NCBI RefSeq assembly: GCF_028737195.1
Contig: NZ_JAQZAJ010000004.1
Location: forward strand, 310,001 to 374,000
Origin: Pseudovibrio exalbescens
GTDB taxonomy: Bacteria; Pseudomonadota; Alphaproteobacteria; Rhizobiales; Stappiaceae
Direction of reading: 5' to 3'
Length of the DNA stretch: 64,000 nucleotides
How positions within the stretch are numbered: position 1 is the stretch's first letter; every line of letters starts with the position of its first letter. Under the pieces are notes generated by a model, which saw nothing but the letters and a program-made list of their open reading frames with translations, was not told where the DNA came from and searched no databases. Shown here piece after piece: positions 1 to 64,000 of this stretch. Made by a program: the position numbers and the translations under genes.

Positions 1-8
1 ATGTGACA

Positions 9-31
9 GAGGGGGGCCACAGGCTCCCCTC
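9..31. other. Strong hairpin at left edge
   Basis: GAGGGGGGCC (9-18) pairs with GGCTCCCCTC (22-31) across a three-base loop, with one G-U pair. It may end a gene lying left of the window, but no T tract follows on the plus strand, so an intrinsic terminator is not certain. Confidence 0.4.
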
Positions 32-178
32 AAGTCATTTGTACCGGGAAGACTAAGCTGACTAACCATCAGCTCTTGGGCCAGGAATTATGGGAACCCC
101 AACTCAGCAGCTTTTGACGAAGCAACTATTTGAACCTTCACGTCAGATCTCGAATTTTTCGGAGTTGGGAGGCTCTTA

Positions 179-1450
179 ATGACTGATGTAACTGCAAAAT
201 CTCAAACCAAAGAAAAGGCCTCGCCGCAAGGCACTGTTCTGGGCGCTGCTGTTATTGCAGCGGGCACAGGTGTGGGTGCAGGCATTTTCTCTCTACCCGT
301 GGCAAACAGTGGTGTGTGGTTCACCATCGCCTTGGTGGTCATGGCAGCCGTTGCGTACATCATGCATAGCGCGTCTATGTATATCATGGAAGCAACACTG
401 CACTTCCCTAAGGACTCGAACTACGACAGTATCGCAAAAGGCACGCTCGGCAATTTCGGTCGCTTGATCAATGGCTTGTCCGTTGCTTTCTTGTGCTACG
501 TTCTCACTTATGCCTACATTTCCGGCGGTAGCTCGGTAATCACATATTCCCTGTCGTTGCTTGGCGATGGCTTTGCCCTGTCCTCCGGCATGGCCAGCTT
601 CATCTTCGCGGCGGTGCTCATCTCCATCGTGATGTTGGGTGCGACTGCAGTGGACCGTGTGAACACCGTTCTTATCGGTGGTATGGTCATTACGTTCGTC
701 ATGAGCCTTGGTGGACTGATTTCCAACTCTTCAACGGAAATCCTGTTCCCTCAGGTCAATCTTGGCGATCAACTACCTTACGTCTTCTATACAATTAGCT
801 TCATGGTAGCCAGCTTCGGCTTCCAGATCACGGTGCCTACCATTACCAACTATCTCGGTCTCGACCCTAAGCGGACGAGTCGTGCACTGATCTATGCGAT
901 GATGATCGCAGGTGGTTTCTACTTCTGCTGGATGCTGGCAGTATTTGGAAACGTTCCACGCGAGCAGTTCCCACAGATTATTGCAGATGGTGGTAACATT
1001 GGTAACATCCTTGCTGCACTGGCTGAAACAGGTGTAAGCGCGAACATTTCTACTGCTCTGCAGGTGTTCGGCAACATGGCAGTTGCGACCTCCTTCCTGG
1101 GTGTGTCTCTCTCCCTGTTCGACTACATTTGTGACCTGTGCAACTTCGATAAGCACACTTGGGACGGCAAGCTGAAGGCAAGTGCAATTGCATTCCTTCC
1201 TACTGTGGTTCTGGCTATCTTGTATCCAGACGGATTCATCACCGCGATTGGCTACGCAGGCGTTGTACTGGTCATCTTCAGCCTTCTCTCCCCAATCGTC
1301 ATGGTGATGATTTGCCGCAAGCGTAACCCGAACATGTATCAGGTTACAGGTGGCATGCCGCGCATGGCTCTGGTGTTCGGCTTTGGCATACTGATCTTCA
1401 TCGTTGCCTTCCTGGAAATCGCAGGTCTCCTGCCGATCTTCGGAGCCTAA
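179..1450 (+). CDS. Aromatic amino acid permease, HAAAP family (TyrP/Mtr-like)
   Basis: Inner-membrane proton symporter expected to import tyrosine, tryptophan or phenylalanine. The 423-residue protein has about eleven hydrophobic segments. Its first helix carries the family signature (GTVLGAAVIAAGTGVGAGIF), and the stretch around residues 210-225 (SFGFQITVPTI) matches the conserved SFGFH..VPSI region of TyrP and Mtr. The start is supported by a GGGAGG ribosome site six bases upstream (167-172). It stands alone: a strong terminator follows at 1530-1568 and the next gene is on the other strand. Family assignment is firm; which aromatic amino acid is carried cannot be read from the sequence. 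Confidence 0.9.
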   Translation: MTDVTAKSQTKEKASPQGTVLGAAVIAAGTGVGAGIFSLPVANSGVWFTIALVVMAAVAYIMHSASMYIMEATLHFPKDSNYDSIAKGTLGNFGRLINGLSVAFLCYVLTYAYISGGSSVITYSLSLLGDGFALSSGMASFIFAAVLISIVMLGATAVDRVNTVLIGGMVITFVMSLGGLISNSSTEILFPQVNLGDQLPYVFYTISFMVASFGFQITVPTITNYLGLDPKRTSRALIYAMMIAGGFYFCWMLAVFGNVPREQFPQIIADGGNIGNILAALAETGVSANISTALQVFGNMAVATSFLGVSLSLFDYICDLCNFDKHTWDGKLKASAIAFLPTVVLAILYPDGFITAIGYAGVVLVIFSLLSPIVMVMICRKRNPNMYQVTGGMPRMALVFGFGILIFIVAFLEIAGLLPIFGA

Positions 1451-1529
1451 GTTGCACCATAGGTTCTCACAGGGATAGCCCCCCGCTATCCCTGAAAAGG
1501 GCCCGCAACTTCGTAGTGACAAAAGAAGT

Positions 1530-1568
1530 CCTCGCCGCGATTTGGTCGATCACGGCGGGGATTTTTTT
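1530..1568 (+). terminator. Intrinsic terminator after the aromatic permease
   Basis: CCTCGCCG (1530-1537) pairs with CGGCGGGG (1553-1560), followed by ATTTTTTT. A classic rho-independent terminator for the plus strand. Confidence 0.85.
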
Positions 1569-1612
1569 ATGATTCAGGCGAGGTGCCACAGCGGCGTCCC
1601 GGCCTGTGGTCC

Positions 1613-1930
1613 TTAGGGTTGGTGCCCGGTAGAGACAAGGGCTGGTGCGACCCCGGCGTGCGCGCCTTCAAAGGCAATGCCCACCTCATCGCCTTGTATC
1701 CAGCGGATGATGCCTTCAAACCGCGTGCCTTTGGACACAACGTTGATCACCACATGGGACCCGATTGTCAGATCTCTGGGATTGACCGATATCCGGCATC
1801 CGCCCTCGCCGATGTCTTCCACCACGCACGCGCGGTTAAAAGGCTCCACCAACAAAACGGCGCGCCAGCGGCAGGCCCGACGTGGATGCGCCCTGTTTTC
1901 CATCTCGATCAGCTTGGGCTTTGGAAGCAT
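1613..1930 (-). CDS. Single-domain PilZ protein (c-di-GMP binding)
   Basis: A 105-residue cytoplasmic protein that is essentially one PilZ domain, the small beta barrel that binds cyclic di-GMP. The N-terminal arginine motif (HPRRACR) is at residues 15-21 and is followed by the second binding motif as DIGEGG, where the usual D/N-x-S-x-x-G has Gly in place of Ser. The Ser-to-Gly change may weaken ligand binding. No effector domain is fused, so it would act through a partner protein. It is monocistronic, and its upstream region (1931-2172) is shared with the plus-strand NTF2-like gene. Confidence 0.8.
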   Translation of the reverse strand: MLPKPKLIEMENRAHPRRACRWRAVLLVEPFNRACVVEDIGEGGCRISVNPRDLTIGSHVVINVVSKGTRFEGIIRWIQGDEVGIAFEGAHAGVAPALVSTGHQP

Positions 1931-2172
1931 GTTTTACTCGTAAGAAAAGCCGGAAATAATTGATTTGAATGCTCAAATGAAAATGCTCCTTTGTAGTAGC
2001 AGGGCATTTCTTGAGGGAGTTTTAACGGCTAATAACCTCTTCGGACTCCATGGCTTTTTTCCGGTCCGCTACACGCGCTCTACGCGCCTCAGGAAAAATC
2101 CGGTGCTTTCGATTCTGAAAAACGCTGCCTATACTCGGCGCAAAACAGATGAGCACCACAGGAGGAAACCAC

Positions 2173-2598
2173 ATGATCGCCGCTGAACAGAACGCGGAAC
2201 GGACCGCCAAAGCAGAAGCAATGTGCCGTGAATATGCCCGGCGTCTGGAAGGTAATGATCTGAACTACCTGCTGGAGCTGTTCACGAGCGATGCCCGTGT
2301 GCGCTCACCCATCTTCGAAGAGCAGCGGGCAAAGGAATTTTATACCTTCATCCTGACCGAGATCTCCAACCGATCCATTCGGGTGCAATCGGTAATGGTG
2401 AGTCCGGAAAACCCAACCCGCGCTGCCTTGCATGCGCGCTACAACCGTCAGGTGACCGGCGCACTGCCGCGCACCATCGATGTGGTTGACCTGTTCTGCT
2501 TTACGCCGGAGCTGGACAAGATCACGGACGTCACCATCATCTATGACAGCGTCAAGGTGCGTGAAGACTTCAACTTCCCTGCTTTTCCGTCCAGTTGA
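2173..2598 (+). CDS. NTF2-like (SnoaL-type) protein
   Basis: A 141-residue soluble alpha+beta protein that looks like the SnoaL/NTF2-like fold: an N-terminal helix pair (residues about 8-35), a strand after LFTSDARVRSPIF, and a beta-sheet half ending near DVTIIYDSVKV. Such proteins are small hydrolases, isomerases or dimerisation modules; function cannot be given. I chose the ATG at 2173 because AGGAGG lies at 2160-2165, inside the longer reading frame that opens at 2149. Its 3' end overlaps the convergent hydrolase gene by 58 bases. Confidence 0.6.
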   Translation: MIAAEQNAERTAKAEAMCREYARRLEGNDLNYLLELFTSDARVRSPIFEEQRAKEFYTFILTEISNRSIRVQSVMVSPENPTRAALHARYNRQVTGALPRTIDVVDLFCFTPELDKITDVTIIYDSVKVREDFNFPAFPSS

Positions 2599-3398
2599 TC
2601 GGATTGACCGCTCCCGCGGCCTGCCATAAGCGCACTTGGCAGGCCGTCTTGCGTTTCCAAAATGAAGGCCCTGACGCGGGACGTTATGTGCCGTGTCAGT
2701 GTCTGGCACGCAGAATTGTAGCTGTGATCGTCTTCGACAAACAGAAATGAGATCGAGGGGCTGAACCGGTATTTGGTTGCCACCTCCTCGCCGCCATAGG
2801 CATCGCTTCGGCCCTGAATGATCAAGGTCGGCACCTTCAGCTTGCGCAGGTGATGAACCCGTGACAGGGCGGGGCCTTCCTCCGGGTTCTGGAAGGGGTA
2901 ACCGAACGCGATATGGCCTGATACCCGAGCATGGCGGTCCAGATAGGTGCCAACCCGTGCGCCCATGGAATGTCCAAGCAGTAAAAACCGAGCAGAAACT
3001 GGGAATTGGTCGAGCATGGAGCGGACCTCATCCCTGCGATCTGCGGCCTGCGCAAAGCTGGGGGAAAAATAGTCCGTCCAACCCGGATAGCCGCCAAAAA
3101 CTTTGGGCAGGGCGCTGCTCATGGCGCGTGTCATCGCCCTCAAGCCGCCCCTGCGAGATTTCGCGGCAGAGCTGTGAGCCGGTTCAGTGGCGTTCTGCGT
3201 GGGCGGTGTCGGTCGTGGCTCCAGACGCCAAATCGCAAGGCCCCAATCCCGCAGCTGCGCGTTCAGACGATCGATTTGAATGGACCGAAAAGATCGATTG
3301 CTGCGGCCCAACACCAAAACAGGCCGGGAGGCATCCTCCTTGCCGGCAATCAACCGCATTTGGCATTCGCCGCCTCGCGAGACAACCAATCTCTCCAT
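2541..3398 (-). CDS. Alpha/beta hydrolase (dienelactone hydrolase/KANL3-Tex30-like)
   Basis: A 285-residue cytoplasmic serine hydrolase. The nucleophile elbow is GHSMG, the acid is probably the Asp in QGRSDAYGG, and the histidine is in EDDHSY, so the Ser-Asp-His triad is complete and in order. There is no signal peptide. The C-terminal part, after about residue 245, is polar and non-conserved-looking and is the part that overlaps the convergent NTF2-like gene. Substrate unknown. The start is less sure: a Met at residue 14 is an alternative. Confidence 0.75.
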   Translation of the reverse strand: MERLVVSRGGECQMRLIAGKEDASRPVLVLGRSNRSFRSIQIDRLNAQLRDWGLAIWRLEPRPTPPTQNATEPAHSSAAKSRRGGLRAMTRAMSSALPKVFGGYPGWTDYFSPSFAQAADRRDEVRSMLDQFPVSARFLLLGHSMGARVGTYLDRHARVSGHIAFGYPFQNPEEGPALSRVHHLRKLKVPTLIIQGRSDAYGGEEVATKYRFSPSISFLFVEDDHSYNSACQTLTRHITSRVRAFILETQDGLPSALMAGRGSGQSDQLDGKAGKLKSSRTLTLS

Positions 3399-3819
3399 GG
3401 ATATGCCCGACCGTTAGATCTTCATCTCGAAGTTTTGAGAACAAAGCGCCGCTCACCGAGTGGCCTGATAAACCCTTCCTCATGACACTACGTAAACCTA
3501 CTGTTGTTTAGGATTGCTCTAACAGGCTGGCCCATCAAGAATAAACGTCCCAACACCCTCATAACCTAGGGGAGCCAGTGGGTTCGGTCTTCCACAGACC
3601 ACCACCTTTAGTTGAGAAACGACGATATATTTCAGGTGGATATGCTAAATTCCTGAAATCCGCAGATGATGGGAGGAGACGGCAAGGCCTGAATGGGAGG
3701 ACGCGTCGTCAACCGAACCTGCGGTGTTCCTTAGGACTTAATGGTTTGGTGAACCTTCCGCCGAAACCCTTTCGGGTGAACGGCGTCGGCAAGGCTCACT
3801 GCAACTCGTGGGGTGGCGA
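3399..3819. other. Intergenic region upstream of the chitobiase gene
   Basis: About 420 bases between divergent genes with no supportable coding sequence. The only clear structure is an inverted repeat, ATTTCAGG (3629-3636) and CCTGAAAT (3652-3659), spaced by 15 bases. It could be an operator or a hairpin in the leader of the chitobiase gene. No known riboswitch was recognised. Confidence 0.4.
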
Positions 3820-6489
3820 ATGCGAAATCTTTCAGGACCTTTGGCAGCGATGGTTCCCTTGCTGCTGGGCCTTTCTACGGCTCAGGCCGATCAAACACCA
3901 CATCAGCTGGTGGATGCCTTGAGCGAAATCTCCGTCAAGTTTCAGGTCCTCGATAATCAGGCTGCTGAAGATGGCGTTGATTGTTCGTCATTGGGCGCTG
4001 ATTGGGGGTCATGCAACACCGTCAATCTGACCCTGACCAATGGTGATACCGCCATCGAAGGCACCGGCTGGGCGCTGTATTTCCATAGCATTCGCCAAAT
4101 CCTGAAGCTGGACAGCGATCAGTTCACGATCACCCACGTTACGGGCGACTTGCACAAGCTTGAACCTACAGACAAGTTCACCGGTCTTGCCGCGGGCGCG
4201 TCCATCACGCTGCCTTACATCGGGGAGTACTGGCAGCTGTTTGAAACGGACTTCATGCCGCGCTGGTATGCCGTCGCCGAGGGAGCCGAGCCCAAGGTTC
4301 TGGCGGCCACGGACACGGAAGACCTAAGCGCGTTTTTGGCACCAATCAGCGGCGATAACTGGAAGCGCACCACCAAGGACAACAATGTTCTTATGACCGC
4401 GCAAAGCCGTTTCGAGAAAAATCAGCACGTTTCTCCGCTCGATGCGACCGCGCTGCGGGGGCAGATCATTCCAAGCCCCATGAAGCTAGAGGTTGGCGCG
4501 GCAGACCTTGACATTGCCAATGGTCTTGACCTGTCTCTTTCGGGTCTTTCTGAGGCATCGCTCAGCGTTGTGCGCGAGCAGATGGCAGGTGCCGGTTTGA
4601 ACTTCAGCGGCGAAGGGGCTCCGGTCATGGGCCGTGTTGACGCTGATGGGTTTGACGGCGACCTTGCCAAGAGCGGCGCCTACCGCCTCAACATTACGCC
4701 CGAGGGGGTTGATGTGGTCGGCTTCGATGAAGCGGGCCTGTTTTATGGCCTTCAGTCCATGCTCTCCGTGCTGCCTGCGGACGGCAGCCTCACCCTGCCC
4801 CACCTCAGCGTGGAAGATGCGCCGCGCCTTGCCTATCGCGGAGCGTTTCTGGATGTGGCCCGCAACTTCCATTCCAAGCAGGCCGTGTTGCGTCTGCTCG
4901 ATCAGATGGCCGCCTACAAGCTCAACAAGTTCCACTTCCACCTGAGTGATGATGAAGGCTGGCGTATTGAGGTGCCCGGTCTGCCAGAGCTGACCGAAGT
5001 GGGCAGCAAGCGCTGTCACGATCCCTCCGAAACCACTTGTCTGCTGCCACAGCTCGGTTCTGGCCCGAACAGTGACAACTTCGGTTCTGGTCACTTCACG
5101 CGCCCGGACTATCTGGAGATCCTGGCCTATGCCAAGGCCCGCCACATCGAGGTGATCCCGGAAATTGACATGCCCGCCCACGCGCGTGCTGCTGTGGTTT
5201 CCATGGAAGCGCGTTACCAGCGCTACATGTCGGAAGGCAACGAGGTTGCGGCCAACGAGTTCCGCCTTGTCGATCCAACGGACACTTCCAACACCACTTC
5301 CGTTCAGTTTTATGATCGCAAAAGCTACCTGAACCCGTGTCTGGACTCGTCCAAGCGCTTTGTTACCAAGGTGGTGAGTGAAATTGCCGCCATGCATGCA
5401 GAGGCAGGCGTGCCGCTGACCACATGGCACTTTGGCGGCGATGAAGCCAAGAACATCTACCTTGGTGGGGGCTATCAGGACCTCAACGACGAGCTGGTGC
5501 CATGGAAGGGAACCATCGACAAGAGCGTTCAGGACAAGCCTTGGGCCAAGTCGCAGGTCTGTCAGGCCATGGTCGATGCCGGTACCATTGGGGATGTGGA
5601 CGAGCTTGCCAGCTACTTCGCTGTTGAGGTGAGCAAGATCCTGAAAGACAACGGCATTTCCACCATGCAGGCATGGCAGGATGGTCTGAAGCACGCCAGC
5701 TCCGCTGCGGATTTTGCCGTTGACACGGTGCGGGTCAACTTCTGGGATACGCTGTTCTGGGGTGGCTTTGACAGTGCGCAGGATTGGGCCAACAAGGGCT
5801 TTGAGGTGATCCTCTCCAACCCTGATTATGTCTACCTGGACATGCCGTACGAGGTGAACCCGGCAGAGCGCGGGTATTACTGGGCCACACGCTTCAGTGA
5901 TGAGGCCAAGGTCTTCAGCTTTGCGCCGGACAACCTGCCACAAAACGCGGAAACGTCCGTTGACCGGGATGGCAACCACTTCACCGCCAAGAGCGACAAG
6001 CAATGGCCGGGTGCAACAGGCCTTTCAGCTCAGCTGTGGAGCGAGACGGTGCGCACCGACGCGCAGATGGACAGCATGATCTTCCCGCGTCTTCTGTCTG
6101 TTGCAGAGCGGGCGTGGCACCGGGCGGCATGGGAACAAGACTATGAACCGGGCCGCGAATATGTTGGCGGGGAAACCAACCATGTGGACCACGACGCGCT
6201 GCGCGCTGACTGGAACCGGTTTGCCAACCTCTTGGGCCAGCGCGAGTTGGCGCGCCTTGATCGGGGCGGCGTTTCCTACCGTCTGCCTGTGCCGGGTGCC
6301 ACAGTGGCGGATGGCAAACTGCAGGCAAATGCGGCGTTTCCGGGCCTGACCATCGAGTATTCGTTGGATGGCGGCAGCACTTGGCAGACCTATGATGCAG
6401 CCACCCCGCCTGCAGTCGCAACGCCGGTACACCTGCGCACCACCTCTCCAGATGGCACGCGCATCAGCCGGGTTGAGATTCTCCAATAA
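3820..6489 (+). CDS. Secreted beta-N-acetylhexosaminidase / chitobiase (GH20)
   Basis: Hydrolyses chitobiose and related N-acetylglucosaminides outside the cytoplasm. The 889 residues have the layout of Serratia/Vibrio chitobiases: signal peptide (residues 1-23, ending AQA), an N-terminal carbohydrate-binding CHB_HEX domain (about 30-190), a GH20b domain, the GH20 catalytic barrel (about 345-790) and a small C-terminal immunoglobulin-like domain. HFHLSDDEGWR opens the barrel and WHFGGDEAKN carries the catalytic Asp-Glu pair of substrate-assisted catalysis. The ATG at 3820 follows a purine-rich GTGGGGTGG; a GTG at 3808 is the alternative. A bidirectional terminator follows. The product would supply GlcNAc, which links loosely to the nagB-like gene at 20.3 kb. 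Confidence 0.93.
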   Translation: MRNLSGPLAAMVPLLLGLSTAQADQTPHQLVDALSEISVKFQVLDNQAAEDGVDCSSLGADWGSCNTVNLTLTNGDTAIEGTGWALYFHSIRQILKLDSDQFTITHVTGDLHKLEPTDKFTGLAAGASITLPYIGEYWQLFETDFMPRWYAVAEGAEPKVLAATDTEDLSAFLAPISGDNWKRTTKDNNVLMTAQSRFEKNQHVSPLDATALRGQIIPSPMKLEVGAADLDIANGLDLSLSGLSEASLSVVREQMAGAGLNFSGEGAPVMGRVDADGFDGDLAKSGAYRLNITPEGVDVVGFDEAGLFYGLQSMLSVLPADGSLTLPHLSVEDAPRLAYRGAFLDVARNFHSKQAVLRLLDQMAAYKLNKFHFHLSDDEGWRIEVPGLPELTEVGSKRCHDPSETTCLLPQLGSGPNSDNFGSGHFTRPDYLEILAYAKARHIEVIPEIDMPAHARAAVVSMEARYQRYMSEGNEVAANEFRLVDPTDTSNTTSVQFYDRKSYLNPCLDSSKRFVTKVVSEIAAMHAEAGVPLTTWHFGGDEAKNIYLGGGYQDLNDELVPWKGTIDKSVQDKPWAKSQVCQAMVDAGTIGDVDELASYFAVEVSKILKDNGISTMQAWQDGLKHASSAADFAVDTVRVNFWDTLFWGGFDSAQDWANKGFEVILSNPDYVYLDMPYEVNPAERGYYWATRFSDEAKVFSFAPDNLPQNAETSVDRDGNHFTAKSDKQWPGATGLSAQLWSETVRTDAQMDSMIFPRLLSVAERAWHRAAWEQDYEPGREYVGGETNHVDHDALRADWNRFANLLGQRELARLDRGGVSYRLPVPGATVADGKLQANAAFPGLTIEYSLDGGSTWQTYDAATPPAVATPVHLRTTSPDGTRISRVEILQ

Positions 6490-6538
6490 CGCCAAGGTCA
6501 AAAACCGCCACTAAAGGTGGGGTGTATTGGGACACAAA

Positions 6539-6574
6539 AAAGGCCGCTGGGTTTTCTCAGCGGCCTTTCCTGTT
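6539..6574. terminator. Bidirectional intrinsic terminator
   Basis: AAAGGCCGCTG (6539-6549) pairs with CAGCGGCCTTT (6558-6568), with T-rich sequence on both sides. It separates the convergent chitobiase and DCC genes. Confidence 0.85.
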
Positions 6575-6585
6575 TTGCCTGTCAG

Positions 6586-6957
6586 CTAGCGTTCTGTCAG
6601 CTCCGCAACGCGGCAGTGCCGGTACATTTTGAACCGCAGGTGGGCAAATCCAGCGTAGGCCACGTCGACGAGCTGCTTGATGATGGGGGCGCGCACCACC
6701 GGCACCAGCCAGCGCCACCCGTCGATTTCGCTCCAGATCAAGGTGAAGGCTGAGGCCCCCTTGTGGACCTGCCCCGCCGCATCAACTGCGTGCAGGTAGC
6801 GCAGCGCATCCGCCTGGTTCAGTCCTGTCCCATCCAGCCATTGGGGATAGGTGGCCACATCCGCGAAGGTGATCCGACCTTCCGGCGCAATCTTGCGATA
6901 GTGGTTGATCTCCCGCGCGCACAATCCGCATTTCCCGTCGTAAAATACTGTGATCAT
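6586..6957 (-). CDS. DCC-family (DUF393) thiol-disulfide oxidoreductase-like protein
   Basis: A 123-residue protein with the family signature at the N terminus: FYDGKCGLC, that is D-x-x-C-x-x-C with Cys at about residues 10 and 13, in a thioredoxin-like position. A second conserved block with a WSEIDGWRWL core follows at about residues 72-84. These proteins are predicted redox or dithiol proteins of unsettled function. It is monocistronic. Its promoter side faces the repeat island that starts near 7045. Confidence 0.8.
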   Translation of the reverse strand: MITVFYDGKCGLCAREINHYRKIAPEGRITFADVATYPQWLDGTGLNQADALRYLHAVDAAGQVHKGASAFTLIWSEIDGWRWLVPVVRAPIIKQLVDVAYAGFAHLRFKMYRHCRVAELTER

Positions 6958-7044
6958 GACCCTTTGCCTTTCCTGAGGTTATAGAGCCAAACCCGCGCCG
7001 CGGTTCACTCTTCCCCCCTCGGCCATCTCGAGGACGTCACCTCC

Positions 7045-7640
7045 CCCTTTGCGTCATCCCGCACTTGATGCGGGATCCAGCTCAGCCTCTCCCCAGCTCA
7101 GTGCGCGCGGTTCTGGATACCGGATCGGCGGCTCGCTGCGCTCACCTTGTCCGGTATGACGGTAAAAGGGGAAGAACGGCTTTCAGGTCTAAACACCCAC
7201 CAGCGTCACCTCGCCGTGCGCATTCTCTCCCTCCACCGTCATCCCGCACTTGATGCGGGATCCACCCCGGCCTCTCCTTCAGCTCAGTGCTCGTGGTTCT
7301 GGATACCGGATCTACGCCTAGCTGCGCTCGCCTTGTCCGGTATGACTGTGGTGGTGTGGGCAGCGCTCATCTTGTCGGGTATGACAGTGGTGGTTTGGTT
7401 AGCGTCTCCCGTCTAATTCTCCGGGCTCCGCCTCCCCCCGCCGTCGTCCCCCGCGCTCACCTCCCCCCTCGGCCATCCCTAGGACGTCACCTCCCCCTTT
7501 GCGTCATCCTCCACGCTCACCTCCCCGCTGCCGTCATCCCGCACTTGATGCGGGATCCACCCCGGCCTCGCCCACACCTCAGTGCTCGCGGTTCTGGATA
7601 CCGGACGCGCGCTGTTGCTTCTCCGGCATGACGGTGGTGG
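7045..7640. repeat. Palindromic repeat island A (three ~100-bp units)
   Basis: Three composite units at 7053-7160, 7238-7347 and 7533-7632. Each begins GTCATCCCGCA, folds back on itself (CCCGCACTTGATGCGGG hairpin) to GGGATCCA, and ends with a second imperfect hairpin from TGGATACCGGA to a TCCGGTATGAC-type end. The unit ends, GTCAT and ATGAC, are themselves inverted. Partial right arms (near 7360-7390) and a further sub-repeat (CGGCCATC..AGGACGTCACC at about 7020 and 7472) fill the gaps. The spacing and palindromy are those of intergenic REP/BIME-like elements, not a CRISPR array. No coding sequence is supported here. Confidence 0.85.
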
Positions 7641-7675
7641 GTTGGGTTCCTTCCCCGCCGTGTAGCAGGCTCATG

Positions 7676-8560
7676 TCAGCCCGCCTCTTGCCCCTTCAAG
7701 GCCTCTGTCAGGTGGTCCAGAAAGAAGCTCACCTTCGGCGACAAGTGCCGGTTGTGGGGGTAGACGCCCCAAATGCCATCCTCCCGCTCCTGATAGGGTT
7801 CCAGAAGCGAGACCAGCGCCCCGGCCTCGATGTAGTCTTTCACATAGTAGTCTGGCAGTTGGATCAGCCCCATGCCCTTCAGCGCAGCGTCCACCAGAGC
7901 CCACCCGCTGTTGCAGCGCAGCTTGCCTTTCACCCGCACGGAACGGGCGCGGCCTTGCTCCTGAAACCGCCATGTATCCTGCGTTCCCAAAAGGCAGCGG
8001 TGCTGGTCCAGCTCGGATAGCGCGTGGGGCTCGCCGTGTCGGGCCAGATAGTCCGGGGAGGCACACACATAGAACGTGCGCGATGTCAGTCGCCGCGCCA
8101 TCAGCGTTGAATCCTCCAGCTTGCCCAGCCGAATGGCAAGGTCATAGCCATCCGCCACCAGGTCCACCATCTGGTTGGTCAGGTGCAGTTGCGCTTCTAC
8201 GTCCCGATAGCGGTGCAGGTAATCATTCAGGATCGGGGCAATGGTTCGCTCGCCATAGGTGACAGGCGCAGTCAGCCGCAGCAGGCCGCGCGGGGTCAGC
8301 TGCAGGTTGGTGATGGCGCGCTCCGCTTCCTCCAACCCATCCAGCGACCGGCGGCATTGCTGGAAGTAAAGCTGCCCGGCCTCCGTCATCGAGACCTTTC
8401 GCGTTGTGCGATAAAACAGCTTGATGCCAAGCCGGTGCTCCAAGGCGCTCACCTGTCGGCTTACTTGGGCGGTGGAAATGCCCAGCCGTTTGGCCGCGGC
8501 GGTAAAACTGCTCGTTTCTGCCACTGCAACAAACTCGCTCACGCCTTCCCAGATTTGCAT
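7676..8560 (-). CDS. LysR-family transcriptional regulator, divergent from frmA
   Basis: A 294-residue LysR-type regulator with the winged helix-turn-helix at residues 18-60 (FTAAAKRLGISTAQVSRQVS) and the periplasmic-binding-like effector domain from about 90 onward. It resembles the CrgA/AaeR-like subgroup. It is transcribed away from frmA with 184 bases between the two starts, the usual arrangement for a regulator of the neighbouring operon. A candidate T-N11-A operator lies at 8598-8611. Regulation of formaldehyde oxidation is inferred from position only. Confidence 0.85.
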   Translation of the reverse strand: MQIWEGVSEFVAVAETSSFTAAAKRLGISTAQVSRQVSALEHRLGIKLFYRTTRKVSMTEAGQLYFQQCRRSLDGLEEAERAITNLQLTPRGLLRLTAPVTYGERTIAPILNDYLHRYRDVEAQLHLTNQMVDLVADGYDLAIRLGKLEDSTLMARRLTSRTFYVCASPDYLARHGEPHALSELDQHRCLLGTQDTWRFQEQGRARSVRVKGKLRCNSGWALVDAALKGMGLIQLPDYYVKDYIEAGALVSLLEPYQEREDGIWGVYPHNRHLSPKVSFFLDHLTEALKGQEAG

Positions 8561-8597
8561 GCGTCATCCTTGTTCTGCACCGGTGTGCGGGAGATTG

Positions 8598-8611
8598 TTA
8601 CCCACTGGTAA
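8598..8611. promoter_or_regulatory. Candidate LysR operator
   Basis: TTACCCACTGGTAA is a perfect 5-4-5 inverted repeat that fits the T-N11-A form of LysR sites. It lies in the divergent lysR/frmA spacer, 37 bases from the lysR start. No binding data are implied. Confidence 0.4.
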
Positions 8612-8675
8612 AAGTAATTTGCATTTTATCCCGATTATCACAAGGAGGGCATCAGTTATACTGCCGCTAACGTAA

Positions 8676-9872
<1,197 letters not shown>

Positions 9873-9949
9873 CCCGCTCATGATGGGGAGCGGCGGGCAA
9901 GCTGCGCGGCTCTCCCATTTGAAATAACATTCTTGTTCTCAGGTGCACC

Positions 9950-10789
9950 ATGTCGTTCGAAAACATCTCCAGCTCAAAGTCCTTTGGCGGCTGGCACAAG
10001 CAGTTCACGCACCAGTCCAGCGCGCTCAATTGCCAAATGCGTTTTGCCATCTTCCTGCCGCCGCAGGCCTTTCAAGGTGCAAAGGTGCCGGTGCTTTACT
10101 GGCTTTCCGGCCTCACCTGCACGGATGAAAACTTCATGCAAAAGGCGGGGGCGCACCGGGTGGCGGCGGAACTCGGGCTGGCCATTGTGGCACCGGATAC
10201 CAGCCCGCGCGGTGAAGCCGTTGCCGACGATCCGGGGTATGATCTTGGCACCGGTGCAGGGTTTTATGTAAACGCCACACAGGCACCATGGAACCGGCAC
10301 TACCAGATGTACGACTATGTGTATTTGGAACTGCCAAAACTGATCGAGGAGATGTTCCCCGTTTCGCGCAAACGCGCCATTTCCGGACACTCCATGGGCG
10401 GCCATGGCGCGCTCGTTCTGGGCCTGCGCAACCCGGAGGTCTACACCTCCATTTCCGCTTTTGCGCCCATCAGCAACCCGGTGAACTGCCCATGGGGCGA
10501 AAAGGCGCTGGAGGCCTATTTGGGGCCGGACCGGGACCAATGGGCCCAGTATGATGCCAGCAAGTTGATGCGCAATGCAGATGTCCAGATCCCGGCACTG
10601 GTGGATCAGGGGGATGCCGACCAGTTCCTTTCAGAACAGCTCTTGCCGGAAACCCTTCTGGCCGCCGCGCAGGAAAAGAACTACCCGCTCACGCTCAACA
10701 TGCGAGAAGGGTACGACCACAGCTACTACTTCATCGCCTCGTTCATCGAGGATCACCTGCGCTTCCACGCCGCGCATCTGACGGACTAA
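9950..10789 (+). CDS. fghA: S-formylglutathione hydrolase
   Basis: Cleaves S-formylglutathione to formate and glutathione, completing formaldehyde detoxification started by frmA. The 279-residue esterase-D-type alpha/beta hydrolase has its nucleophile Ser148 in GHSMGGHG, the Asp in QGDADQF and the His in GYDHSYY. Full family length. It sits in the same direction as frmA with a short spacer, so one operon is likely. Repeat island B begins about 65 bases after the stop, so the frmA-fghA module is bracketed by related repeats. Confidence 0.95.
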
Positions 10790-10854
10790 CCCCTCTGGAA
10801 GGTAACGTCCTCTCTGCCCCACCGGGGCATGCCTAGGGCGTTGCCTTTCCACTT

Positions 10855-11765
10855 GCGTCATCCCGCACTTGATGCGGGATCCACCTCAGCCCCTCCCTCA
10901 GCTCTGTGCGTGGGGCTCTGGATACCGGATCGGCGGTGGTAGCGGCTTTGCCGTAAGTTTTGCGCTGGATACCGGATCTACGCCTCGCTGCGCTCACCTT
11001 GTCCGGTATGACGGTGGTGGTTTGGGCAGCGTCTCCCACCTTATTCTCAAACCTTTGCCTCCATTCACCGTCATTCTCCGCGCGTCACCTCCCACTGCTT
11101 TCCTCCTCCACGCTCGCGTTTCCCGTGCCATTCTCCGGGCTCTGCCTCCCCCTCCGCCGTCGTCCCCCGCGCTCACCTCCCCCCTCGGCCATCGCTAGGA
11201 CGTCACCCCTCCCCACTACCGTCATCCCGCACTTGATGCGGGATCCACCCCGGCCTCTCACCCCGCTCTGTGCGCGCGGCTCTGCATACCGGATGCGCGC
11301 TTTCGCTTCTCCAGCATGACGGCTGTGTGTGGTTGGGGCTGGGTCTCATAGGCGCAGCGGTGGTGCCGATTTTGCTGTCTGTTTTGCGCTGGATACCGGA
11401 TCTACGCCTCGCTGCGCTCACCTTGTCCGGTATGACGGTGGTGGTTTGGGGTGGTGCTCATCTTCTCTGGCATGACAGGGGTGGTGTGGGCAGCGCTCAT
11501 CTTGTCTAGTATGACGGTGGCGGTTTGGGCAGCGTCTCCCACCTTATTCTCAAACCTTTGCCTCCATTCACCGTCATTCTCCGCGCGTCGCCTCCCACTG
11601 CTTTCCGCCTTCACGCTTCCTCACCCCCTCGGTCATCCTTAGGACGTCACCCCTCCCCACTGCCGTCATCCCGCACTTGATGCGGGATCCAGCCCGGCCT
11701 CTCCCTCAGCTCAGTGCTCGCGGCTCTAGATACCGGATGGCGCGTTCACCTCTCCGGTATGGCGG
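10855..11765. repeat. Palindromic repeat island B (three ~100-bp units plus duplicated right arms)
   Basis: Units start at 10857, 11221 and 11665 with the same GTCATCCCGCA..GGGATCCA hairpin as island A and end with TCCGGTATGAC-type arms near 11010, 11321 and 11760. The first unit holds two copies of the TGGATACCGGAT arm. Extra right arms without a left arm occur at about 11391-11433, 11470 and 11510. The CGGCCATC/TAGGACGTCACC sub-repeat recurs near 11187 and 11632. No coding sequence is supported; open frames here are products of the repeat composition. Confidence 0.85.
10957..11606. repeat. Long direct repeats inside island B
   Basis: A 70-base segment at 10957-11026 recurs without visible change at 11381-11450. 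An 85-base segment at 11019-11103 recurs at 11522-11606 with one mismatch. In the first copy the two segments are joined; in the second they are separated by about 70 bases made of extra TATGAC-type arms. This looks like a recent duplication followed by local expansion. Confidence 0.8.
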
Positions 11766-11879
11766 CGGTGTGGTTCGGTGGGGGCTACATAGTAACGCGT
11801 AGGTTCAAATCCGCGCTTGCAGGGTGGTCAGAATCAAAACTTCACTCTTACAATCAAGTTATCCACCGCCCACCTTGAA

Positions 11880-11902
11880 ATGCGAATGATTATAATTCGC
11901 AT
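11880..11902. promoter_or_regulatory. Fur-like operator
   Basis: Eight-base arms ATGCGAAT and ATTCGCAT surround a seven-base centre. The inner 19 bases (11882-11900) match the classical Fur box consensus at 13 of 19 positions. Iron control of the downstream imelysin operon would be expected. Confidence 0.65.
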
Positions 11903-12022
11903 GTTTTCAAGGGCTTGACCGTCACTTTTATATTATAACAATTCTAAACTATTGAAAAATCAAAGGTTTTGTTGACTTTGCCGGAGTGAGGCAGGAATAG
12001 TCCCAACCCAGAGACGAGTTTT

Positions 12023-12037
12023 TGCGAATTATTCGCA
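12023..12037. promoter_or_regulatory. Second TGCGAAT palindrome before the imelysin operon
   Basis: TGCGAATTATTCGCA is a perfect palindrome with the same half-sites as the upstream Fur-like operator but a one-base centre instead of seven. It may be a second site for the same regulator or a site for a different iron regulator. Confidence 0.5.
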
Positions 12038-12124
12038 GGTTTTTTGACCCGGCAAAGTCGCTCAAGGAGCCTTCGAATATTCGCGGAAGAAGCAACGACC
12101 AGCGCAAGCAACAGGGGACACCAC

Positions 12125-13393
12125 ATGCGACTGATCAAGTCAGCACTGCTTTCCGCATCCGCCGTTATCATGGCCAGCACCGCAGCGGGCGCAGCCACTT
12201 CCACCGACGTTCTGGACAATTACGGCGACATCGCACTGGCGATCTATGAAGACTCCCTGGCCAGCGCCAAGGACCTGAAGAGCGCCATCGATGGCCTTGT
12301 GGCCAACCCTTCTGAGGAAACGTTGGCCGCTGCCCGCCAAGCGTGGCTGGCTTCCCGCAACCCGTATCAGCAGAGCGAAGTCTACCGCTTTGGCAACGCC
12401 ATCGTTGACGATTGGGAAGGCAAGGTGAACGCATGGCCGCTTGACGAGGGCATGATCGACTACACCGATGCCTCCTACGGCGTCGAGTCCGAAGAAAACC
12501 CCTACTACGCCGCCAATGTCATCGCCAACCCGACCTTCACCGCTGCGGGCGAAACCATTGATGCAACGGTTATCACCGCAGAACTTCTGGCAGACCAGCT
12601 GCAGGAAGCCGGTGAAGTTGAAGCAAACGTTGCGACCGGGTATCACGCCATTGAGTTCTTGCTTTGGGGGCAGGATCTGAACGGCACCGACGCAGGCGCA
12701 GGCACGCGCCCGGCAACGGACTTTGATCCGGCAAACTGCACCGGCGGCAATTGTGAGCGCCGCATTCAGTACCTTCAGGCGGCGACAGACCTGCTGATCT
12801 CCGATCTGGAAGACATGGTTGCCAACTGGAAAGACGGCGGCGACGCGCGCAAGGAACTGGCAGACAAGGGTGAAGCTGGCGGGGTTGCCACCATTCTCAC
12901 CGGCATGGGCTCTCTGTCCTACGGCGAGCTGGCAGGCGAGCGCATGAAGCTGGGCCTGATGCTGAACGACCCGGAGGAAGAGCATGACTGCTTCTCCGAC
13001 AACACGCACATGTCCCACTACTACGATGTGGTTGGCATCAACAACGTGTTCCACGGCGGCTACACCCGCATCGATGGCACGGAAGTTTCCGGCGCATCCT
13101 TGAAGGAGCTGATTGCTGCGAAAGACCCGGCTGTTGCCGAGGAGCTGGAAGCAAAGCTGGCGGCTTCGCTTGCGGCGTTTGAAGCGGTCAACACCCGCGC
13201 GGAAACGGTTGAGGCCTACGATCAGATGATTGGCGAAGGCAACGCAGAAGGCAACGCGGTTGTACAGGCGGCCATCGACGCGCTGATCGACCAGACGGCT
13301 TCCATCCAGCGTGCCGTAAAGGTGCTTGAGCTGGAAGACATCGCCTTTGAAGGCTCTGACTCTCTGGATAACCCATCCGCTGTTTTCCAATAA
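12125..13393 (+). CDS. Imelysin-family iron-regulated lipoprotein-like/periplasmic protein (IrpA-like)
   Basis: A 422-residue exported protein: signal peptide at residues 1-24 (ending AGA), then two all-alpha imelysin bundles. The family motif GxHxxE is present as GYHAIE within residues 170-185, a site proposed to bind metal. Imelysins of the IrpA type are iron-regulated periplasmic or surface proteins related to EfeO; a role in iron capture is likely but biochemistry is poorly known. I chose the ATG at 12125 because it begins the signal peptide and follows an AGGGG ribosome site. First gene of the operon, behind Fur-like boxes; a hairpin at 13405-13430 separates it from the next gene. Confidence 0.85.
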   Translation: MRLIKSALLSASAVIMASTAAGAATSTDVLDNYGDIALAIYEDSLASAKDLKSAIDGLVANPSEETLAAARQAWLASRNPYQQSEVYRFGNAIVDDWEGKVNAWPLDEGMIDYTDASYGVESEENPYYAANVIANPTFTAAGETIDATVITAELLADQLQEAGEVEANVATGYHAIEFLLWGQDLNGTDAGAGTRPATDFDPANCTGGNCERRIQYLQAATDLLISDLEDMVANWKDGGDARKELADKGEAGGVATILTGMGSLSYGELAGERMKLGLMLNDPEEEHDCFSDNTHMSHYYDVVGINNVFHGGYTRIDGTEVSGASLKELIAAKDPAVAEELEAKLAASLAAFEAVNTRAETVEAYDQMIGEGNAEGNAVVQAAIDALIDQTASIQRAVKVLELEDIAFEGSDSLDNPSAVFQ

Positions 13394-13404
13394 GAGCCAG
13401 TGAA

Positions 13405-13440
13405 AGCCCCGGACGCGTCAGTCCGGGGCTGTTCTTTCCT
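13405..13440 (+). terminator. Internal terminator/attenuator after the first imelysin gene
   Basis: AGCCCCGGAC (13405-13414) pairs perfectly with GTCCGGGGCT (13421-13430), followed by GTTCTTTCCTT. The T tract is broken, so partial read-through into the DUF1111 gene is likely. Confidence 0.65.
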
Positions 13441-13497
13441 TCCCGCCTTGTTCTCTTTCCAAATTGCTGCACGTTTTCAAAAATTTAAGGCCCCATC

Positions 13498-15042
13498 ATG
13501 CCACAGGTCGGTAAAGCCGCGCTTCTTTCAACTGCCGCGTTAGCCATCACCGGTTCACTGCTTTTTTCGCTCAGCGCCCCGTCCGGCGCTGAAGGTGTTT
13601 TTGCGCACCGGGATGATCTTTCCGAAAAAGACCGCGCCCGCATTCAGGCGGTGCTTGCGCCCGCCGAAGACTTCTCAGCTGCAGAAGCTTACGAGCTGAT
13701 GCAAGGCGGCGCGGGCACCTCGCGCAAGATGGTCAACCGGGATGCTTTTTCCCACCCAACCCAGAACATCACCTTTGAGGAAGAGCAGGACTTCAAGGTC
13801 GGCAACGGCCTCTTCAAGAAGCTGTGGGTGTCCTCGCCCTCTTCCACGCAGGCCTCAGATGGCCTCGGTCCGCTTTACAATGCCCGCTCCTGCCAAGGCT
13901 GCCACCTGAAGGATGGCCGCGGCCGCCCGCCAGAACCGGGTGAGCGCGCGGTATCCATGTTCCTGCGCCTTTCCGTCAAGCCGCAAACAGAAGAGCAGAA
14001 GGCCCTTCTGGAGAGCGGCATGGCCGCGTCCATTCCCCACCCCATTTACGGCGGGCAGCTTCAGGCCTTTGCCGTGCCCGGTCTTCCCGGTGAAGGCCAG
14101 ATGACCATTTCCTATGAGGACGTGCCGGTGGAACTTGCAGACGGCACCGTGGTGCAGCTACGCAAGCCAACCTATGGCATCGACAATCCGGGCTTTGGGC
14201 CGTTTGGGCCCAACACCTTGATTTCCCCTCGGGTTGCGCCGCAGATGATTGGCCTCGGGCTGCTTGAACAAGTGCATGAGGGTGACATTCTGGCCAAGGT
14301 GGACCCGGAGGATGAGGACGGCGACGGCATTTCTGGCCGCGCCAGCTGGGTGTATGACGCAGACAAAGACGCCATGATCCTCGGGCGCTTTGGCTGGAAA
14401 GGGGCCAACGCCACGGTGCGCGCCCAGTCCGCAGGCGCTTTCAACGGCGACATCGGCATCTCCACCCCGGACGCCCCAAACCCTTACGGCGATTGCACCG
14501 AGGCACAGGAAAGCTGCTATGCCCAACCCTCCGGCGTTCAGGAACGTTTGGGGGATACGGAAGCACCCGATCCGGTGCTGGATCTTGTCACGTTCTACTC
14601 GCAGAATCTGGCGGTTCCGGCCCGCCGCGACGTGGATGATCCGGAAGTGCTGCGCGGCAAGGAGCTGTTTTACGCCTCCGGTTGCACCAGCTGCCACACT
14701 CCAAAATACGTGACCCGCCGCGATGCGCCCACCAAGGCCCACCGGTTCCAGCTCATATGGCCTTACACCGACCTTCTGCTCCACGACATGGGCGAAGGCC
14801 TTGCGGATGACCGGCCCATTGGCTCAGCTTCGGGCCGGGAGTGGAAAACGCCGCCGCTCTGGGGCATTGGCCTGACCAAAACCGTGAGCGATCACACCTA
14901 CTTCCTGCATGATGGCAGGGCGCGCAATCTGCTGGAAGCTGTGCTATGGCATGGTGGAGAGGCAGAAGCCGCCAAGCAGTCGGTGGTCGCCATGGAGCGG
15001 CAGGACCGCGAAGCGCTCATCAAGTTTCTGGAGTCCCTGTGA
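13498..15042 (+). CDS. Di-haem DUF1111 protein (thiol oxidoreductase/peroxidase-like)
   Basis: A 514-residue exported c-type cytochrome. A signal peptide covers about residues 1-31. Two haem-binding motifs are visible: CQGCH at 132-136 and CTSCH at 396-400, the spacing of the DUF1111 di-haem oxidoreductase family, which is distantly related to bacterial di-haem peroxidases. It lies between two imelysin genes, the same partnership (imelysin plus haem peroxidase-like protein) seen in Efe-type iron uptake. A role in redox handling of iron in the periplasm is therefore inferred. Its stop overlaps the next start as ATGA. Confidence 0.85.
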   Translation: MPQVGKAALLSTAALAITGSLLFSLSAPSGAEGVFAHRDDLSEKDRARIQAVLAPAEDFSAAEAYELMQGGAGTSRKMVNRDAFSHPTQNITFEEEQDFKVGNGLFKKLWVSSPSSTQASDGLGPLYNARSCQGCHLKDGRGRPPEPGERAVSMFLRLSVKPQTEEQKALLESGMAASIPHPIYGGQLQAFAVPGLPGEGQMTISYEDVPVELADGTVVQLRKPTYGIDNPGFGPFGPNTLISPRVAPQMIGLGLLEQVHEGDILAKVDPEDEDGDGISGRASWVYDADKDAMILGRFGWKGANATVRAQSAGAFNGDIGISTPDAPNPYGDCTEAQESCYAQPSGVQERLGDTEAPDPVLDLVTFYSQNLAVPARRDVDDPEVLRGKELFYASGCTSCHTPKYVTRRDAPTKAHRFQLIWPYTDLLLHDMGEGLADDRPIGSASGREWKTPPLWGIGLTKTVSDHTYFLHDGRARNLLEAVLWHGGEAEAAKQSVVAMERQDREALIKFLESL

Positions 15043-16166
15043 TGCGCAAGACACTGGCAACCATCGCGCTTTCAGCCGCCCTCACCCTTGGTGGGGGCTT
15101 GGCCGTTTGGGCCCAGGAGGCCGCCGTTGAACGGCCACAGACGTACGCAACAGACTACAGCCGTTTTGCCCCTGCTCTGATTGAGGGATACATACGGCCC
15201 GAGACCTCAGCGCTCACTGAGAAGCTGAAGAGACTGGAGCAAGCCACAGGGGCTCTGTGCCATTCTGGGCAGTCGGCAGAGAGCGAAAACGCCTTCCGTC
15301 AGGCGCTCTCCGGCAGCATTGCCCAATTGGCTCGGGTGGATTTTTTGCGCTTCGGCCCGCTGGCAGAGAACAACCGCGCACAGCGTCTTGCCTTCTTGCC
15401 AGACCGGCGCGGCGTGATCGCGCGGCAGCTGAACAAGATCATGGCCACTGAAGACCCAAGCGTCACCACCGCCGAAAGCCTTGCGGGCAAGTCCGTTGCG
15501 CTTCAAGGTCTCACCGCGCTGGAGCATTTCGGCTTTGCCACCGACGGCACCTTGCAGCTCGCCCGCGGCGACCATGAAAGCTTCGAATGCGCCTATGCGG
15601 TTGCCCTCACCCGAAATCTGGTGGGCACGGCGCAGGAGCTTGAGGCCGCATGGGCCGACCCTGAAGGCTTTTCCAAAACCTTGAGCGCCCCCGCCAGCGA
15701 CCACGCCCTTGTGCAGACCCACAAGGAAGCGGCGGAACTCATGTTCAACTCAATGGTTACTGGGCTGGTGCTGATCAAGGATCAAATCCTGCTGCCAGTC
15801 ATTGGCCCCTCGGTGGAAAAGGCCAAGCCGTACCGCGCACCGTTCTCGCGCAGTCATAATGGGGCGCTTTACATGGCCTCCTCGCTTGAGGGCATCAACC
15901 AAGCGCTGATCGCGGCAGGCTACATGGATGCCTTGCCGGAAGACGGCGCATGGGCAGCGGACAGCCTCAACTTCGAGTTCCAAAATGGAGCCCGCGTCAT
16001 TGAAGAACTCGGCGGCCCGATCCGGGTCATCGGCAAGGACATTGAGGAGCGCAAGAAGCTGGTCTACCTGACACTGGTCATTGATGGGTTGAAGGACACA
16101 CTGGCCAACAATGTCGCCGGCTATCTCGCGCTGAGCGGAGGCTTCAATGCGCTCGATGGTGACTAG
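15042..16166 (+). CDS. Second imelysin-family protein
   Basis: A 374-residue exported protein with a signal peptide (cleavage near AVWAQE, residue 23) and an imelysin domain. It aligns with the second imelysin type found in these operons. At the place of the GxHxxE motif it has GLTALEH, so the metal-site His is not in its usual position. Start chosen at the ATGA overlap with the DUF1111 gene; the longer open frame from 14946 lies inside the previous gene. It overlaps the next gene by 20 bases, so translation of the operon is tightly coupled. Confidence 0.8.
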   Translation: MRKTLATIALSAALTLGGGLAVWAQEAAVERPQTYATDYSRFAPALIEGYIRPETSALTEKLKRLEQATGALCHSGQSAESENAFRQALSGSIAQLARVDFLRFGPLAENNRAQRLAFLPDRRGVIARQLNKIMATEDPSVTTAESLAGKSVALQGLTALEHFGFATDGTLQLARGDHESFECAYAVALTRNLVGTAQELEAAWADPEGFSKTLSAPASDHALVQTHKEAAELMFNSMVTGLVLIKDQILLPVIGPSVEKAKPYRAPFSRSHNGALYMASSLEGINQALIAAGYMDALPEDGAWAADSLNFEFQNGARVIEELGGPIRVIGKDIEERKKLVYLTLVIDGLKDTLANNVAGYLALSGGFNALDGD

Positions 16167-17310
16167 GGCGCTCCCCCTTTCCCGGCGCAGTTTGCTGCAA
16201 GGGCTCTTCGGGTTGGCAGTGACCACGCTCGTTCCCGGCGGCGTTGCGTTGGCCAACGCAAAAAATACGCGATTGTTTCAAACCAACGCAGAAGAACCGC
16301 TGTTTGCCAGCGCGTTTCGAAAGGCAGATGGCAGCTTTGCTTTCCGTGTAATGCGTGAAGATGGTTCATCGGTTTTCGAAGCGCCCCTTCCAGACAGAGG
16401 GCACTCTGCCGCATGGCACCGGGAAACGGCGCGGCTGGTGGCCTTTGCCCGCAGGCCGGGCAATTTTGCCATGTATGTCAATGGCATGGCTGGAGATGGG
16501 CCGGTCATGTTCACCGCACCGGAATACCGCCACTTTTACGGCCACGGCGTGTTCTCCCAAGACGGCAAGGTGCTCTATGCCCCGGAAAACGACTGGGTGC
16601 ACAAGCGCGGTGTCCTTGGGCTTTATGATATGACAGGTGCGCGCCCGCACCGGATTGGGGAAATGGAGACCGGCGGGATTGGTCCCCACGATATTCTCCT
16701 CTCGCCCACCTGCGGATCATTGGTCATTGCCAATGGCGGCATTCATACCCGCCCTGATCGTGATCGGGAAAAGCTTAATATCGACAGCATGTTGCCAAGC
16801 GTTGCCTTCCTCCACCCGCAAACCGGGGAGATCCGCGCGCGTCATGAGCTTGATCCAAGTTTGCACCAGTTATCCCTGCGCCATATGGCCATGGATGGGC
16901 ACGGCCGCGTCTGGGTTGGCGGGCAGTATCAGGGGGATAAGTCAGAATTACCCCCGCTCATCGCCAGCTTCACGTTGGATGGCACGCCCCGCATCCATGA
17001 AATGCCACAGCAAATTAAAGCGCAGCTGAGCAACTACGTCGGCAGCGTTACCGCCAGCGGCGACGGCGAAGTCATCGTCACCTCCTGCCCGAGAGGGGGT
17101 AAGATTTTGTTCTGGAACGCATCCTCCGGGGATTACCTCGGAGCGCAAGCGGTTGCAGACGGGTGCGGTGTTGCCCCGCTCGATCAGGAGTTCTTTCTCA
17201 TCTCCGACGGGTCCGGCGGCCTGCGTTTTGCCGAAGGCACCTCCGAGTATCTGGAGCTGACAGCGCAAGTTCCTGGAACCTCTTGGGATAACCATTTGAT
17301 TTCCCTTTAG
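16147..17310 (+). CDS. DUF1513 protein with Tat signal (beta-propeller-like)
   Basis: A 387-residue protein with a twin-arginine signal at the N terminus (SRRSLLQG) and hydrophobic stretch to about residue 38. The remainder is rich in beta strands with repeated G-H-G/D-G turns (FYGHGVFSQDGKVLY, GIGPHDILLSP), as expected for the propeller-like DUF1513 family. It is the regular last member of imelysin/DUF1111 operons. Export in folded form by Tat suggests that it binds a cofactor or metal. Function is not established. Confidence 0.8.
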   Translation: MRSMVTRALPLSRRSLLQGLFGLAVTTLVPGGVALANAKNTRLFQTNAEEPLFASAFRKADGSFAFRVMREDGSSVFEAPLPDRGHSAAWHRETARLVAFARRPGNFAMYVNGMAGDGPVMFTAPEYRHFYGHGVFSQDGKVLYAPENDWVHKRGVLGLYDMTGARPHRIGEMETGGIGPHDILLSPTCGSLVIANGGIHTRPDRDREKLNIDSMLPSVAFLHPQTGEIRARHELDPSLHQLSLRHMAMDGHGRVWVGGQYQGDKSELPPLIASFTLDGTPRIHEMPQQIKAQLSNYVGSVTASGDGEVIVTSCPRGGKILFWNASSGDYLGAQAVADGCGVAPLDQEFFLISDGSGGLRFAEGTSEYLELTAQVPGTSWDNHLISL

Positions 17311-17396
17311 CATTTACAGGAATAAGGTCCTTGTGCCCGGGCTGGATCTCGGGCACTCTTTCCTTTGCGGCAACCGAACAGTGCGAGGGAAAGACA

Positions 17397-17750
17397 ATGG
17401 CCTATGTGGACGTGTTTGTGGCTGCAGTTCCGACTGCAAACAAAGCCGCCTATCAAGAAAAATGTGTTGAAATACAACGGGTTTTCAAAAAGTACGGCGC
17501 CACAGAGGTGCTGGATGCCTGGGGCGCGGATGTGCCGGAGGGCGAGGTCACCTCGTTCTTGAAAGCGGTTGCCTGCAAGCCAGATGAAACGGTGGCTGTT
17601 GGCTGGGTGGTATGGCCCTCCAAGGAAGCGCGGGAGGAAGGCTCAGCCAAGGTCTGGCAAGATCCCGTTTTTTCAGATCCCGACATGGACATGCCCTTTG
17701 ATGGCAAGCGCATGATTTTCGGCGGTTTTTCTGTCTTTTCCCAAATTTGA
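17397..17750 (+). CDS. DUF1428 family protein (YbaA-like)
   Basis: A 117-residue cytoplasmic protein of the DUF1428 dimeric alpha/beta-barrel family. The characteristic opening MAYVDVFVAAVPTANK and the closing block GKRMIFGGF are both present. The ATG at 17397 follows GAGGGA; an earlier in-frame start at 17331 has no support. Function unknown in this family. It lies 13 bases before the flavin-reductase-like gene and may be co-transcribed with it. Confidence 0.8.
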   Translation: MAYVDVFVAAVPTANKAAYQEKCVEIQRVFKKYGATEVLDAWGADVPEGEVTSFLKAVACKPDETVAVGWVVWPSKEAREEGSAKVWQDPVFSDPDMDMPFDGKRMIFGGFSVFSQI

Positions 17751-17763
17751 TCGGATACTGGCA

Positions 17764-18243
17764 ATGCACCTTAATGACGCCGTGCGCGACGACATTAATC
17801 GCTCTGTTTTGTGCTGGTTGGCGACCGTGGACGCGGATGGATTTCCAACCGTAAGCCCCAAGGAAATGTTCTGCGCCTATGGCAGTGATCGTCTTATCAT
17901 TGCCGACATTGCCTCGCGTGGCAGTATTCGAAACCTGAACACCTACAACAAGGTGTGCGTGAGTTTCGTCGACGTATTTCGGCAAAAGGGGTTTAAAGTC
18001 AAGGGGGTAGCTAAGGTCATTCCATTGGGCGATCCGGGGTTTCAGGAAATCGCCTATCCGCTTCTGGAAAAGGCGGGGCCGGATTATCCGATCCGCAACA
18101 TCATCTGCGTTCAGGTGGAGAAAGTTCAGCGCATCTGGGCACCCAGCTACAATCTCTTTCCGGACAAGGGAGAAGAGCAACTGATGCGCGAAGCCTACAC
18201 CTTGTATGGCGTGCGTCCGCTTACCGAAGACGATGGCTCTTGA
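17764..18243 (+). CDS. Pyridoxamine 5'-phosphate oxidase-like FMN-binding protein
   Basis: A 159-residue split-barrel flavoprotein-like domain. The N-terminal block (LCWLATVDADGFPTVSPKEMF) is the typical start of general-stress/PNPOx-like FMN proteins, and IADIASRGSIRNL matches the FMN-phosphate binding part. Members reduce F420, flavin or small substrates; the true pyridoxine pathway enzyme is longer, so this is unlikely to be PdxH. It closely follows the DUF1428 gene. Confidence 0.75.
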   Translation: MHLNDAVRDDINRSVLCWLATVDADGFPTVSPKEMFCAYGSDRLIIADIASRGSIRNLNTYNKVCVSFVDVFRQKGFKVKGVAKVIPLGDPGFQEIAYPLLEKAGPDYPIRNIICVQVEKVQRIWAPSYNLFPDKGEEQLMREAYTLYGVRPLTEDDGS

Positions 18244-18259
18244 ATCGTCCTCAGCCAAA

Positions 18260-18294
18260 CAAAAATGCCGGAGGCGTGCTCATCCCTCCGGCAT
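18260..18294 (-). terminator. Terminator of the deoD operon
   Basis: ATGCCGGAGG (18265-18274) pairs with CCTCCGGCAT (18285-18294). On the minus strand the stem is followed by TTTTTGTTTGG. It ends the deoD/small membrane protein operon and lies between convergent genes. Confidence 0.75.
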
Positions 18295-18340
18295 AGTCTG
18301 ATCTTGGTCGCTGTTCTTCTTATCTTGACGCTGAAAAGCT

Positions 18341-18583
18341 CTAAGCCTTCACCACTTTCAAAGGCCGAAGGTCGTCCTTCTTCAGCTTCCACAGGTGGTA
18401 GAGGTTGATGAACACGCAGGTGCCATTCAAGAACACCACGGGCCATGCTTCGATGGCGAAGCCATAGGCGGTGAAGAAAATGCAGCCAATCATGTTCAGC
18501 ACGCGCAGCCAAACCACATTGCCCATCAAAAGGGAAATCATGATCGTGATCGAGGCCAGATAGCCCATTGCTTCAATTATCAT
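18341..18583 (-). CDS. Small YgjV-like inner-membrane protein
   Basis: An 80-residue protein with two to three transmembrane segments (about residues 4-22, 26-45 and 48-65) and a basic C-terminal tail. The pattern of SLLMGNVVWLRVLNMIGC..YG resembles the YgjV family of bacterial inner-membrane proteins. Its start overlaps the end of deoD by four bases, so it is translationally coupled to nucleoside phosphorylase. A link to nucleoside or base transport can be suggested from that coupling only. Confidence 0.6.
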   Translation of the reverse strand: MIIEAMGYLASITIMISLLMGNVVWLRVLNMIGCIFFTAYGFAIEAWPVVFLNGTCVFINLYHLWKLKKDDLRPLKVVKA

Positions 18584-19296
18584 TTGGAGACCTCAAAGGC
18601 GGTTTCGAGTGCCAGTTCCATCATCTGGTTAAAGCTGGTCTGGCGTTGTTCCGAGGTGGCTTGTTCAGAAGTGATCAGGTGGTCTGACACGGTGAGCACG
18701 CACAGCGCCTGAACCCGCGCTTCGGCCGCAATGGCAAACAACGCTGCCGCTTCCATCTCAACCGCCAGAATGTTCATCTTCTGCATGGCTGGAAGCAGCG
18801 CCGGGCTCGACCCGTAAAACAGATCGTCCGACAAAATGTTGCCGAAGGCGGGCGAAAGCTTCAGTTTCTCCGCAGTGTCGGCGCAGGCCTTCAGCAGCGC
18901 AAAATCTGGTACGGCTGCAAAGTCATAACCTGAGAACCGCTCCCGGTTGATGGAGGAGGAGCAGCTTGCCCCTGTTGCAACAACAAGGTCCAGCAGCTTC
19001 AACTCTTCGCAAACCGCGCCGCAGCTGCCAATGCGCATCAACTTCTTGACGCCGTATTCGTGGATCAGCTCATGAGCGTAAATGGAAATGGAAGGCATGC
19101 CCATTCCGTGTCCCATCACGGAGAGTGGCATTCCTTTGTAAGTGCCTGTAAAGCCCAGCATATTGCGCACGTTGGTTACTTCGCGCACATCTTGCAGGTA
19201 TGTGTCGGCGATGAATTTGGCCCGCAATGGATCGCCTGGCATAAGAACGGTTTCGGCGAAATCGCCAATCTCCGCGTTAATGTGGGCGGTCATCAT
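18580..19296 (-). CDS. deoD: Purine nucleoside phosphorylase, DeoD type
   Basis: Phosphorolysis of purine nucleosides to base and (deoxy)ribose-1-phosphate. The 238-residue sequence follows E. coli DeoD throughout: TAHINAEIGDFAETVLMPGD at the start, phosphate-binding arginines, GSCGAV, VEMEAA in the nucleoside site and TVSDH with the catalytic Asp near the end. I chose the ATG at 19296, behind AGGGAGAAA; the ATG 15 bases earlier is badly spaced. It shares a 94-base spacer with the divergent Crp/Fnr-like regulator. Confidence 0.94.
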   Translation of the reverse strand: MMTAHINAEIGDFAETVLMPGDPLRAKFIADTYLQDVREVTNVRNMLGFTGTYKGMPLSVMGHGMGMPSISIYAHELIHEYGVKKLMRIGSCGAVCEELKLLDLVVATGASCSSSINRERFSGYDFAAVPDFALLKACADTAEKLKLSPAFGNILSDDLFYGSSPALLPAMQKMNILAVEMEAAALFAIAAEARVQALCVLTVSDHLITSEQATSEQRQTSFNQMMELALETAFEVSK

Positions 19297-19390
19297 TTTC
19301 TCCCTGTGCATTCCTCACAAGGGACGGTAAATAACGCTAGGGATTCAAAACAGGACATTTGTCCGCCTCAGTGGGAGTTGCCAGAGGAAA

Positions 19391-20050
19391 ATGTGCGTAA
19401 AGCAGCAGGCTGATGCGGGCCTGGCCTATTTGACCGAGTGGATATCCAAGTCCGGCTTCCTCCGTAAAACCCTGAAAAAAGGGGACTTTGTGCTGCGGCA
19501 AGGGCAGCAGATCGATCAGCTTTACTGGCTCTCCAAGGGCACATGTACGGTGAATTACACTGCGGCGAACGGGCGCAGATATAGCCATGGCCGGTTTGGG
19601 CCCGGTGACCGCCTTTACGGCGAGATCGAGTTCCTGAACGGGCGGCCCGTTCAGTTCGACATTTGCTGCGATGAGGATGCGGAGGTGGTCGTCATTCCGC
19701 CCGCCGCGCTGGCGACCGTTATGCAGGAGCAGCCAAATGTGATCATCTGGTTGGCGCAGTGCATGGCGGAAACCTACCACCATGTTACCCAGCATCTCAC
19801 GAACCAGTTCATGTTCCCCCTCGCCTACAGCATTGCCAAAGACCTGTTGGAACGGGAGCTGGGAAACCGGCCAGCGGTACAGTTTGACAAGGTGTTTCGG
19901 GAGGCCGAGCGGTTTGGCTGCTCCGAACGGGTGTATCGGCGTGCCGTAACTCAGCTTATCGATCTTGAGTTGGTGGAAAAAACAAATTCCCTGCTACGAA
20001 TTACCGACATCGAACGCCTCAAACGCTATCTGGAAGAAGAAGAAAGCTGA
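19391..20050 (+). CDS. Crp/Fnr-family regulator (YeiL-like)
   Basis: A 219-residue regulator with an N-terminal cyclic-nucleotide-binding-type barrel (about residues 15-125) and a C-terminal winged helix (about 150-210). There is no N-terminal cysteine cluster of the FNR type, only scattered cysteines (residues 2, 52, 96 and 97), so oxygen sensing by an iron-sulfur cluster is not obvious. Size and order resemble YeiL, which in E. coli sits beside a nucleoside hydrolase gene. Here it is divergent from deoD, so control of nucleoside use is a reasonable guess. Start supported by GAGGA seven bases upstream. Confidence 0.75.
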   Translation: MCVKQQADAGLAYLTEWISKSGFLRKTLKKGDFVLRQGQQIDQLYWLSKGTCTVNYTAANGRRYSHGRFGPGDRLYGEIEFLNGRPVQFDICCDEDAEVVVIPPAALATVMQEQPNVIIWLAQCMAETYHHVTQHLTNQFMFPLAYSIAKDLLERELGNRPAVQFDKVFREAERFGCSERVYRRAVTQLIDLELVEKTNSLLRITDIERLKRYLEEEES

Positions 20051-20208
20051 GGAGCGCTCATGGATCGGGCGTATCACTCGCAACGTTGTACAAGGCGCAC
20101 CGCCTCATGACGTTCTGTGCGACAGGGAAAGCCCGCTGCCGCTATGGCCATTGGGTCGAGCGGGCATAACTTTTCACCGCAAGAGGCCGGGTGCGGGGAT
20201 AACCTGCA

Positions 20209-20233
20209 AGCCTTGGGGGCGGTCCCCAAGGCT
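20209..20233. other. Perfect hairpin between convergent genes
   Basis: AGCCTTGGGG (20209-20218) and CCCCAAGGCT (20224-20233) with a five-base loop. It lies between the Crp-like and nagB-like stops and probably protects or terminates transcripts, but neither side has a T tract. Confidence 0.5.
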
Positions 20234-20263
20234 CACCCAGCCCTCATCTAGTCGGGTCAGATC

Positions 20264-21007
20264 TTACGCTGTCTCCAGCAAACCGGCGGACTGAGGATCC
20301 AGAAACACAACCGCGTTCTGGTGGGTCTGCAAAATGGAGGCTGGGTACATCGGGTCCACCGGCCCGCTGATGGTGTGTTTCACGGCTTCCGCCTTGCGCT
20401 CATCTGGGGCAACGCAAATGATTTGCTCTGCTTTCATCATCTGCGGAATGGTCATGGTGATCGCGGTGCGCGGCACGGCGTCCAGGTCGGAAAACCAGCC
20501 TTCCTTTACCTGTTGGACGCGGGAGACATCATCAAGTTGTACCCCTATGAAGGCGCTGCCGCTTTCAAAGTTGGCGGGTGGTTCATTGAAGGCCAGATGG
20601 CAATTTTCCCCAATTCCGCAATAACATAGATCGATGCGGGTTTGGTCCAGACGATCTGTGAGCCGCGTCAGTTCTGCCACCATATCCTCGGCGTCTGCTT
20701 CCACGGGCACAAATTCCACGCCCGGCGCATGGGCTACAAAGCGCTCCAGAAGATACTTGCGAAAGCTGGCGGGATGATCGTCTGCAATGCCCACGAACTC
20801 GTCCAGATGGAACGCGGTGACCTTGTCCCAGGGCACGTCGTGCTCAGGTTTCACCAGGTCTTCCAGCATTCCGATCTGGCTTGTGCCTGTGGCCAGAATG
20901 ATGTTGGCGTGGCCATGCTCTGAGATGGCCTTCTTGATAAGCTGAACGCCCAGTTCAGCGGCCCGGGCGTCCAAATCCGTCTTGTCGTCGGCAATTATGA
21001 CCTGCAT
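20264..21007 (-). CDS. nagB: Glucosamine-6-phosphate deaminase-like isomerase (NagB family)
   Basis: Converts glucosamine-6-phosphate to fructose-6-phosphate and ammonia, if the family assignment holds for substrate. The 247 residues show the sugar-phosphate loop ATGTSQ at about 41-46, the ring-opening Asp in FHLDEFVG, and the active-site block GIGENCHLAFNEP. In E. coli NagB the last block reads GIGNDGHIAFNEP with a D-H-E relay; here the Asp position is Asn while His and Glu are kept, a variation also known in other members. No nagA, nagE or nagK lies nearby. A perfect hairpin separates it from the autotransporter gene upstream on the same strand. Confidence 0.82.
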   Translation of the reverse strand: MQVIIADDKTDLDARAAELGVQLIKKAISEHGHANIILATGTSQIGMLEDLVKPEHDVPWDKVTAFHLDEFVGIADDHPASFRKYLLERFVAHAPGVEFVPVEADAEDMVAELTRLTDRLDQTRIDLCYCGIGENCHLAFNEPPANFESGSAFIGVQLDDVSRVQQVKEGWFSDLDAVPRTAITMTIPQMMKAEQIICVAPDERKAEAVKHTISGPVDPMYPASILQTHQNAVVFLDPQSAGLLETA

Positions 21008-21097
21008 GCGTTTCTCCCAACCCAGACCGGTGAATTCACCTCAGGTAGCCAGCCTAGACTATCAAAAGTTTCCCTTTGAAAATACTAGCTGTTTTCT

Positions 21098-21132
21098 GCG
21101 TCTTCAGAAACCCAATGGATTTCTGAAGACGC
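21098..21132. other. 13-bp perfect hairpin between autotransporter and nagB
   Basis: GCGTCTTCAGAAA (21098-21110) pairs with TTTCTGAAGACGC (21120-21132) around a nine-base loop. It follows the autotransporter stop on the minus strand and probably ends or stabilises that mRNA; no T tract follows, so it may not be a true intrinsic terminator. Confidence 0.55.
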
Positions 21133-21151
21133 CGGGTTGGTGAATAAGCCC

Positions 21152-24100
21152 TTAGAATTGCAGGTTAAACCGGGCGTTGAGGCCGTGGTTCTGGGCATCC
21201 GATGCGATCTGACCGGAGTAGGTCACGCCCACGCTGGCGCGATCGCTGAGGGCTGCTGCAAAGCCTGCTTCCACAAGGCCAACATCCTGTGCAATTGGCG
21301 TCCCTTCCACGGTGAAGCTGTTGCCGCCGGATGCAAAGCTCTGAGTGAAATCAATGGTTTCCTCAGATGCATGCTGCCAGCCAGCCATGCCGCGTGCGGT
21401 GATGGCGGTGTCGCCAAGCATGAAGGTGGACGCAACCCGCAGACCCAGGGTGGTGAACAAAACGTCATCGCTCTGGTCATCTGCTGTCAGAACTGCGTTG
21501 CCGCCTTCCTCGGTGAAGCCGTCACTCTCCAGGTTGACATAGGCAAGGCCTGCAAATGGCTCCAGATAAACACCAGAAACATCAAAGCCGTAGCCCAGTT
21601 CACCGAAGGCCTGATAGGTCATGGCATCCTGATCGGAGGTCACGCTGTCGGTAAACGTACCGCCGCCCAAGGACACAGCGCGCTTACCGTCCATCTGGTG
21701 CCAGGTGGCCGCCATGCCGCCGCGCACTTTGAACTGGTCAAACTGCGATCCGATGTAAGCGCCGATGGTGTAGTTGTCGCTGTCCATGGAAGACTGGCGG
21801 TCATCCACATCCATGTTGGAGGTGCTGTAGCCGCCCATCACGCCCACGCGGGCGGTGCCAAAGGCAAGCGCGTCCGCACCGAACATGACGCCGCCGGTTG
21901 AACGGTCCATTTCAGCGGCATTGCCATCTGCATCAGACTGGCCCCAGCTGCCGAAAGCCTGGCTCCACAGCGCAAGGCTGCCGAGTTTTTCGGTGCTCAG
22001 GTCAGACCCGACACGGGCGGCATCGCCGGCGGAGGCCTCATAGAGGCGATCGGCAGCCGCAGTGCGGGCAAAGCGGCTGTCTTCAATGAGCGCACCGCGT
22101 GCGGAAGCGTTGATTTCGCCGGACAAACTGTCATAGGCGGCGGCGGCCTCAGCTTCAGAGGAGGTGCTCATCACAACAGCGTTGTAGACCGCATTGGAGG
22201 TGTCCATGGACCCAATAACCGCGCCAACCGCGTTCTGGTTGACCGAGGCATCCGCGATTTCAAAGGTTACATCGTTGCGGGTCAAGGTCAGGGAGATGTC
22301 GTTGCCATCGCCCGATGCATAGTCAAGCGTCTCATCAAGGAACAACAGGTCGTTGATGTCCTTTACCTCAGTAAAAGTGCCGGTGATGGCGTTTGTGCCC
22401 TGATTGTCAAGGATGATGAACGGACCTGTTGGGGCAACGTCCCACTGGGTGGAGTCGTTTGGCGTCATCACCAGCTCAAGCGTGGTGCCGCTGATGTCCA
22501 CATCACCTGTGACAACCAGCTGATCGGCCTTGGCAAGAGAGGCATTGACGTTGCCTTCCACCTCGATTTCCAGCACGCCAATGCCAGAGTAGTTGCCGTT
22601 AATGGTCGTCACGCCAATGGAGTTGCCCGGCGCGATTCGGCCGTTGTTGTTCGTGACATTGCCAATAATGGAGCCATGACCACCCAAAACACCCGTGCCT
22701 TCGACTTCAACGTTACTTTGCAGGCTTGCCGTGTTCTTGTCAGAAGAAGAGCCAACCACCAGCTTGCCGTCTCTGACGATTGTCGTGCCACCAACAACGT
22801 TGTTGGCGGCATCAAGGTGGAGGTCGCCCAGACCGGTTTTTTCAAGACGGCCTGCGGTGGTCACTGCGCCGGTGAGCGACAGGGTGTTGCCGGAAACATC
22901 CACCGTTCCATTCGCGCCATCCAGATCGAAGTTATCGAGCTCGATTGCCTCTGTGCCGGTCGTGCGGAAGGTACCCCCATTCAAAGAAATGGCACCGGTA
23001 CCGAGCTGACTGATGTGAGAGACTGTAAGAACGCCGCCATTGATCAAGGTGCCGCCGGAGTAGGTGTTGGCGGCCGTAAGAGTGATGTCGCCCTCGCCAG
23101 ACTTGATCAGCTTGCCTTCACCACTGATGACACCGTAAAAAGTGCCGTCATCATTCTGATCCAGTTCGAACTCAGCCCCACTCTCAACGTCGACACTGCT
23201 TTTCAAATTCTCAGTGGTGCCAACAAGCCGACCTTCTTCAATGGTGACCCCATTGAAAACATTGATCTCATCGGTCAAAGTGAGCGTGCCCGTACCGCGT
23301 TTTGTGACCGTTCCATTACCCCAGATGTCACCGTTGAAAGTGCCATCGGTATCCTGATCGAAACGGATATTGGAGTTGTAATAGAGCGCAAACTGCCCCT
23401 GTAGGCTGTCGGTATTGCCCGCCAGAGTGCCTTTGCTGACTGTCGTTCCGCCAGTATAGGTATTCATGCCAGTCAGTATGAGAGTGCCGGACCCGTATTT
23501 GTCGATTTTGCCGCCACCAGTGATGTTGCCAGTGTGAGTGCCACTGGTTTCTTGATAAAATCTCAGCCAGCCCTCATCTGAGATATCAATATCGCCCTGC
23601 AGGTTGCTTGACTTTACGACCAGAGATCCGCCCTCAATGCGGGTGCCGCCGGTATGGGTGTACTGCCCCTCTAGCACAAGCGATTCTGGCCCGGTCTTCA
23701 CAAGGCGCCCTTCACCCGAAACGTTTGCTGTAAAACTGGTATCCGCAGTAGAGCCCGATGGAGGGTTCACCTCCAACGTTGCGCCATTTGCAACGGAAAT
23801 GTCACCAATCAGATTGGACGTTCGGCCAGATAGTGTCCCTTGTTCAACAACAGTGCCGCCCGTATGGCTATTGGTCCCTGTCAGTGTGACAGTGCCGGTA
23901 CCCGTTTTTACGAGGCGGCCATCCCCGACGTACCTTACAGAAGAAGTGCCGCTCGTTGCCTGATCAAATGTGAGAGTTGTTCCTGTAGAGGACGAAATAT
24001 ACCCTTGGAGGCTATCTGCCGTACCTTGTAGAGTACCCTCGTTGAGCCAAGTAATTCCCGAATATGTATTGGTACCGGTCAATATGAGCGTGCCGGTACC

Positions 24101-24937
24101 GGTCTTGGTCAGGCCCCCATCGCCAGAAAGATCGGCTTGTACTCCCACGTTGAAGGCCTGAGTGTCCAAAGTCAGCCCAGAACCGGACAATGTAAATGTA
24201 TCGTTAGAGTCAAAGCCTGAGATAAAAGAGGCATTGTCTTCAAGTGCTTGTATGGTCCCGCCGTCCACATTAACAGCAACCGCACCGCCCGACTGAGCTT
24301 CAAGGTTCTTGCTGCTCAAAACTGCGCCGGATGAAATGGAGATGTGGGCCGTACCGTTGAGGTGCCCCAACCAAAAATCTCCCTGTGTGGAGAGTTTCGC
24401 GGAATTGCTCAGTTCCAGATACCCTGTGTCACGTTGGCCGACGAATGACGTGCCCCTGAACTCTACTTCTGTCCCTACACCATCAATACGCATGTAGGCT
24501 GTTGTATCTTGGTAAAACGTGTCAGATACCCAAACTTGACCAAAGCTCGCGGAGGCTCCATTCAAGAACTCTGCGACCACATTTGCGCCGCTCACATGGA
24601 GCGAACTCTCGGCCTCTAAAGTGCCTCCGTTAACACTCAGCACAGTTGTCTTGTCTGCGTAACTGCCCCCAAGATCGACCCTTCCGTATCCGGACGGTCC
24701 ATCCTGAGCGATCAGTTTACCTGAACTATCAATAGTTAGTGACGCGTCGTCGCGCACAATCACACTGTTGAACGTTTGCTCATCCGAGATCGTTCGGGCC
24801 TCATTTGACAGATCAAGATCAGCAGCCATGCCCTTGGCAGTCGGCACACACAGAATTGTTATTGCCGTGGTTGCCAACAAAAAAGGTCTAAGCGAAAGAG
24901 TTGAATATTTTGGTGCGCGAGTGCTGCAGCTTTTCAT
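21152..24937 (-). CDS. Autotransporter with PATR-repeat passenger (type V secretion)
   Basis: A 1261-residue outer-membrane autotransporter. The N terminus has an extended signal peptide (cleavage near GMAA, residue 39). The passenger is a predicted beta helix with about seven copies of the passenger-associated transport repeat, each a variant of L-x-K-x-G-x-G-x-L-x-L-x-x-x-N-T-Y-S/T-G-G, from about residue 275 to 715. A linker follows, then the C-terminal beta-barrel from about residue 987 (LWSQAFGSWGQSD) ending in the aromatic residue Phe (RFNLQF), as needed for barrel insertion. No protease or lipase motif was seen in the passenger, so an adhesin or surface-layer role is likelier. It is monocistronic with 348 bases upstream. 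Confidence 0.92.
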   Translation of the reverse strand: MKSCSTRAPKYSTLSLRPFLLATTAITILCVPTAKGMAADLDLSNEARTISDEQTFNSVIVRDDASLTIDSSGKLIAQDGPSGYGRVDLGGSYADKTTVLSVNGGTLEAESSLHVSGANVVAEFLNGASASFGQVWVSDTFYQDTTAYMRIDGVGTEVEFRGTSFVGQRDTGYLELSNSAKLSTQGDFWLGHLNGTAHISISSGAVLSSKNLEAQSGGAVAVNVDGGTIQALEDNASFISGFDSNDTFTLSGSGLTLDTQAFNVGVQADLSGDGGLTKTGTGTLILTGTNTYSGITWLNEGTLQGTADSLQGYISSSTGTTLTFDQATSGTSSVRYVGDGRLVKTGTGTVTLTGTNSHTGGTVVEQGTLSGRTSNLIGDISVANGATLEVNPPSGSTADTSFTANVSGEGRLVKTGPESLVLEGQYTHTGGTRIEGGSLVVKSSNLQGDIDISDEGWLRFYQETSGTHTGNITGGGKIDKYGSGTLILTGMNTYTGGTTVSKGTLAGNTDSLQGQFALYYNSNIRFDQDTDGTFNGDIWGNGTVTKRGTGTLTLTDEINVFNGVTIEEGRLVGTTENLKSSVDVESGAEFELDQNDDGTFYGVISGEGKLIKSGEGDITLTAANTYSGGTLINGGVLTVSHISQLGTGAISLNGGTFRTTGTEAIELDNFDLDGANGTVDVSGNTLSLTGAVTTAGRLEKTGLGDLHLDAANNVVGGTTIVRDGKLVVGSSSDKNTASLQSNVEVEGTGVLGGHGSIIGNVTNNNGRIAPGNSIGVTTINGNYSGIGVLEIEVEGNVNASLAKADQLVVTGDVDISGTTLELVMTPNDSTQWDVAPTGPFIILDNQGTNAITGTFTEVKDINDLLFLDETLDYASGDGNDISLTLTRNDVTFEIADASVNQNAVGAVIGSMDTSNAVYNAVVMSTSSEAEAAAAYDSLSGEINASARGALIEDSRFARTAAADRLYEASAGDAARVGSDLSTEKLGSLALWSQAFGSWGQSDADGNAAEMDRSTGGVMFGADALAFGTARVGVMGGYSTSNMDVDDRQSSMDSDNYTIGAYIGSQFDQFKVRGGMAATWHQMDGKRAVSLGGGTFTDSVTSDQDAMTYQAFGELGYGFDVSGVYLEPFAGLAYVNLESDGFTEEGGNAVLTADDQSDDVLFTTLGLRVASTFMLGDTAITARGMAGWQHASEETIDFTQSFASGGNSFTVEGTPIAQDVGLVEAGFAAALSDRASVGVTYSGQIASDAQNHGLNARFNLQF

Positions 24938-25285
24938 TCTAGGGCCTTCCGAACAATGGCCCTAAAAAGAGCCAAATGAGAACGATTTGCCCTTTAAATG
25001 CCATAGTTGTTACTTTTACGCATGATGCAATTGCACTAGGCACATCAGAAACAGTACGGAAAACAAAGTTTTATACAGGTTTTTCGGTAACCTTCTATTA
25101 ACCAGTCAAGTCATCGCAGCAGGCGAAGACCTGTCATCCAGCAAGACGGTTGTATTCGACAGCTAACTTCTTCAAAGACCGAAATTTCCTTTTCTGCGCT
25201 TTGTTGAAAATCTTGTACTCCGCTTCAAGCTGTACAACTGAGCGGAGAGAGCGTAGGAACTAGCCACCTTTACAGGAGACTGGCT
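24938..25285. other. Divergent intergenic region, autotransporter / MOSC
   Basis: 348 bases without a supportable gene, carrying the promoters of both divergent genes. One inverted repeat stands out: CTCCGCT (25218-25224) and AGCGGAG (25241-25247), in the leader of the MOSC gene. Otherwise AT-rich with no recognised operator. Confidence 0.4.
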
Positions 25286-25972
25286 ATGACCCTTTCAGCG
25301 CGCATTACCGGCCTTTACGTAGGCAAATCGGAACGTCTGTGGCAGGACAAGGCGCCCTCAGCGATACGCAAAAAGTATCGGGAAGGGCCGCTGGAGTTGA
25401 ACAAACTCGGTTTTCTAGAGGATGAGCAAGCGGATCTGGAGGTTCATGGCGGGCCGGAAAAGGCACTGCATCACTATGCTGCCGAACATTACGCGCGGTG
25501 GGCAGAGGAGTTTCCAGAGCATGCGGCCCTGTTCAAACCCGGTGCAGTTGGCGAGAACATCTCCACAACGGGCCTGACCGAAAGCAATTTGTGCCTTGGT
25601 GATGTTTTCTCTTTGGGCAGCGCAAGGGTGCAGATTTGCCAGGGCCGCCAGCCCTGCTGGAAGCTGGTCTCACACACGGGTATTGCCTCCATGGCCATGC
25701 GATTTCAAAAGACCGGATTTACGGGGTGGTACTACCGCGTTCTTGAAGGCGGCAGCGCGCGCGCGGGCGATACCATGAGCCTCTTGGACCGTCCTCATGA
25801 GGATCTGGTGCTCGCGGATGTGATTGCTGCCCGGTTCAATCCACGTCTTGACCCAGCCTTGGCACAGAAGCTTGCAGACACCGCTGTTCTCAGCGAGAGT
25901 TGGCGCAAAGCCTTTTTGAAGAAATCCCATGCGGGTTTTAAAGAAGACACCAGCAAGCGGCTGGACGGCTAA
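25286..25972 (+). CDS. MOSC-domain protein (YiiM-like)
   Basis: A 228-residue protein of the YiiM type: MOSC core (about residues 30-165) plus a C-terminal helical 3-alpha domain (about 170-225). The family cysteine is present in the block CQGRQPCWKL, and the start DLEVHGGPEKALHHY is a typical molybdenum-cofactor binding element. YiiM proteins reduce N-hydroxylated compounds such as 6-hydroxylaminopurine with Mo cofactor; the same activity is likely. Start supported by GGAGAC. A strong terminator follows. Confidence 0.87.
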   Translation: MTLSARITGLYVGKSERLWQDKAPSAIRKKYREGPLELNKLGFLEDEQADLEVHGGPEKALHHYAAEHYARWAEEFPEHAALFKPGAVGENISTTGLTESNLCLGDVFSLGSARVQICQGRQPCWKLVSHTGIASMAMRFQKTGFTGWYYRVLEGGSARAGDTMSLLDRPHEDLVLADVIAARFNPRLDPALAQKLADTAVLSESWRKAFLKKSHAGFKEDTSKRLDG

Positions 25973-26050
25973 ACGGGTCGGTTAAGCAACACTCCCTACT
26001 AAAAATCGGGATGTGTGCCCCCCATCTTCAGATCATCCAACCTCCCATTG

Positions 26051-26098
26051 ACGGCTTGCCTGCGCGCTCCTCCTCTGCTGGCAAGCCGTTTCTTTTTT
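26051..26098 (+). terminator. Terminator after MOSC gene
   Basis: ACGGCTTGCC (26051-26060) pairs with GGCAAGCCGT (26080-26089), followed by TTCTTTTTT. Confidence 0.85.
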
Positions 26099-26217
26099 GT
26101 GCCGTGCAGCAGGGTATCCTCTGAAATTCAGTTGAACCTTTGTGCCATTTCGATCTGCCCGTAATGGGATATGCTTTCGTGCATCCTGTGAAGAGCACAG
26201 GCGCAAAAAGGCACCCG

Positions 26218-27543
26218 ATGGAGCTTCTCCTACCTCTTGCTGACCGGCGTTACCGGTATCTTTTCGCGGCTCAAGTGATCGCGCTGTTTGGCACTGGCCT
26301 TGCCACGGTCGCGTTGTCGTTGCTCGCGTTCGATCTGGCGGGAGAAGAGGCTGGGCTGGTGTTGGGAACGGCCTTCACCATCAAGATGGTGGCGTATGTG
26401 GGGCTTGCGCCACTGAGCGCTGTGTTTACCGAACGCCTGCCCCGCCGGGCGGTGTTGGTCGCGCTTGGGCTGGTGCGCGCAAGTGTGGCGTTGCTGCTGC
26501 CATTTGTGACGGAGATCTGGCAGATCTACCTGCTGATTTTCATCATGCAAGCCGCTTCTGCTGCGTTCACGCCCACTTTTCAGGCCACCATTCCAGAGGT
26601 TCTGCCGGACGAAAAGACCTACACCAACGCGCTCTCCCTGTCCCGACTGGCCTACGACCTTGAGAACCTTCTGACGCCCTCTGTTGCCGCTGTTATCTTG
26701 CTGGTGACCAGTTACCAGAGCCTGTTCTGGGGCACTTCAATTGGCTTCCTTGCCTCTGCGTTGTTGGTGCTCAGCGTCGTGTTGCCTTCACCCAGGGCCA
26801 AGGGCGCTGCGCCCTTCGGTAAGCGGCTCACATCTGGCCTCAACATTTATCTGCGCACACCGCGGCTGCGCGGAATGCTGGCAATCTATCTGAGCGTTGC
26901 AGCAGGCGGGGCCATGGTGATCGTCAATACGGTGGTGTTGGTTCAAGGGTCCTACGGCCTGCAACCGGGTGATGTAGCCATCGCGCTGGCCTGCTTTGGC
27001 GGTGGCTCCATGGTGGCAGCGTTGGTGTTGCCAGCTGTACTGGAGCAGGTGCCAGACCGTGTTGTCATGCAGGCGGGCGCTGCGCTCATGGCGGTGCTCA
27101 TGTCTGTGGGCACCTTCACAACCGGCTATGAGACACTTCTGGTGCTTTGGGCGTTGATGGGGCTTGGATATGGCGCGGCGCAAACACCGTCGGGCCGGGT
27201 TTTGAAGCGGTCTTCGCACAGTGCGGACCGCCCCGCACTGTTTGCCGCGCAATTTGCCCTGAGCCACGCCTGTTGGCTGTTGACCTATCCGCTTGCCGGA
27301 TGGTTGGGCGCTGGCATTGGCTTGGGGCCGACATTCGTTGTTCTGGCGGCGCTGTGTTGGCTGGGGTTGATTTTGAGCCTGTGGCTCTGGCCTGCTTCCG
27401 ACCGCGAAGCTCTGGTGCATTCTCACCCGGAAATGTCGAGGGATGATCCGCACCTTTCGCAGGGCGATCGCCGATTTGGGCGTACCCACCGCCATGCCTA
27501 TGTAATTGATGACCTGCACCCGCATTGGCCACATCGGATGTGA
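26218..27543 (+). CDS. MFS transporter, multidrug/siderophore exporter-like
   Basis: A 441-residue major facilitator with about twelve transmembrane helices, of the MFS_3-like exporter type (EntS-related architecture). The A-motif region between helices 2 and 3 reads AVFTERLPRRAVLV. A polar 40-residue tail closes the protein and may be cytoplasmic. The ATG at 26218 starts directly before the first helix; a longer frame from 26140 would add 26 residues without hydrophobic pattern. Substrate unknown. It lies upstream of, but is probably not part of, the B12-controlled cobalt operon. Confidence 0.75.
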   Translation: MELLLPLADRRYRYLFAAQVIALFGTGLATVALSLLAFDLAGEEAGLVLGTAFTIKMVAYVGLAPLSAVFTERLPRRAVLVALGLVRASVALLLPFVTEIWQIYLLIFIMQAASAAFTPTFQATIPEVLPDEKTYTNALSLSRLAYDLENLLTPSVAAVILLVTSYQSLFWGTSIGFLASALLVLSVVLPSPRAKGAAPFGKRLTSGLNIYLRTPRLRGMLAIYLSVAAGGAMVIVNTVVLVQGSYGLQPGDVAIALACFGGGSMVAALVLPAVLEQVPDRVVMQAGAALMAVLMSVGTFTTGYETLLVLWALMGLGYGAAQTPSGRVLKRSSHSADRPALFAAQFALSHACWLLTYPLAGWLGAGIGLGPTFVVLAALCWLGLILSLWLWPASDREALVHSHPEMSRDDPHLSQGDRRFGRTHRHAYVIDDLHPHWPHRM

Positions 27544-27617
27544 GGCGGGGCTGCCCACGCCCCCACGTTAGAAGCGATTGACTTTTGAGTTGAAGTCGGG
27601 GCACCTTTGCGCCCGTC

Positions 27618-27812
27618 AATTGGTTCTCAGGAACATGCGTTACTGGGATTAAAAGGGAACACGGTGCGGCGTACCCATCAGGGACCAAATCCGTGGCTGC
27701 CCCCGCAACTGTAAGCGGCGAGCGAGGCTTGAGAGACCACTGGAAGGAGTTTCTTCCGGGAAGGAAAGCCAATTCGCAACGACCCGCAAGCCAGGAGACC
27801 TGCCGTTGATCG
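27618..27812 (+). promoter_or_regulatory. Cobalamin (B12) riboswitch
   Basis: The conserved blocks of the adenosylcobalamin riboswitch appear in order: a GGGAACACGGTG-type block (27655-27666), GGCTGCCCCCGCAACTGTAA (27694-27713) followed by GCGG, CCACTGG (27738-27744), a GGGAAGGAAAG-type block near 27760, GACCCGCAAG and the B12 box CCAGGAGACCTGCC (27791-27804). It precedes the cobalt-transport operon, so excess B12 should turn off cobalt uptake. The exact outer boundaries are estimated. Confidence 0.95.
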
Positions 27813-27974
27813 CCAAGGGGCAAGCCCTTGGATCCAACCGGACGCCGGGGTGAGCGTCTGGCGCGGAAATGAGCTGCAGGCCCAAAGATTTGAGCCGTAT
27901 TCTCTTTCTTTGCCGTTCCCCCTTCGTCCTTTCCTAGCACCCGGCGCTGCCGGACTTATGGAGAGACGATACCT

Positions 27975-28772
27975 ATGTCTTTTAAAAAACTTGGGCTTTC
28001 CGCCCTTGCTGCAACCGCCATTTTGGCTTCCCTGCCCGCACAGGCCCACTTTCAGCTCGCCTATTCGCCTGAAGTGAACCTGCAAGAGTCAGGAGACCTG
28101 CCGCTGAAGCTGGTGTTCTGGCATCCCTTCGAAAACGGCCATGTGATGGATATGGAAACGCCGCAAGCGGTCTATGCCATCAACCGTGGCAAAAAGATTG
28201 ATCTTATGGGCAGCTTGAAGCCCATTTCGTTTCAAGGTTCAGAAAATGCCGGTTCGGCCTTCGAGGCAACGCTGCCGGTCAAGCGCTCTGGCGACTATGT
28301 GGTGGTGGTGGAACCTGCCCCCTACTTTGAGGCCAGCGAAGACATCTTCATTCAGCAGATCACCAAGTCTTACTTCAACCGTAGTGAGGTGCCGACCGAT
28401 TGGATGGAACCGCAAGGGCTGAAAACGGAGATCATTCCGCTGAACCGGCCCACCAACATCGTGGCGGGCTCCACTTTCAGCGGCAAGGTGCTGTCTGATG
28501 GCAAGCCGGTGGCCGGTGCCGAAATCGAGATTGAGTACATGGCCGCAGAGCCCGACATGGAGAACAACCGCGCTTCGGAAGCAACGGCTTCTCCTTTGCC
28601 GGGGGGCTCTCTGGTCGCGGTGACCGATGCCAATGGCACCTTTACCTTTGGTGTGCCCAAGGCCGGGTTCTGGGGCTTCGCCGCGCTTGGTACTGGTCCG
28701 GACAAAGTGCATGAGGGCAAAGAGCTTTCGCAGGATGCGGTAATCTGGGTGCGTGCCTATGCCATGGATTGA
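27975..28772 (+). CDS. DUF4198 periplasmic metal-binding protein of the cobalt transporter
   Basis: A 265-residue exported protein: signal peptide ending QAQA (residue 24), followed at once by HFQLAY, so the mature N terminus starts with His. It is a DUF4198 protein (NikK/CbiK-like group) that commonly accompanies nickel or cobalt ECF transporters and is thought to deliver metal to the CbiM-type subunit. A carboxypeptidase-regulatory-like domain is in the C-terminal half (GKPVAGAEIEIEY). First gene after the B12 riboswitch; CbiM starts 36 bases after its stop. Confidence 0.85.
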   Translation: MSFKKLGLSALAATAILASLPAQAHFQLAYSPEVNLQESGDLPLKLVFWHPFENGHVMDMETPQAVYAINRGKKIDLMGSLKPISFQGSENAGSAFEATLPVKRSGDYVVVVEPAPYFEASEDIFIQQITKSYFNRSEVPTDWMEPQGLKTEIIPLNRPTNIVAGSTFSGKVLSDGKPVAGAEIEIEYMAAEPDMENNRASEATASPLPGGSLVAVTDANGTFTFGVPKAGFWGFAALGTGPDKVHEGKELSQDAVIWVRAYAMD

Positions 28773-28807
28773 ACCCAACGCTCTCAACCTGTTCAAGGAA
28801 ACGGCCC

Positions 28808-29428
28808 ATGCACATCGTTGATGGTGCCCTCTCCAGCCCCGTCGTCATCGGCGGGGCACTGATCGCCGCTGGCGGCGTGGCCGTGGGCCTCAAGAAACTT
28901 CCGCTGGAGCGGATACCCGCAGCGGGCGTTCTGTCCGCCTGCTTCTTTGTCGCCTCGCTCATTCATGTCCCTCTGGGACCCACCAGTGTGCACCTGATCC
29001 TGAACGGGCTCGCCGGGCTTGTTCTGGGCTGGGCGGCATTTCCCGCCCTGTTCGTTGGGCTCCTCTTGCAGGCCGTGTTTTTTGGCTTTGGCGGGCTCAC
29101 CGTATTGGGCGTCAACACCACCAACATCGCCCTTGCCGCGGTACTGGCTGGCGTCCTCTGCCGACCGGGCGTGGTGCGCGGCTCGCCTTTCGTCGCATCG
29201 CTTTGGGGCGGGCTGGCGGGGGGGCTTGCCATTGCCTTCACTACCGTGCTGGTGGGGGCGTCTCTGGCCCTTTCGGGAGAGGCGTTCATTCCAGCGGCAA
29301 AGCTGGTGTTCTTCGCCCACATCCCGGTGATTGCCGTGGAAGCTGTTCTGACGGGCATGGCGGTGTATCTTGCAACCAAGGTGAAGCCGGAGCTTTTCGG
29401 CGCTCTGACACCGGGAAAGGCAATATGA
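28808..29428 (+). CDS. cbiM: Cobalt ECF transporter substrate-binding subunit CbiM
   Basis: Integral membrane S-component that binds Co2+. The ATG at 28808 was chosen because the mature N terminus must be MHIVDGALS: in CbiM/NikM the N-terminal amine and His2 are metal ligands. A longer frame from 28769 would bury that His and is rejected. The 206 residues span about six to seven helices with the conserved HVPLGPTSVHLILNGLAG block carrying further His ligands. It overlaps the next gene by four bases (ATGA). Confidence 0.93.
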   Translation: MHIVDGALSSPVVIGGALIAAGGVAVGLKKLPLERIPAAGVLSACFFVASLIHVPLGPTSVHLILNGLAGLVLGWAAFPALFVGLLLQAVFFGFGGLTVLGVNTTNIALAAVLAGVLCRPGVVRGSPFVASLWGGLAGGLAIAFTTVLVGASLALSGEAFIPAAKLVFFAHIPVIAVEAVLTGMAVYLATKVKPELFGALTPGKAI

Positions 29429-30099
29429 AACACTTTGCAACCGCAGTCTTCGTGCTGTTCGCCTGCCTGAGTTGGCATTCAACGCCCGCCGAGGCGCACA
29501 AGGTCATCACTTCCGTTTTCGTCAGCGGCTCGGCCATTGAAGGGGAAGTGGGTTTTTCAAATGGCGATATGGCCGCTGGAGCGCTGGTGGAAGTCTTTGA
29601 CGACAACGGCACGAAGCTTGGCGAAACCACAACGGATGAGGAAGGTTTCTTCACCTATGTGCCAACCGCCAAGGTGCCCCACATCTTCAAGGCAAATCTT
29701 GGACAGGGCCATGTTGCGCAGGCGGAGCTACCGGCAGACGACGTGCCTTTTGACCGGGGCGGCTCAAATGCGCTCTCCTGGGCCGAAAAGCCAGGTCTGG
29801 CCAGTGATACCACGGCCTCTCCTTCAGGTGCGGAAGTTGCCCCTGCTGCAAGCCCTGCGGCGGAACAAACCGCGTTTACAGCTCAGCCTTCGTTTGATCT
29901 GGCCGCCTTTGAAGAGGCACAGCGCAAAATGATTGCTGAGGCGGTGCGCAAGGAAGTGCGCCCATTGCAGCGAGAGTTGATCGCCTACAAGGAAAAGACC
30001 GACCTCCAGACCGTTCTGGGCGGCATTGGCTACATCCTCGGGATTTTTGGCGTTGGCTTTTACATCGCCGCCCGGCGGAAGCTGAAGGAGACAACCTGA
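29425..30099 (+). CDS. CbiL/NikL-like auxiliary subunit of the cobalt transporter
   Basis: A 224-residue protein with a signal peptide (ending AEA, residue 24), mature start HKVITS, a carboxypeptidase-regulatory-like beta domain (about 30-100) and one C-terminal membrane anchor (about 195-215). It replaces the small CbiN found in enteric operons. The layout is that of CbiL/NikL proteins, which expose a metal-binding N-terminal His next to CbiM/NikM. The region from about 105 to 160 is Ala/Pro-rich linker. Confidence 0.85.
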   Translation: MKHFATAVFVLFACLSWHSTPAEAHKVITSVFVSGSAIEGEVGFSNGDMAAGALVEVFDDNGTKLGETTTDEEGFFTYVPTAKVPHIFKANLGQGHVAQAELPADDVPFDRGGSNALSWAEKPGLASDTTASPSGAEVAPAASPAAEQTAFTAQPSFDLAAFEEAQRKMIAEAVRKEVRPLQRELIAYKEKTDLQTVLGGIGYILGIFGVGFYIAARRKLKETT

Positions 30100-30891
30100 A
30101 TGGGCCATCTGGCTGGCAGCGAACGGGCAACGTTGAACACCGCGACCGCTGAATCGCGTCTTCTGCAGCGGCTTGATCCGCGTACGCGGGTGATCTGTGT
30201 TCTGGTGTTTGCTGTTTGTGTTGTGGCGCTCTCCAGCCCGCTGGCACTTGCCGTCGCTCTGGCCGTGCCCGCTACGCTCATGCTGGTGCAGGGGCTGCCC
30301 ATTGGCAAGACCTTGCGCCGCATGGCCGCCATGGATGGTTTCATCATCTTCATGCTGGTGCTGCTGCCGTTCACCACGGCGGGACCGGCGGCCTTTACCC
30401 TGTTCGGGTTCGACGCGTCCACGACCGGCATCTGGAAGGCGGTTGAGATCGGCCTGACGGCCAACGCCATCATTCTCATGGTATTGGTGCTTGTCGGGAC
30501 ACTGGAGCCAGGGCAGCTTGGCCATGCACTCGCGCGGCTCAGAGCACCGGAAACACTTGTACATCTCATGCTTTTCACCGTGCGCTACATCAGCGTATTG
30601 CAGGAGGAATACACCCGGCTGCGCGCTGCCATGAAGATGCGCGGCTTCACGCCCAAAAACACTCTGCACACCTACCGGTCATTCGGGTATCTGGTGGGCA
30701 TGTTGCTGGTGCGGGCCGTTGATCGCTCGGAGCGTATCCTTGATGCCATGAAGTGCCGAGGGTTTGATGGCAGGCTCTACCTTTTGGATGATCTGCGCTA
30801 CTCCAAGGCCGACTTTACCTTTGCTCTCGTTTTTTCCGGCGCTCTTGTGGTGTTGATTGGTCTGGAGGTTTTCAGTGGCTCTGCTGTTTGA
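30100..30891 (+). CDS. cbiQ: Cobalt ECF transporter T component CbiQ
   Basis: The transmembrane coupling subunit, 263 residues and about six helices. Two conserved coupling motifs of T components are present: AAMKMRGF around residue 178-185 and ILDAMKCRGFDG around 213-224, each with A-R-G character. These contact the CbiO ATPase. The ATG comes directly after the stop of the preceding gene, and cbiO starts inside its 3' end. Confidence 0.93.
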   Translation: MGHLAGSERATLNTATAESRLLQRLDPRTRVICVLVFAVCVVALSSPLALAVALAVPATLMLVQGLPIGKTLRRMAAMDGFIIFMLVLLPFTTAGPAAFTLFGFDASTTGIWKAVEIGLTANAIILMVLVLVGTLEPGQLGHALARLRAPETLVHLMLFTVRYISVLQEEYTRLRAAMKMRGFTPKNTLHTYRSFGYLVGMLLVRAVDRSERILDAMKCRGFDGRLYLLDDLRYSKADFTFALVFSGALVVLIGLEVFSGSAV

Positions 30892-31528
30892 TCTGAAAGA
30901 CCTGCGGTTTGCCTATTCCGGCCGCGCGCCTGTGCTCAATGGCACCAGCCTGACGCTGGCACCCGGCGAAAGGCTGGCGCTCATCGGGGCTAACGGGGCG
31001 GGAAAAAGCACCCTTTTGCGGCTCCTTGTGGGGCTTCACCATCCGCAGGGCGGCACCATAACTGCCTTTGGACGGGAGCGACGGGAGGAGGCAGATTTTC
31101 ATGAGGTGCGCTGCAAGGCGGGCTACATGTTTCAAGACCCGGATGACCAGTTGTTCTGCCCCACCGTTCTTGAAGACATCGCCTTTGGTCCGCTGAACCT
31201 TGGGGCTTCCAAGGCTGAAGCCGTTGCCATTGCAGAAGAAATCCTTAGCAATCTGCACCTGTCGCACTTGCGCGATGCCATCACCTACAAGCTCTCCGGC
31301 GGTGAGAAGCGATTGGTTGCCCTCGCCTCCGTTCTTGCCATGAAACCGGAGGTGCTGCTTCTTGATGAGCCCACCAATGATCTGGATGAGGCCAACGAGG
31401 CGCGGCTCCTTGAGATCCTGCTGGGGTTGCCGCAGGCCATGATCGTTATCTCCCACAACGCTGGCTTTCGTGACCAGCTTGCAACCCGGCGGCTGCACCT
31501 GAAGGACGGCATCTTGAAGGAAGCATGA
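30875..31528 (+). CDS. cbiO: Cobalt ECF transporter ATPase CbiO
   Basis: ATP-hydrolysing subunit, 217 residues (short but complete). Walker A GANGAGKST at about 36-44, Q loop MFQDPDDQLF, signature LSGGEKRL and Walker B VLLLDEP are all intact. The start is taken as the GTG at 30875, behind GGAGG; the longer frame relies on a TTG with no ribosome site. It ends the operon with cbiM, cbiL-like and cbiQ, so the transporter is self-contained. Confidence 0.93.
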   Translation: MALLFDLKDLRFAYSGRAPVLNGTSLTLAPGERLALIGANGAGKSTLLRLLVGLHHPQGGTITAFGRERREEADFHEVRCKAGYMFQDPDDQLFCPTVLEDIAFGPLNLGASKAEAVAIAEEILSNLHLSHLRDAITYKLSGGEKRLVALASVLAMKPEVLLLDEPTNDLDEANEARLLEILLGLPQAMIVISHNAGFRDQLATRRLHLKDGILKEA

Positions 31529-31609
31529 GCCCCGCCGGAAGGTAAAGCTTGCGTTTCTGGACGATTCCGTGGTTTACGACCGCAACAGATCACGCCATGA
31601 AAGACAAAA

Positions 31610-32170
31610 ATGACCATGCACCCAGACACCCTGCCTGATGACAAGGAGACGGTTATTCTCGTTGACGAAAACGACGAGGCAATCGGTACGGCAGGCAAGC
31701 TGGAGGTGCATCTGGATGCAAGGCTGCACAGGGCCGTCTCTGTGTTTGCAGTAACCAGCGCGGGTGAGCTGATTATCCAAAAGCGCGCCGCTGCCAAATA
31801 CCATAGCGCCGGAAAATGGGCGAACACGGCGTGCGGCCATCCGCGCCCCGGCGAACCGTTGGAAGCGGCCGCTCGCCGGCGCATGCGCGCAGAGCTGGGG
31901 TTTGAAGCCCCGCTGACCCATGGATTTTCAACGCTGTACAAAGCCGATTGCGGGAACGGGTTGACTGAACACGAGCTGGTGCATGTGTTCTTTTGCAAGA
32001 CCGATGAGGCCCCTTCGCCTGTTCCTTCCGAGGTGGAAAGGGTCCGCAGTGTGTCCCTCGCGCAAGTTCGGCAAGAGCTGGCCAGTTCTCGCGATGAGTT
32101 CGCGGTGTGGTTCCAGTTTTACCTTGATGAGCACTTTGACGATCTGCAGCGCGAGATCGCCAAACTCTGA
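31610..32170 (+). CDS. idi: Isopentenyl-diphosphate delta-isomerase, type I
   Basis: Interconverts isopentenyl and dimethylallyl diphosphate. The 186-residue Nudix-like fold has the active-site Cys in NTACGHPRPGE (about residue 71-81), the HRAVSVF block with a metal His and the catalytic Glu in TEHELVHVFF. In bacteria using the non-mevalonate pathway the enzyme balances the two precursors, often for carotenoid or quinone production. No carotenoid genes are near. It is 81 bases after cbiO with no visible terminator, so read-through from the cobalt operon is possible. Confidence 0.92.
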   Translation: MTMHPDTLPDDKETVILVDENDEAIGTAGKLEVHLDARLHRAVSVFAVTSAGELIIQKRAAAKYHSAGKWANTACGHPRPGEPLEAAARRRMRAELGFEAPLTHGFSTLYKADCGNGLTEHELVHVFFCKTDEAPSPVPSEVERVRSVSLAQVRQELASSRDEFAVWFQFYLDEHFDDLQREIAKL

Positions 32171-32196
32171 GCATTGAACAGCTGCCAAGAGGCTTT

Positions 32197-33105
32197 TCAG
32201 TAAGGCTCTGCTTTTCCAGCAGCAGGCGCGTGGGCACTGTCTTGCGCCAAACCCCGTGCAATCTGGAGGAGCGGATCGTTATGACGGCTCTTGAGATGGG
32301 CGAACAGGACCCGAACGTGGGTTGGGGTTTGATAGACAAGCTCCACTTCGCCATTTTCTTCGGCTTCTTTGGCCGTGTCGGCATGCAAGAGCCCAACGCC
32401 GACCCCGCCTGCAACAAGGGTTCGGGTTACGCTTTCCCGGTCGATGCTGATGATGCGTTTGGGCTGGATGTTATGGGTAGCAAACAGGTTTTCCGCCGTG
32501 CGGCCACAGCAGGTGTTGCTGGCCGGGCAGATCCACTGCATGTCTGCAAGACGGGCCCAATCCGGCTCGCCCGGTGTGAAGCCCGACCCCTTCGGCGCGG
32601 CAAGATACACATTGAAGTGGGACATTTCCACGGTGGTCAGGTCAGGATCATCGGCGTGGGAGCGGTTAAAGATGCCTGCATCCAGCGACCCATCCTTGAT
32701 CCCATTTAGCACCGAAGGACCAAAGCCGTGTTGCAGCTCCACTTCAACTTCGGGGCAGCGCTGCGCCAACTGGGTCAGCAAGCGGCCAACCGCCTCGGCG
32801 TTGGACACATCCCCTGCTCCGATGCGGAGCTTGCCGGTGATGCTTCCCTTGATGCGGGAGGCTTCTGCGATGAGATCCTGATGGACACTCAAAGTGGCTT
32901 CGGCCTTGATGAGAAGACGTGCGCCCGCGTTGGTGAGCACCATCCCGCGGGCGGTGCGTTCAAAGACCTCAAGGCCCAGTGTTTCTTCAATGGCCTTGAT
33001 GTGCGCGCTGACGGCAGGTTGGCTCAGGTTGAGCTTTTCTGAGGCGCGGGTGATGCTGCCCTCCCGCGCCACACTCACAAATGTCTTCAGCTGATAGATT
33101 TCCAT
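32197..33105 (-). CDS. LysR-family transcriptional regulator
   Basis: A 302-residue LysR regulator with helix-turn-helix at about 18-37 (ASEKLNLSQPAVSAHIKAIE) and an effector domain of the CysB/GltC-like fold. It lies 48 bases downstream of the DASS-type carrier gene on the same strand and may be its regulator or read from the same message. Effector unknown. Confidence 0.85.
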   Translation of the reverse strand: MEIYQLKTFVSVAREGSITRASEKLNLSQPAVSAHIKAIEETLGLEVFERTARGMVLTNAGARLLIKAEATLSVHQDLIAEASRIKGSITGKLRIGAGDVSNAEAVGRLLTQLAQRCPEVEVELQHGFGPSVLNGIKDGSLDAGIFNRSHADDPDLTTVEMSHFNVYLAAPKGSGFTPGEPDWARLADMQWICPASNTCCGRTAENLFATHNIQPKRIISIDRESVTRTLVAGGVGVGLLHADTAKEAEENGEVELVYQTPTHVRVLFAHLKSRHNDPLLQIARGLAQDSAHAPAAGKAEPY

Positions 33106-33153
33106 CAGAGATCTTTCCGGTTGCCATCGCGCTCTGGATGGTTGCCTTGCAGT

Positions 33154-34614
33154 TTAGACCAAGCCAAGCAGATGCCACCAGAGCAGATCAAGCGGCCAGA
33201 GGATAAACGCCCCAAGAAAGAACAGGGTGAGACACACCTTGGTCACGGCTCCAATGGTCAGGTTGCCAATCTGCATGGCGGCTACCAGTGGCGGTGCCTG
33301 ATAGGGCAAGAACACATTGGAGAACGCCAAGACCTGCGTCATCAGTACGGTGGAGAGGGGAAGTCCGGTCAGGGCCGCAAGGTCTTGCGCCATGGGTGTC
33401 ATGACAGCAGGAACGCCCGGCAGGTTGGTGACAAGGGCGACAAGCGACGAGATGCCCGTGAGCACGCTCACATTCCACAGTTGTGCGCTTTGGTCAAACG
33501 AAGCGTAGGCTGAGATGGAGTGTACGAAGACCTCCCCCAGTCCCGTTTCGGAGATAACAGAGCCAAGGCCGATGAACCCAACGACAAAGAACAGGGAGGC
33601 ATAGTTCAGCTTTTCAAAGCAGTCTTTGGCGGCAAGGTTTGTTTGGGGCAGCAGGCAGTAGATTGCAGCGCCCATGGCAACCCAGCCCGGTGACACATGG
33701 TGAATGCTGTCCGTCAGCCAGAGCCCAAGGCAAAGAGCAAGAACGGCCAATAGGTGGCGTTCGTGACCGGAAAGCGGCGCGGCCGGGCCATCGGTTTTGG
33801 CGCTGTGGGTTGGGTCTTGATCCGGAAACAGCCAGGCAATCACAAAAAGCATGAGAACAGCTTTCAGCGCACCAAGAATGGGGAAGTGCAGCAGCAGATA
33901 GTCTGCATAGGAAATCTGGTGGCCGTAGAGCGTCTCCGCCATGCTGGACAGGATGAGGTTCGGCACGTTTGCAGGCAAAATGGTGAGTGCTGGCATGAAG
34001 GTGGCAAAGGAAGCTGCGAGCACCATGCCCGTGCGGCCGTTAGAGCCTTCACCGTACCCCATGCGTCCGGCCAGCGTGATGATGATGGGCACCATGATGA
34101 CGATGCGGCCAATGGCGGATGGAATGACAAAACTGAGCGCCAAGGCAAACACGATGACGCCGCCTAAAACGCCGCGATAGGAGCTTCCAAGGAGCCGTGC
34201 AATCAGCACTGCTGCGCGTTGATCGAGTCCGGTAAAGCGGATGGAGGCATTCAGAACCAGGCTGGCAAACAGCAGCCAGAATGTTGAAGAGCCGAAACCG
34301 GAGAACACCGTCTGTGCCGGGGCAATCTGAAACACAACCACAATCAGGAAGAACAGCAGGGACGTCCAGTGCAGAGGGACGACGGCAGTCGCCCACATGC
34401 CAATGCAGAACACGACCAGTGCGCAAGCCGCCGCCATGGATGGGGTCAAAGCAGAGGCGGTCAGCAAGCCGACGCCTGCACTCGCTACAATAATGATGGA
34501 AAGCTGCACCTTTTGTGCTGCGGAAAAGGTGGAGAGAGCGACCTGGGTGGCTGGGGCATTGCTGCGGCTGGCTGGCGAGGCATCGCTCTTTGGGGAAAGC
34601 GTTGTATCTGTCAT
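33154..34614 (-). CDS. DASS/SLC13-type anion transporter
   Basis: A 486-residue membrane carrier of the divalent-anion:sodium symporter (SLC13/CitT) superfamily, with about eleven to thirteen helices and two repeated halves: SxIGxxV block (IPSAIGRIVIMVPI) in the first half and TNLPGVPAVMTP in the second, the positions of the SNT-type signatures. Substrates in this family are dicarboxylates, citrate or sulfate; not resolved here. The start is unsure: ATG at 34614 has no clear ribosome site, and an ATG at 34626 is close by. It follows codA by 155 bases on the same strand. Confidence 0.8.
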   Translation of the reverse strand: MTDTTLSPKSDASPASRSNAPATQVALSTFSAAQKVQLSIIIVASAGVGLLTASALTPSMAAACALVVFCIGMWATAVVPLHWTSLLFFLIVVVFQIAPAQTVFSGFGSSTFWLLFASLVLNASIRFTGLDQRAAVLIARLLGSSYRGVLGGVIVFALALSFVIPSAIGRIVIMVPIIITLAGRMGYGEGSNGRTGMVLAASFATFMPALTILPANVPNLILSSMAETLYGHQISYADYLLLHFPILGALKAVLMLFVIAWLFPDQDPTHSAKTDGPAAPLSGHERHLLAVLALCLGLWLTDSIHHVSPGWVAMGAAIYCLLPQTNLAAKDCFEKLNYASLFFVVGFIGLGSVISETGLGEVFVHSISAYASFDQSAQLWNVSVLTGISSLVALVTNLPGVPAVMTPMAQDLAALTGLPLSTVLMTQVLAFSNVFLPYQAPPLVAAMQIGNLTIGAVTKVCLTLFFLGAFILWPLDLLWWHLLGLV

Positions 34615-34769
34615 GGGCAGGACCATGCCCGCTGAGTCCCACAAGGTCCAATTGTATATTCTGAGCATACCCCTCACCTTTTGTGAGGACCGGTCAGCCC
34701 CCCCCCGCCTCACCCGGCCTCAGCTTTCAAGCCGAGACCTGGTCCGGTGGGAGGGCTGCTCTCAGCGCG

Positions 34770-36062
34770 TCATGCGTCTTTGGGCTGGTAGTCCGCAGGG
34801 TTCACATTTGCGGGGCGGCCCTCGATTGAAAGATGTGTGGTGCGTGGTTCGCTTCGGGCAATGACCTTGCCTCGGCGGACAACGGCCAAACGGGCGGCTT
34901 TGAGACGCAGGGCCTCAATGGTGTCCCGTGCCTGCAGCAGCACGAAGTCCGCATTGCAGCCGCGCTCAACACCGTATCCTTCCAGCTGCATGATCCCGGC
35001 CGGGTTCTTGGTGACCGCATCGAAGCAGTAGCGCATGTCATTACGGCTGGTAAGCTGAGCCACATGCAGCCCCATGCTCGCCACTTCCAACATGTCCGCA
35101 TTGCCGAGGGAATACCAAGGGTCCATCACGCAGTCATGGCCGAACGCCACGTTGATGTGGTGCGCGCGCAGTTCCGGCACACGGGTCTGGCCCCGGCGCT
35201 TGGGGTACGTGTCGTGACGCCCCTGAAGCACAATGTTGATGAGCGGGTTGGCAATGGCAGAGACCCCCGCTTCTGCCATGAGCGGCAGCAGCTTGGAGAC
35301 GTAGTAGTTGTCCATTGAGTGCATGGAAGTGAGGTGCGACCCTGCCACTCTGCCCTGAAGGCCAAGTCTTTGGGTCTCATAGGCCAGCGCTTCCACGTGA
35401 CGGGACAGGGGATCATCGGTCTCGTCGCAGTGCATGTCCACCATCAGGCCCCGATCTGCTGCCAGCTCGCACAGCGCCCGAACCGAGCGCTTGCCATCTT
35501 CCATGGTCCGCTCAAAGTGCGGGATGCCGCCGACCACATCCATGCCCCTATCCAGCGCGCGCTTCATGTTTTCTTGGGAAGTGGGGAAGCGGTAGTAGCC
35601 GTCCTGAGGGAACGCGACCAGCTGAAGATCGATGTAGGGGGCGACTTTCTTTTTCACCTCAAGAAGCGCTTCCACGCCCAGAAGCCGATCATCGCAAATG
35701 TCCACGTGGCTGCGGATGGCCAAAAGGCCTTGAGACACCGCAAGATCGCAGTATTTTAATGCCCGCTCGACAACTGCGTCTACGGTGAGAAGCGGCTTCA
35801 GTTCAGCCCACAAGCTGATGCCTTCGAGCAAGGTGCCGCTTTCGTTCATGCGTGGCAGGCCGAGGGAAAGCGTTGCGTCCATATGGAAGTGGCTGTCCAC
35901 AAACGGCGGGCTGACCAGATAGCCCTGTGCGTCCAGCACCTCACCGGCTTCTGCCGTTATGCCGCGCTCGATGGCGGTGATCTTGCCGCCACTGACGGCG
36001 ATGTCCATGCCGGTTTCACCGGTGGTGAGTGTTGCGTTTTTAACCAGTAGATCCAGAGACAT
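34770..36062 (-). CDS. codA: Cytosine deaminase
   Basis: Converts cytosine to uracil and ammonia. The 430-residue amidohydrolase resembles E. coli CodA closely: metal-binding HFHMD near residue 60, MHCDETDD with catalytic Glu, TSMHSMDNYYVSKL, NPLINIVLQGRHDTYPKRRGQTRV and FGHDCVMDPWYSLG. All metal ligands and the conserved Asp are present. It is downstream of a complete BMP-type nucleobase/nucleoside ABC transporter, so imported cytosine or a relative is likely its substrate source. Confidence 0.93.
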   Translation of the reverse strand: MSLDLLVKNATLTTGETGMDIAVSGGKITAIERGITAEAGEVLDAQGYLVSPPFVDSHFHMDATLSLGLPRMNESGTLLEGISLWAELKPLLTVDAVVERALKYCDLAVSQGLLAIRSHVDICDDRLLGVEALLEVKKKVAPYIDLQLVAFPQDGYYRFPTSQENMKRALDRGMDVVGGIPHFERTMEDGKRSVRALCELAADRGLMVDMHCDETDDPLSRHVEALAYETQRLGLQGRVAGSHLTSMHSMDNYYVSKLLPLMAEAGVSAIANPLINIVLQGRHDTYPKRRGQTRVPELRAHHINVAFGHDCVMDPWYSLGNADMLEVASMGLHVAQLTSRNDMRYCFDAVTKNPAGIMQLEGYGVERGCNADFVLLQARDTIEALRLKAARLAVVRRGKVIARSEPRTTHLSIEGRPANVNPADYQPKDA

Positions 36063-36114
36063 GAGGTCTGCCTGTCGTCACGAGTAATCTTGAGTAATGG
36101 GGCGCGCCTTCGGG

Positions 36115-37056
36115 CTAGCGCTGCCCCCGGAAGTAAGGTTGCAAAAGCGCCCTCGGATAGTCAGCCTTGCGGGCAACGATCACCAGCGCCACGATGGAGA
36201 GCACATAGGGGATCATGAGGAAGATCTGCGAGGGAATGGCACCGCCAACTTCGTTTTGCAGGCGGATTTGAAAGGCGTCAAAGGCACCAAACAGCACCGC
36301 TCCCAGTAGCGCCTTGCCGGGCCGCCACGATGCAAACACCACCAGCGCGATGCAGATCCAGCCGCGCCCATTGATCATGCCGAAGAAGAAAGCATCAAAC
36401 GCGGACATGGTGAGGAACGCACCGCCCAGAGCCATAAGCGCGGAGCCCACCATGACAGCGCCAATGCGCAGGCCATAAACGGAGAGCCCCTGGGCTTCCA
36501 CAGCAGCGGGGTTGTCTCCCACGGCGCGGATCGCCAGCCCAAGCGGCGTGCGATAAAGCACAAATCCAACCACCAGCACGAGGGCCAGTGCAAGGAACGT
36601 CATGGGCGTTTGCTGAAACAGCGCCGGGCCAATGAACGGCAGGTCCGACAGCCCCGGCACATCCAGCGGCTGGAAGGCCTCAATGCGCGGCGGTGAGGAA
36701 ACGTTGGGCAAGGCCGTGCGATAGGTGAAGTAGCTCACGGCGGTGGCAAACAGGGTGATGCCAAGGCCGGAGACGTGCTGTGACAGCCCAAGGGGCACGG
36801 TGAGAATGCCATGGAGCAGGCCAAACACGGCTCCGCACCCGGCCGCAACAGCAACGCCGGTCCAAAGATCGGCCCCAAGCCAGACCGCCATCCAGCCGGT
36901 CATGGCCCCGACAACGAAAATGCCCTCAATGCCAAGGTTCAGCACTCCAGCGCGCTCGCAAATGAGCGCTCCCAGAACGCCGAAGATAAGCGGTGTGGCA
37001 ATGCGAATGGCAGCGGCCCAGAAACTGGCGGAGGTCAGAATGTCAACGTATTCCAT
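36115..37056 (-). CDS. BMP-type ABC transporter permease 2 (NupQ-like)
   Basis: A 313-residue permease of the BPD_transp_2 family with about eight to nine helices. The conserved LGIEGIFVVGA block follows the N-terminal helix. The ATG at 37056 is placed behind GAGGAG; the frame is open further upstream into the previous permease but without initiation signals. It forms the second membrane subunit of the nucleobase/nucleoside importer. CodA follows 52 bases later. Confidence 0.88.
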   Translation of the reverse strand: MEYVDILTSASFWAAAIRIATPLIFGVLGALICERAGVLNLGIEGIFVVGAMTGWMAVWLGADLWTGVAVAAGCGAVFGLLHGILTVPLGLSQHVSGLGITLFATAVSYFTYRTALPNVSSPPRIEAFQPLDVPGLSDLPFIGPALFQQTPMTFLALALVLVVGFVLYRTPLGLAIRAVGDNPAAVEAQGLSVYGLRIGAVMVGSALMALGGAFLTMSAFDAFFFGMINGRGWICIALVVFASWRPGKALLGAVLFGAFDAFQIRLQNEVGGAIPSQIFLMIPYVLSIVALVIVARKADYPRALLQPYFRGQR

Positions 37057-37057
37057 T

Positions 37058-38149
37058 TCAGAACTCCTCGGCTTCTTTTTTCTTTGGCAGCTTGGGCCTG
37101 ACGAACCGCACCTTGAACCGCACGAACAGCCCCGAGACCAGCACACAGAGCAGCGACAGCGCCACGATGAGATCTGCGATGTAATTGGAAACGCCCATGG
37201 CGCGGCTCATGCTGTCCGCCCCCACAAAAACGGCGGCGATGAAGATGGCCGCAGCCACAACGCCGAGGGGCGACAGGCCCGCCAGCATGGCAACCACGAT
37301 GCCGGTATAGCCAAAACCGGGCGACAGATCCGCGGTCAGGTAGCCTTTGAGGCCCGCTACTTCCGAGACACCGGCAAGGCCAGCCAAGGCCCCGGAAAGA
37401 AGCCCCACCTTGACGTAGGTCGCTGTGACGGGGATGCCCGCATGCCGGGCGGCGGAGACGTTCTCTCCCGTCGCGCGGATTTCAAAGCCCCAGACGCTTC
37501 GGGTCATGATGATGAAAACGATGAGCGCCGACACCAGAGCGATGACCAGGCCCCAATGAACGCGCAGACGCGGGAACATCTTGGGTAAAGTGGCCGCTGC
37601 AGAAATGGGCTCGGACTGAGGCCAGCCCATGCCCATGGGGTCTTTCATCGGCCCCTCCAGCATCATCTGCACAAACAGCAGCACCACGAAATTCAGGAGC
37701 AATGTGGTGACCACCTCATCAGCCCCAAGCTTGGTCTTCAAAAGGGTCGGGACCAGCATCAAGGTGCCGCCCGCCATCATGCCAGCAGCGATGATGAGCG
37801 GGATCATGATGTAGGGCGGCGCCGCGATGGCACCTGAGCCCACGGCGACAGCGGCCAGAGCCCCCACATAAAGCTGGCCCTCGGCCCCGATGTTCCAGAG
37901 TTTGGCCTTGAAGGCGATGGAAGCCGCAAGGCCTGTGAGGATCAAGGGCGTGGCGCGGGCGAGCAGCTCGGAAATGGCGAAGGGCGAGCCGAATGCGCCT
38001 TTTGCCATGGCAATGAAAGCCCCTTGAACATCCGCCCCCGCCGCAGAAATGGGGATAGCGGCCAAGGCCAGAGCGGCGATGCCCGCAATGACAGGCACGA
38101 GAAAAGCATAGGTGGAAGAAACGTGCTCGCGCGGTTCGAACCGGATCAT
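37058..38149 (-). CDS. BMP-type ABC transporter permease 1 (NupP-like)
   Basis: A 363-residue permease of the BPD_transp_2 family, about ten helices. It shows AKLWNIGAEGQLYVGA and the coupling-type block FEIRATGENVSAARHAGI, both regular in guanosine/purine-type BMP transporters. It overlaps the ATPase stop by four bases and ends two bases before the start of permease 2, so the operon is tightly packed. Confidence 0.9.
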   Translation of the reverse strand: MIRFEPREHVSSTYAFLVPVIAGIAALALAAIPISAAGADVQGAFIAMAKGAFGSPFAISELLARATPLILTGLAASIAFKAKLWNIGAEGQLYVGALAAVAVGSGAIAAPPYIMIPLIIAAGMMAGGTLMLVPTLLKTKLGADEVVTTLLLNFVVLLFVQMMLEGPMKDPMGMGWPQSEPISAAATLPKMFPRLRVHWGLVIALVSALIVFIIMTRSVWGFEIRATGENVSAARHAGIPVTATYVKVGLLSGALAGLAGVSEVAGLKGYLTADLSPGFGYTGIVVAMLAGLSPLGVVAAAIFIAAVFVGADSMSRAMGVSNYIADLIVALSLLCVLVSGLFVRFKVRFVRPKLPKKKEAEEF

Positions 38150-39708
38150 GCCGCTTCCTCCTTCTTCAGCTCATGGCCTGCCATCATCAGACCCACGGAG
38201 CTCTTATCCAGCTCTTCCGTGCGGATGGGCTCGGAAAGATGGCCACGGTGAATGACCGCAATGCGATCGGAAAGCTGGAACAGTTCGTCGAGATCTTCGG
38301 AGATGAGCAAGACCCCAGCCCCTCTATCGCGCGCTTCCAGCAAGCGGCGGTGAACTTCTGCGGTCGCCCCCACATCAAGCCCGCGAGACGGCTGTGCTGC
38401 GAGCACCAGTGCGGGATGCTGGTCCAGCGTCCGGGCCAGAACGATTTTCTGAATGTTGCCGCCTGAAAGCAGGCGTGCGCGGGCTTTGGCCCCCGGACAG
38501 CGAATGTCATAGGCCTTGATGGCGGCTTCTGCCCGGCGCTTGATGGCTCCGTACCGGAGCAGCCCAAAGCGCTGATAAGCGGGGCGGCGGATTTCTTCAA
38601 TCACCAGATTGCTGGCGACGGACATGGAGCCCACGATGCCATCGTGGTGACGATCTTCAGGAATGCGCGCAACGCCCTGCCTGATGGCAGCGCTTGCTTT
38701 GGCCGGCAACGGCTTGCCTTCCAATTTCAGTGTGCCGCTGGTGGCCGGTATCAGGCCGGAGATGAGCTGCTGCAATGTGGACTGGCCATTTCCGGAAACA
38801 CCTGCGAGGCCAATGATTTCGCCGCGGCGTAACGTCAGGGAGACGTGGTCCAGCGCCTCGCGCCCCTCACCCGCGCTCACCTTGTCGAGCACCAATAGCG
38901 GCTTGCCCGGGTTGCCCGGAGTGCGCTGGACGGCCTCAACGCTGTGGCCCACCATGAGGTCCGCCAGCATTTGCCTGTCGCATATCGAAGTGGCAAGATC
39001 TGCAACGATTTCGCCGCTGCGCAGTACAGCAACCCGGTCTGAGTGGCCCAGCACCTCTGCCATCTTGTGGGAGATGAAGATGATGCCGAGGCCCTGTGAA
39101 GACAGCTTCTTGAGGGTGGCGAACAGGCTCTCGGATTCCTGCGGCGTGAGCACTGCGGTTGGTTCGTCGAGTACAAGAATGCGGGCGTCGCGATAAAGCG
39201 CCTTCAGGATCTCAACCCGCTGACGCTCGCCAACAGCGAGGCGGGAGACCCTTACATCCAGATCAACCTCCAGACCAGAGGCCTCCATCAGGCTTTCCAG
39301 CTTGGCACGGGCCTTTGAGCGGGAAAAGCGCATCGCCCACAGGCTTTCAGTCCCCAAAACGATGTTCTCAAGCCCGCTGAGGTTCTCAGCCAATGTAAAG
39401 TGTTGATGCACCATGCCGATGCCAGCGTCCAGCGCGGCGTGGGGAGCACCGGGCTCCAGAACGTGCATGTCGCCGTTCCATCCGCGCACCCGCACTGCGC
39501 CCTCCTCTGCCACATAGTGCCCAAACAAGATGTTCATGAGCGTGGTCTTGCCCGCACCATTTTCGCCCAGAAGTGCCACAATTTCACCGGCGTGCAAGTC
39601 CAGCGAAACATCCTTGTTGGCAATGAGGTCTCCAAAGCGCTTGGTAATGGAGTCCAAAGCCAGAAGCAGGTTCTGACTCATCTCCCTTTCGTGATCTTCT
39701 TGCGCCAT
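38146..39708 (-). CDS. BMP-type ABC transporter double ATPase (NupO-like)
   Basis: A 520-residue fusion of two nucleotide-binding domains. Domain 1 has Walker A GENGAGKTTL, signature LAVGERQRVEI and Walker B ILVLDEPTAVLT. Domain 2 has a modified Walker A (GVSGNGQSTL) and signature LSGGNIQK; Walker B reads LVLAAQPSRGLD, with Gln instead of Glu/Asp-Glu, the usual asymmetry of ribose/nucleoside-type ATPases. Start at the ATG 39708 follows GTGAGGGC; an internal ATG at 39681 is possible. Confidence 0.92.
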   Translation of the reverse strand: MAQEDHEREMSQNLLLALDSITKRFGDLIANKDVSLDLHAGEIVALLGENGAGKTTLMNILFGHYVAEEGAVRVRGWNGDMHVLEPGAPHAALDAGIGMVHQHFTLAENLSGLENIVLGTESLWAMRFSRSKARAKLESLMEASGLEVDLDVRVSRLAVGERQRVEILKALYRDARILVLDEPTAVLTPQESESLFATLKKLSSQGLGIIFISHKMAEVLGHSDRVAVLRSGEIVADLATSICDRQMLADLMVGHSVEAVQRTPGNPGKPLLVLDKVSAGEGREALDHVSLTLRRGEIIGLAGVSGNGQSTLQQLISGLIPATSGTLKLEGKPLPAKASAAIRQGVARIPEDRHHDGIVGSMSVASNLVIEEIRRPAYQRFGLLRYGAIKRRAEAAIKAYDIRCPGAKARARLLSGGNIQKIVLARTLDQHPALVLAAQPSRGLDVGATAEVHRRLLEARDRGAGVLLISEDLDELFQLSDRIAVIHRGHLSEPIRTEELDKSSVGLMMAGHELKKEEAA

Positions 39709-39818
39709 TATGCCCTCACCTGACCTGAACACGGCTCTTTCGAGAACCGGAGAGCCGAACCGGAAAACAGTCGGGCAAGACCGCCCGACCATCTCTCTTG
39801 GAAGTCCGAAAGGCCCGG

Positions 39819-40835
39819 TTACATGGTGGACTTGGGCTCGGTGTCGTCGATCTCGACGGTGAACGACTTGTCGAGAATGGCCGCTTCTTTTGCCTTTACA
39901 GCTTCAAGAGTCTCGGCATCGACAAGGGTTTCGTCGGCAATCAAGCTGCCGCCACCAAATTCCATGAAGGAATAAACGCCATAGTCTTCACCGGTAAAGG
40001 AGCCGTCCTTAACCGCAGCAATGGCCTTGTCGATGGTCGGCTCCATGTGCCAGATGGCAGAGGCCAGAATGGTGCCAGGGTAGTCGGCGGCAGTGTCAAT
40101 CACGTTGCCGATGGCGAAGATGCCCTTCTCCTTGGCTGCGTCAGATACGCCAAACCGCTCTGCGTAAAGGACATCCGCACCGTTTTCGATCATGGCATAG
40201 GCGGTTTCCTTGGCCTTTGGCGGATCGTACCAGGAGTTGATGAAGGTCACCATGAACTCAACGTCGGGGTTGGTTTCCCGCGCGCCAGCCATGAAGGCAT
40301 GCATGAGGCGGTTCACCTCAGGAATGGCAAAGCCGCCGACCATGCCGATCTTGTTGGACTTGGAGGCGGCTCCTGCAATCATACCGGTGAGATAGCTTGG
40401 TTCATGGATGAAGTTATCGAACACGGCAAAATTTGGCTCTGCCGCCGGGAACGATGACCCCATGAGGAAGGCAACCTCCGGGTATTCCGCTGCAACCGCA
40501 CGGGCGGCGCGCTCCACGGCAAAGGCCTCTCCAACAATGAGCTGGTTGCCCGCTTCAGCGTACTCACGCATCACGCGCTCGTAGTCTGTATTGGCGGTGT
40601 TTTCAGAGTAAACGTAGGTAATGTCGCCGCGCTCTTGTGCGGCCTTGAGCGCTTGGTGAATGCGCCCAACCCATTGTTGTTCCACGGGAACTGTGTAGAT
40701 CGCAGCCACTTTGAGCGGGTCAGCAGCCTTTACGGTGGAAGTACAGAATAAGGAAACCATCGCGGCCATGGCGATAACAGCAGAGAAGACAGCGCGTCTC
40801 GTCCAGCCGGTTGTTTGCTCTACAAACATAAACAC
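39819..40835 (-). CDS. BMP-family substrate-binding protein (nucleoside/nucleobase)
   Basis: A 338-residue periplasmic binding protein of the BMP/Med family. A long basic signal peptide reaches about residue 38 (ending VKA). The two-lobe fold is recognisable by VAAIYTVPVEQQWVG, FLMGSSFPAAEPNFAVFDN, IGMVGGFAIPEVNR and NSWYDPPKAKE. Such proteins bind purine nucleosides or related compounds; with codA downstream, a pyrimidine base or nucleoside is a fair alternative. First gene of the transporter operon; its leader carries three inverted repeats. Confidence 0.9.
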   Translation of the reverse strand: MFMFVEQTTGWTRRAVFSAVIAMAAMVSLFCTSTVKAADPLKVAAIYTVPVEQQWVGRIHQALKAAQERGDITYVYSENTANTDYERVMREYAEAGNQLIVGEAFAVERAARAVAAEYPEVAFLMGSSFPAAEPNFAVFDNFIHEPSYLTGMIAGAASKSNKIGMVGGFAIPEVNRLMHAFMAGARETNPDVEFMVTFINSWYDPPKAKETAYAMIENGADVLYAERFGVSDAAKEKGIFAIGNVIDTAADYPGTILASAIWHMEPTIDKAIAAVKDGSFTGEDYGVYSFMEFGGGSLIADETLVDAETLEAVKAKEAAILDKSFTVEIDDTEPKSTM

Positions 40836-41518
40836 CCCCTGATTGAAATTGGAACCGGATCACCACAGCTCCACGCGTGGAAGCTGTGTCCTGCCCTTCA
40901 TCGCGGGAATGATGAAAGCGCAATTGCACTTCATAAAGGCATTAAAAACGGCTTTATACGAGAACAATTCAGGCTTGACTAGCCACTGAGACAAAATAAG
41001 GGCACGCCACCCTTACTTGTATGCGCGGAATTTGATGGGATTTCCTTAGTAAATTCCCATTGCATTGCTGCATTTTTTCTTGTCCGTCCTTGCTGAAAAG
41101 GAATGGATTGCACTGTGAGGTCCGGCGAAAATTGCTGGCCAATATTTCAGCACGCTCTCAATACTGAATTTTATTGCGGTGTGTAAAATAATTTACAAAG
41201 CTGTCATGGTGCCTAGCGTTGTCAAAGAGTTGCGCGATTCTCATCAATTTCGCCTGCTTGCAGCGATCGGGTGCGTGTAAATGCTTAGCGCCCAAAGTCG
41301 GAATCGGGGTGTCGCAACGGCACAAATCCGCAGTTTTCCACCAATCTGGTTCCATTGAGTAATACATGACGATTTAGGTCAGGTTTTAGTTGCAATCCAT
41401 TACTTAAAATTAATAGTGAGTTGCAACTAGCCAGGCAGAGGCAGCTCTTGCGTGTGATTGCACGCTGCCCCCACCCAGCCCACATCCGAAAATCAAACAA
41501 AATATTGCGGGGGCAATT
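40836..41518. promoter_or_regulatory. Long divergent regulatory region, BMP operon / TonB receptor
   Basis: 683 bases without a supportable gene. The left part holds the BMP-operon leader with three inverted repeats. The right part, upstream of the receptor gene, has the palindromes TGTAAAATAATTTACA (41182-41197) and AGTTGCAACT (41419-41428). No Fur-type box was recognised near the receptor. The promoters themselves could not be fixed. Confidence 0.5.
40864..40957 (-). promoter_or_regulatory. Structured leader of the BMP operon
   Basis: Three inverted repeats in a row: ATAAAG/CTTTAT (40933-40938, 40952-40957), TTCATC/GATGAA (40897-40902, 40911-40916) and CACAGCTCCACG pairing with CGTGGAAGCTGTG (40864-40888, one bulge). 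The last lies about 30 bases before the start codon. This could be a riboswitch or an attenuator; no known class was recognised. Confidence 0.4.
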
Positions 41519-44098
41519 TTGTTGGCAACAACTCAGAGGCGCTTTGTCAGAGCGCTCCTGTGCACGTCGGCGCTCACCCTGGTGACACCAGCATTGGCAC
41601 AGGAAGCAGAAGAAACCGTTCTTGAAGAAATCGTGGTGTCACAGCCAACAGGTGCCGGGGCCGTTGAAGGCATTCTTGGTGGTGGAGATGACGCAGCTCA
41701 GGGCAAGACTGTTCTCACACGAGAGCAAATCAAAACAAGTGGGGATGGCTCCGGCGACGTTAACTCCGTGCTGCGCATGCTTCCCAATGTGCAGTGGGTT
41801 GATGACACCTCGGAAGATTCAGGGGAAAGCGCGAGTACACTGCAGGACCTTCGGCCTGAGCAGTTTTCCATTTCAGGAGCTGGCGTTGATCAGAACAATT
41901 TCGTTTTGGACGGGGTCGGCATCAACAGTATGGGCGGGCATTCTGAAGCCAACAATCGCTTGATTGACGATTCATACGCGCCTCTGCCTGATCAGCTGTA
42001 CTCCCTGCACTCTCAAACGGTTTATGTGCCTCAGTCGCTGGTTGAATCGATTACCGTTGAAGACAGCAACATCTCTGCACGGTATGGCGACTTTCAAGGG
42101 GGTGTTGTCTCTTTGGAAACACTCGCTCCATCAGATACATGGACCGGGTTTCTAGAGGCGGAGGGCTCCGGCAGTCCTTTGACCAACTACAAGCTGGCAA
42201 CGGAGGACGGTGAAAACCCTCGCGATATAGATCCGATTGATTTTCGCAAGTACAACGGCGCTCTGGCGATTTCAGGCCCCATTCTGGAAGGCTTCAACTT
42301 CCTGTCCTCTGTCTCCGTACGCAGCGCGCAGACGACAAGAGACCGCCAGCCCGAATACGTTGACGAGATTGCCGAAACACAAACGTTCTCCACCAGTGTC
42401 CTGAACAAGCTGGAACTTGAACGGGACTTCGGCACCATCAATGTCTCCAGCATGATCAATTTCTATGATCAGGAGTTTGAGTCCCACAACACATACTACA
42501 ACGGCGTGGTTCTGAAGGGCGACAGTACGACCAACTCTCTCAGCTTTACAAAGGAGTTGGATGACATCGGGGCCTTCTCAGAAACCACATTCAATACAAA
42601 GCTGTTCTTCAACACATCGCGCAAAGGGCGGGACGAAGAAGAAAGCACTTATTACGACGCGCGCTATCGCTACAAAGGTGTTGTGCTGGATGAACTGTCT
42701 GACGTGTGTCAGGACGTGCCAAGTGAGACCACTGTCAAGTGTGGTTACGGCGGCGGCGGGGATCTATATCAGGATGAGTATGGCGGCGGAGGGTCTTTTG
42801 ATGTCTCAACGCGCATTCTGAACCAGAGTTTCCACTTCGGTGGTGGTTTTTCTCGCACAATCTTGCGGCGAGAGCGCCCGGAGACCGTAACAACTTATAC
42901 CAGTCAACGCACCGGCAGCTTTACCTGCTCCGATCCAAACGACCCCTTCTGCTACGACGACAAGGGGTATCTGTCATACAAGCAGGTCAGAGATCCCTAT
43001 GACGTCACAGTGGGTCTCACCAAACTTGATTTTTGGAGCGAGCTGGACCTCACCTTTGGGGACTTCGAGTTCCGGCCGGGTGTGCGTTTTGACTATGAAG
43101 ACTATCTGGAAAACCTGACTGTTGCGCCGCGTTTGCGCGCCAGCTGGTTCGCCACTGATAATCTGACCATCACAACTGGTTTTAACCGCTACTACGACAA
43201 TGCGATGTTGAGCTATGCGCTAAACGCCAAAATACCGGACACTAGGGGTTACAGACGTACAATCGAGGGCGGTGTCGTCAGCAATGAAGACGGTGGTGAC
43301 GGCTGGCAGCATTTCAAAAACTTCGCCAATACCAATTACGACCAATTTGGTCTGAGTACGCCCTACAACGACGAATTTGCTTTTGGCTTCACCTATGATG
43401 ATCTGCCATGGCTCGGCGGTAAACTTCGGGCAAACTATGTCCAACGCTGGGGGGCAGACCAGATCGTCAAAAGTCAGGATTCGTCCAAGGAACATACCTA
43501 TCCCACCAACGATGGCAAAAGCCGGTACCGCAGTGTCTCTGTTGAATACGCCCGTGGATGGAATGATTTGAGCTGGGGACCATTGGAAAGCCTGGGCTTG
43601 AGCGCTACGGCAACATGGTCGGACTCGCACAAGACTGGCGGGGGGTACTACGACGAAATCGAGTACGACGATTACATCTACTACAAGGGGAGCTCATACA
43701 CCCGTCCCGGCTTTGATGAGGTCACCGGGAACATGGATATTCCGGTCCGCGGTTCTGTTCGGTTGCAAGGCGGGTTCTTTGAAAACCGGCTCAGCCTTTG
43801 GACAGCTGCAGCATGGCAACTGGGCTACGAGGGCGTAAAAGACAGCAATGAGAACATCGAGCTGGAGATCGATGGGGAAACCATCAGGCATGACGTCTAT
43901 GTAGACCATGACTACGATCCAACCGTGTTCGTCAATGCAGGCGCAGCGTTTACGCTCTCGGAAAACAAATGGGGCAAGACTGTTGTCACGGCGCGTATTG
44001 ATAATCTTCTCGATGACACGGGCAATGCGACTGCGGACGATAAGTATCCCTACAAGACAGGGCGGCAGTTCTGGTTTGGCCTGAAAGCCTCGTTCTGA
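41519..44098 (+). CDS. TonB-dependent outer-membrane receptor
   Basis: An 859-residue receptor. Signal peptide to about residue 27 (ending ALAQE), a TonB-box-like EIVVSQ just after it, a plug domain (about 60-190, with QFSISGAGVDQNNFVLDG and EDSNISARYGDFQGGVVSLET) and a 22-strand type barrel closing with the C-terminal aromatic residue (FWFGLKASF). The start is a TTG at 41519 (or 41522) behind GCGGGGGC; no ATG precedes the signal peptide. Substrate is not readable. Neighbouring TRAP and glucuronide genes would permit a carbohydrate ligand as well as a siderophore. A bidirectional terminator follows. Confidence 0.9.
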   Translation: MLATTQRRFVRALLCTSALTLVTPALAQEAEETVLEEIVVSQPTGAGAVEGILGGGDDAAQGKTVLTREQIKTSGDGSGDVNSVLRMLPNVQWVDDTSEDSGESASTLQDLRPEQFSISGAGVDQNNFVLDGVGINSMGGHSEANNRLIDDSYAPLPDQLYSLHSQTVYVPQSLVESITVEDSNISARYGDFQGGVVSLETLAPSDTWTGFLEAEGSGSPLTNYKLATEDGENPRDIDPIDFRKYNGALAISGPILEGFNFLSSVSVRSAQTTRDRQPEYVDEIAETQTFSTSVLNKLELERDFGTINVSSMINFYDQEFESHNTYYNGVVLKGDSTTNSLSFTKELDDIGAFSETTFNTKLFFNTSRKGRDEEESTYYDARYRYKGVVLDELSDVCQDVPSETTVKCGYGGGGDLYQDEYGGGGSFDVSTRILNQSFHFGGGFSRTILRRERPETVTTYTSQRTGSFTCSDPNDPFCYDDKGYLSYKQVRDPYDVTVGLTKLDFWSELDLTFGDFEFRPGVRFDYEDYLENLTVAPRLRASWFATDNLTITTGFNRYYDNAMLSYALNAKIPDTRGYRRTIEGGVVSNEDGGDGWQHFKNFANTNYDQFGLSTPYNDEFAFGFTYDDLPWLGGKLRANYVQRWGADQIVKSQDSSKEHTYPTNDGKSRYRSVSVEYARGWNDLSWGPLESLGLSATATWSDSHKTGGGYYDEIEYDDYIYYKGSSYTRPGFDEVTGNMDIPVRGSVRLQGGFFENRLSLWTAAAWQLGYEGVKDSNENIELEIDGETIRHDVYVDHDYDPTVFVNAGAAFTLSENKWGKTVVTARIDNLLDDTGNATADDKYPYKTGRQFWFGLKASF

Positions 44099-44128
44099 GC
44101 TCGAAGTGGTTCATTTCGTTTCAATGCA

Positions 44129-44162
44129 AAAAAGGCCCGCAAAAAGCAGGCCTTTTTCTTGT
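44129..44162. terminator. Bidirectional terminator, TonB receptor / TRAP
   Basis: AAAAAGGCC (44129-44137) pairs with GGCCTTTTT (44149-44157), with T tracts on both strands, between convergent genes. Confidence 0.8.
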
Positions 44163-44184
44163 TTTTCTTTAGAAGTGAGGGAGG

Positions 44185-45492
44185 TTACCCTCCGTATCCC
44201 AGGATTACCCGTGGTAGGAACAGGCTGATTTCCGGGACGAATGTGACGAGCATGAGGATTGAAATCACGGCCACGTAGAACGGGAGCATCGGCTTGATGA
44301 TGTCCTTGATGGCGACCTTGCCCACGGAGCATGAGATGAACAGGGCGCTGCCCACCGGCGGCGTGATGATGCCGATACACAGGTTGTAGGTCATCATGAT
44401 GCCGAAGTGGACCGGGTCCATGCCGAGCTCGGTTGCCACCGGCAGGAAGATTGGCGTGAAGATCAAGAGTGCTGGGGTCATGTCCATGAAGGTGCCGATG
44501 ACCAGCAGGCACAGGTTGATGACCAGCATGATGATCAGCGGGTTCTGGGAGACATTGGCCAGCGCATCGGCGATGGCGTAAGGAATGTCGGAGAACGCCA
44601 TGGCCCAGGACATGCCGATGGAACAGCCGATCAGCAGCAGCACGATGGAAGAGGTGATGGCCGATTCCAGGATCACGCTTGGCAGATCGGTGATTTTCAC
44701 TTCCCGGTAGATGAACACCGCAAGTACGAGCGAGTAGACCACGGCCACCGCGGAGGCTTCCGTTGCGGTGAAGATGCCGCCGATGATGCCGCCCATGATG
44801 ATGACAATGAGCATCAGGGGCAAGATGGCGTCGAGGGTCTTGTAGAGCACTTCCTTCATGGGCGGCATGGGGATGATGGGATAGCCGCGTTTGGCGGCAA
44901 TGATGCCGGCCACGACCATTACGCCCAGCCCCATGAGAATGCCGGGAATGTAGCCCGCCACAAACAGGGTGGCCACAGAGGTGCCGCCTGAGATCAGGGA
45001 GTAGACGATCAAGGTGGAGGATGGCGGAATGAGCATGCCGGTTGGGCAAGAGGCGGCGTTGACGGCTGCGGAATAAGCCGGGTCGTAGCCTTCCTTCTTC
45101 TGCAGCGGGGACATGATGCCGCCGACCGCAGCAGCCGATGCCACGGCCGAACCGGAGATGGCGCCAAACAGCATGTTGGCCAGCACGTTACAGTGGGCCA
45201 GTGCGCCCGGCAGGCGGCCGCCCAGAACCTTGGCAAGCTCGATCATGCGGGCTGCGATGCCGCCCCGGTTCATGACGTTGCCGGCCAGAATGAAGAACGG
45301 AATGGCCAGAAGGGTGAAGCTGTCCAGACCGGTGGCCATGCGCTGTGCCACCACGAACACGGCTTGGTCGAAGGACATGAGAACGGTGATGCAGGTGACG
45401 GTTGCCAAGCCGATGGCAAAGGAAATCGGCACGCCGAAGGTCACCAGCACGGCGAATACGCCAAACAGGATAAGTGCGCTTTGCAGTTCCAT
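44185..45492 (-). CDS. dctM: TRAP transporter large permease (DctM type)
   Basis: A 435-residue membrane protein with about twelve helices, the transport subunit of a tripartite ATP-independent periplasmic transporter. Conserved DctM elements are visible: FVVAQRMATGLDSFTLLAIPFFILAGNVMNRGG and the SCPTGMLIPPS block. Its gene follows dctQ by 21 bases. With beta-glucuronidase and mannonate dehydratase divergent on the other side, a hexuronate or glucuronide is the probable substrate. Confidence 0.93.
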   Translation of the reverse strand: MELQSALILFGVFAVLVTFGVPISFAIGLATVTCITVLMSFDQAVFVVAQRMATGLDSFTLLAIPFFILAGNVMNRGGIAARMIELAKVLGGRLPGALAHCNVLANMLFGAISGSAVASAAAVGGIMSPLQKKEGYDPAYSAAVNAASCPTGMLIPPSSTLIVYSLISGGTSVATLFVAGYIPGILMGLGVMVVAGIIAAKRGYPIIPMPPMKEVLYKTLDAILPLMLIVIIMGGIIGGIFTATEASAVAVVYSLVLAVFIYREVKITDLPSVILESAITSSIVLLLIGCSIGMSWAMAFSDIPYAIADALANVSQNPLIIMLVINLCLLVIGTFMDMTPALLIFTPIFLPVATELGMDPVHFGIMMTYNLCIGIITPPVGSALFISCSVGKVAIKDIIKPMLPFYVAVISILMLVTFVPEISLFLPRVILGYGG

Positions 45493-45513
45493 GGGGATCT
45501 CTCTAACTCTCTG

Positions 45514-46029
45514 CTATTCAGCGGCGTCTTCGACGGGTTGATCGTTGGGCCCGGTGCCGGTGCCGTTGATCAGACCGATTGCGAATTCCACGCAGTAAAA
45601 CAGGATCACGGCTCCGGAGAACGGAATGGCTGCGTAGATGTAGCCCATGGGGATGCGCAGGGCCGGAGACAGCTGGCCGGTGGCGAGGGTCTTTGTGACC
45701 AGATTGGAGCCGCCATAAAGCATGATGGTGATGGCGAACACGGCAATGGCCAGGGTGATGAACAGGTCGGACAGCAGCTTGGTGCGCCCGACAAGAGAGC
45801 CGGTCAAAAGGTCAATGGCAAGGTGGCGGCGCTGGCCCAGCGTATACGCCGCGCCAATCAGACCAATCCACATGAACATGAACCGCGCCATCTCATCGGT
45901 CACCGTGCTGGGCTGACCAAGGATAAAGCGCGACACAACCTGCCACACAACACAAACAACAAGCACAGCAAAAACGAAAACCGTAACTGTGCTGAGTAAA
46001 CTATTTACGAAACGGGTCAGCGCCTTCAT
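45514..46029 (-). CDS. dctQ: TRAP transporter small permease (DctQ type)
   Basis: A 171-residue membrane protein with four helices, the small TRAP subunit. The family block DEMARFMFMWIGLIGAAYTLGQRRHL lies between helices 1 and 2. The start is supported by AGGGAAGAG. First gene of the minus-strand pair. No DctP-type binding protein gene occurs upstream or downstream in this window, although a TRAP transporter needs one. Confidence 0.92.
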   Translation of the reverse strand: MKALTRFVNSLLSTVTVFVFAVLVVCVVWQVVSRFILGQPSTVTDEMARFMFMWIGLIGAAYTLGQRRHLAIDLLTGSLVGRTKLLSDLFITLAIAVFAITIMLYGGSNLVTKTLATGQLSPALRIPMGYIYAAIPFSGAVILFYCVEFAIGLINGTGTGPNDQPVEDAAE

Positions 46030-46225
46030 TTCTCTTCCCTGATGATGGACTTGCGCCGGGTCGCCGGACGCTCATCATTTACGTTGGGCGACCAATTAAG
46101 CGATCAGGCGATGTCAGGCCTAATCTTGAGGGCCAATCCGATGATTACGGAAGAGTAAGCATTAACCCATAGTCCGCAAGAATCTGCCGAATTAGCTCTG
46201 TGTATTCTTATTCGCTCATTTTTCG

Positions 46226-46243
46226 ATATTGGTCAACCAATAT
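46226..46243. promoter_or_regulatory. UxuR/ExuR-like operator
   Basis: ATATTGGTCAACCAATAT: arms of eight bases about a two-base centre. It agrees at 14 of 18 positions with the E. coli UxuR/ExuR box AAATTGGTATACCAATTT. The GntR-family regulator two genes downstream is of the UxuR/ExuR type, so this is the probable site for autogenous and divergent control. Confidence 0.75.
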
Positions 46244-46381
46244 AATAAAATGGTTTGACAATGAGGGCGGATTATAGAAATGTATAAGGGTCGGCGCGCC
46301 AGATTCTGGATGTGTTGGCAAACCAAAAAGTGAAATGATCACTGCACGCTCAGTCCCATCGTGAGCTTTGATAAAGTAGGG

Positions 46382-46420
46382 CCTCAGCTTACCCGCTTTC
46401 CTCCGGCGGGTGGGCTGAGG
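46382..46420 (+). other. Stable hairpin in the beta-glucuronidase leader
   Basis: CCTCAGC-TT-ACCCGC (46382-46396) pairs with GCGGGT-GG-GCTGAGG (46406-46420) in a 15-bp stem that includes two G-U pairs. A second CCTCAGC at 46429-46435 could compete for the GCTGAGG arm, giving an alternative fold. No T tract follows. Confidence 0.55.
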
Positions 46421-46584
46421 GCCGAAAACCTCAGCAAGAGGTCAACCATATTCTCTGAATGGTTGATTTGGGTGGGCGAACAGATGTGACGCCACCAATT
46501 CGGGCGGCACTGGTTGATCAAAGAGTGTTTCGAAGCGGTTTTCTTGAAAAGGGTGAGCCGCCAAACTGAGGTAGTAAGAAGACG

Positions 46585-48384
46585 ATGCTAGAGCGCATGG
46601 AAGGTGCCGACAACGCGTTGGCCTGTCTGCACGACGAAGACTATGATGTTCCGTTCAACAAGCAGAACCTCAATTATGAAGGTCTTATCTTCGTCGGTGG
46701 TCGCGAAGGTGAATCGCTGAATGGCGATTGGAACTTCTGCGTCGATCTTCTCGACACCGGGCTTCGCCAGAAATGGTTCTCCCTCAAGCCAGAGCCTGCT
46801 GAAGAGAAAATTGAGCCATATGATTATGATCCCTATGTAGGTGAGACGGTTCCCGTCCCATCCTGCTGGTCCATGCTCAAAGAAAAGTGGTATTTCTTTG
46901 AAGGTAGTGCTTGGTACACCCGCTCCATCGACTTTGCCGAGTTGCCAACCGATGAACGCCTTTTCTTGCGCGTCGGGGCGGCTCAATACGATTGTAAAGT
47001 CTTCCTGAATGGTGAGTTTTTGGGAAACCACTATGGTGGTTCGACCCCGTTTAATGTGGAACTTACTGATCGCGTAAAGCAGGGCCAGAACTGGCTCATG
47101 CTCGTGGTGAACAACACCCGTACGCTGGATCGCGTTCCTATGCGCAACACCGATTGGTTCAACTATGGTGGCATCTACCGCGATGTGGACCTCTATCGGG
47201 TTCCGAAAGCCTTCATCAAGGACCTGTTCGTTCGCATGCTGCCGGACGATGCCTACTCCAACATTGCTATTGATGTAGCTGTAGATGGTGTGGCGTCTGG
47301 TTCTGTTGCTGTTTCCATTGAGGAGCTGGGTATCTCCGCCGAGATCGCAGTGGATGCAGACGGTAAGGGTAGCCTTGTTGTTGAGGCCAAGCCTGAGCTT
47401 TGGTCTCCAGAAACGCCTCGTCTTTATGATGTAGTTGCCACCTTCGGCGGTGACCGTGTGACCGATCGTGTGGGTTTCCGTCAGATCAAACAGATTGGCG
47501 AGGAGCTTTTCCTCAACGGTAAATCCGTGTTCTTGCGGGGCATCTCAGTTCATGAGGACGACGAGTTCAAGGGTAAGGTTGTGACCGATGAGGATCTGCG
47601 GCAGCGGTTCGAGCATGCCAAGGAGCTGAACTGTAACTTCCTGCGGCTTGCACACTATCCGCATGATGAGCGCGCAGCCAAGTTGGCTGATGAGCTGGGC
47701 TTCATGCTGTGGGAAGAAATTCCGGTTTATTGGGCGATCGATTTCAAGAACCCTGCAACCTTCAAGGATGCGGATAACCAGTTGCGCGAGCTCATCAAGC
47801 GGGACCGTAACCGTGCTTCGGTTATCATCTGGTCGGTGGGAAATGAAAATCCGGATACGGATGAGCGTCTTGCCTTCATGAAGGGGCTGGTCGATACAGC
47901 CAACTCCATGGATGGTACCCGTCTTACTTCTGCGGCTTGTCTGGTCAACCACACCAAGAACCGCATTGAAGACCGCCTCGCGCAGTACATCAATGTGATC
48001 GGTATCAACGAGTATTACGGTTGGTACGAAGAGAACTTCGATGACCTGATTGAGTTCCTCGACAACTCGGACCCAGGAAAGCCTGTCGTTATCTCTGAAA
48101 CCGGCGCAGATGGCTACATTGGTGAAGGCAAGCTGGAGAAAGGGTTCTTCAGTGAGGCCTACATGGCGGAAGTCTACCGCAAGCAGATTGCGACTTTGAA
48201 AGAGCGTGAATTTGTAAAGGGGATTTCTCCTTGGATCCTCTACGACTTCCGCGTGGAGCGCCGTCAGAACATGTATCAGCGTGGCTGGAACCGTAAGGGT
48301 CTTATCGCTTCCGACAAGAAGACCAAGAAAGAAGCGTTCAAGCTGCTTTCAGACTTCTACGCCACTTTGAAAGACGAGCGCTGA
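46585..48384 (+). CDS. uidA: Beta-glucuronidase (GH2)
   Basis: Hydrolyses beta-glucuronides in the cytoplasm. The 599 residues (E. coli UidA: 603) have the GH2 order: sugar-binding jelly roll, immunoglobulin-like domain, TIM barrel. Acid/base Glu421 is in GNENPD and nucleophile Glu505 in VISETGADG. Asn569 and Lys571 in GWNRKGL form the N-x-K motif that reads the uronate carboxylate, which separates glucuronidases from galactosidases. No signal peptide, so intact glucuronides or oligomers must be imported, presumably by the divergent TRAP system. A UxuR-like operator and a structured leader precede it. Confidence 0.9.
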   Translation: MLERMEGADNALACLHDEDYDVPFNKQNLNYEGLIFVGGREGESLNGDWNFCVDLLDTGLRQKWFSLKPEPAEEKIEPYDYDPYVGETVPVPSCWSMLKEKWYFFEGSAWYTRSIDFAELPTDERLFLRVGAAQYDCKVFLNGEFLGNHYGGSTPFNVELTDRVKQGQNWLMLVVNNTRTLDRVPMRNTDWFNYGGIYRDVDLYRVPKAFIKDLFVRMLPDDAYSNIAIDVAVDGVASGSVAVSIEELGISAEIAVDADGKGSLVVEAKPELWSPETPRLYDVVATFGGDRVTDRVGFRQIKQIGEELFLNGKSVFLRGISVHEDDEFKGKVVTDEDLRQRFEHAKELNCNFLRLAHYPHDERAAKLADELGFMLWEEIPVYWAIDFKNPATFKDADNQLRELIKRDRNRASVIIWSVGNENPDTDERLAFMKGLVDTANSMDGTRLTSAACLVNHTKNRIEDRLAQYINVIGINEYYGWYEENFDDLIEFLDNSDPGKPVVISETGADGYIGEGKLEKGFFSEAYMAEVYRKQIATLKEREFVKGISPWILYDFRVERRQNMYQRGWNRKGLIASDKKTKKEAFKLLSDFYATLKDER

Positions 48385-48397
48385 TAGGACACCGAAG

Positions 48398-49153
48398 ATG
48401 ACACTGGACGTCAACAAGCGTCGATATCAGGATGTTGCTGCTTCTTTGCGCGAAGAGCTTGCGCAGGGCAAGTATGCCATTGGTGATCGGCTTCGTACCG
48501 AACGGCAGATCTCAGAGGAACTCGGAGTGAGCCGCTCGCTGGTACGTGATGCAATGATCATGCTTGAAGTTGAAGGGCTTGTTGATGTCCGGAAGGGTTC
48601 CGGCATTTATGTCACTCGATTGCCGGGCGGTGAGGGTGATGCGGACAAGGCGGACGATATCGGGCCTTTCGAGTTGTTGCAGGCACGTCAGCTGTTGGAA
48701 AGCAACATCGCTGGTTTTGCAGCAGCCATGGTGACCAAAGCGGATATCATCCGGATGCGAGAGCTTCTTGATCAGGAACGCGCTGAGTTGGAAGCAGGTG
48801 GAGATGCCTACCACGCAGATGAGTTGTTTCATCGCCAAATTGCTATTGCCAGTCAGAACTCCGTTCTTGTGGCGTCCGTCGATAACCTTTGGGGCATGCG
48901 AAACCGGTCTCGCATGTGGGAGAGACTTCATGACCGGGTGTTTGACAGTGGCTATCGGCAGAAATGGTTGGAGGATCACCAGTCTATTCTGACAGCCCTG
49001 CAATGTCGTGATCCGCAGATGGCACGTCAGGCCATGTGGCAGCATCTGGAAAATGTTCGCCTGACCCTGCTGGAACTCTCGGATGTCGATGATCCTGCAT
49101 TTGATGCGTACCTGTTTGATGCTGACCCTCTGGCGGCAGTGCGCGAAGCTTAA
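48398..49153 (+). CDS. GntR-family (FadR subgroup) regulator, UxuR/ExuR-like
   Basis: A 251-residue regulator: winged helix-turn-helix at about residues 10-75 and an all-helical FCD effector domain at about 95-225. The N terminus (YQDVAASLREELAQGKYAIGD..LRTERQISEELGVSRSLVRDAMIMLEVEGLVDVRKGSGIYV) tracks E. coli ExuR and UxuR closely. It lies 13 bases after uidA and 40 before uxuA. Hexuronate or fructuronate is the likely inducer and the palindrome at 46226 the likely site. Confidence 0.88.
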   Translation: MTLDVNKRRYQDVAASLREELAQGKYAIGDRLRTERQISEELGVSRSLVRDAMIMLEVEGLVDVRKGSGIYVTRLPGGEGDADKADDIGPFELLQARQLLESNIAGFAAAMVTKADIIRMRELLDQERAELEAGGDAYHADELFHRQIAIASQNSVLVASVDNLWGMRNRSRMWERLHDRVFDSGYRQKWLEDHQSILTALQCRDPQMARQAMWQHLENVRLTLLELSDVDDPAFDAYLFDADPLAAVREA

Positions 49154-49193
49154 ACCAGGGCAAGATGCCCTCTGAACCAAAAAGAGAAAGCAC

Positions 49194-50375
49194 ATGGAAC
49201 AGACATGGCGCTGGTATGGTCCAAATGATCCTGTAACCCTTGCTGACATTCGTCAGGCAGGCGCAACAGGTATCGTGTCGGCCTTGCATCACATTCCTAA
49301 TGGGATTGTTTGGCCAGTTGAAGAAATCCAGAAGCGCAAAGATGAAATTGAAGCTGCTGGTCTGGTTTGGTCTGTGGTCGAAAGCATCCCGGTCCATGAA
49401 GATATCAAGACGCGCACAGGCGATTTTCAAAAGCACATTGACGCCTACAAGCAGTCGATCCGCAACCTTGTGACCTGCGGCATTACAAAGATTTGCTACA
49501 ACTTCATGCCGGTTCTGGACTGGACGCGTACAGATCTGACCTTTGAGTTGCCAACGGGTGCGACGTGCCTGCGTTTTGATGCGGATGTCTTTGCAGCTTT
49601 TGATCTTTACATCCTTGAACGCAAGGGTGCTGAAGATGAGTACACTGCTGATGAAGTCGCACGCGCAAAGGCTGCCTTTGACGCCATGGATGAGGCCGCC
49701 AGAGACAAGCTGGTAAAGACAATCATCGCTGGGCTTCCAGGTTCCGAAGAGAGCTATACCGTTGAACAGCTGCGTCAGCATCTAAGCGCTTATGATGGTA
49801 TTGATGCGGACAAGCTGCGCGAGCATCTGGCATTGTTCCTGAAAGAAGTCGTGCCGGTTTGCATCGAAGAGGGCGCGGTCATGGCGATCCACCCTGACGA
49901 TCCTCCTCGTCCGCTTCTGGGTCTGCCGCGCGTTTGCTCGACCGAGAGTGACTATGAGTATATTTCCAAGGCCGTAGACGATCCTGCAAACGGCTTTACG
50001 TTCTGTACAGGCTCGCTTGGTGTTCGTCCGGACAATGACCTGGTCGGCATGGCGAAGCGTTGGGGAGACCGGATTCATTTCGTTCACCTGCGCGCAACCA
50101 AGCGTGAAGAGAATCCTTCCTCTTTCCATGAGGCGGATCATCTTGACGGGGACGTAGATATGGTTGGCGTAATCGGTGCTTTGGTTGATGAAGAAGAGCG
50201 CCGCAAGGCTGAAGGGTGGGCTGATCTTATTCCGTTCCGCCCGGATCACGGCCATGCGATGCTGACCGATTTGAAGATGAAGTCCGCTCCGGGTTACCCG
50301 GCTGTTGGCCGTCTTCGCGGCTTGGCTGAGCTGCGCGGTGTTGAGCGCGCTGTTCGCACGCTTCGCCAAAGCTGA
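49194..50375 (+). CDS. uxuA: Mannonate dehydratase
   Basis: Dehydrates D-mannonate to 2-keto-3-deoxygluconate in the hexuronate pathway. The 393-residue protein (E. coli: 394) matches the family from [16 protein letters not shown] on, with the metal-site blocks [41 protein letters not shown] and [11 protein letters not shown]. Last gene of the operon; a terminator follows at 50395. The preceding enzymes (uronate isomerase, fructuronate reductase) are not in the window. Confidence 0.95.
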
Positions 50376-50394
50376 TCGTCTTATAGTGCAAAAA

Positions 50395-50422
50395 GAGGCC
50401 GGCTCGAGCAGCCGGCCTTTCA
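50395..50422. terminator. Bidirectional terminator after uxuA
   Basis: GGCCGGCT (50397-50404) pairs with AGCCGGCC (50410-50417) around a five-base loop. T-rich sequence on both sides serves uxuA and the convergent luxR-type gene. Confidence 0.8.
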
Positions 50423-50447
50423 CAGTTTCTCAGGAGGAAAGCCTTTT

Positions 50448-51251
50448 TCAGGCGTGAACTGCTGCCAGTGTGCTAGGGGCAACAGTATTTGCAGCATTCC
50501 CGTTCACCATTCCGGGTTTGCCGCGATAGTCCTGCAGGTTGCGCAGGTTTGAACGCGCACGGCTGCGCGGACGATAGTCTACGTTGATGCCAAGCTCGTT
50601 GATCATCGCTACAAGCTGACTGCGCGAATAAAAGCCCAGTGCGCTCAGAAGTGCGGACACATGGTGCTTGACGGTTGCTTCGGAGATGCCAAGCTCATGA
50701 GCAATCTGCTTGTTCAGCTTGCCTTGCTTCAGATAGTTCAGAATTGTTGCCTGACGCTTTGTCAGGTTGGCGAGGCCTTCATAAAAGTCCAGCGTGAAGG
50801 CCTCTGGCTCATCGTCATTCGCTTTGTCCAGAGAAAGGTCCTGTGCGCCGCGCAGAAGAATGTCCTGAAGCGCTGTGAATTCTGCTGACTTTGACACGGC
50901 CGCTTGTGCGCCGCGGGTCATGAAGTACGCGCCCAGACCCGCATTGTCCTGATCGATGAGGACAATAAGCCGTGAGATGTCGCAGGTCTCGCGCAGCGTG
51001 ACAGTGGTGCTCAGCCCTGGAGCGTTGTCCATCTTGGGATTTACAAGAACGATGGCACCCGGATTTGCTGCAGCTTGAGAGGCGAGCTCATTGAAGCATG
51101 TTGTGGTGAAGATTGAAACGCCCGGATGAGCCGATGCATAGATGCCTGCCAACGCTGCGGCATACGCAGGATGAGGGTCGCCGATTACCACGGTGGTGCC
51201 AGTACTCTTCAACCCAGCGGTGCTCATAACGGTCTGGTTATCCCTATACAT
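50448..51251 (-). CDS. LuxR-type response regulator with degenerate receiver
   Basis: A 267-residue protein with an N-terminal CheY-like domain (about 20-140) and a LuxR/NarL helix-turn-helix (about 165-225: LTKRQATILNYLKQGKLNKQIAHELGISEATVKHH, in two pieces). In the receiver the phosphoacceptor Asp position reads Asn (AIVLVNPKMD), and the acidic pair is reduced to one Asp (GDPHP), while the conserved Lys (AVSKSAE) is kept. Phosphorylation is therefore unlikely. A 45-residue basic tail follows the DNA-binding domain. Start at 51251 is supported by GGAGGAG. No histidine kinase is nearby; it is divergent from a TetR gene. Confidence 0.8.
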   Translation of the reverse strand: MYRDNQTVMSTAGLKSTGTTVVIGDPHPAYAAALAGIYASAHPGVSIFTTTCFNELASQAAANPGAIVLVNPKMDNAPGLSTTVTLRETCDISRLIVLIDQDNAGLGAYFMTRGAQAAVSKSAEFTALQDILLRGAQDLSLDKANDDEPEAFTLDFYEGLANLTKRQATILNYLKQGKLNKQIAHELGISEATVKHHVSALLSALGFYSRSQLVAMINELGINVDYRPRSRARSNLRNLQDYRGKPGMVNGNAANTVAPSTLAAVHA

Positions 51252-51349
51252 AGTTTCTCCTCCCAAAGAACGCTGTTTAAGTGATTAAACCTAGCTCTTG
51301 AAAAAAATACATACATATGGTTTTTTTACAAGACACTTTGAGGGGAAAA

Positions 51350-52003
51350 ATGAATAAGCACGGAATCATGGTGGCAGACGAGGGGCAGAAGTCGCATCAG
51401 GCGCAGAAAAGCGACCGTATGAAGCGCGATATTGTGCTGGCGGCAATCAAATGTTTGCATGAAAAGGGCTATCATAGTGCATCCATTAAGAAAATCGCCG
51501 AGGCCAGTTCGTTCTCGCAGGGCGCACTGCAGCATCATTTCAAAACAAAAGAAGACCTGATGGTCTTCGTTGCGGAACGTGTTCTCGACAAATCTCTCCG
51601 ACTGACACTGGAGTGGATAAGTGAAAACACGGGGCGTCCGCTCAAGATTTCAGAATTGATGCGGGATTGGTGGGCGAATCAAATGCACTCGCCTGAGTTC
51701 ATCGCGTTGCTCGAGATCCTGGTTGCCGCTAGGACAGAGGAGAGTTTGAGGAGCAAGATTGCGCCCTCAATCGACGTTTATGCCGAGCGCACAGAAGAGG
51801 TAATTTCGGACTATCTAAAGGTTTGCAACACCAGCATCGTGTCGATTGATCTCATTCTTACCGCCTCAAGAAGCATGATGTCGGGCTTCGTAATGCTGGA
51901 CGCGATGTTCCGGACTGATGAGGAAATCCAGCTCTATATCAACAAGTGGGCAACCATGCTGGACCTGATTGCTGATAATCCGGCAGATAAGCTGCCAAAC
52001 TAA
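51350..52003 (+). CDS. TetR-family transcriptional regulator
   Basis: A 217-residue TetR regulator. The DNA-binding domain at about residues 25-70 includes the turn KKIAEASSFSQGALQHHFKTKEDL, split across helices 2-4, and the remainder is the all-helical ligand domain. Start at 51350 follows GAGGGG. It shares a 98-base spacer with the divergent LuxR-type gene. Ligand unknown. Confidence 0.87.
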   Translation: MNKHGIMVADEGQKSHQAQKSDRMKRDIVLAAIKCLHEKGYHSASIKKIAEASSFSQGALQHHFKTKEDLMVFVAERVLDKSLRLTLEWISENTGRPLKISELMRDWWANQMHSPEFIALLEILVAARTEESLRSKIAPSIDVYAERTEEVISDYLKVCNTSIVSIDLILTASRSMMSGFVMLDAMFRTDEEIQLYINKWATMLDLIADNPADKLPN

Positions 52004-52018
52004 ACTACATGACCGTGC

Positions 52019-52459
52019 TCAGGCGCTGCGTTGCTCTTTGATGCAGCGTCTTGCTTCGGCGTTGATTGCCTTTAGTTCAGATAGAGTCTGCTCGATCATG
52101 GCTTTGCGGTTCTCAAGATCCGCGATGGTCTCGGCTGTGCGTTCGATCAGGTATTTGAGCTGCTCCTGCTGGCCGCTGCCAGAGTGACCGTAGAGGTCAA
52201 GGTAGTGAGAAATTTCGCCGAGAGAGTAGCCGATAGATCTTGCCCGCAAAATCAAGGCCAAGCGGGCGCGGTCGCGTTTGGTGAAAATGCGGTGACCGTT
52301 TACACGTCTAGGGGACAGAAGGCCTTTGTTTTCATAAAAGCGGATAGCGCGAGTGGACACATTGAATTCCAAGGCTAGCTCGGAAATTCCAAATAGTTCT
52401 TGATCGGTCTCTGCTGCAACCTTCAAGTAGTCTGTGTTGGTACTCGCGCTATCTGCCAT
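52019..52459 (-). CDS. MerR-family transcriptional regulator
   Basis: A 146-residue MerR regulator. An N-terminal extension of about 20 residues precedes the winged helix (FGISELALEFNVSTRAIRFYENKGLLSPRR), followed by a long dimerisation helix. No cysteine metal site: the only Cys is near the C terminus (RRCIKEQ). The extension and size recall MerR regulators of branched-chain amino acid or fatty-acid breakdown (LiuR-like). It is downstream of the SCP2 gene with two bases between them. Confidence 0.85.
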   Translation of the reverse strand: MADSASTNTDYLKVAAETDQELFGISELALEFNVSTRAIRFYENKGLLSPRRVNGHRIFTKRDRARLALILRARSIGYSLGEISHYLDLYGHSGSGQQEQLKYLIERTAETIADLENRKAMIEQTLSELKAINAEARRCIKEQRSA

Positions 52460-52461
52460 TT

Positions 52462-52743
52462 TTAGATGATTTCGCCAAGCTTCATGGCAACGCTCATGTC
52501 GCCATCAACCTTAACTTTACCCTGCATGAATGCGGCGGTTGGGTTGAGATCGCCGTCGATGATTGCCTGCAGGTCTTCGAGAGCTACAGCGATTGTGCAA
52601 TCGGCGTCTTTGTCGCCTGTAGAAACCTCTGTGCCGTCGATGACGAGAATGCCGTCGTCGCCACAGTCGAACTTGATTGAGCTGTCAAAGCCACTGGAAG
52701 CGACCTTGTCTTTGATGCCAGCAGCAATTGCTTCAACACTCAT
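52462..52743 (-). CDS. SCP2 sterol-binding-domain protein
   Basis: A 93-residue stand-alone SCP2 domain, predicted to hold a lipid or acyl-CoA in a hydrophobic tunnel. The typical C-terminal block PTAAFMQGKVKVDGDMSVAMKL is complete. It precedes the MerR gene by two bases on the same strand, so the regulator and the lipid-carrier protein are probably one operon, and a lipid or fatty-acid signal is plausible. Confidence 0.87.
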   Translation of the reverse strand: MSVEAIAAGIKDKVASSGFDSSIKFDCGDDGILVIDGTEVSTGDKDADCTIAVALEDLQAIIDGDLNPTAAFMQGKVKVDGDMSVAMKLGEII

Positions 52744-52962
52744 CGATTTTCCTCCGTTGCGGTGGGATGTTTACCCATATTCGAGTGGTTGATTGTTGAC
52801 GTATAGTGGAAGCTAGTGCTGCTTACGTGATCAGTAAAGATGCCTTTTTCTGATCCTCATAAATTTCCAACTAAAGAACCAATATTAGGCAGGTGAACCG
52901 GAGGGGCCGAGTGATACGTGGTGTGGGATTGACCTGCCGTTGAACGTGGGTATAAGCGCAGC

Positions 52963-53631
52963 ATGGCTGACCCAAATCCCCCATTCATTTACAATCCGCC
53001 CACAGAGCCGTTTTTGGATGTGTTGCATCAGGACGATGACATCCTTGTCTTGAACAAGCCCAGTGGTTTGCTAAGCGTGCCTGGCAAGGCGGATCATCTG
53101 AAGGACTGTCTGGAGCGGCGCGCTCAGGGCAAATTTGGCGACGCCCGGATCGTTCATCGTCTGGATATGGATACGTCCGGAGTGATTGTGATGGCGATGA
53201 ACGCGCAGGCGCATCGGCATCTTGGGCTGCAGTTTGAGCGTCGCAAGACCAGGAAAACCTATATTGCACGCATCTGGGGCCAGCCTGAAAAGAATGAGGG
53301 GCTTGTTGACTTGCCTTTGCGGTGCGACTGGCCCAACAGGCCTCGCCAGATGGTGGATCACGAGTTGGGGCGATCCGCACAAACCAAATGGGAAGTGTTG
53401 GCGCGTGAAGAAGCCTGTGCGCTCGTACGTCTTAGCCCGATAACGGGACGCTCACATCAGCTTAGAGTGCATATGCTCAGTTTGGGGCATCCCATACTTG
53501 GAGATCGCTTTTATGCGGGTGCGGAGGCGCTGGCTGCATCTAACCGGCTTTGTTTGCACGCCCACAAGCTTGGGCTACATCATCCGGCAAATGGTGAGTT
53601 TCTCTGGTTTGAGGCTCCCGTACCTTTTTAA
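52963..53631 (+). CDS. rluA: RluA-family RNA pseudouridine synthase
   Basis: Converts specific uridines in 23S rRNA and some tRNAs to pseudouridine. The 222-residue protein is the size of E. coli RluA and lacks the S4 domain found in RluC and RluD. The catalytic Asp is in HRLDMDTSG, and further family blocks NKPSGLLSVPG and GRSHQLRVHM are present. Substrate inference from length and domain content. Confidence 0.85.
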   Translation: MADPNPPFIYNPPTEPFLDVLHQDDDILVLNKPSGLLSVPGKADHLKDCLERRAQGKFGDARIVHRLDMDTSGVIVMAMNAQAHRHLGLQFERRKTRKTYIARIWGQPEKNEGLVDLPLRCDWPNRPRQMVDHELGRSAQTKWEVLAREEACALVRLSPITGRSHQLRVHMLSLGHPILGDRFYAGAEALAASNRLCLHAHKLGLHHPANGEFLWFEAPVPF

Positions 53632-54043
53632 GCTACAGCCAAAGCGAGAATCACCTCTGCGAGAGAGGAAGTTGTCATGAAATTGTATACATCTATGGAC
53701 TAGGTTACTTAGAGAAAATTTAAAGTTCCTGCGTAATTGAACGTAGAAAGTGCGCAAAAACGCGTATTTTTTAATGTTTCAATATGTTACCAATTTGTGT
53801 CAATTCATCATCCCATGTCTGGGTTTGAGCGATTATTTACAAATCTACCAAAAAATTTCAGATCAACTCCTCATATATCTCAAATGTTTGATCTAGATCA
53901 TCCTGACTCCTGCCATTTTGTTACACTAATGTCCTAGTCACTACGGGGTTAACGCCGGGCTTGGCGTTCGATTACAGGATTATGTGACAAGCATGTTCTG
54001 TAATCGGCCCTGTGACCAATCACTGGGCTATTGGAGGATCAAC
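53632..54043 (+). promoter_or_regulatory. adhE control region
   Basis: 412 bases without a gene, AT-rich in the first half. It contains an FNR-type box at 53888-53901, a probable -10 element TACACT at 53922-53927, and two inverted repeats in the leader: AACGCC/GGCGTT (53951-53956, 53963-53968) and CGATTACAG/CTGTAATCG (53969-53977, 53998-54006). Confidence 0.65.
53888..53901 (+). promoter_or_regulatory. FNR/FixK-type box before adhE
   Basis: TTGATCTAGATCAT matches the consensus TTGAT-N4-ATCAA at nine of ten fixed positions. Its centre is 27.5 bases before TACACT, close to the spacing of class II activation. Anaerobic induction of adhE is expected. Confidence 0.8.
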
Positions 54044-56719
54044 ATGCCGGTCAGTAATCGCGAAGAACTCGACGCCCTCGTCGCGCGCGTAAAAAAAGCA
54101 CAGAAAATCTACTCTGAGTACACTCAGGAACAGGTAGATGCGATCTTCCGTGCGGCCGCTCTTGCAGCAGCTGACAATCGTATTCCACTCTCACGCATGG
54201 CTGCTGAAGAAAGCGGCATGGGTGTGATGGAAGACAAGGTTATCAAGAACCAGTTCGCTTCCGAGTACATCTACAACAAGTACAAGGACGAAAAGACCTG
54301 CGGCATTCTTGAAGAAGACGAGACCTTTGGCACAATCACCATTGCTGAGCCAACCGGTCTGATCTGCGGTATCGTTCCAACCACGAACCCAACCTCCACC
54401 GCGATCTTCAAGGCGCTGATCAGCTTGAAGACCCGCAACGGCATTATCTTCAGCCCACACCCACGTGCAAAGAACGCCACCAACGAAGCAGCTCGCATCG
54501 TGCTTGAAGCAGCTATCAAGGCTGGCGCTCCGAAGGACATCATCGGCTGGATCGATACTCCTTCTGTTGAGCTGTCCAACGCACTCATGACCCACGACGA
54601 TATCAACCTGATCCTTGCAACTGGTGGCCCAGGCATGGTGAAGGCTGCCTACTCCTCCGGTAAGCCTGCTATCGGTGTTGGTGCTGGTAACACCCCTGTG
54701 GTTGTTGATGAGTTCGCCGACATCAAGCGCATGGTCGCCTCTGTACTAATGTCAAAGACCTTCGACAACGGCGTGATCTGTGCTTCTGAGCAGTCGGTCA
54801 TCGTTGTTGATGCGATCTACGAGCAGGTTAAAGAGCGCTTCTCATCCCACAAAGGCTACATTCTGAAGGGCAAGGAAGTTAAGGCCGTTAAGGACGTTCT
54901 GATGAAGAACGGTTCCCTGAACGCCGCTATTGTTGGCCAGCCAGCTCCTAAGATCGCTGAGATGGCAGGCGTGAAAGTTCCTGCGGACACCAAAATCCTT
55001 ATCTGTGAAGTGTCTGACACTTCCGATGCGGAGCCATTTGCACACGAGAAGCTGTCTCCAACATTGGCTATGTACCGCGCCAAGGACTACGACGAAGCCT
55101 TCACCAAGGCTGAGGCGCTGGTCGCTCTGGGTGGTATTGGTCATACTTCCGTTTATTACACCGACCAGGACCGTTGCAGCGATCGCGTCAAGGAATTCGG
55201 TAACCGCATGAAAACGGCCCGTATCCTGATCAACTCTCCTGCTTCTCACGGCGGTATTGGTGACCTCTACAACTTCTCTCTTGCTCCGTCACTGACGCTG
55301 GGCTGCGGCTCTTGGGGTGGTAACTCCATCTCCGAAAACGTTGGTCCGAAGCACTTGATCAACAAAAAGACCGTTGCAAAGAGAGCTGAAAACATGCTGT
55401 GGCACAAACTTCCAGAATCCATCTACTTCCGCCGTGGCTCCTTGCCAATCGCGCTGGAAGATCTGAAGGGTGCCAAGCGTGCGCTGATCGTAACCGATGG
55501 CTTCCTCTTCAAGAACGGTTACACCGATGAAACCGTAAAGACCTTGAAGAAGCTGGGTATGGAAACTGACGTGTTCTATGACGTCGAAGCCGACCCAACA
55601 CTGTCTATCGTGCGCAAGGGTGCTGAACTTTGTCACTCCTTCAAGCCAGACGTGATCGTCGCAATTGGCGGTGGTTCACCAATGGATGCCGCGAAGATCA
55701 TGTGGGTCATGTACGAACACCCAGATGTTGACTTCGCCGATCTTGCTCTGCGCTTCATGGATATCCGCAAGCGTATTTACAAGTTCCCGAAGATGGGCGT
55801 TAAGGCCAAGATGGTCGCGATCCCAACCACTTCTGGTACCGGTTCTGAAGTTACTCCGTTCGCGGTTGTCACCGATGACGAAACTGGCATCAAGTACCCA
55901 ATCGCCGACTACGAACTGACGCCAAACATGGCTATCGTTGATGCGAACTTGGTCATGAACATGCCGAAGTCCCTGACCGCGTTTGGTGGTATCGATGCGA
56001 TCACCCACGCAACCGAGGCGTACGTCTCTGTTCTGGCTAACGAGTACTCCGACGGCCAGGCTCTTCAGGCTCTGAAGCTGCTCAAGGAGAACTTGGTAGA
56101 ATCCTACGAAAAGGGTGCGGAGTCTCCAATCGCACGCGAAAAGGTACACAACGGCGCAACAATCGCTGGTGTTGCTTTCGCTAACTCCTTCTTGGGCGTC
56201 TGTCACTCCATCGCGCACAAGATCGGCTCTGCTTTCCACGTTCCTCACGGTCTGGCAAACGCAATGCTGATCTCCAACGTGATCCGCTACAACGCGAACG
56301 ACAACCCAGTTAAGCAGACTGCATTCTCACAGTATGCACGCCCAACTGCGAAGTGCCGTTACGCTGAAATTGCTGATCACCTGAAGCTGACCGCTGCTGG
56401 TGACTCCAACGACCAGAAGGTTGAAAAGCTGATCGCGTGGATTGAAAGCGTCAAGAAGGCTCTGGACATTCCAGCAGGCCTGAAGGACCTCGGCATCACG
56501 GAAGATCAGTTCAACGCCAAGTTCGACGAAGTTGCTGTTGAAGCATTCGACGACCAGTGCACCGGCGCAAACCCGCGCTTCCCACTGATCTCCGAAATCA
56601 AGCAGCTTCTGCTCGATGCCTACTACGGTCGCACCTTCGTTGAAGGCCGCACCGACGATGTAACCGATCTTGCCACTGAAAAGGCAAAGAAGGAAAAGGC
56701 TGCAACTGCAGCTGAATAA
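54044..56719 (+). CDS. adhE: Bifunctional acetaldehyde-CoA/alcohol dehydrogenase AdhE
   Basis: Reduces acetyl-CoA to acetaldehyde and then ethanol during fermentation. At 891 residues it has the same length as E. coli AdhE. The N-terminal aldehyde dehydrogenase domain (about 1-440) carries the catalytic Cys in NGVICASEQSV; the C-terminal iron-dependent alcohol dehydrogenase (about 460-870) has the iron ligands in SLTAFGGIDAITHATEAY and GVCHSIAHKIGSAFHVPHG (each shown only in part). The ATG at 54044 follows GGAGG; codons are strongly biased to a small set, which suggests high expression. Single gene with its own terminator, under an FNR-type box. Confidence 0.96.
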   Translation: MPVSNREELDALVARVKKAQKIYSEYTQEQVDAIFRAAALAAADNRIPLSRMAAEESGMGVMEDKVIKNQFASEYIYNKYKDEKTCGILEEDETFGTITIAEPTGLICGIVPTTNPTSTAIFKALISLKTRNGIIFSPHPRAKNATNEAARIVLEAAIKAGAPKDIIGWIDTPSVELSNALMTHDDINLILATGGPGMVKAAYSSGKPAIGVGAGNTPVVVDEFADIKRMVASVLMSKTFDNGVICASEQSVIVVDAIYEQVKERFSSHKGYILKGKEVKAVKDVLMKNGSLNAAIVGQPAPKIAEMAGVKVPADTKILICEVSDTSDAEPFAHEKLSPTLAMYRAKDYDEAFTKAEALVALGGIGHTSVYYTDQDRCSDRVKEFGNRMKTARILINSPASHGGIGDLYNFSLAPSLTLGCGSWGGNSISENVGPKHLINKKTVAKRAENMLWHKLPESIYFRRGSLPIALEDLKGAKRALIVTDGFLFKNGYTDETVKTLKKLGMETDVFYDVEADPTLSIVRKGAELCHSFKPDVIVAIGGGSPMDAAKIMWVMYEHPDVDFADLALRFMDIRKRIYKFPKMGVKAKMVAIPTTSGTGSEVTPFAVVTDDETGIKYPIADYELTPNMAIVDANLVMNMPKSLTAFGGIDAITHATEAYVSVLANEYSDGQALQALKLLKENLVESYEKGAESPIAREKVHNGATIAGVAFANSFLGVCHSIAHKIGSAFHVPHGLANAMLISNVIRYNANDNPVKQTAFSQYARPTAKCRYAEIADHLKLTAAGDSNDQKVEKLIAWIESVKKALDIPAGLKDLGITEDQFNAKFDEVAVEAFDDQCTGANPRFPLISEIKQLLLDAYYGRTFVEGRTDDVTDLATEKAKKEKAATAAE

Positions 56720-56742
56720 TCAAAAGTACCAAACATAGTGAG

Positions 56743-56778
56743 AAGGCCCGGAAGCAATCGCTTCCGGGCCTTTTTCTT
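56743..56778 (+). terminator. adhE terminator
   Basis: AAGGCCCGGAAG (56743-56754) pairs with CTTCCGGGCCTT (56761-56772), followed by TTTCTTTG. Confidence 0.87.
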
Positions 56779-56921
56779 TGCGCTATTGGTAGCGTCACAA
56801 GTGAGAGGTCGTAGGTTTCTTCTGTTGTTGTGTCCTGATGCCATGGATCCATTTAAGTGTCTCCAACACCTGTTTTCCTCCCGAATATGCAGGAGTGCTT
56901 GGATTTGTTGACGGAATAGGG

Positions 56922-56951
56922 TGATCCTTGCGATGTTTTGACGCGTAGCGA
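56922..56951 (+). promoter_or_regulatory. Sigma-E (ChrR-type) promoter before the DUF6134 operon
   Basis: TGATCC (56922-56927), an 18-base spacer and TAGCGA (56946-56951). The -35 element is exact and the spacer identical to the promoter of the sigma gene at 63657. It ends 28 bases before the start codon at 56980. Confidence 0.65.
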
Positions 56952-56979
56952 GAACAACAAAAACAGAGGGAATGCAATC

Positions 56980-57618
56980 ATGCCCAGCTACAGATCTGCT
57001 CTGATAGGTGCTCTTTTTGCCGGTGCTTTAAGTGCTGAGGCGCTCGCGGCCCCATCAAACATCAACTTCACAGTCGAGCGCGACGGCAAGCCTATTGGAA
57101 CGTACACAACGCGGTTTTCTGGTTCCGAGGCTAATCTGAACGTGAGTGTCGACATGCGCTTGCGCGCCCGCTTCCTTGGTATCCCTGTTTATCGTTTCAA
57201 CTACAGTGCAAACGAACGCTGGAGTAACGGCACCTTGCAAGCGTTGGAAGTCGACCTGAACAACAATGGTGAAAAAAAGGACCTTGCTGGGAAGCGACAG
57301 GGCAACAAGTTCGTGTGGACTGCCAATGGGGAGAACCGGAGTGTATCAGGTAACATATTCCCATCCAACCACTGGAACCCCGGCGTGCTCCAGCAGCGGC
57401 GTGTACTCAATACTTTGACCGGTAAGATCAGTAACGTCAGCATTCGCAACCGTGGCACGGAGCAGCTTCAGTGCGAAAATCGAACCATCAATGCAACCCG
57501 TTATCAGTACACTGGGCAAATCGATACCGAGGCGTGGTACGATAGCCGAGGGCGCTGGGTCGGGCTTAGATTCAAGGCGCAAGACGGTTCTACTATCTTC
57601 TTCAGGTGTAAGGGCTAG
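56980..57618 (+). CDS. Exported DUF6134-like protein
   Basis: A 212-residue protein with a signal peptide (about 1-23, ending ALAA) and a beta-rich mature part that begins INFTVERDGKPIGTY, as seen in DUF6134-type proteins. Two Cys occur late in the protein (about residues 163 and 210) and may form a disulfide. The ATG at 56980 follows AGAGGG. First gene of a three-gene operon behind a sigma-E-type promoter. Its function is unknown; the neighbours suggest a lipid or cell-envelope role. Confidence 0.7.
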   Translation: MPSYRSALIGALFAGALSAEALAAPSNINFTVERDGKPIGTYTTRFSGSEANLNVSVDMRLRARFLGIPVYRFNYSANERWSNGTLQALEVDLNNNGEKKDLAGKRQGNKFVWTANGENRSVSGNIFPSNHWNPGVLQQRRVLNTLTGKISNVSIRNRGTEQLQCENRTINATRYQYTGQIDTEAWYDSRGRWVGLRFKAQDGSTIFFRCKG

Positions 57619-57620
57619 GA

Positions 57621-58379
57621 ATGGCTGAACGGGTTCTACCTTGGCAATCAGCCTGGGTGCTGGGAGCGAGCTCCGGCATTGGTGCGGCAGTTGCACAGCA
57701 ATTGGGACGTGCTGGCGTCAAAGTCGCGGTCAGCGCGCGGAGTGTAGCAGCTCTTGATCAGTTGGCGGAGGAAGTTCAAGGGCTCGTTTCTGTACCGGTA
57801 GATGTCACCGATGAAGATAGTGTCCGGGCTTCCTTCGACAAAGTGTGCCGCGGAGTTGGTGTGCCTGAGCTGATAATCTATTGCGCGGCGGTCTATACCC
57901 CCGGTGGATTGAGCGTTCTCACAGCCGGTGAGGCCATGCGACATATGGACGTGAACTACGGTGGCGCTGTTCGCACGCTGCAAGCCGTGCTTCCCGCGAT
58001 GACGGAGCGCGGCAGCGGTGCAATCGGCATCGTCTCATCCTTGACCGGGTACGCAGGCCTACCGAATGCGTCGGTCTATGGTCCGACAAAAGCTGCTCTA
58101 ATCAGCCTGTGTGAAACGTTGAAGCCCGAACTTGATGCGGTCGGCATTCAGCTGTCCGTTATAAACCCCGGTTTCGTTCGCACTCCGCTAACTGACAAGA
58201 ACGAGTTTGAGATGCCGTTCATCATAGAGCCTGATGAGGCCGGTTCGTACATCATCAAAGGCATGCGCAAAGGCACGTTTGACATTGCATTCCCATGGCA
58301 AATGGCGCTGATCCTGCGTGTGCTAAGGCACCTTCCATATTCACTTTACTTCCGCATGATGAGGAGACTACTGCGCTAA
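57621..58379 (+). CDS. Short-chain dehydrogenase/reductase
   Basis: A 252-residue NAD(P)-dependent oxidoreductase with the Rossmann glycine motif GASSGIG at about 15-21, the NAAV-like CAAV block, Ser near residue 140 and the catalytic pair Tyr153/Lys157 (VYGPTK). The end of the protein is basic and hydrophobic and may touch the membrane. It starts two bases after the DUF6134 gene and its stop overlaps the next start (TAATG). SDR genes are regular members of RpoE/ChrR-type lipid clusters. Confidence 0.88.
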   Translation: MAERVLPWQSAWVLGASSGIGAAVAQQLGRAGVKVAVSARSVAALDQLAEEVQGLVSVPVDVTDEDSVRASFDKVCRGVGVPELIIYCAAVYTPGGLSVLTAGEAMRHMDVNYGGAVRTLQAVLPAMTERGSGAIGIVSSLTGYAGLPNASVYGPTKAALISLCETLKPELDAVGIQLSVINPGFVRTPLTDKNEFEMPFIIEPDEAGSYIIKGMRKGTFDIAFPWQMALILRVLRHLPYSLYFRMMRRLLR

Positions 58380-58828
58380 TGGCACGCACTGAGGAACTAC
58401 AAAGTGCAGAGGAAACGGCTCTCGCATACGCAAAATTCTTCGAAACGGTCTCGCCAGAAAACATAGATGCGGTTCACGGAATGATCTCCGACGACGTTCA
58501 TTTCATTGACCCGTTCAATGATGTTCGTGGCCGGGACATGGTCGAAAAGATCCTGCATCGGATGTTCCATGATGTTCAACAACCGAAGTTTCAGATCCTC
58601 GATCTCGCATGGTCCAATGGGCTTTGCTTCATGCGTTGGGATTTCACGTGCCACCAGAAGCGCCTGGGTGATTGGGGTGTGCGCGGCATGACCGAGCTAC
58701 ACTTTGATGCGCAGGGGCGTATCTCTGCCCACTATGACTATTGGGATGCGAGCACCCACTTTTATACCCGCATCCCGGTAATCGGCAGCATGATACGTTG
58801 GGTCAAGAAACGCGCATCCATCAGTTAG
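58379..58828 (+). CDS. NTF2-like (SnoaL-type) protein of the sigma-E operon
   Basis: A 149-residue nuclear-transport-factor-2-like protein. Typical blocks are AYAKFFETVSPENI..DDVHFIDPFNDVRGRD near the start, and WDFTCHQKR and HYDYWDAS in the sheet. Start at 58379 is inside the previous stop codon (TAATG) and follows GAGGAG. A longer frame opened at 58295 overlaps the SDR gene and is rejected. The 3' end overlaps the convergent transporter gene by four bases. Confidence 0.82.
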   Translation: MARTEELQSAEETALAYAKFFETVSPENIDAVHGMISDDVHFIDPFNDVRGRDMVEKILHRMFHDVQQPKFQILDLAWSNGLCFMRWDFTCHQKRLGDWGVRGMTELHFDAQGRISAHYDYWDASTHFYTRIPVIGSMIRWVKKRASIS

Positions 58829-60180
58829 GCGCGTTCTCTGACTTCCAGCCGACGCTGTATGGACCGGTGCGCTTTCGTCGTGATCGGGAACCTCCACATC
58901 AGCCACAATACTCCCATTTTCAATGATACAGGCAACAATGCGTAGATCACAGCCAGTGCTGTCAACGCTTCTGGGGTGTTATCAGCGCCCGGCGTAAAGC
59001 CCAGAGCGCCAACAAGAGGTAGGCAAAAGCCCGCTGCCAGTGCCAGCGAAAGTTTCGCGACCAGCGTCCACGACGAATAGAGGATGCCCCGACGTTTGCG
59101 CTTTGTTTGTAGCTCGTCCCAATCTGTCACGTCGGCGAACAGGGAGGCGGGCAAAGCAAGGTCAGCTCCAAGGCACACCCCAGTAATCACGCAGATAATT
59201 CCGAACTCCAGCACTGCACCTTCTGGCAGAAATGGCACAGTGGTGAAGGTCACGGACACAATAATGATTGAGCATAGCCATAGCCTTGCTTTGTCAAAGT
59301 GCTTGCTTAGCACCAGCCAGATCGGCAGCCCTGCGATCGCGCAAAAGAAATAGAGAAAAATCAGCAGGTTTTTTTGCTGGTCCGTGGTCTTGAGCGCATC
59401 TGACAGGAAAAACGGAAACAAAACCGTCCCTGTTCCGTTCGCCAGGCCATTAAAGAACCACGCAGACAAAATGACCACGAACGGGGTGTTGCCTTTCAAA
59501 CTGGCGAAGAAACCACGCCATTGCGCCTCCGTCTGATGGACAGGAGCGGGCGGAACATGTTCATCCTCTTGGACCACTGCGAGCAGCATGGTTATTGTTA
59601 TAGCGCCGGTCACAATTGTGATGATGGCTATGGCAAAGAACTGATCCTCGGTTACAACACCCGCAGCCTTGAGAACGACTGGTAACGCGCTGGCAAGAAC
59701 AATGCCTGCCAGAGTTGCCGCTTCGCGAGCTGAGGCAAAGCGGGTTCGTTCATATGCATCCCGGGCAAGCTCCGCGCCCAGTGCATTGTAGGGGATGGAG
59801 AAAAACGTCCACCCCACATATAGCGCACATAGGAACAAGGCGAGTTGGAAGAGGGTGGTATCCGCAGACGGAAGCGATAAAACGATAAGCGCTGGTGCAG
59901 CAAAAAGACCGCCGAGCAACATCCATGGTTTTCTACGGCCCCAGCGTGTGGGGACTGTGTCCATCAGCCAGCCCACAGCAGGGTCTGTTGCCATGTCCAG
60001 CAAACGGGCAATGAGAAGGGCGAGGCCAATGCTCGCCAAACTCAATGTTGTTGCGGTCGCATAGTATTGCGGAAGAAGGACAAGCACCGGGAGGGTTGGC
60101 AGCGCGGTGGCCAACCCCGGCAATGCATAGAGGGTAAGATCTCGCCTAGAACGCACGGACCACCTTGTAGAAGCCGACAT
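58825..60180 (-). CDS. MFS transporter of the GPH (MelB-like) type
   Basis: A 451-residue membrane protein with about twelve helices and the sugar/cation symporter (GPH) layout. DPAVGWLMDTVPTRWGRRKPW in the first loop is the family's signature block. Start at the ATG 60180 is 35 bases inside the CFA synthase gene, so the two are coupled; the frame is open further upstream within that gene. In clusters with CFA synthase and sigma-E genes such transporters are proposed to act on a lipid or lipid precursor rather than a sugar; that is an inference. Confidence 0.8.
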   Translation of the reverse strand: MSASTRWSVRSRRDLTLYALPGLATALPTLPVLVLLPQYYATATTLSLASIGLALLIARLLDMATDPAVGWLMDTVPTRWGRRKPWMLLGGLFAAPALIVLSLPSADTTLFQLALFLCALYVGWTFFSIPYNALGAELARDAYERTRFASAREAATLAGIVLASALPVVLKAAGVVTEDQFFAIAIITIVTGAITITMLLAVVQEDEHVPPAPVHQTEAQWRGFFASLKGNTPFVVILSAWFFNGLANGTGTVLFPFFLSDALKTTDQQKNLLIFLYFFCAIAGLPIWLVLSKHFDKARLWLCSIIIVSVTFTTVPFLPEGAVLEFGIICVITGVCLGADLALPASLFADVTDWDELQTKRKRRGILYSSWTLVAKLSLALAAGFCLPLVGALGFTPGADNTPEALTALAVIYALLPVSLKMGVLWLMWRFPITTKAHRSIQRRLEVRERA

Positions 60181-61393
60181 CAATCGACTTCGCCTTGAAA
60201 CCGGCCTCGCAGTAGGCAAGGTAGTATTGCCACATCCGTTTGAAGCGCTCATCGAAATCCATTGAGGAAATACGAGGCCAAGCCGCCATGAAGCTTTCGT
60301 TCCATTTGGCGAGGGTACGGGCATAGTCGTGCCCAAAATACTCCTCATGGACCAATTTCAGGCCACATCGGCTGATGATGTCCTTCAGGATCGATGGGCT
60401 GGGAAGCATGCCTCCTGGGAAAATGTACTTCTGGATGAAGTCAACGCTCTTGCTGTACTGCTCGTAGCGGGCATCTTCGATTACGATCGCCTGAATGACC
60501 GCCGAACCTTTTTCGGTGAGACGATCGCGGATGATGGAACAGTAGTGGTCCCAGTTGTCTTTTCCGACCGCCTCAATCATCTCGATCGAAACGATGTGGT
60601 CATAGCTTCCTTCGGTGTCTCGGTAGTCCCGAAGCTCAAACTTCGCATTGTCAGAAAACCCCTTAGACAGGCTTCGCTGCCGGGCGTAATTCAGCTGCTC
60701 ATTTGAAAGCGTTATACCGTGAACGTGAGCTCCACGCTGCGCTGCAGTTTCGGCAAAGCCACCCCAACCGCAACCAATCTCAAGAATGCGATGCCCCGTC
60801 GTTGCACCTGCCAGATCCAGAACCCGGTCGTTTTTTTGTCTCTGGGCAACTTCAAGCGGCATCTGTCCATCGTAGTTGTAGGCAGAGGAGTAGGTCATGC
60901 TCGGATCCAGCCATTGTTCATAAAAGGCATTTCCGAGGTCATAGTGGAACGCGATGTTTCGCTTGCTGCCGCGCTTTGTGTTGGAGTTCATCCAATGCAT
61001 GATGCGGTTGAGCCATCGCGTGGTGGTTCCCTTTAAGTGGATGCCACGGAAGCTCTTGGTGTTGATCAGGAAGAGCTCAAATAGGTCTGTCAGGTCAGAG
61101 CAGCTCCAATCCCCTTCCATATAGCATTCAGCCAACGCAAGGTGCCCACCAAGGGCAAGGCGTCGGAAAGTACGCTCGTTGTGAATGCGGACCTCAACAC
61201 TGGGAGCATTGGTGCTCTTCACACCAAACTCGGCGCGGTTTCCTTCAGGAAAAACGAGTGTGAGGTGGCCTCGCTCCAGATGCCGCAGCACTGCAACGAT
61301 CATCCGACGCCAGAGGTTCATTGTTGGGAGGCGGCCGTGAGATTTCTTTGTTTCAGCGGAGGTTACGGCGACACGGTTCTCATCAATGCTCAT
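60146..61393 (-). CDS. Cyclopropane-fatty-acyl-phospholipid synthase family methyltransferase
   Basis: A 415-residue SAM-dependent enzyme that modifies unsaturated acyl chains of membrane lipids by methylene or methyl transfer. SAM motif I is in ILEIGCGWGGFAE (about residue 196-208), the acyl/lipid-facing N-terminal domain precedes it, and SIEMIEAVG lies in the catalytic half. CFA-like proteins of this group in Rhodobacter belong to the RpoE/ChrR regulon. Whether it makes cyclopropane or another branched product cannot be told. Its start overlaps the DUF1365 stop by four bases. Confidence 0.87.
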   Translation of the reverse strand: MSIDENRVAVTSAETKKSHGRLPTMNLWRRMIVAVLRHLERGHLTLVFPEGNRAEFGVKSTNAPSVEVRIHNERTFRRLALGGHLALAECYMEGDWSCSDLTDLFELFLINTKSFRGIHLKGTTTRWLNRIMHWMNSNTKRGSKRNIAFHYDLGNAFYEQWLDPSMTYSSAYNYDGQMPLEVAQRQKNDRVLDLAGATTGHRILEIGCGWGGFAETAAQRGAHVHGITLSNEQLNYARQRSLSKGFSDNAKFELRDYRDTEGSYDHIVSIEMIEAVGKDNWDHYCSIIRDRLTEKGSAVIQAIVIEDARYEQYSKSVDFIQKYIFPGGMLPSPSILKDIISRCGLKLVHEEYFGHDYARTLAKWNESFMAAWPRISSMDFDERFKRMWQYYLAYCEAGFKAKSIDVGFYKVVRAF

Positions 61394-62223
61394 TGGACTT
61401 CCTTGCCGTATGTTACTGTTTCTGATGACATTTTAGTTACAAGACGAGCCGGCGGTTCGGGCCTTGGCTGAAGTTTGGCTCCCTTTGCCCACATCTTGAG
61501 AGCCTCCCAATGAATGCCAGCCAGTATTTTGAAGCCACCCTGAAAATATCGTAGGGCGAACCATAGCAGTTTGCCTGACGTCAGCTTTTGCCTCTGACCT
61601 CTGAAGGCAGCTGTCAGCATGGGACCGTTTCTGTCGGTCTGACGGATTACCACGGAAACGCTTTCATCTGGTTTGCGCACCTTGAAGTGGTAGGTGCACT
61701 CCATATGAATGAAAGGTGATACATAGAAGTTCTTGTCGCAGGAGTGGTCGTAGGCCACCTGATCCTGCTCCACCTCGGTGAGGTAGTGATGCCACTCTCC
61801 GAAGGTGTTGCGGACTTGATACAAAATGGCTCGCAACTTTCCATCGACGTCGTGACAATAGAAGATCGATAGCGGATTGAAGGCATGGCCAAGGAAGCGC
61901 GGATAGGCGAGCAGATCAATCCGGCCGGCCTGGAAATGAAGGCCGTTTTCGATCAGGAGTTTCTCAACGAAGCCACGTATCGACGCCTCTCCAGCCTCCA
62001 TGTGATCGCGCTCGCAGAAGCTGAAAAGGTTCCACCTGTTGACCGAAAAAAGACGGCTTACCTGATTTAGCTCCTCCAGGCGGTCTACATCTGTAAGTAG
62101 AGAGAATACTTTGTATTTCAGGCTATGGTTCAGGTCTTGGTGACGGGTATGCACGACATCACCCAGATAGAAAGCTGCTGGCTCTGTTGTCGGAGCAGCT
62201 GCTGCCGCTGTGAAAGCTGCCAT
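61390..62223 (-). CDS. DUF1365 protein
   Basis: A 277-residue protein of the DUF1365 family, regularly encoded next to CFA synthase and an NAD/FAD-binding amine-oxidase-like protein. The diagnostic blocks are FYLGDVVHTRH at the N terminus, HFQAGRIDLLAYPRFLGHAF..NPLSIFYCHD in the middle (shown in parts), and YVSPFIHMECTYHF. No transmembrane segment of note. Function unknown; membrane-lipid modification is inferred from its constant neighbours. Four-base overlap with CFA synthase and five bases after the flavoprotein gene. Confidence 0.87.
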   Translation of the reverse strand: MAAFTAAAAAPTTEPAAFYLGDVVHTRHQDLNHSLKYKVFSLLTDVDRLEELNQVSRLFSVNRWNLFSFCERDHMEAGEASIRGFVEKLLIENGLHFQAGRIDLLAYPRFLGHAFNPLSIFYCHDVDGKLRAILYQVRNTFGEWHHYLTEVEQDQVAYDHSCDKNFYVSPFIHMECTYHFKVRKPDESVSVVIRQTDRNGPMLTAAFRGQRQKLTSGKLLWFALRYFQGGFKILAGIHWEALKMWAKGAKLQPRPEPPARLVTKMSSETVTYGKEVQ

Positions 62224-62228
62224 TGCTT

Positions 62229-63572
62229 CTACTCCGCCGCCTGCCGATCCGTTGCAGATATCCCTGCTTGCACCAGTGGGATGCGGCCAGACTCGTTTTC
62301 AACATTCCACGGACGGCGTACGTTCCCCAACGCCTCAGCCACAGCCAATCCTGACTGCAACCCGTCTTCGTGGAACCCATGTCCAAAATAAGCGCCGCAG
62401 AACCATGTGCGGTTGTGGCCCTGCAGTTCCCAAAGGCTAGATTGAGCTTTGAGCGCGTTGCTGTCAAACACGGGGTGGCTGTAAACCATGCTGCGCAAGA
62501 TAGTGCCTTCAGCGGGCTGGTGAGTAGGGTTCAGCGTAACGAAAAGATCCTTGCTCACGTTTAGGTTCTGCAACCGATTCATCCAGTAGGTAACGCAGAG
62601 GCTGGTCTCGCCTTCCTCCTCGGTCTTGAGGTAGTTCCAGCTTGCCCAAGCTTTGCGTGTTTTCGGCATCAGGCTCTTATCAGTGTGCAGTAGCGCAATA
62701 TTCTTCTGGTAGTGGATCGAGCCCAAAAGCGCGCGTTCTTGGTCACTGGCGCCAAGGCTTCCGCTTTCGAGGATGCGAAGGGCCTGGTCTGAATGCGCCG
62801 CTATGACAACATGATCATAGCGCTGGCTGTCCCCGTTGCGGTCAACGATCTCAACGAAACCTGGCAATCTGTTCAGCTGAGTGATTGCCGTGTTCAGTTC
62901 GATGGAGCCGGAAATTTCTTCGGCAATCTTTGAGATGTAATTTTTCGAGCCTCCGGCTACCGTTCGCCACTTCGGGCGATCGCGGAACTGGATCAATCCA
63001 TGGTTTTGACAAAAACCTATGAAGCTTTGAAACGGGAACGCCATCATCCGTTCCGCTGGCATGGACCAAATGGCCGCCCCCATTGGAATGAGATGATCAT
63101 GGATAAACCCTTCGGAGTAGCGCTGCTCATTCAAATAAGACCGTAGGGTGTAGTCTGGCGGCAGCCTTTCTGCATCCGCTGCTGCGTTGTCATAGAAGCG
63201 TTTGATGTCTTTCAACATGCTCCAGAAACGGAGGCTGAAGAGGTTTTTCCGTTGCGCAAACAGTCCATTAAAACCGCAGCCAGAATACTCATAGGCGCCT
63301 TGCTGTGCGGAAATAGCGAAGGACATGTCAGAAGCGTCTGTTGCTACCCCCATGTGGTCGAAGAAGGCTGTTAGGTTGGGGTAGGTCCGTTCATTATAAA
63401 CTATGAACCCAGTATCGACGTCCACTCTCTCGCCATCGACCGCCACACTTTGCGTATTGGAGTGCCCGCCTAAACGGTCATCCTTCTCGTAAAGAGTGAC
63501 GTGATGGGCTTTGGAGAGTAGCCACGCTGCTGATAGACCCGAAATACCAGACCCGATAACCGCAATCTTCAT
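62229..63572 (-). CDS. FAD-dependent amine-oxidase-like flavoprotein
   Basis: A 447-residue flavoprotein with the dinucleotide-binding motif GSGISGLSAAWLL at residues 7-19 and the second FAD contact RLGGHSNT at about 37-44. It belongs to the NAD/FAD-binding group related to carotenoid desaturases and amine oxidases. It heads the minus-strand operon with DUF1365, CFA synthase and the MFS gene. A TGATCC-type promoter lies 31 bases before the start. A desaturase or lipid oxidase role is likely but unproven. Confidence 0.87.
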   Translation of the reverse strand: MKIAVIGSGISGLSAAWLLSKAHHVTLYEKDDRLGGHSNTQSVAVDGERVDVDTGFIVYNERTYPNLTAFFDHMGVATDASDMSFAISAQQGAYEYSGCGFNGLFAQRKNLFSLRFWSMLKDIKRFYDNAAADAERLPPDYTLRSYLNEQRYSEGFIHDHLIPMGAAIWSMPAERMMAFPFQSFIGFCQNHGLIQFRDRPKWRTVAGGSKNYISKIAEEISGSIELNTAITQLNRLPGFVEIVDRNGDSQRYDHVVIAAHSDQALRILESGSLGASDQERALLGSIHYQKNIALLHTDKSLMPKTRKAWASWNYLKTEEEGETSLCVTYWMNRLQNLNVSKDLFVTLNPTHQPAEGTILRSMVYSHPVFDSNALKAQSSLWELQGHNRTWFCGAYFGHGFHEDGLQSGLAVAEALGNVRRPWNVENESGRIPLVQAGISATDRQAAE

Positions 63573-63602
63573 TAAGACTTGTTCCCTGATTTCAATCTGT
63601 TA

Positions 63603-63632
63603 TTCGTATGTGGGTTAACGCGTATTGGATCA
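63603..63632 (-). promoter_or_regulatory. Sigma-E-type promoter of the flavoprotein operon
   Basis: On the minus strand: TGATCC (63632-63627), 18-base spacer, TACGAA (63608-63603). The -35 element and spacer equal those of the divergent sigma-gene promoter; the -10 element differs in the middle bases. Confidence 0.6.
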
Positions 63633-63656
63633 CATGAACGCTTCAGTCTTGTTTAG

Positions 63657-63686
63657 TGATCCAGTGGGCTCTGTCACACGTAAGTA
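63657..63686 (+). promoter_or_regulatory. Autoregulatory sigma-E promoter
   Basis: TGATCC (63657-63662), 18-base spacer and TAAGTA (63681-63686). This agrees with the RpoE promoter of Rhodobacter sphaeroides (TGATCC - N18 - TAAG) as I recall it. It reads into the ECF sigma gene below, so the sigma factor most likely drives its own gene. Confidence 0.8.
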
Positions 63687-63766
63687 AAAAGTGTCGAGCA
63701 TCATAGGATGAGTCTGTGCCCTATCAACAACGGGAAATTGTTGCGTCACCCAGCGGGGGGACTTCT

Positions 63767-64000
63767 GTGCCGCCCAACAGGTTAAGCCAATTGCTCGCAA
63801 CGATGAGTGCGACGCAAGATCGGGGTTCGTTTCGCGAGCTGTATGACTATTTCGCCCCACGGTTGAAGCAGTTTTACATGCGTTCCGGAACTGATGAAGC
63901 GATGGCTGAGGAAATGGTTCAAGAGACGTTTGTGCTTGTTTGGCGCAAATCTCACCTCTACGATCCATCCCGGTCCGCTGCATCTACCTGGATCTTCACG
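63767..64000 (+). CDS. rpoE: ECF sigma factor RpoE (ChrR-type), truncated by window end
   Basis: The frame runs from 63767 off the right edge, giving 78 residues. It is the first part of an ECF sigma factor: after LLATMSATQDRGSFRELYDYFAPRLKQFYMRSG, the sigma-2 region follows with EEMVQETFVLVW, the core -10-recognition and core-binding helix, then DPSRSAASTWIFT. The start is a GTG behind GGGGGG; GTG 63716 or ATG 63803 are alternatives, but an ATG at 63803 would cut off a conserved N-terminal helix. It is autoregulated by a TGATCC-type promoter. The anti-sigma gene chrR is expected directly after the window. Confidence 0.82.
   Translation, partial: MPPNRLSQLLATMSATQDRGSFRELYDYFAPRLKQFYMRSGTDEAMAEEMVQETFVLVWRKSHLYDPSRSAASTWIFT

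Follow-up and report, generated by a model that had tools for sequence, protein, structure and literature searches.

A 64 kb window of DNA (the whole stretch that was analysed, positions 310001-374000 of a contig in a Pseudovibrio genome of 4.39 Mb) carries, towards its end, what we read as the core of an RpoE-ChrR (ECF11) regulon for singlet oxygen and organic peroxides. In this reading, to which we give a probability of about 0.7, one operon would make furan lipids and a protein of the DUF6134 family would have a periplasmic role with acyl lipids. By analogy with Rhodobacter sphaeroides (R. sphaeroides), singlet-oxygen stress would lead to the proteolytic loss of ChrR and free the sigma factor, which would then read promoters of the form TGATCC-N16-CGTA. 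Three units of the cluster would be under such promoters: (a) rpoE-chrR, (b) ufaD-ufaO-ufaM-transporter and (c) DUF6134-SDR-NTF2; the same sigma factor would also drive a photolyase gene and a second SDR gene just beyond the window. The enzymes of operon (b) would turn the cis-vaccenoyl chains of phospholipids into furan fatty acids by methylation, desaturation and oxygenation, and the SDR and NTF2 proteins of operon (c) are probably cytoplasmic enzymes that would act on an oxidised lipid product. The DUF6134 protein, which is probably exported, may add a new lipid-handling component to the stress response of a marine bacterium.

The locus and its promoters

A profile search of the window proteins confirmed the gene content that had been described for this locus. 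The features are the following, with their coordinates and strands.

56922..56951, + strand: putative promoter of the DUF6134 operon, ECF11-type (TGATCC at 56922-56927, CGTA at 56944-56947)
56980..57618, + strand: DUF6134 protein, 212 aa; signal peptide at the N-terminus, by eye; beta barrel predicted
57621..58379, + strand: SDR oxidoreductase, 252 aa (PF00106, E=4e-38); N112, S140, Y153 and K157 intact
58379..58828, + strand: NTF2/SnoaL-like protein, 149 aa (PF12680, E=2e-12)
58825..60180, - strand: GPH/MFS_2 family transporter (PF13347, E=3e-74); start codon picked by eye
60146..61393, - strand: putative UfaM-type acyl methyltransferase of the CFA/CMAS family (PF02353, E=1e-82)
61390..62223, - strand: UfaO homologue, DUF1365 (PF07103, E=1e-75)
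62229..63572, - strand: UfaD-type flavoprotein desaturase (PF01593, E=4e-22); identity taken from position
63603..63632, - strand: putative promoter of the ufaD-ufaO-ufaM-MFS operon, ECF11-type (-10 element CATA)
63657..63686, + strand: putative promoter of rpoE-chrR, ECF11-type (CGTA at 63679-63682)
63716..64000, + strand, continuing beyond the window to L022:10322: RpoE-like ECF sigma gene (PF04542)
L022:10319-10978, beyond the window, directly after the sigma gene: chrR (TIGR02451)

The original prediction expected a chrR gene after the sigma gene. This gene lies beyond the end of the window, overlaps the sigma gene by 4 bases, and its product scores 200.5 bits against TIGR02451, whose cut-off is 124.5. 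The cupin domain of the protein is above its own cut-off, and zf-HC2, at E 6e-4, is just under its own. The sigma-chrR pair and three promoters that are kept in relatives bear out the assignment to an RpoE-ChrR (ECF11) regulon, and regulation of the cluster by this pair is well supported at the level of sequence.

The three TGATCC sites described earlier are present at 56922 (+), 63632 (-) and 63657 (+), each with exactly 18 bases to the TA. The pattern TGATCC-N18-TAnnnA has five matches in the 64 kb, where 0.14 are expected, and none of 100 shuffles gave five. The two further matches, at 61760 (+) within ufaO and at 48949 (-) within ORFs, are probably due to chance. The genome-wide scan that had been proposed with the prediction gave 21 matches versus 4 in a reversed control, but 14 of the 16 matches outside the window are inside ORFs, by a lenient test in which any six-frame ORF of at least 70 aa counts, and the pattern alone therefore does not provide a list of the regulon. 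With an exact N16 spacing before CGTA, there are seven sites in the genome, and four of them are within 11.5 kb at this cluster. The sequence TGATCT-N16-CGTA is located upstream of the photolyase and SDR genes just beyond the window (window-equivalent positions 65142 and 68371), and TGAACC-N16-CGTA is located upstream of the second-best rpoH match in the genome, which is under the family cut-off.

Conservation was followed in 69 named DUF6134 loci of at most 10 kb each, which were found through one short conserved peptide pattern and some of which end at contig ends; this single seed biases the sample to close relatives. The core of the -10 element that is conserved among relatives is CGTA, 16 bases after TGATCC, and the motif, which corresponds to the ECF11 (RpoE-ChrR) promoter, would be better given as TGATCC-N16-CGTA. 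At the ufaD site, 63632 (-), the bases CATA take the place of the CGTA that is the -10 consensus of relatives; CATA is also found in P. exalbescens, and this site is the weakest of the three putative promoters. A strict motif, TGATC[CT]-N15-17-CGTA, was scanned from 300 bases upstream to 90 bases downstream of the start of the longest ORF, and its CGTA form was adopted after matches in other loci had been looked at. Rows of less than 250 bases were excluded, and where a locus has several copies of a gene the first one was taken, so that the SDR row includes a few unrelated SDRs. The strict motif lies before DUF6134 in 39 of the 68 loci of relatives scored for that gene; for ufaD the count is 48 of 57, and for the sigma gene 45 of 55. 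In the same loci, the motif was found upstream of none of the CFA (0/58), MFS (0/51), NTF2 (0/55) and ufaO (0/57) genes, and upstream of SDR in 2/65 and of chrR in 3/56. A looser form that asks only for TA, and so is nearer to the pattern of the original prediction, gave 39, 50 and 46 matches for DUF6134, ufaD and the sigma gene in the same rows, and elsewhere 1 for CFA, 0 for MFS, 2 for NTF2, 1 for ufaO, 4 for SDR and 4 for chrR; in single-base shuffles, a row of such size has about 1.0 to 2.1 matches of this form. The strict motif is absent upstream of DUF6134 in all 16 gammaproteobacterial loci inspected, and TGAACC-N16/17-CGTA is present there in 10 of the 16, a count made without a chance control. 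It is hardly credible that all three sites in the window are chance matches. The pattern is found within genes too, which speaks for chance, but its excess over expectation in the window is large, and most relatives carry the motif at equivalent positions while the operon-internal genes do not.

Furan fatty acid genes and the CFA-family protein

The connection to genes of furan fatty acid synthesis that had been drawn for this locus stands; the minus-strand operon matches the published set of UfaD, UfaO (DUF1365) and UfaM type. The DUF1365 protein adjoins a UfaD-type flavoprotein, as in the furan pathway, and the latter is identified as UfaD because ufaD of R. sphaeroides heads the ufaO operon beside rpoE-chrR. 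Passages of PMC7380195 describe UfaO as a DUF1365 protein and the furan oxygen as derived from O2, and report that in R. sphaeroides UfaM, UfaD and UfaO are enough for the 9M5 furan acid and that RSP1087, RSP1088 and RSP1089 are dispensable for furan acid synthesis. According to the same passages, deletions of the SDR, the lipoprotein and the symporter left the fatty acid profile of R. sphaeroides unchanged, which counts against the reading preferred here and does not support the earlier proposal that the two operons form one pathway. RSP1087 is annotated as an SDR and RSP1089 as a GPH symporter. The transporter in the window scores 180.9 bits against TIGR00792, under the cut-off.

The CFA-family protein of the operon had been labelled a CFA synthase, a label that needs correction. 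In an alignment with 6bqc, which we take to be E. coli Cfa, it has S170 in place of a Cys and Q301 in place of a His; the bicarbonate-site ligands of E. coli Cfa are presumably C139, E239, H266 and Y317. Among 58 cluster proteins (the window and 57 loci, with the too short L118 protein and the remote L067 protein left out), the Cys is replaced by S in 43 proteins and by A in 15, and the His by Q in 58/58. The Glu is kept in 58 and the Tyr in 57, with one gap. The second CFA of the genome retains both Cys and His. With two canonical bicarbonate-site residues missing, the cluster protein is best read as a UfaM-type methyltransferase, and from this residue loss and the match to the furan pathway the operon should yield furan lipids rather than cyclopropanes. 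If the residue pattern is also true of proven UfaM, it would separate UfaM from the cyclopropane synthases, and 'cfa' annotations in such stress clusters would be corrected.

Neighbours, fold and possible role of DUF6134

In the 69 named DUF6134 loci, matches at E 1e-5 were found for SDR in 65, CFA in 59, UfaD in 57, UfaO in 57, ChrR in 56, NTF2 in 55, the sigma factor in 55 and MFS in 52, and SDR matches of at least 35% identity in 63. As a background count, 53 named loci gave, in their first 3.55 kb, two SDR, one sigma and two ChrR matches, of which those of sigma and ChrR are the clusters' own. The genera with named loci include Thalassospira, Sneathiella, Kordiimonas, Dongia, Nitrincola, Marinobacterium and Motiliproteus. 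A lipoprotein-like ORF was seen by eye between NTF2 and MFS in 26 of the 47 loci having both, and the two that were tested are DUF3833; in the Pseudovibrio loci the gap is too short for such an ORF.

A less biased sample, 398 genomes drawn from the phylum, has DUF6134 in 26 (own genome included). DUF1365 is present in 23 of these 26 versus 153 of the 398 overall (Fisher p 7e-8, kinship ignored, with both counts treated as one and the same draw), and the two genes are at most 10 kb apart in 14 of the 23 genomes having both. ChrR is above cut-off in 16/26 DUF6134 genomes versus 15/54 others (Fisher p 0.006), with 19/26 versus 15/54 at E 1e-30 (p 2e-4) and 21/26 versus 22/54 at E 1e-3 (p 8e-4); the 54 comparison genomes were picked by handle number and several are less complete, which tilts this test toward a DUF6134-ChrR link. 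Among 16 genomes of Pseudovibrio, DUF6134 is found in just 3 and DUF1365 in 11, and the sporadic presence of DUF6134 within the genus marks it as an accessory that the core does not need.

In a broader search of the class, 144 of 385 genomes carry DUF6134, so that the family extends well past this cluster. In a second set of 32 DUF6134 loci, a cluster-type gene is found within about 1.5 kb in 18 and none in 14, and four of these 14 have FadL instead. In a FadL-seeded sample, the best 30 loci of a longer list include SDR in 9, NTF2 in 5, ChrR in 4, a photolyase-type gene in 4 and FadL in 2; in 17 of these best 30, no tested cluster gene lies at a distance of up to about 1.5 kb, and two of the 17 have FadL. 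This sample partly repeats earlier loci, as L158, L160 and L174 are the same as L062, L048 and L035, and both of its FadL cases, L158 and L160, are therefore repeats. FadL comes directly after DUF6134 in 4 of 101 DUF6134 loci searched, namely L060, L061 and L062 of one genus and L048 of another family, and the FadL of L060 was verified as PF03349. In L051, DUF6134 is flanked by Lipocalin_2 and DUF1295. DUF6134 is often beside ufaO, SDR, NTF2 or chrR; of its more distant copies, about half are without a cluster neighbour.

The structure predicted for DUF6134 is a beta barrel (pLDDT 95) with the EipB-type spiral beta-barrel fold. It is closest to EipB, and the weaker matches to LolA and RseB score close to what the tool rates as common. 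The protein has no significant sequence similarity to any solved chain, and profile searches with the window protein and with the 22 proteins of alignment A1 list no DUF1849 match, in a library whose inclusion of DUF1849 is unconfirmed. The best named match of the window protein, at 85%, is from P. exalbescens. One genome, labelled as of the same genus, agrees with this record in the site upstream of DUF6134 and in the identities of the neighbouring genes. DUF6134 is probably exported, going by its N-terminus, and a limited full-text literature search returned no paper on it. The original prediction had counted it among the undescribed parts together with the NTF2-like protein; this applies to DUF6134, but NTF2 and the SDR are already in print (PMC10012899).

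The most likely role of DUF6134 would be that of a periplasmic protein that binds or carries acyl lipid with furan-bearing or oxidised chains; a shared fold alone is no proof of lipid binding. If DUF6134 does bind acyl lipids, it would extend the singlet-oxygen response into the periplasm and be a candidate for the crossing of the periplasm by modified or incoming fatty acids. More tentatively, DUF6134 could be a dedicated family of periplasmic acyl-lipid carriers, which here would move acyl lipids with furan or oxidised chains from one membrane to the other in singlet-oxygen stress and in its FadL-linked form would take fatty acids entering via the outer membrane; we know of no earlier shared periplasmic fatty-acid carrier of such kind. 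It is rather doubtful that DUF6134 is an EipB-like envelope integrity or chaperone protein that the stress sigma factor induces to mend the envelope in general and that does not itself touch furan fatty acids, as its repeated tight linkage to ufaO and ufaD, and elsewhere to FadL and lipocalin, points to acyl lipids. An RseB/MucB-like periplasmic lipid sensor, which would tune the sigma factor via proteolysis of ChrR by DegS/RseP-type proteases, is improbable, since ChrR is to our knowledge a soluble protein with no periplasmic part. Activation in R. sphaeroides needs the RSP_1090-1091 genes and proteases, and excerpts of the source mention no such sensor protein. The DUF6134 gene is, furthermore, itself a likely sigma target.

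The residues N112, S140, Y153 and K157 of the SDR, which we take to be catalytic, are present in 65/65 aligned proteins, and D44-P45, W87 and H118-x-D120-x-W122-D123 of the NTF2 protein are invariant in 55/55 (window included in both). The cluster might have a different end product, with SDR and NTF2 reducing, isomerising or dehydrating an oxidised acyl chain, rather than the 9M5 furan acid. This alternative is possible, with well under even chances. The invariance of the SDR residues and of the acidic and His residues of NTF2 argues for it, as does the presence of the two genes in 65 and 55 of the 69 named loci, and passages of PMC10012899 describe NTF2 and SDR in Aeromonas as co-regulated members of such a cluster, with no known function. 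Against it, the three R. sphaeroides proteins UfaM, UfaD and UfaO alone give the 9M5 furan acid in the passages cited above, and production of furan lipids by operon (b) is the reading that we prefer.

Comparison with known systems

Brucella EipB (DUF1849) has 10% identity to DUF6134 and a different gene neighbourhood, and the lipid-binding folds of LolA/LolB, RseB/MucB, LprG and LmcA are mostly weak matches. In Halomonas, as here, ufaM, ufaD and ufaO are consecutive according to excerpts of PMC12089945, which mention no DUF6134 or sigma gene with this cluster; Halomonas UfaM in E. coli gave 11-methyloctadec-12-enoate, and cyclic fatty acids were detected too. The NTF2-SDR-FAD oxidoreductase-DUF1365-cfa-DUF2878 operon of Aeromonas, in passages of PMC10012899, likewise has co-regulated SDR, NTF2, UfaD, UfaO and CFA-like genes. 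Unlike here, DUF6134 is not among the genes given in these passages, the methyltransferase is named cfa, and the ChrR gene is elsewhere in the genome.

The RpoE-ChrR core regulon of R. sphaeroides (RSP1092-1093, RSP1091-1087 and RSP2143-2144) shares with this locus the sigma-anti-sigma pair and the adjoining ufaD-ufaO operon with a GPH transporter, as well as a photolyase and the promoter type. However, ufaM is within the ufaD operon here and far from it in R. sphaeroides. The DUF3833 lipoprotein is missing between NTF2 and MFS, and it was not found in this genome in a search without positive control. The locus has, in turn, an extra DUF6134-SDR-NTF2 operon. The regulator and the furan enzymes are already known, and what is added here is DUF6134, a sigma-E-linked, probably exported protein with a predicted fold of lipid-binding type, together with the residue pattern of the CFA homologue.

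Genes beyond chrR

In the locus that runs past the end of the window (L022), the following genes lie beyond chrR:
L022:11197-12720, photolyase
L022:12725-14413, photolyase-related DPRP gene
L022:14434-15147, SDR
L022:16074-17093, SLAC1-type channel

A separate TGATCT-N16-CGTA site, a variant of the ECF11-type (RpoE-ChrR) promoter TGATCC-N16-CGTA, precedes the photolyase, and another precedes the SDR.

DUF6134 copies in relatives

A gene for a FadL-type outer-membrane fatty acid transporter is located directly downstream of the DUF6134 gene in L060, L061 and L062, which come from one genus, and in L048, from another family.

Sites elsewhere in the genome

The second-best rpoH match (L027, G000:C24:66463-67266) is preceded by TGAACC-N16-CGTAACA, as would be expected if this gene is rpoHII under the same sigma factor. 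The form first noticed in the window, TGATCC-N18-TAnnnA, is found just 5' of an ORF that by eye resembles uroporphyrinogen decarboxylase (L005, G000:C11:247901) and just upstream of a 487-aa ORF (L001, G000:C1:593544). At L146 (G000:C21:75928), an ECF11-type site adjoins a gene whose fasciclin domain was identified by eye, and it is oriented away from this gene, toward a 185-aa ORF. In R. sphaeroides, a fasciclin gene is listed among those with raised expression.
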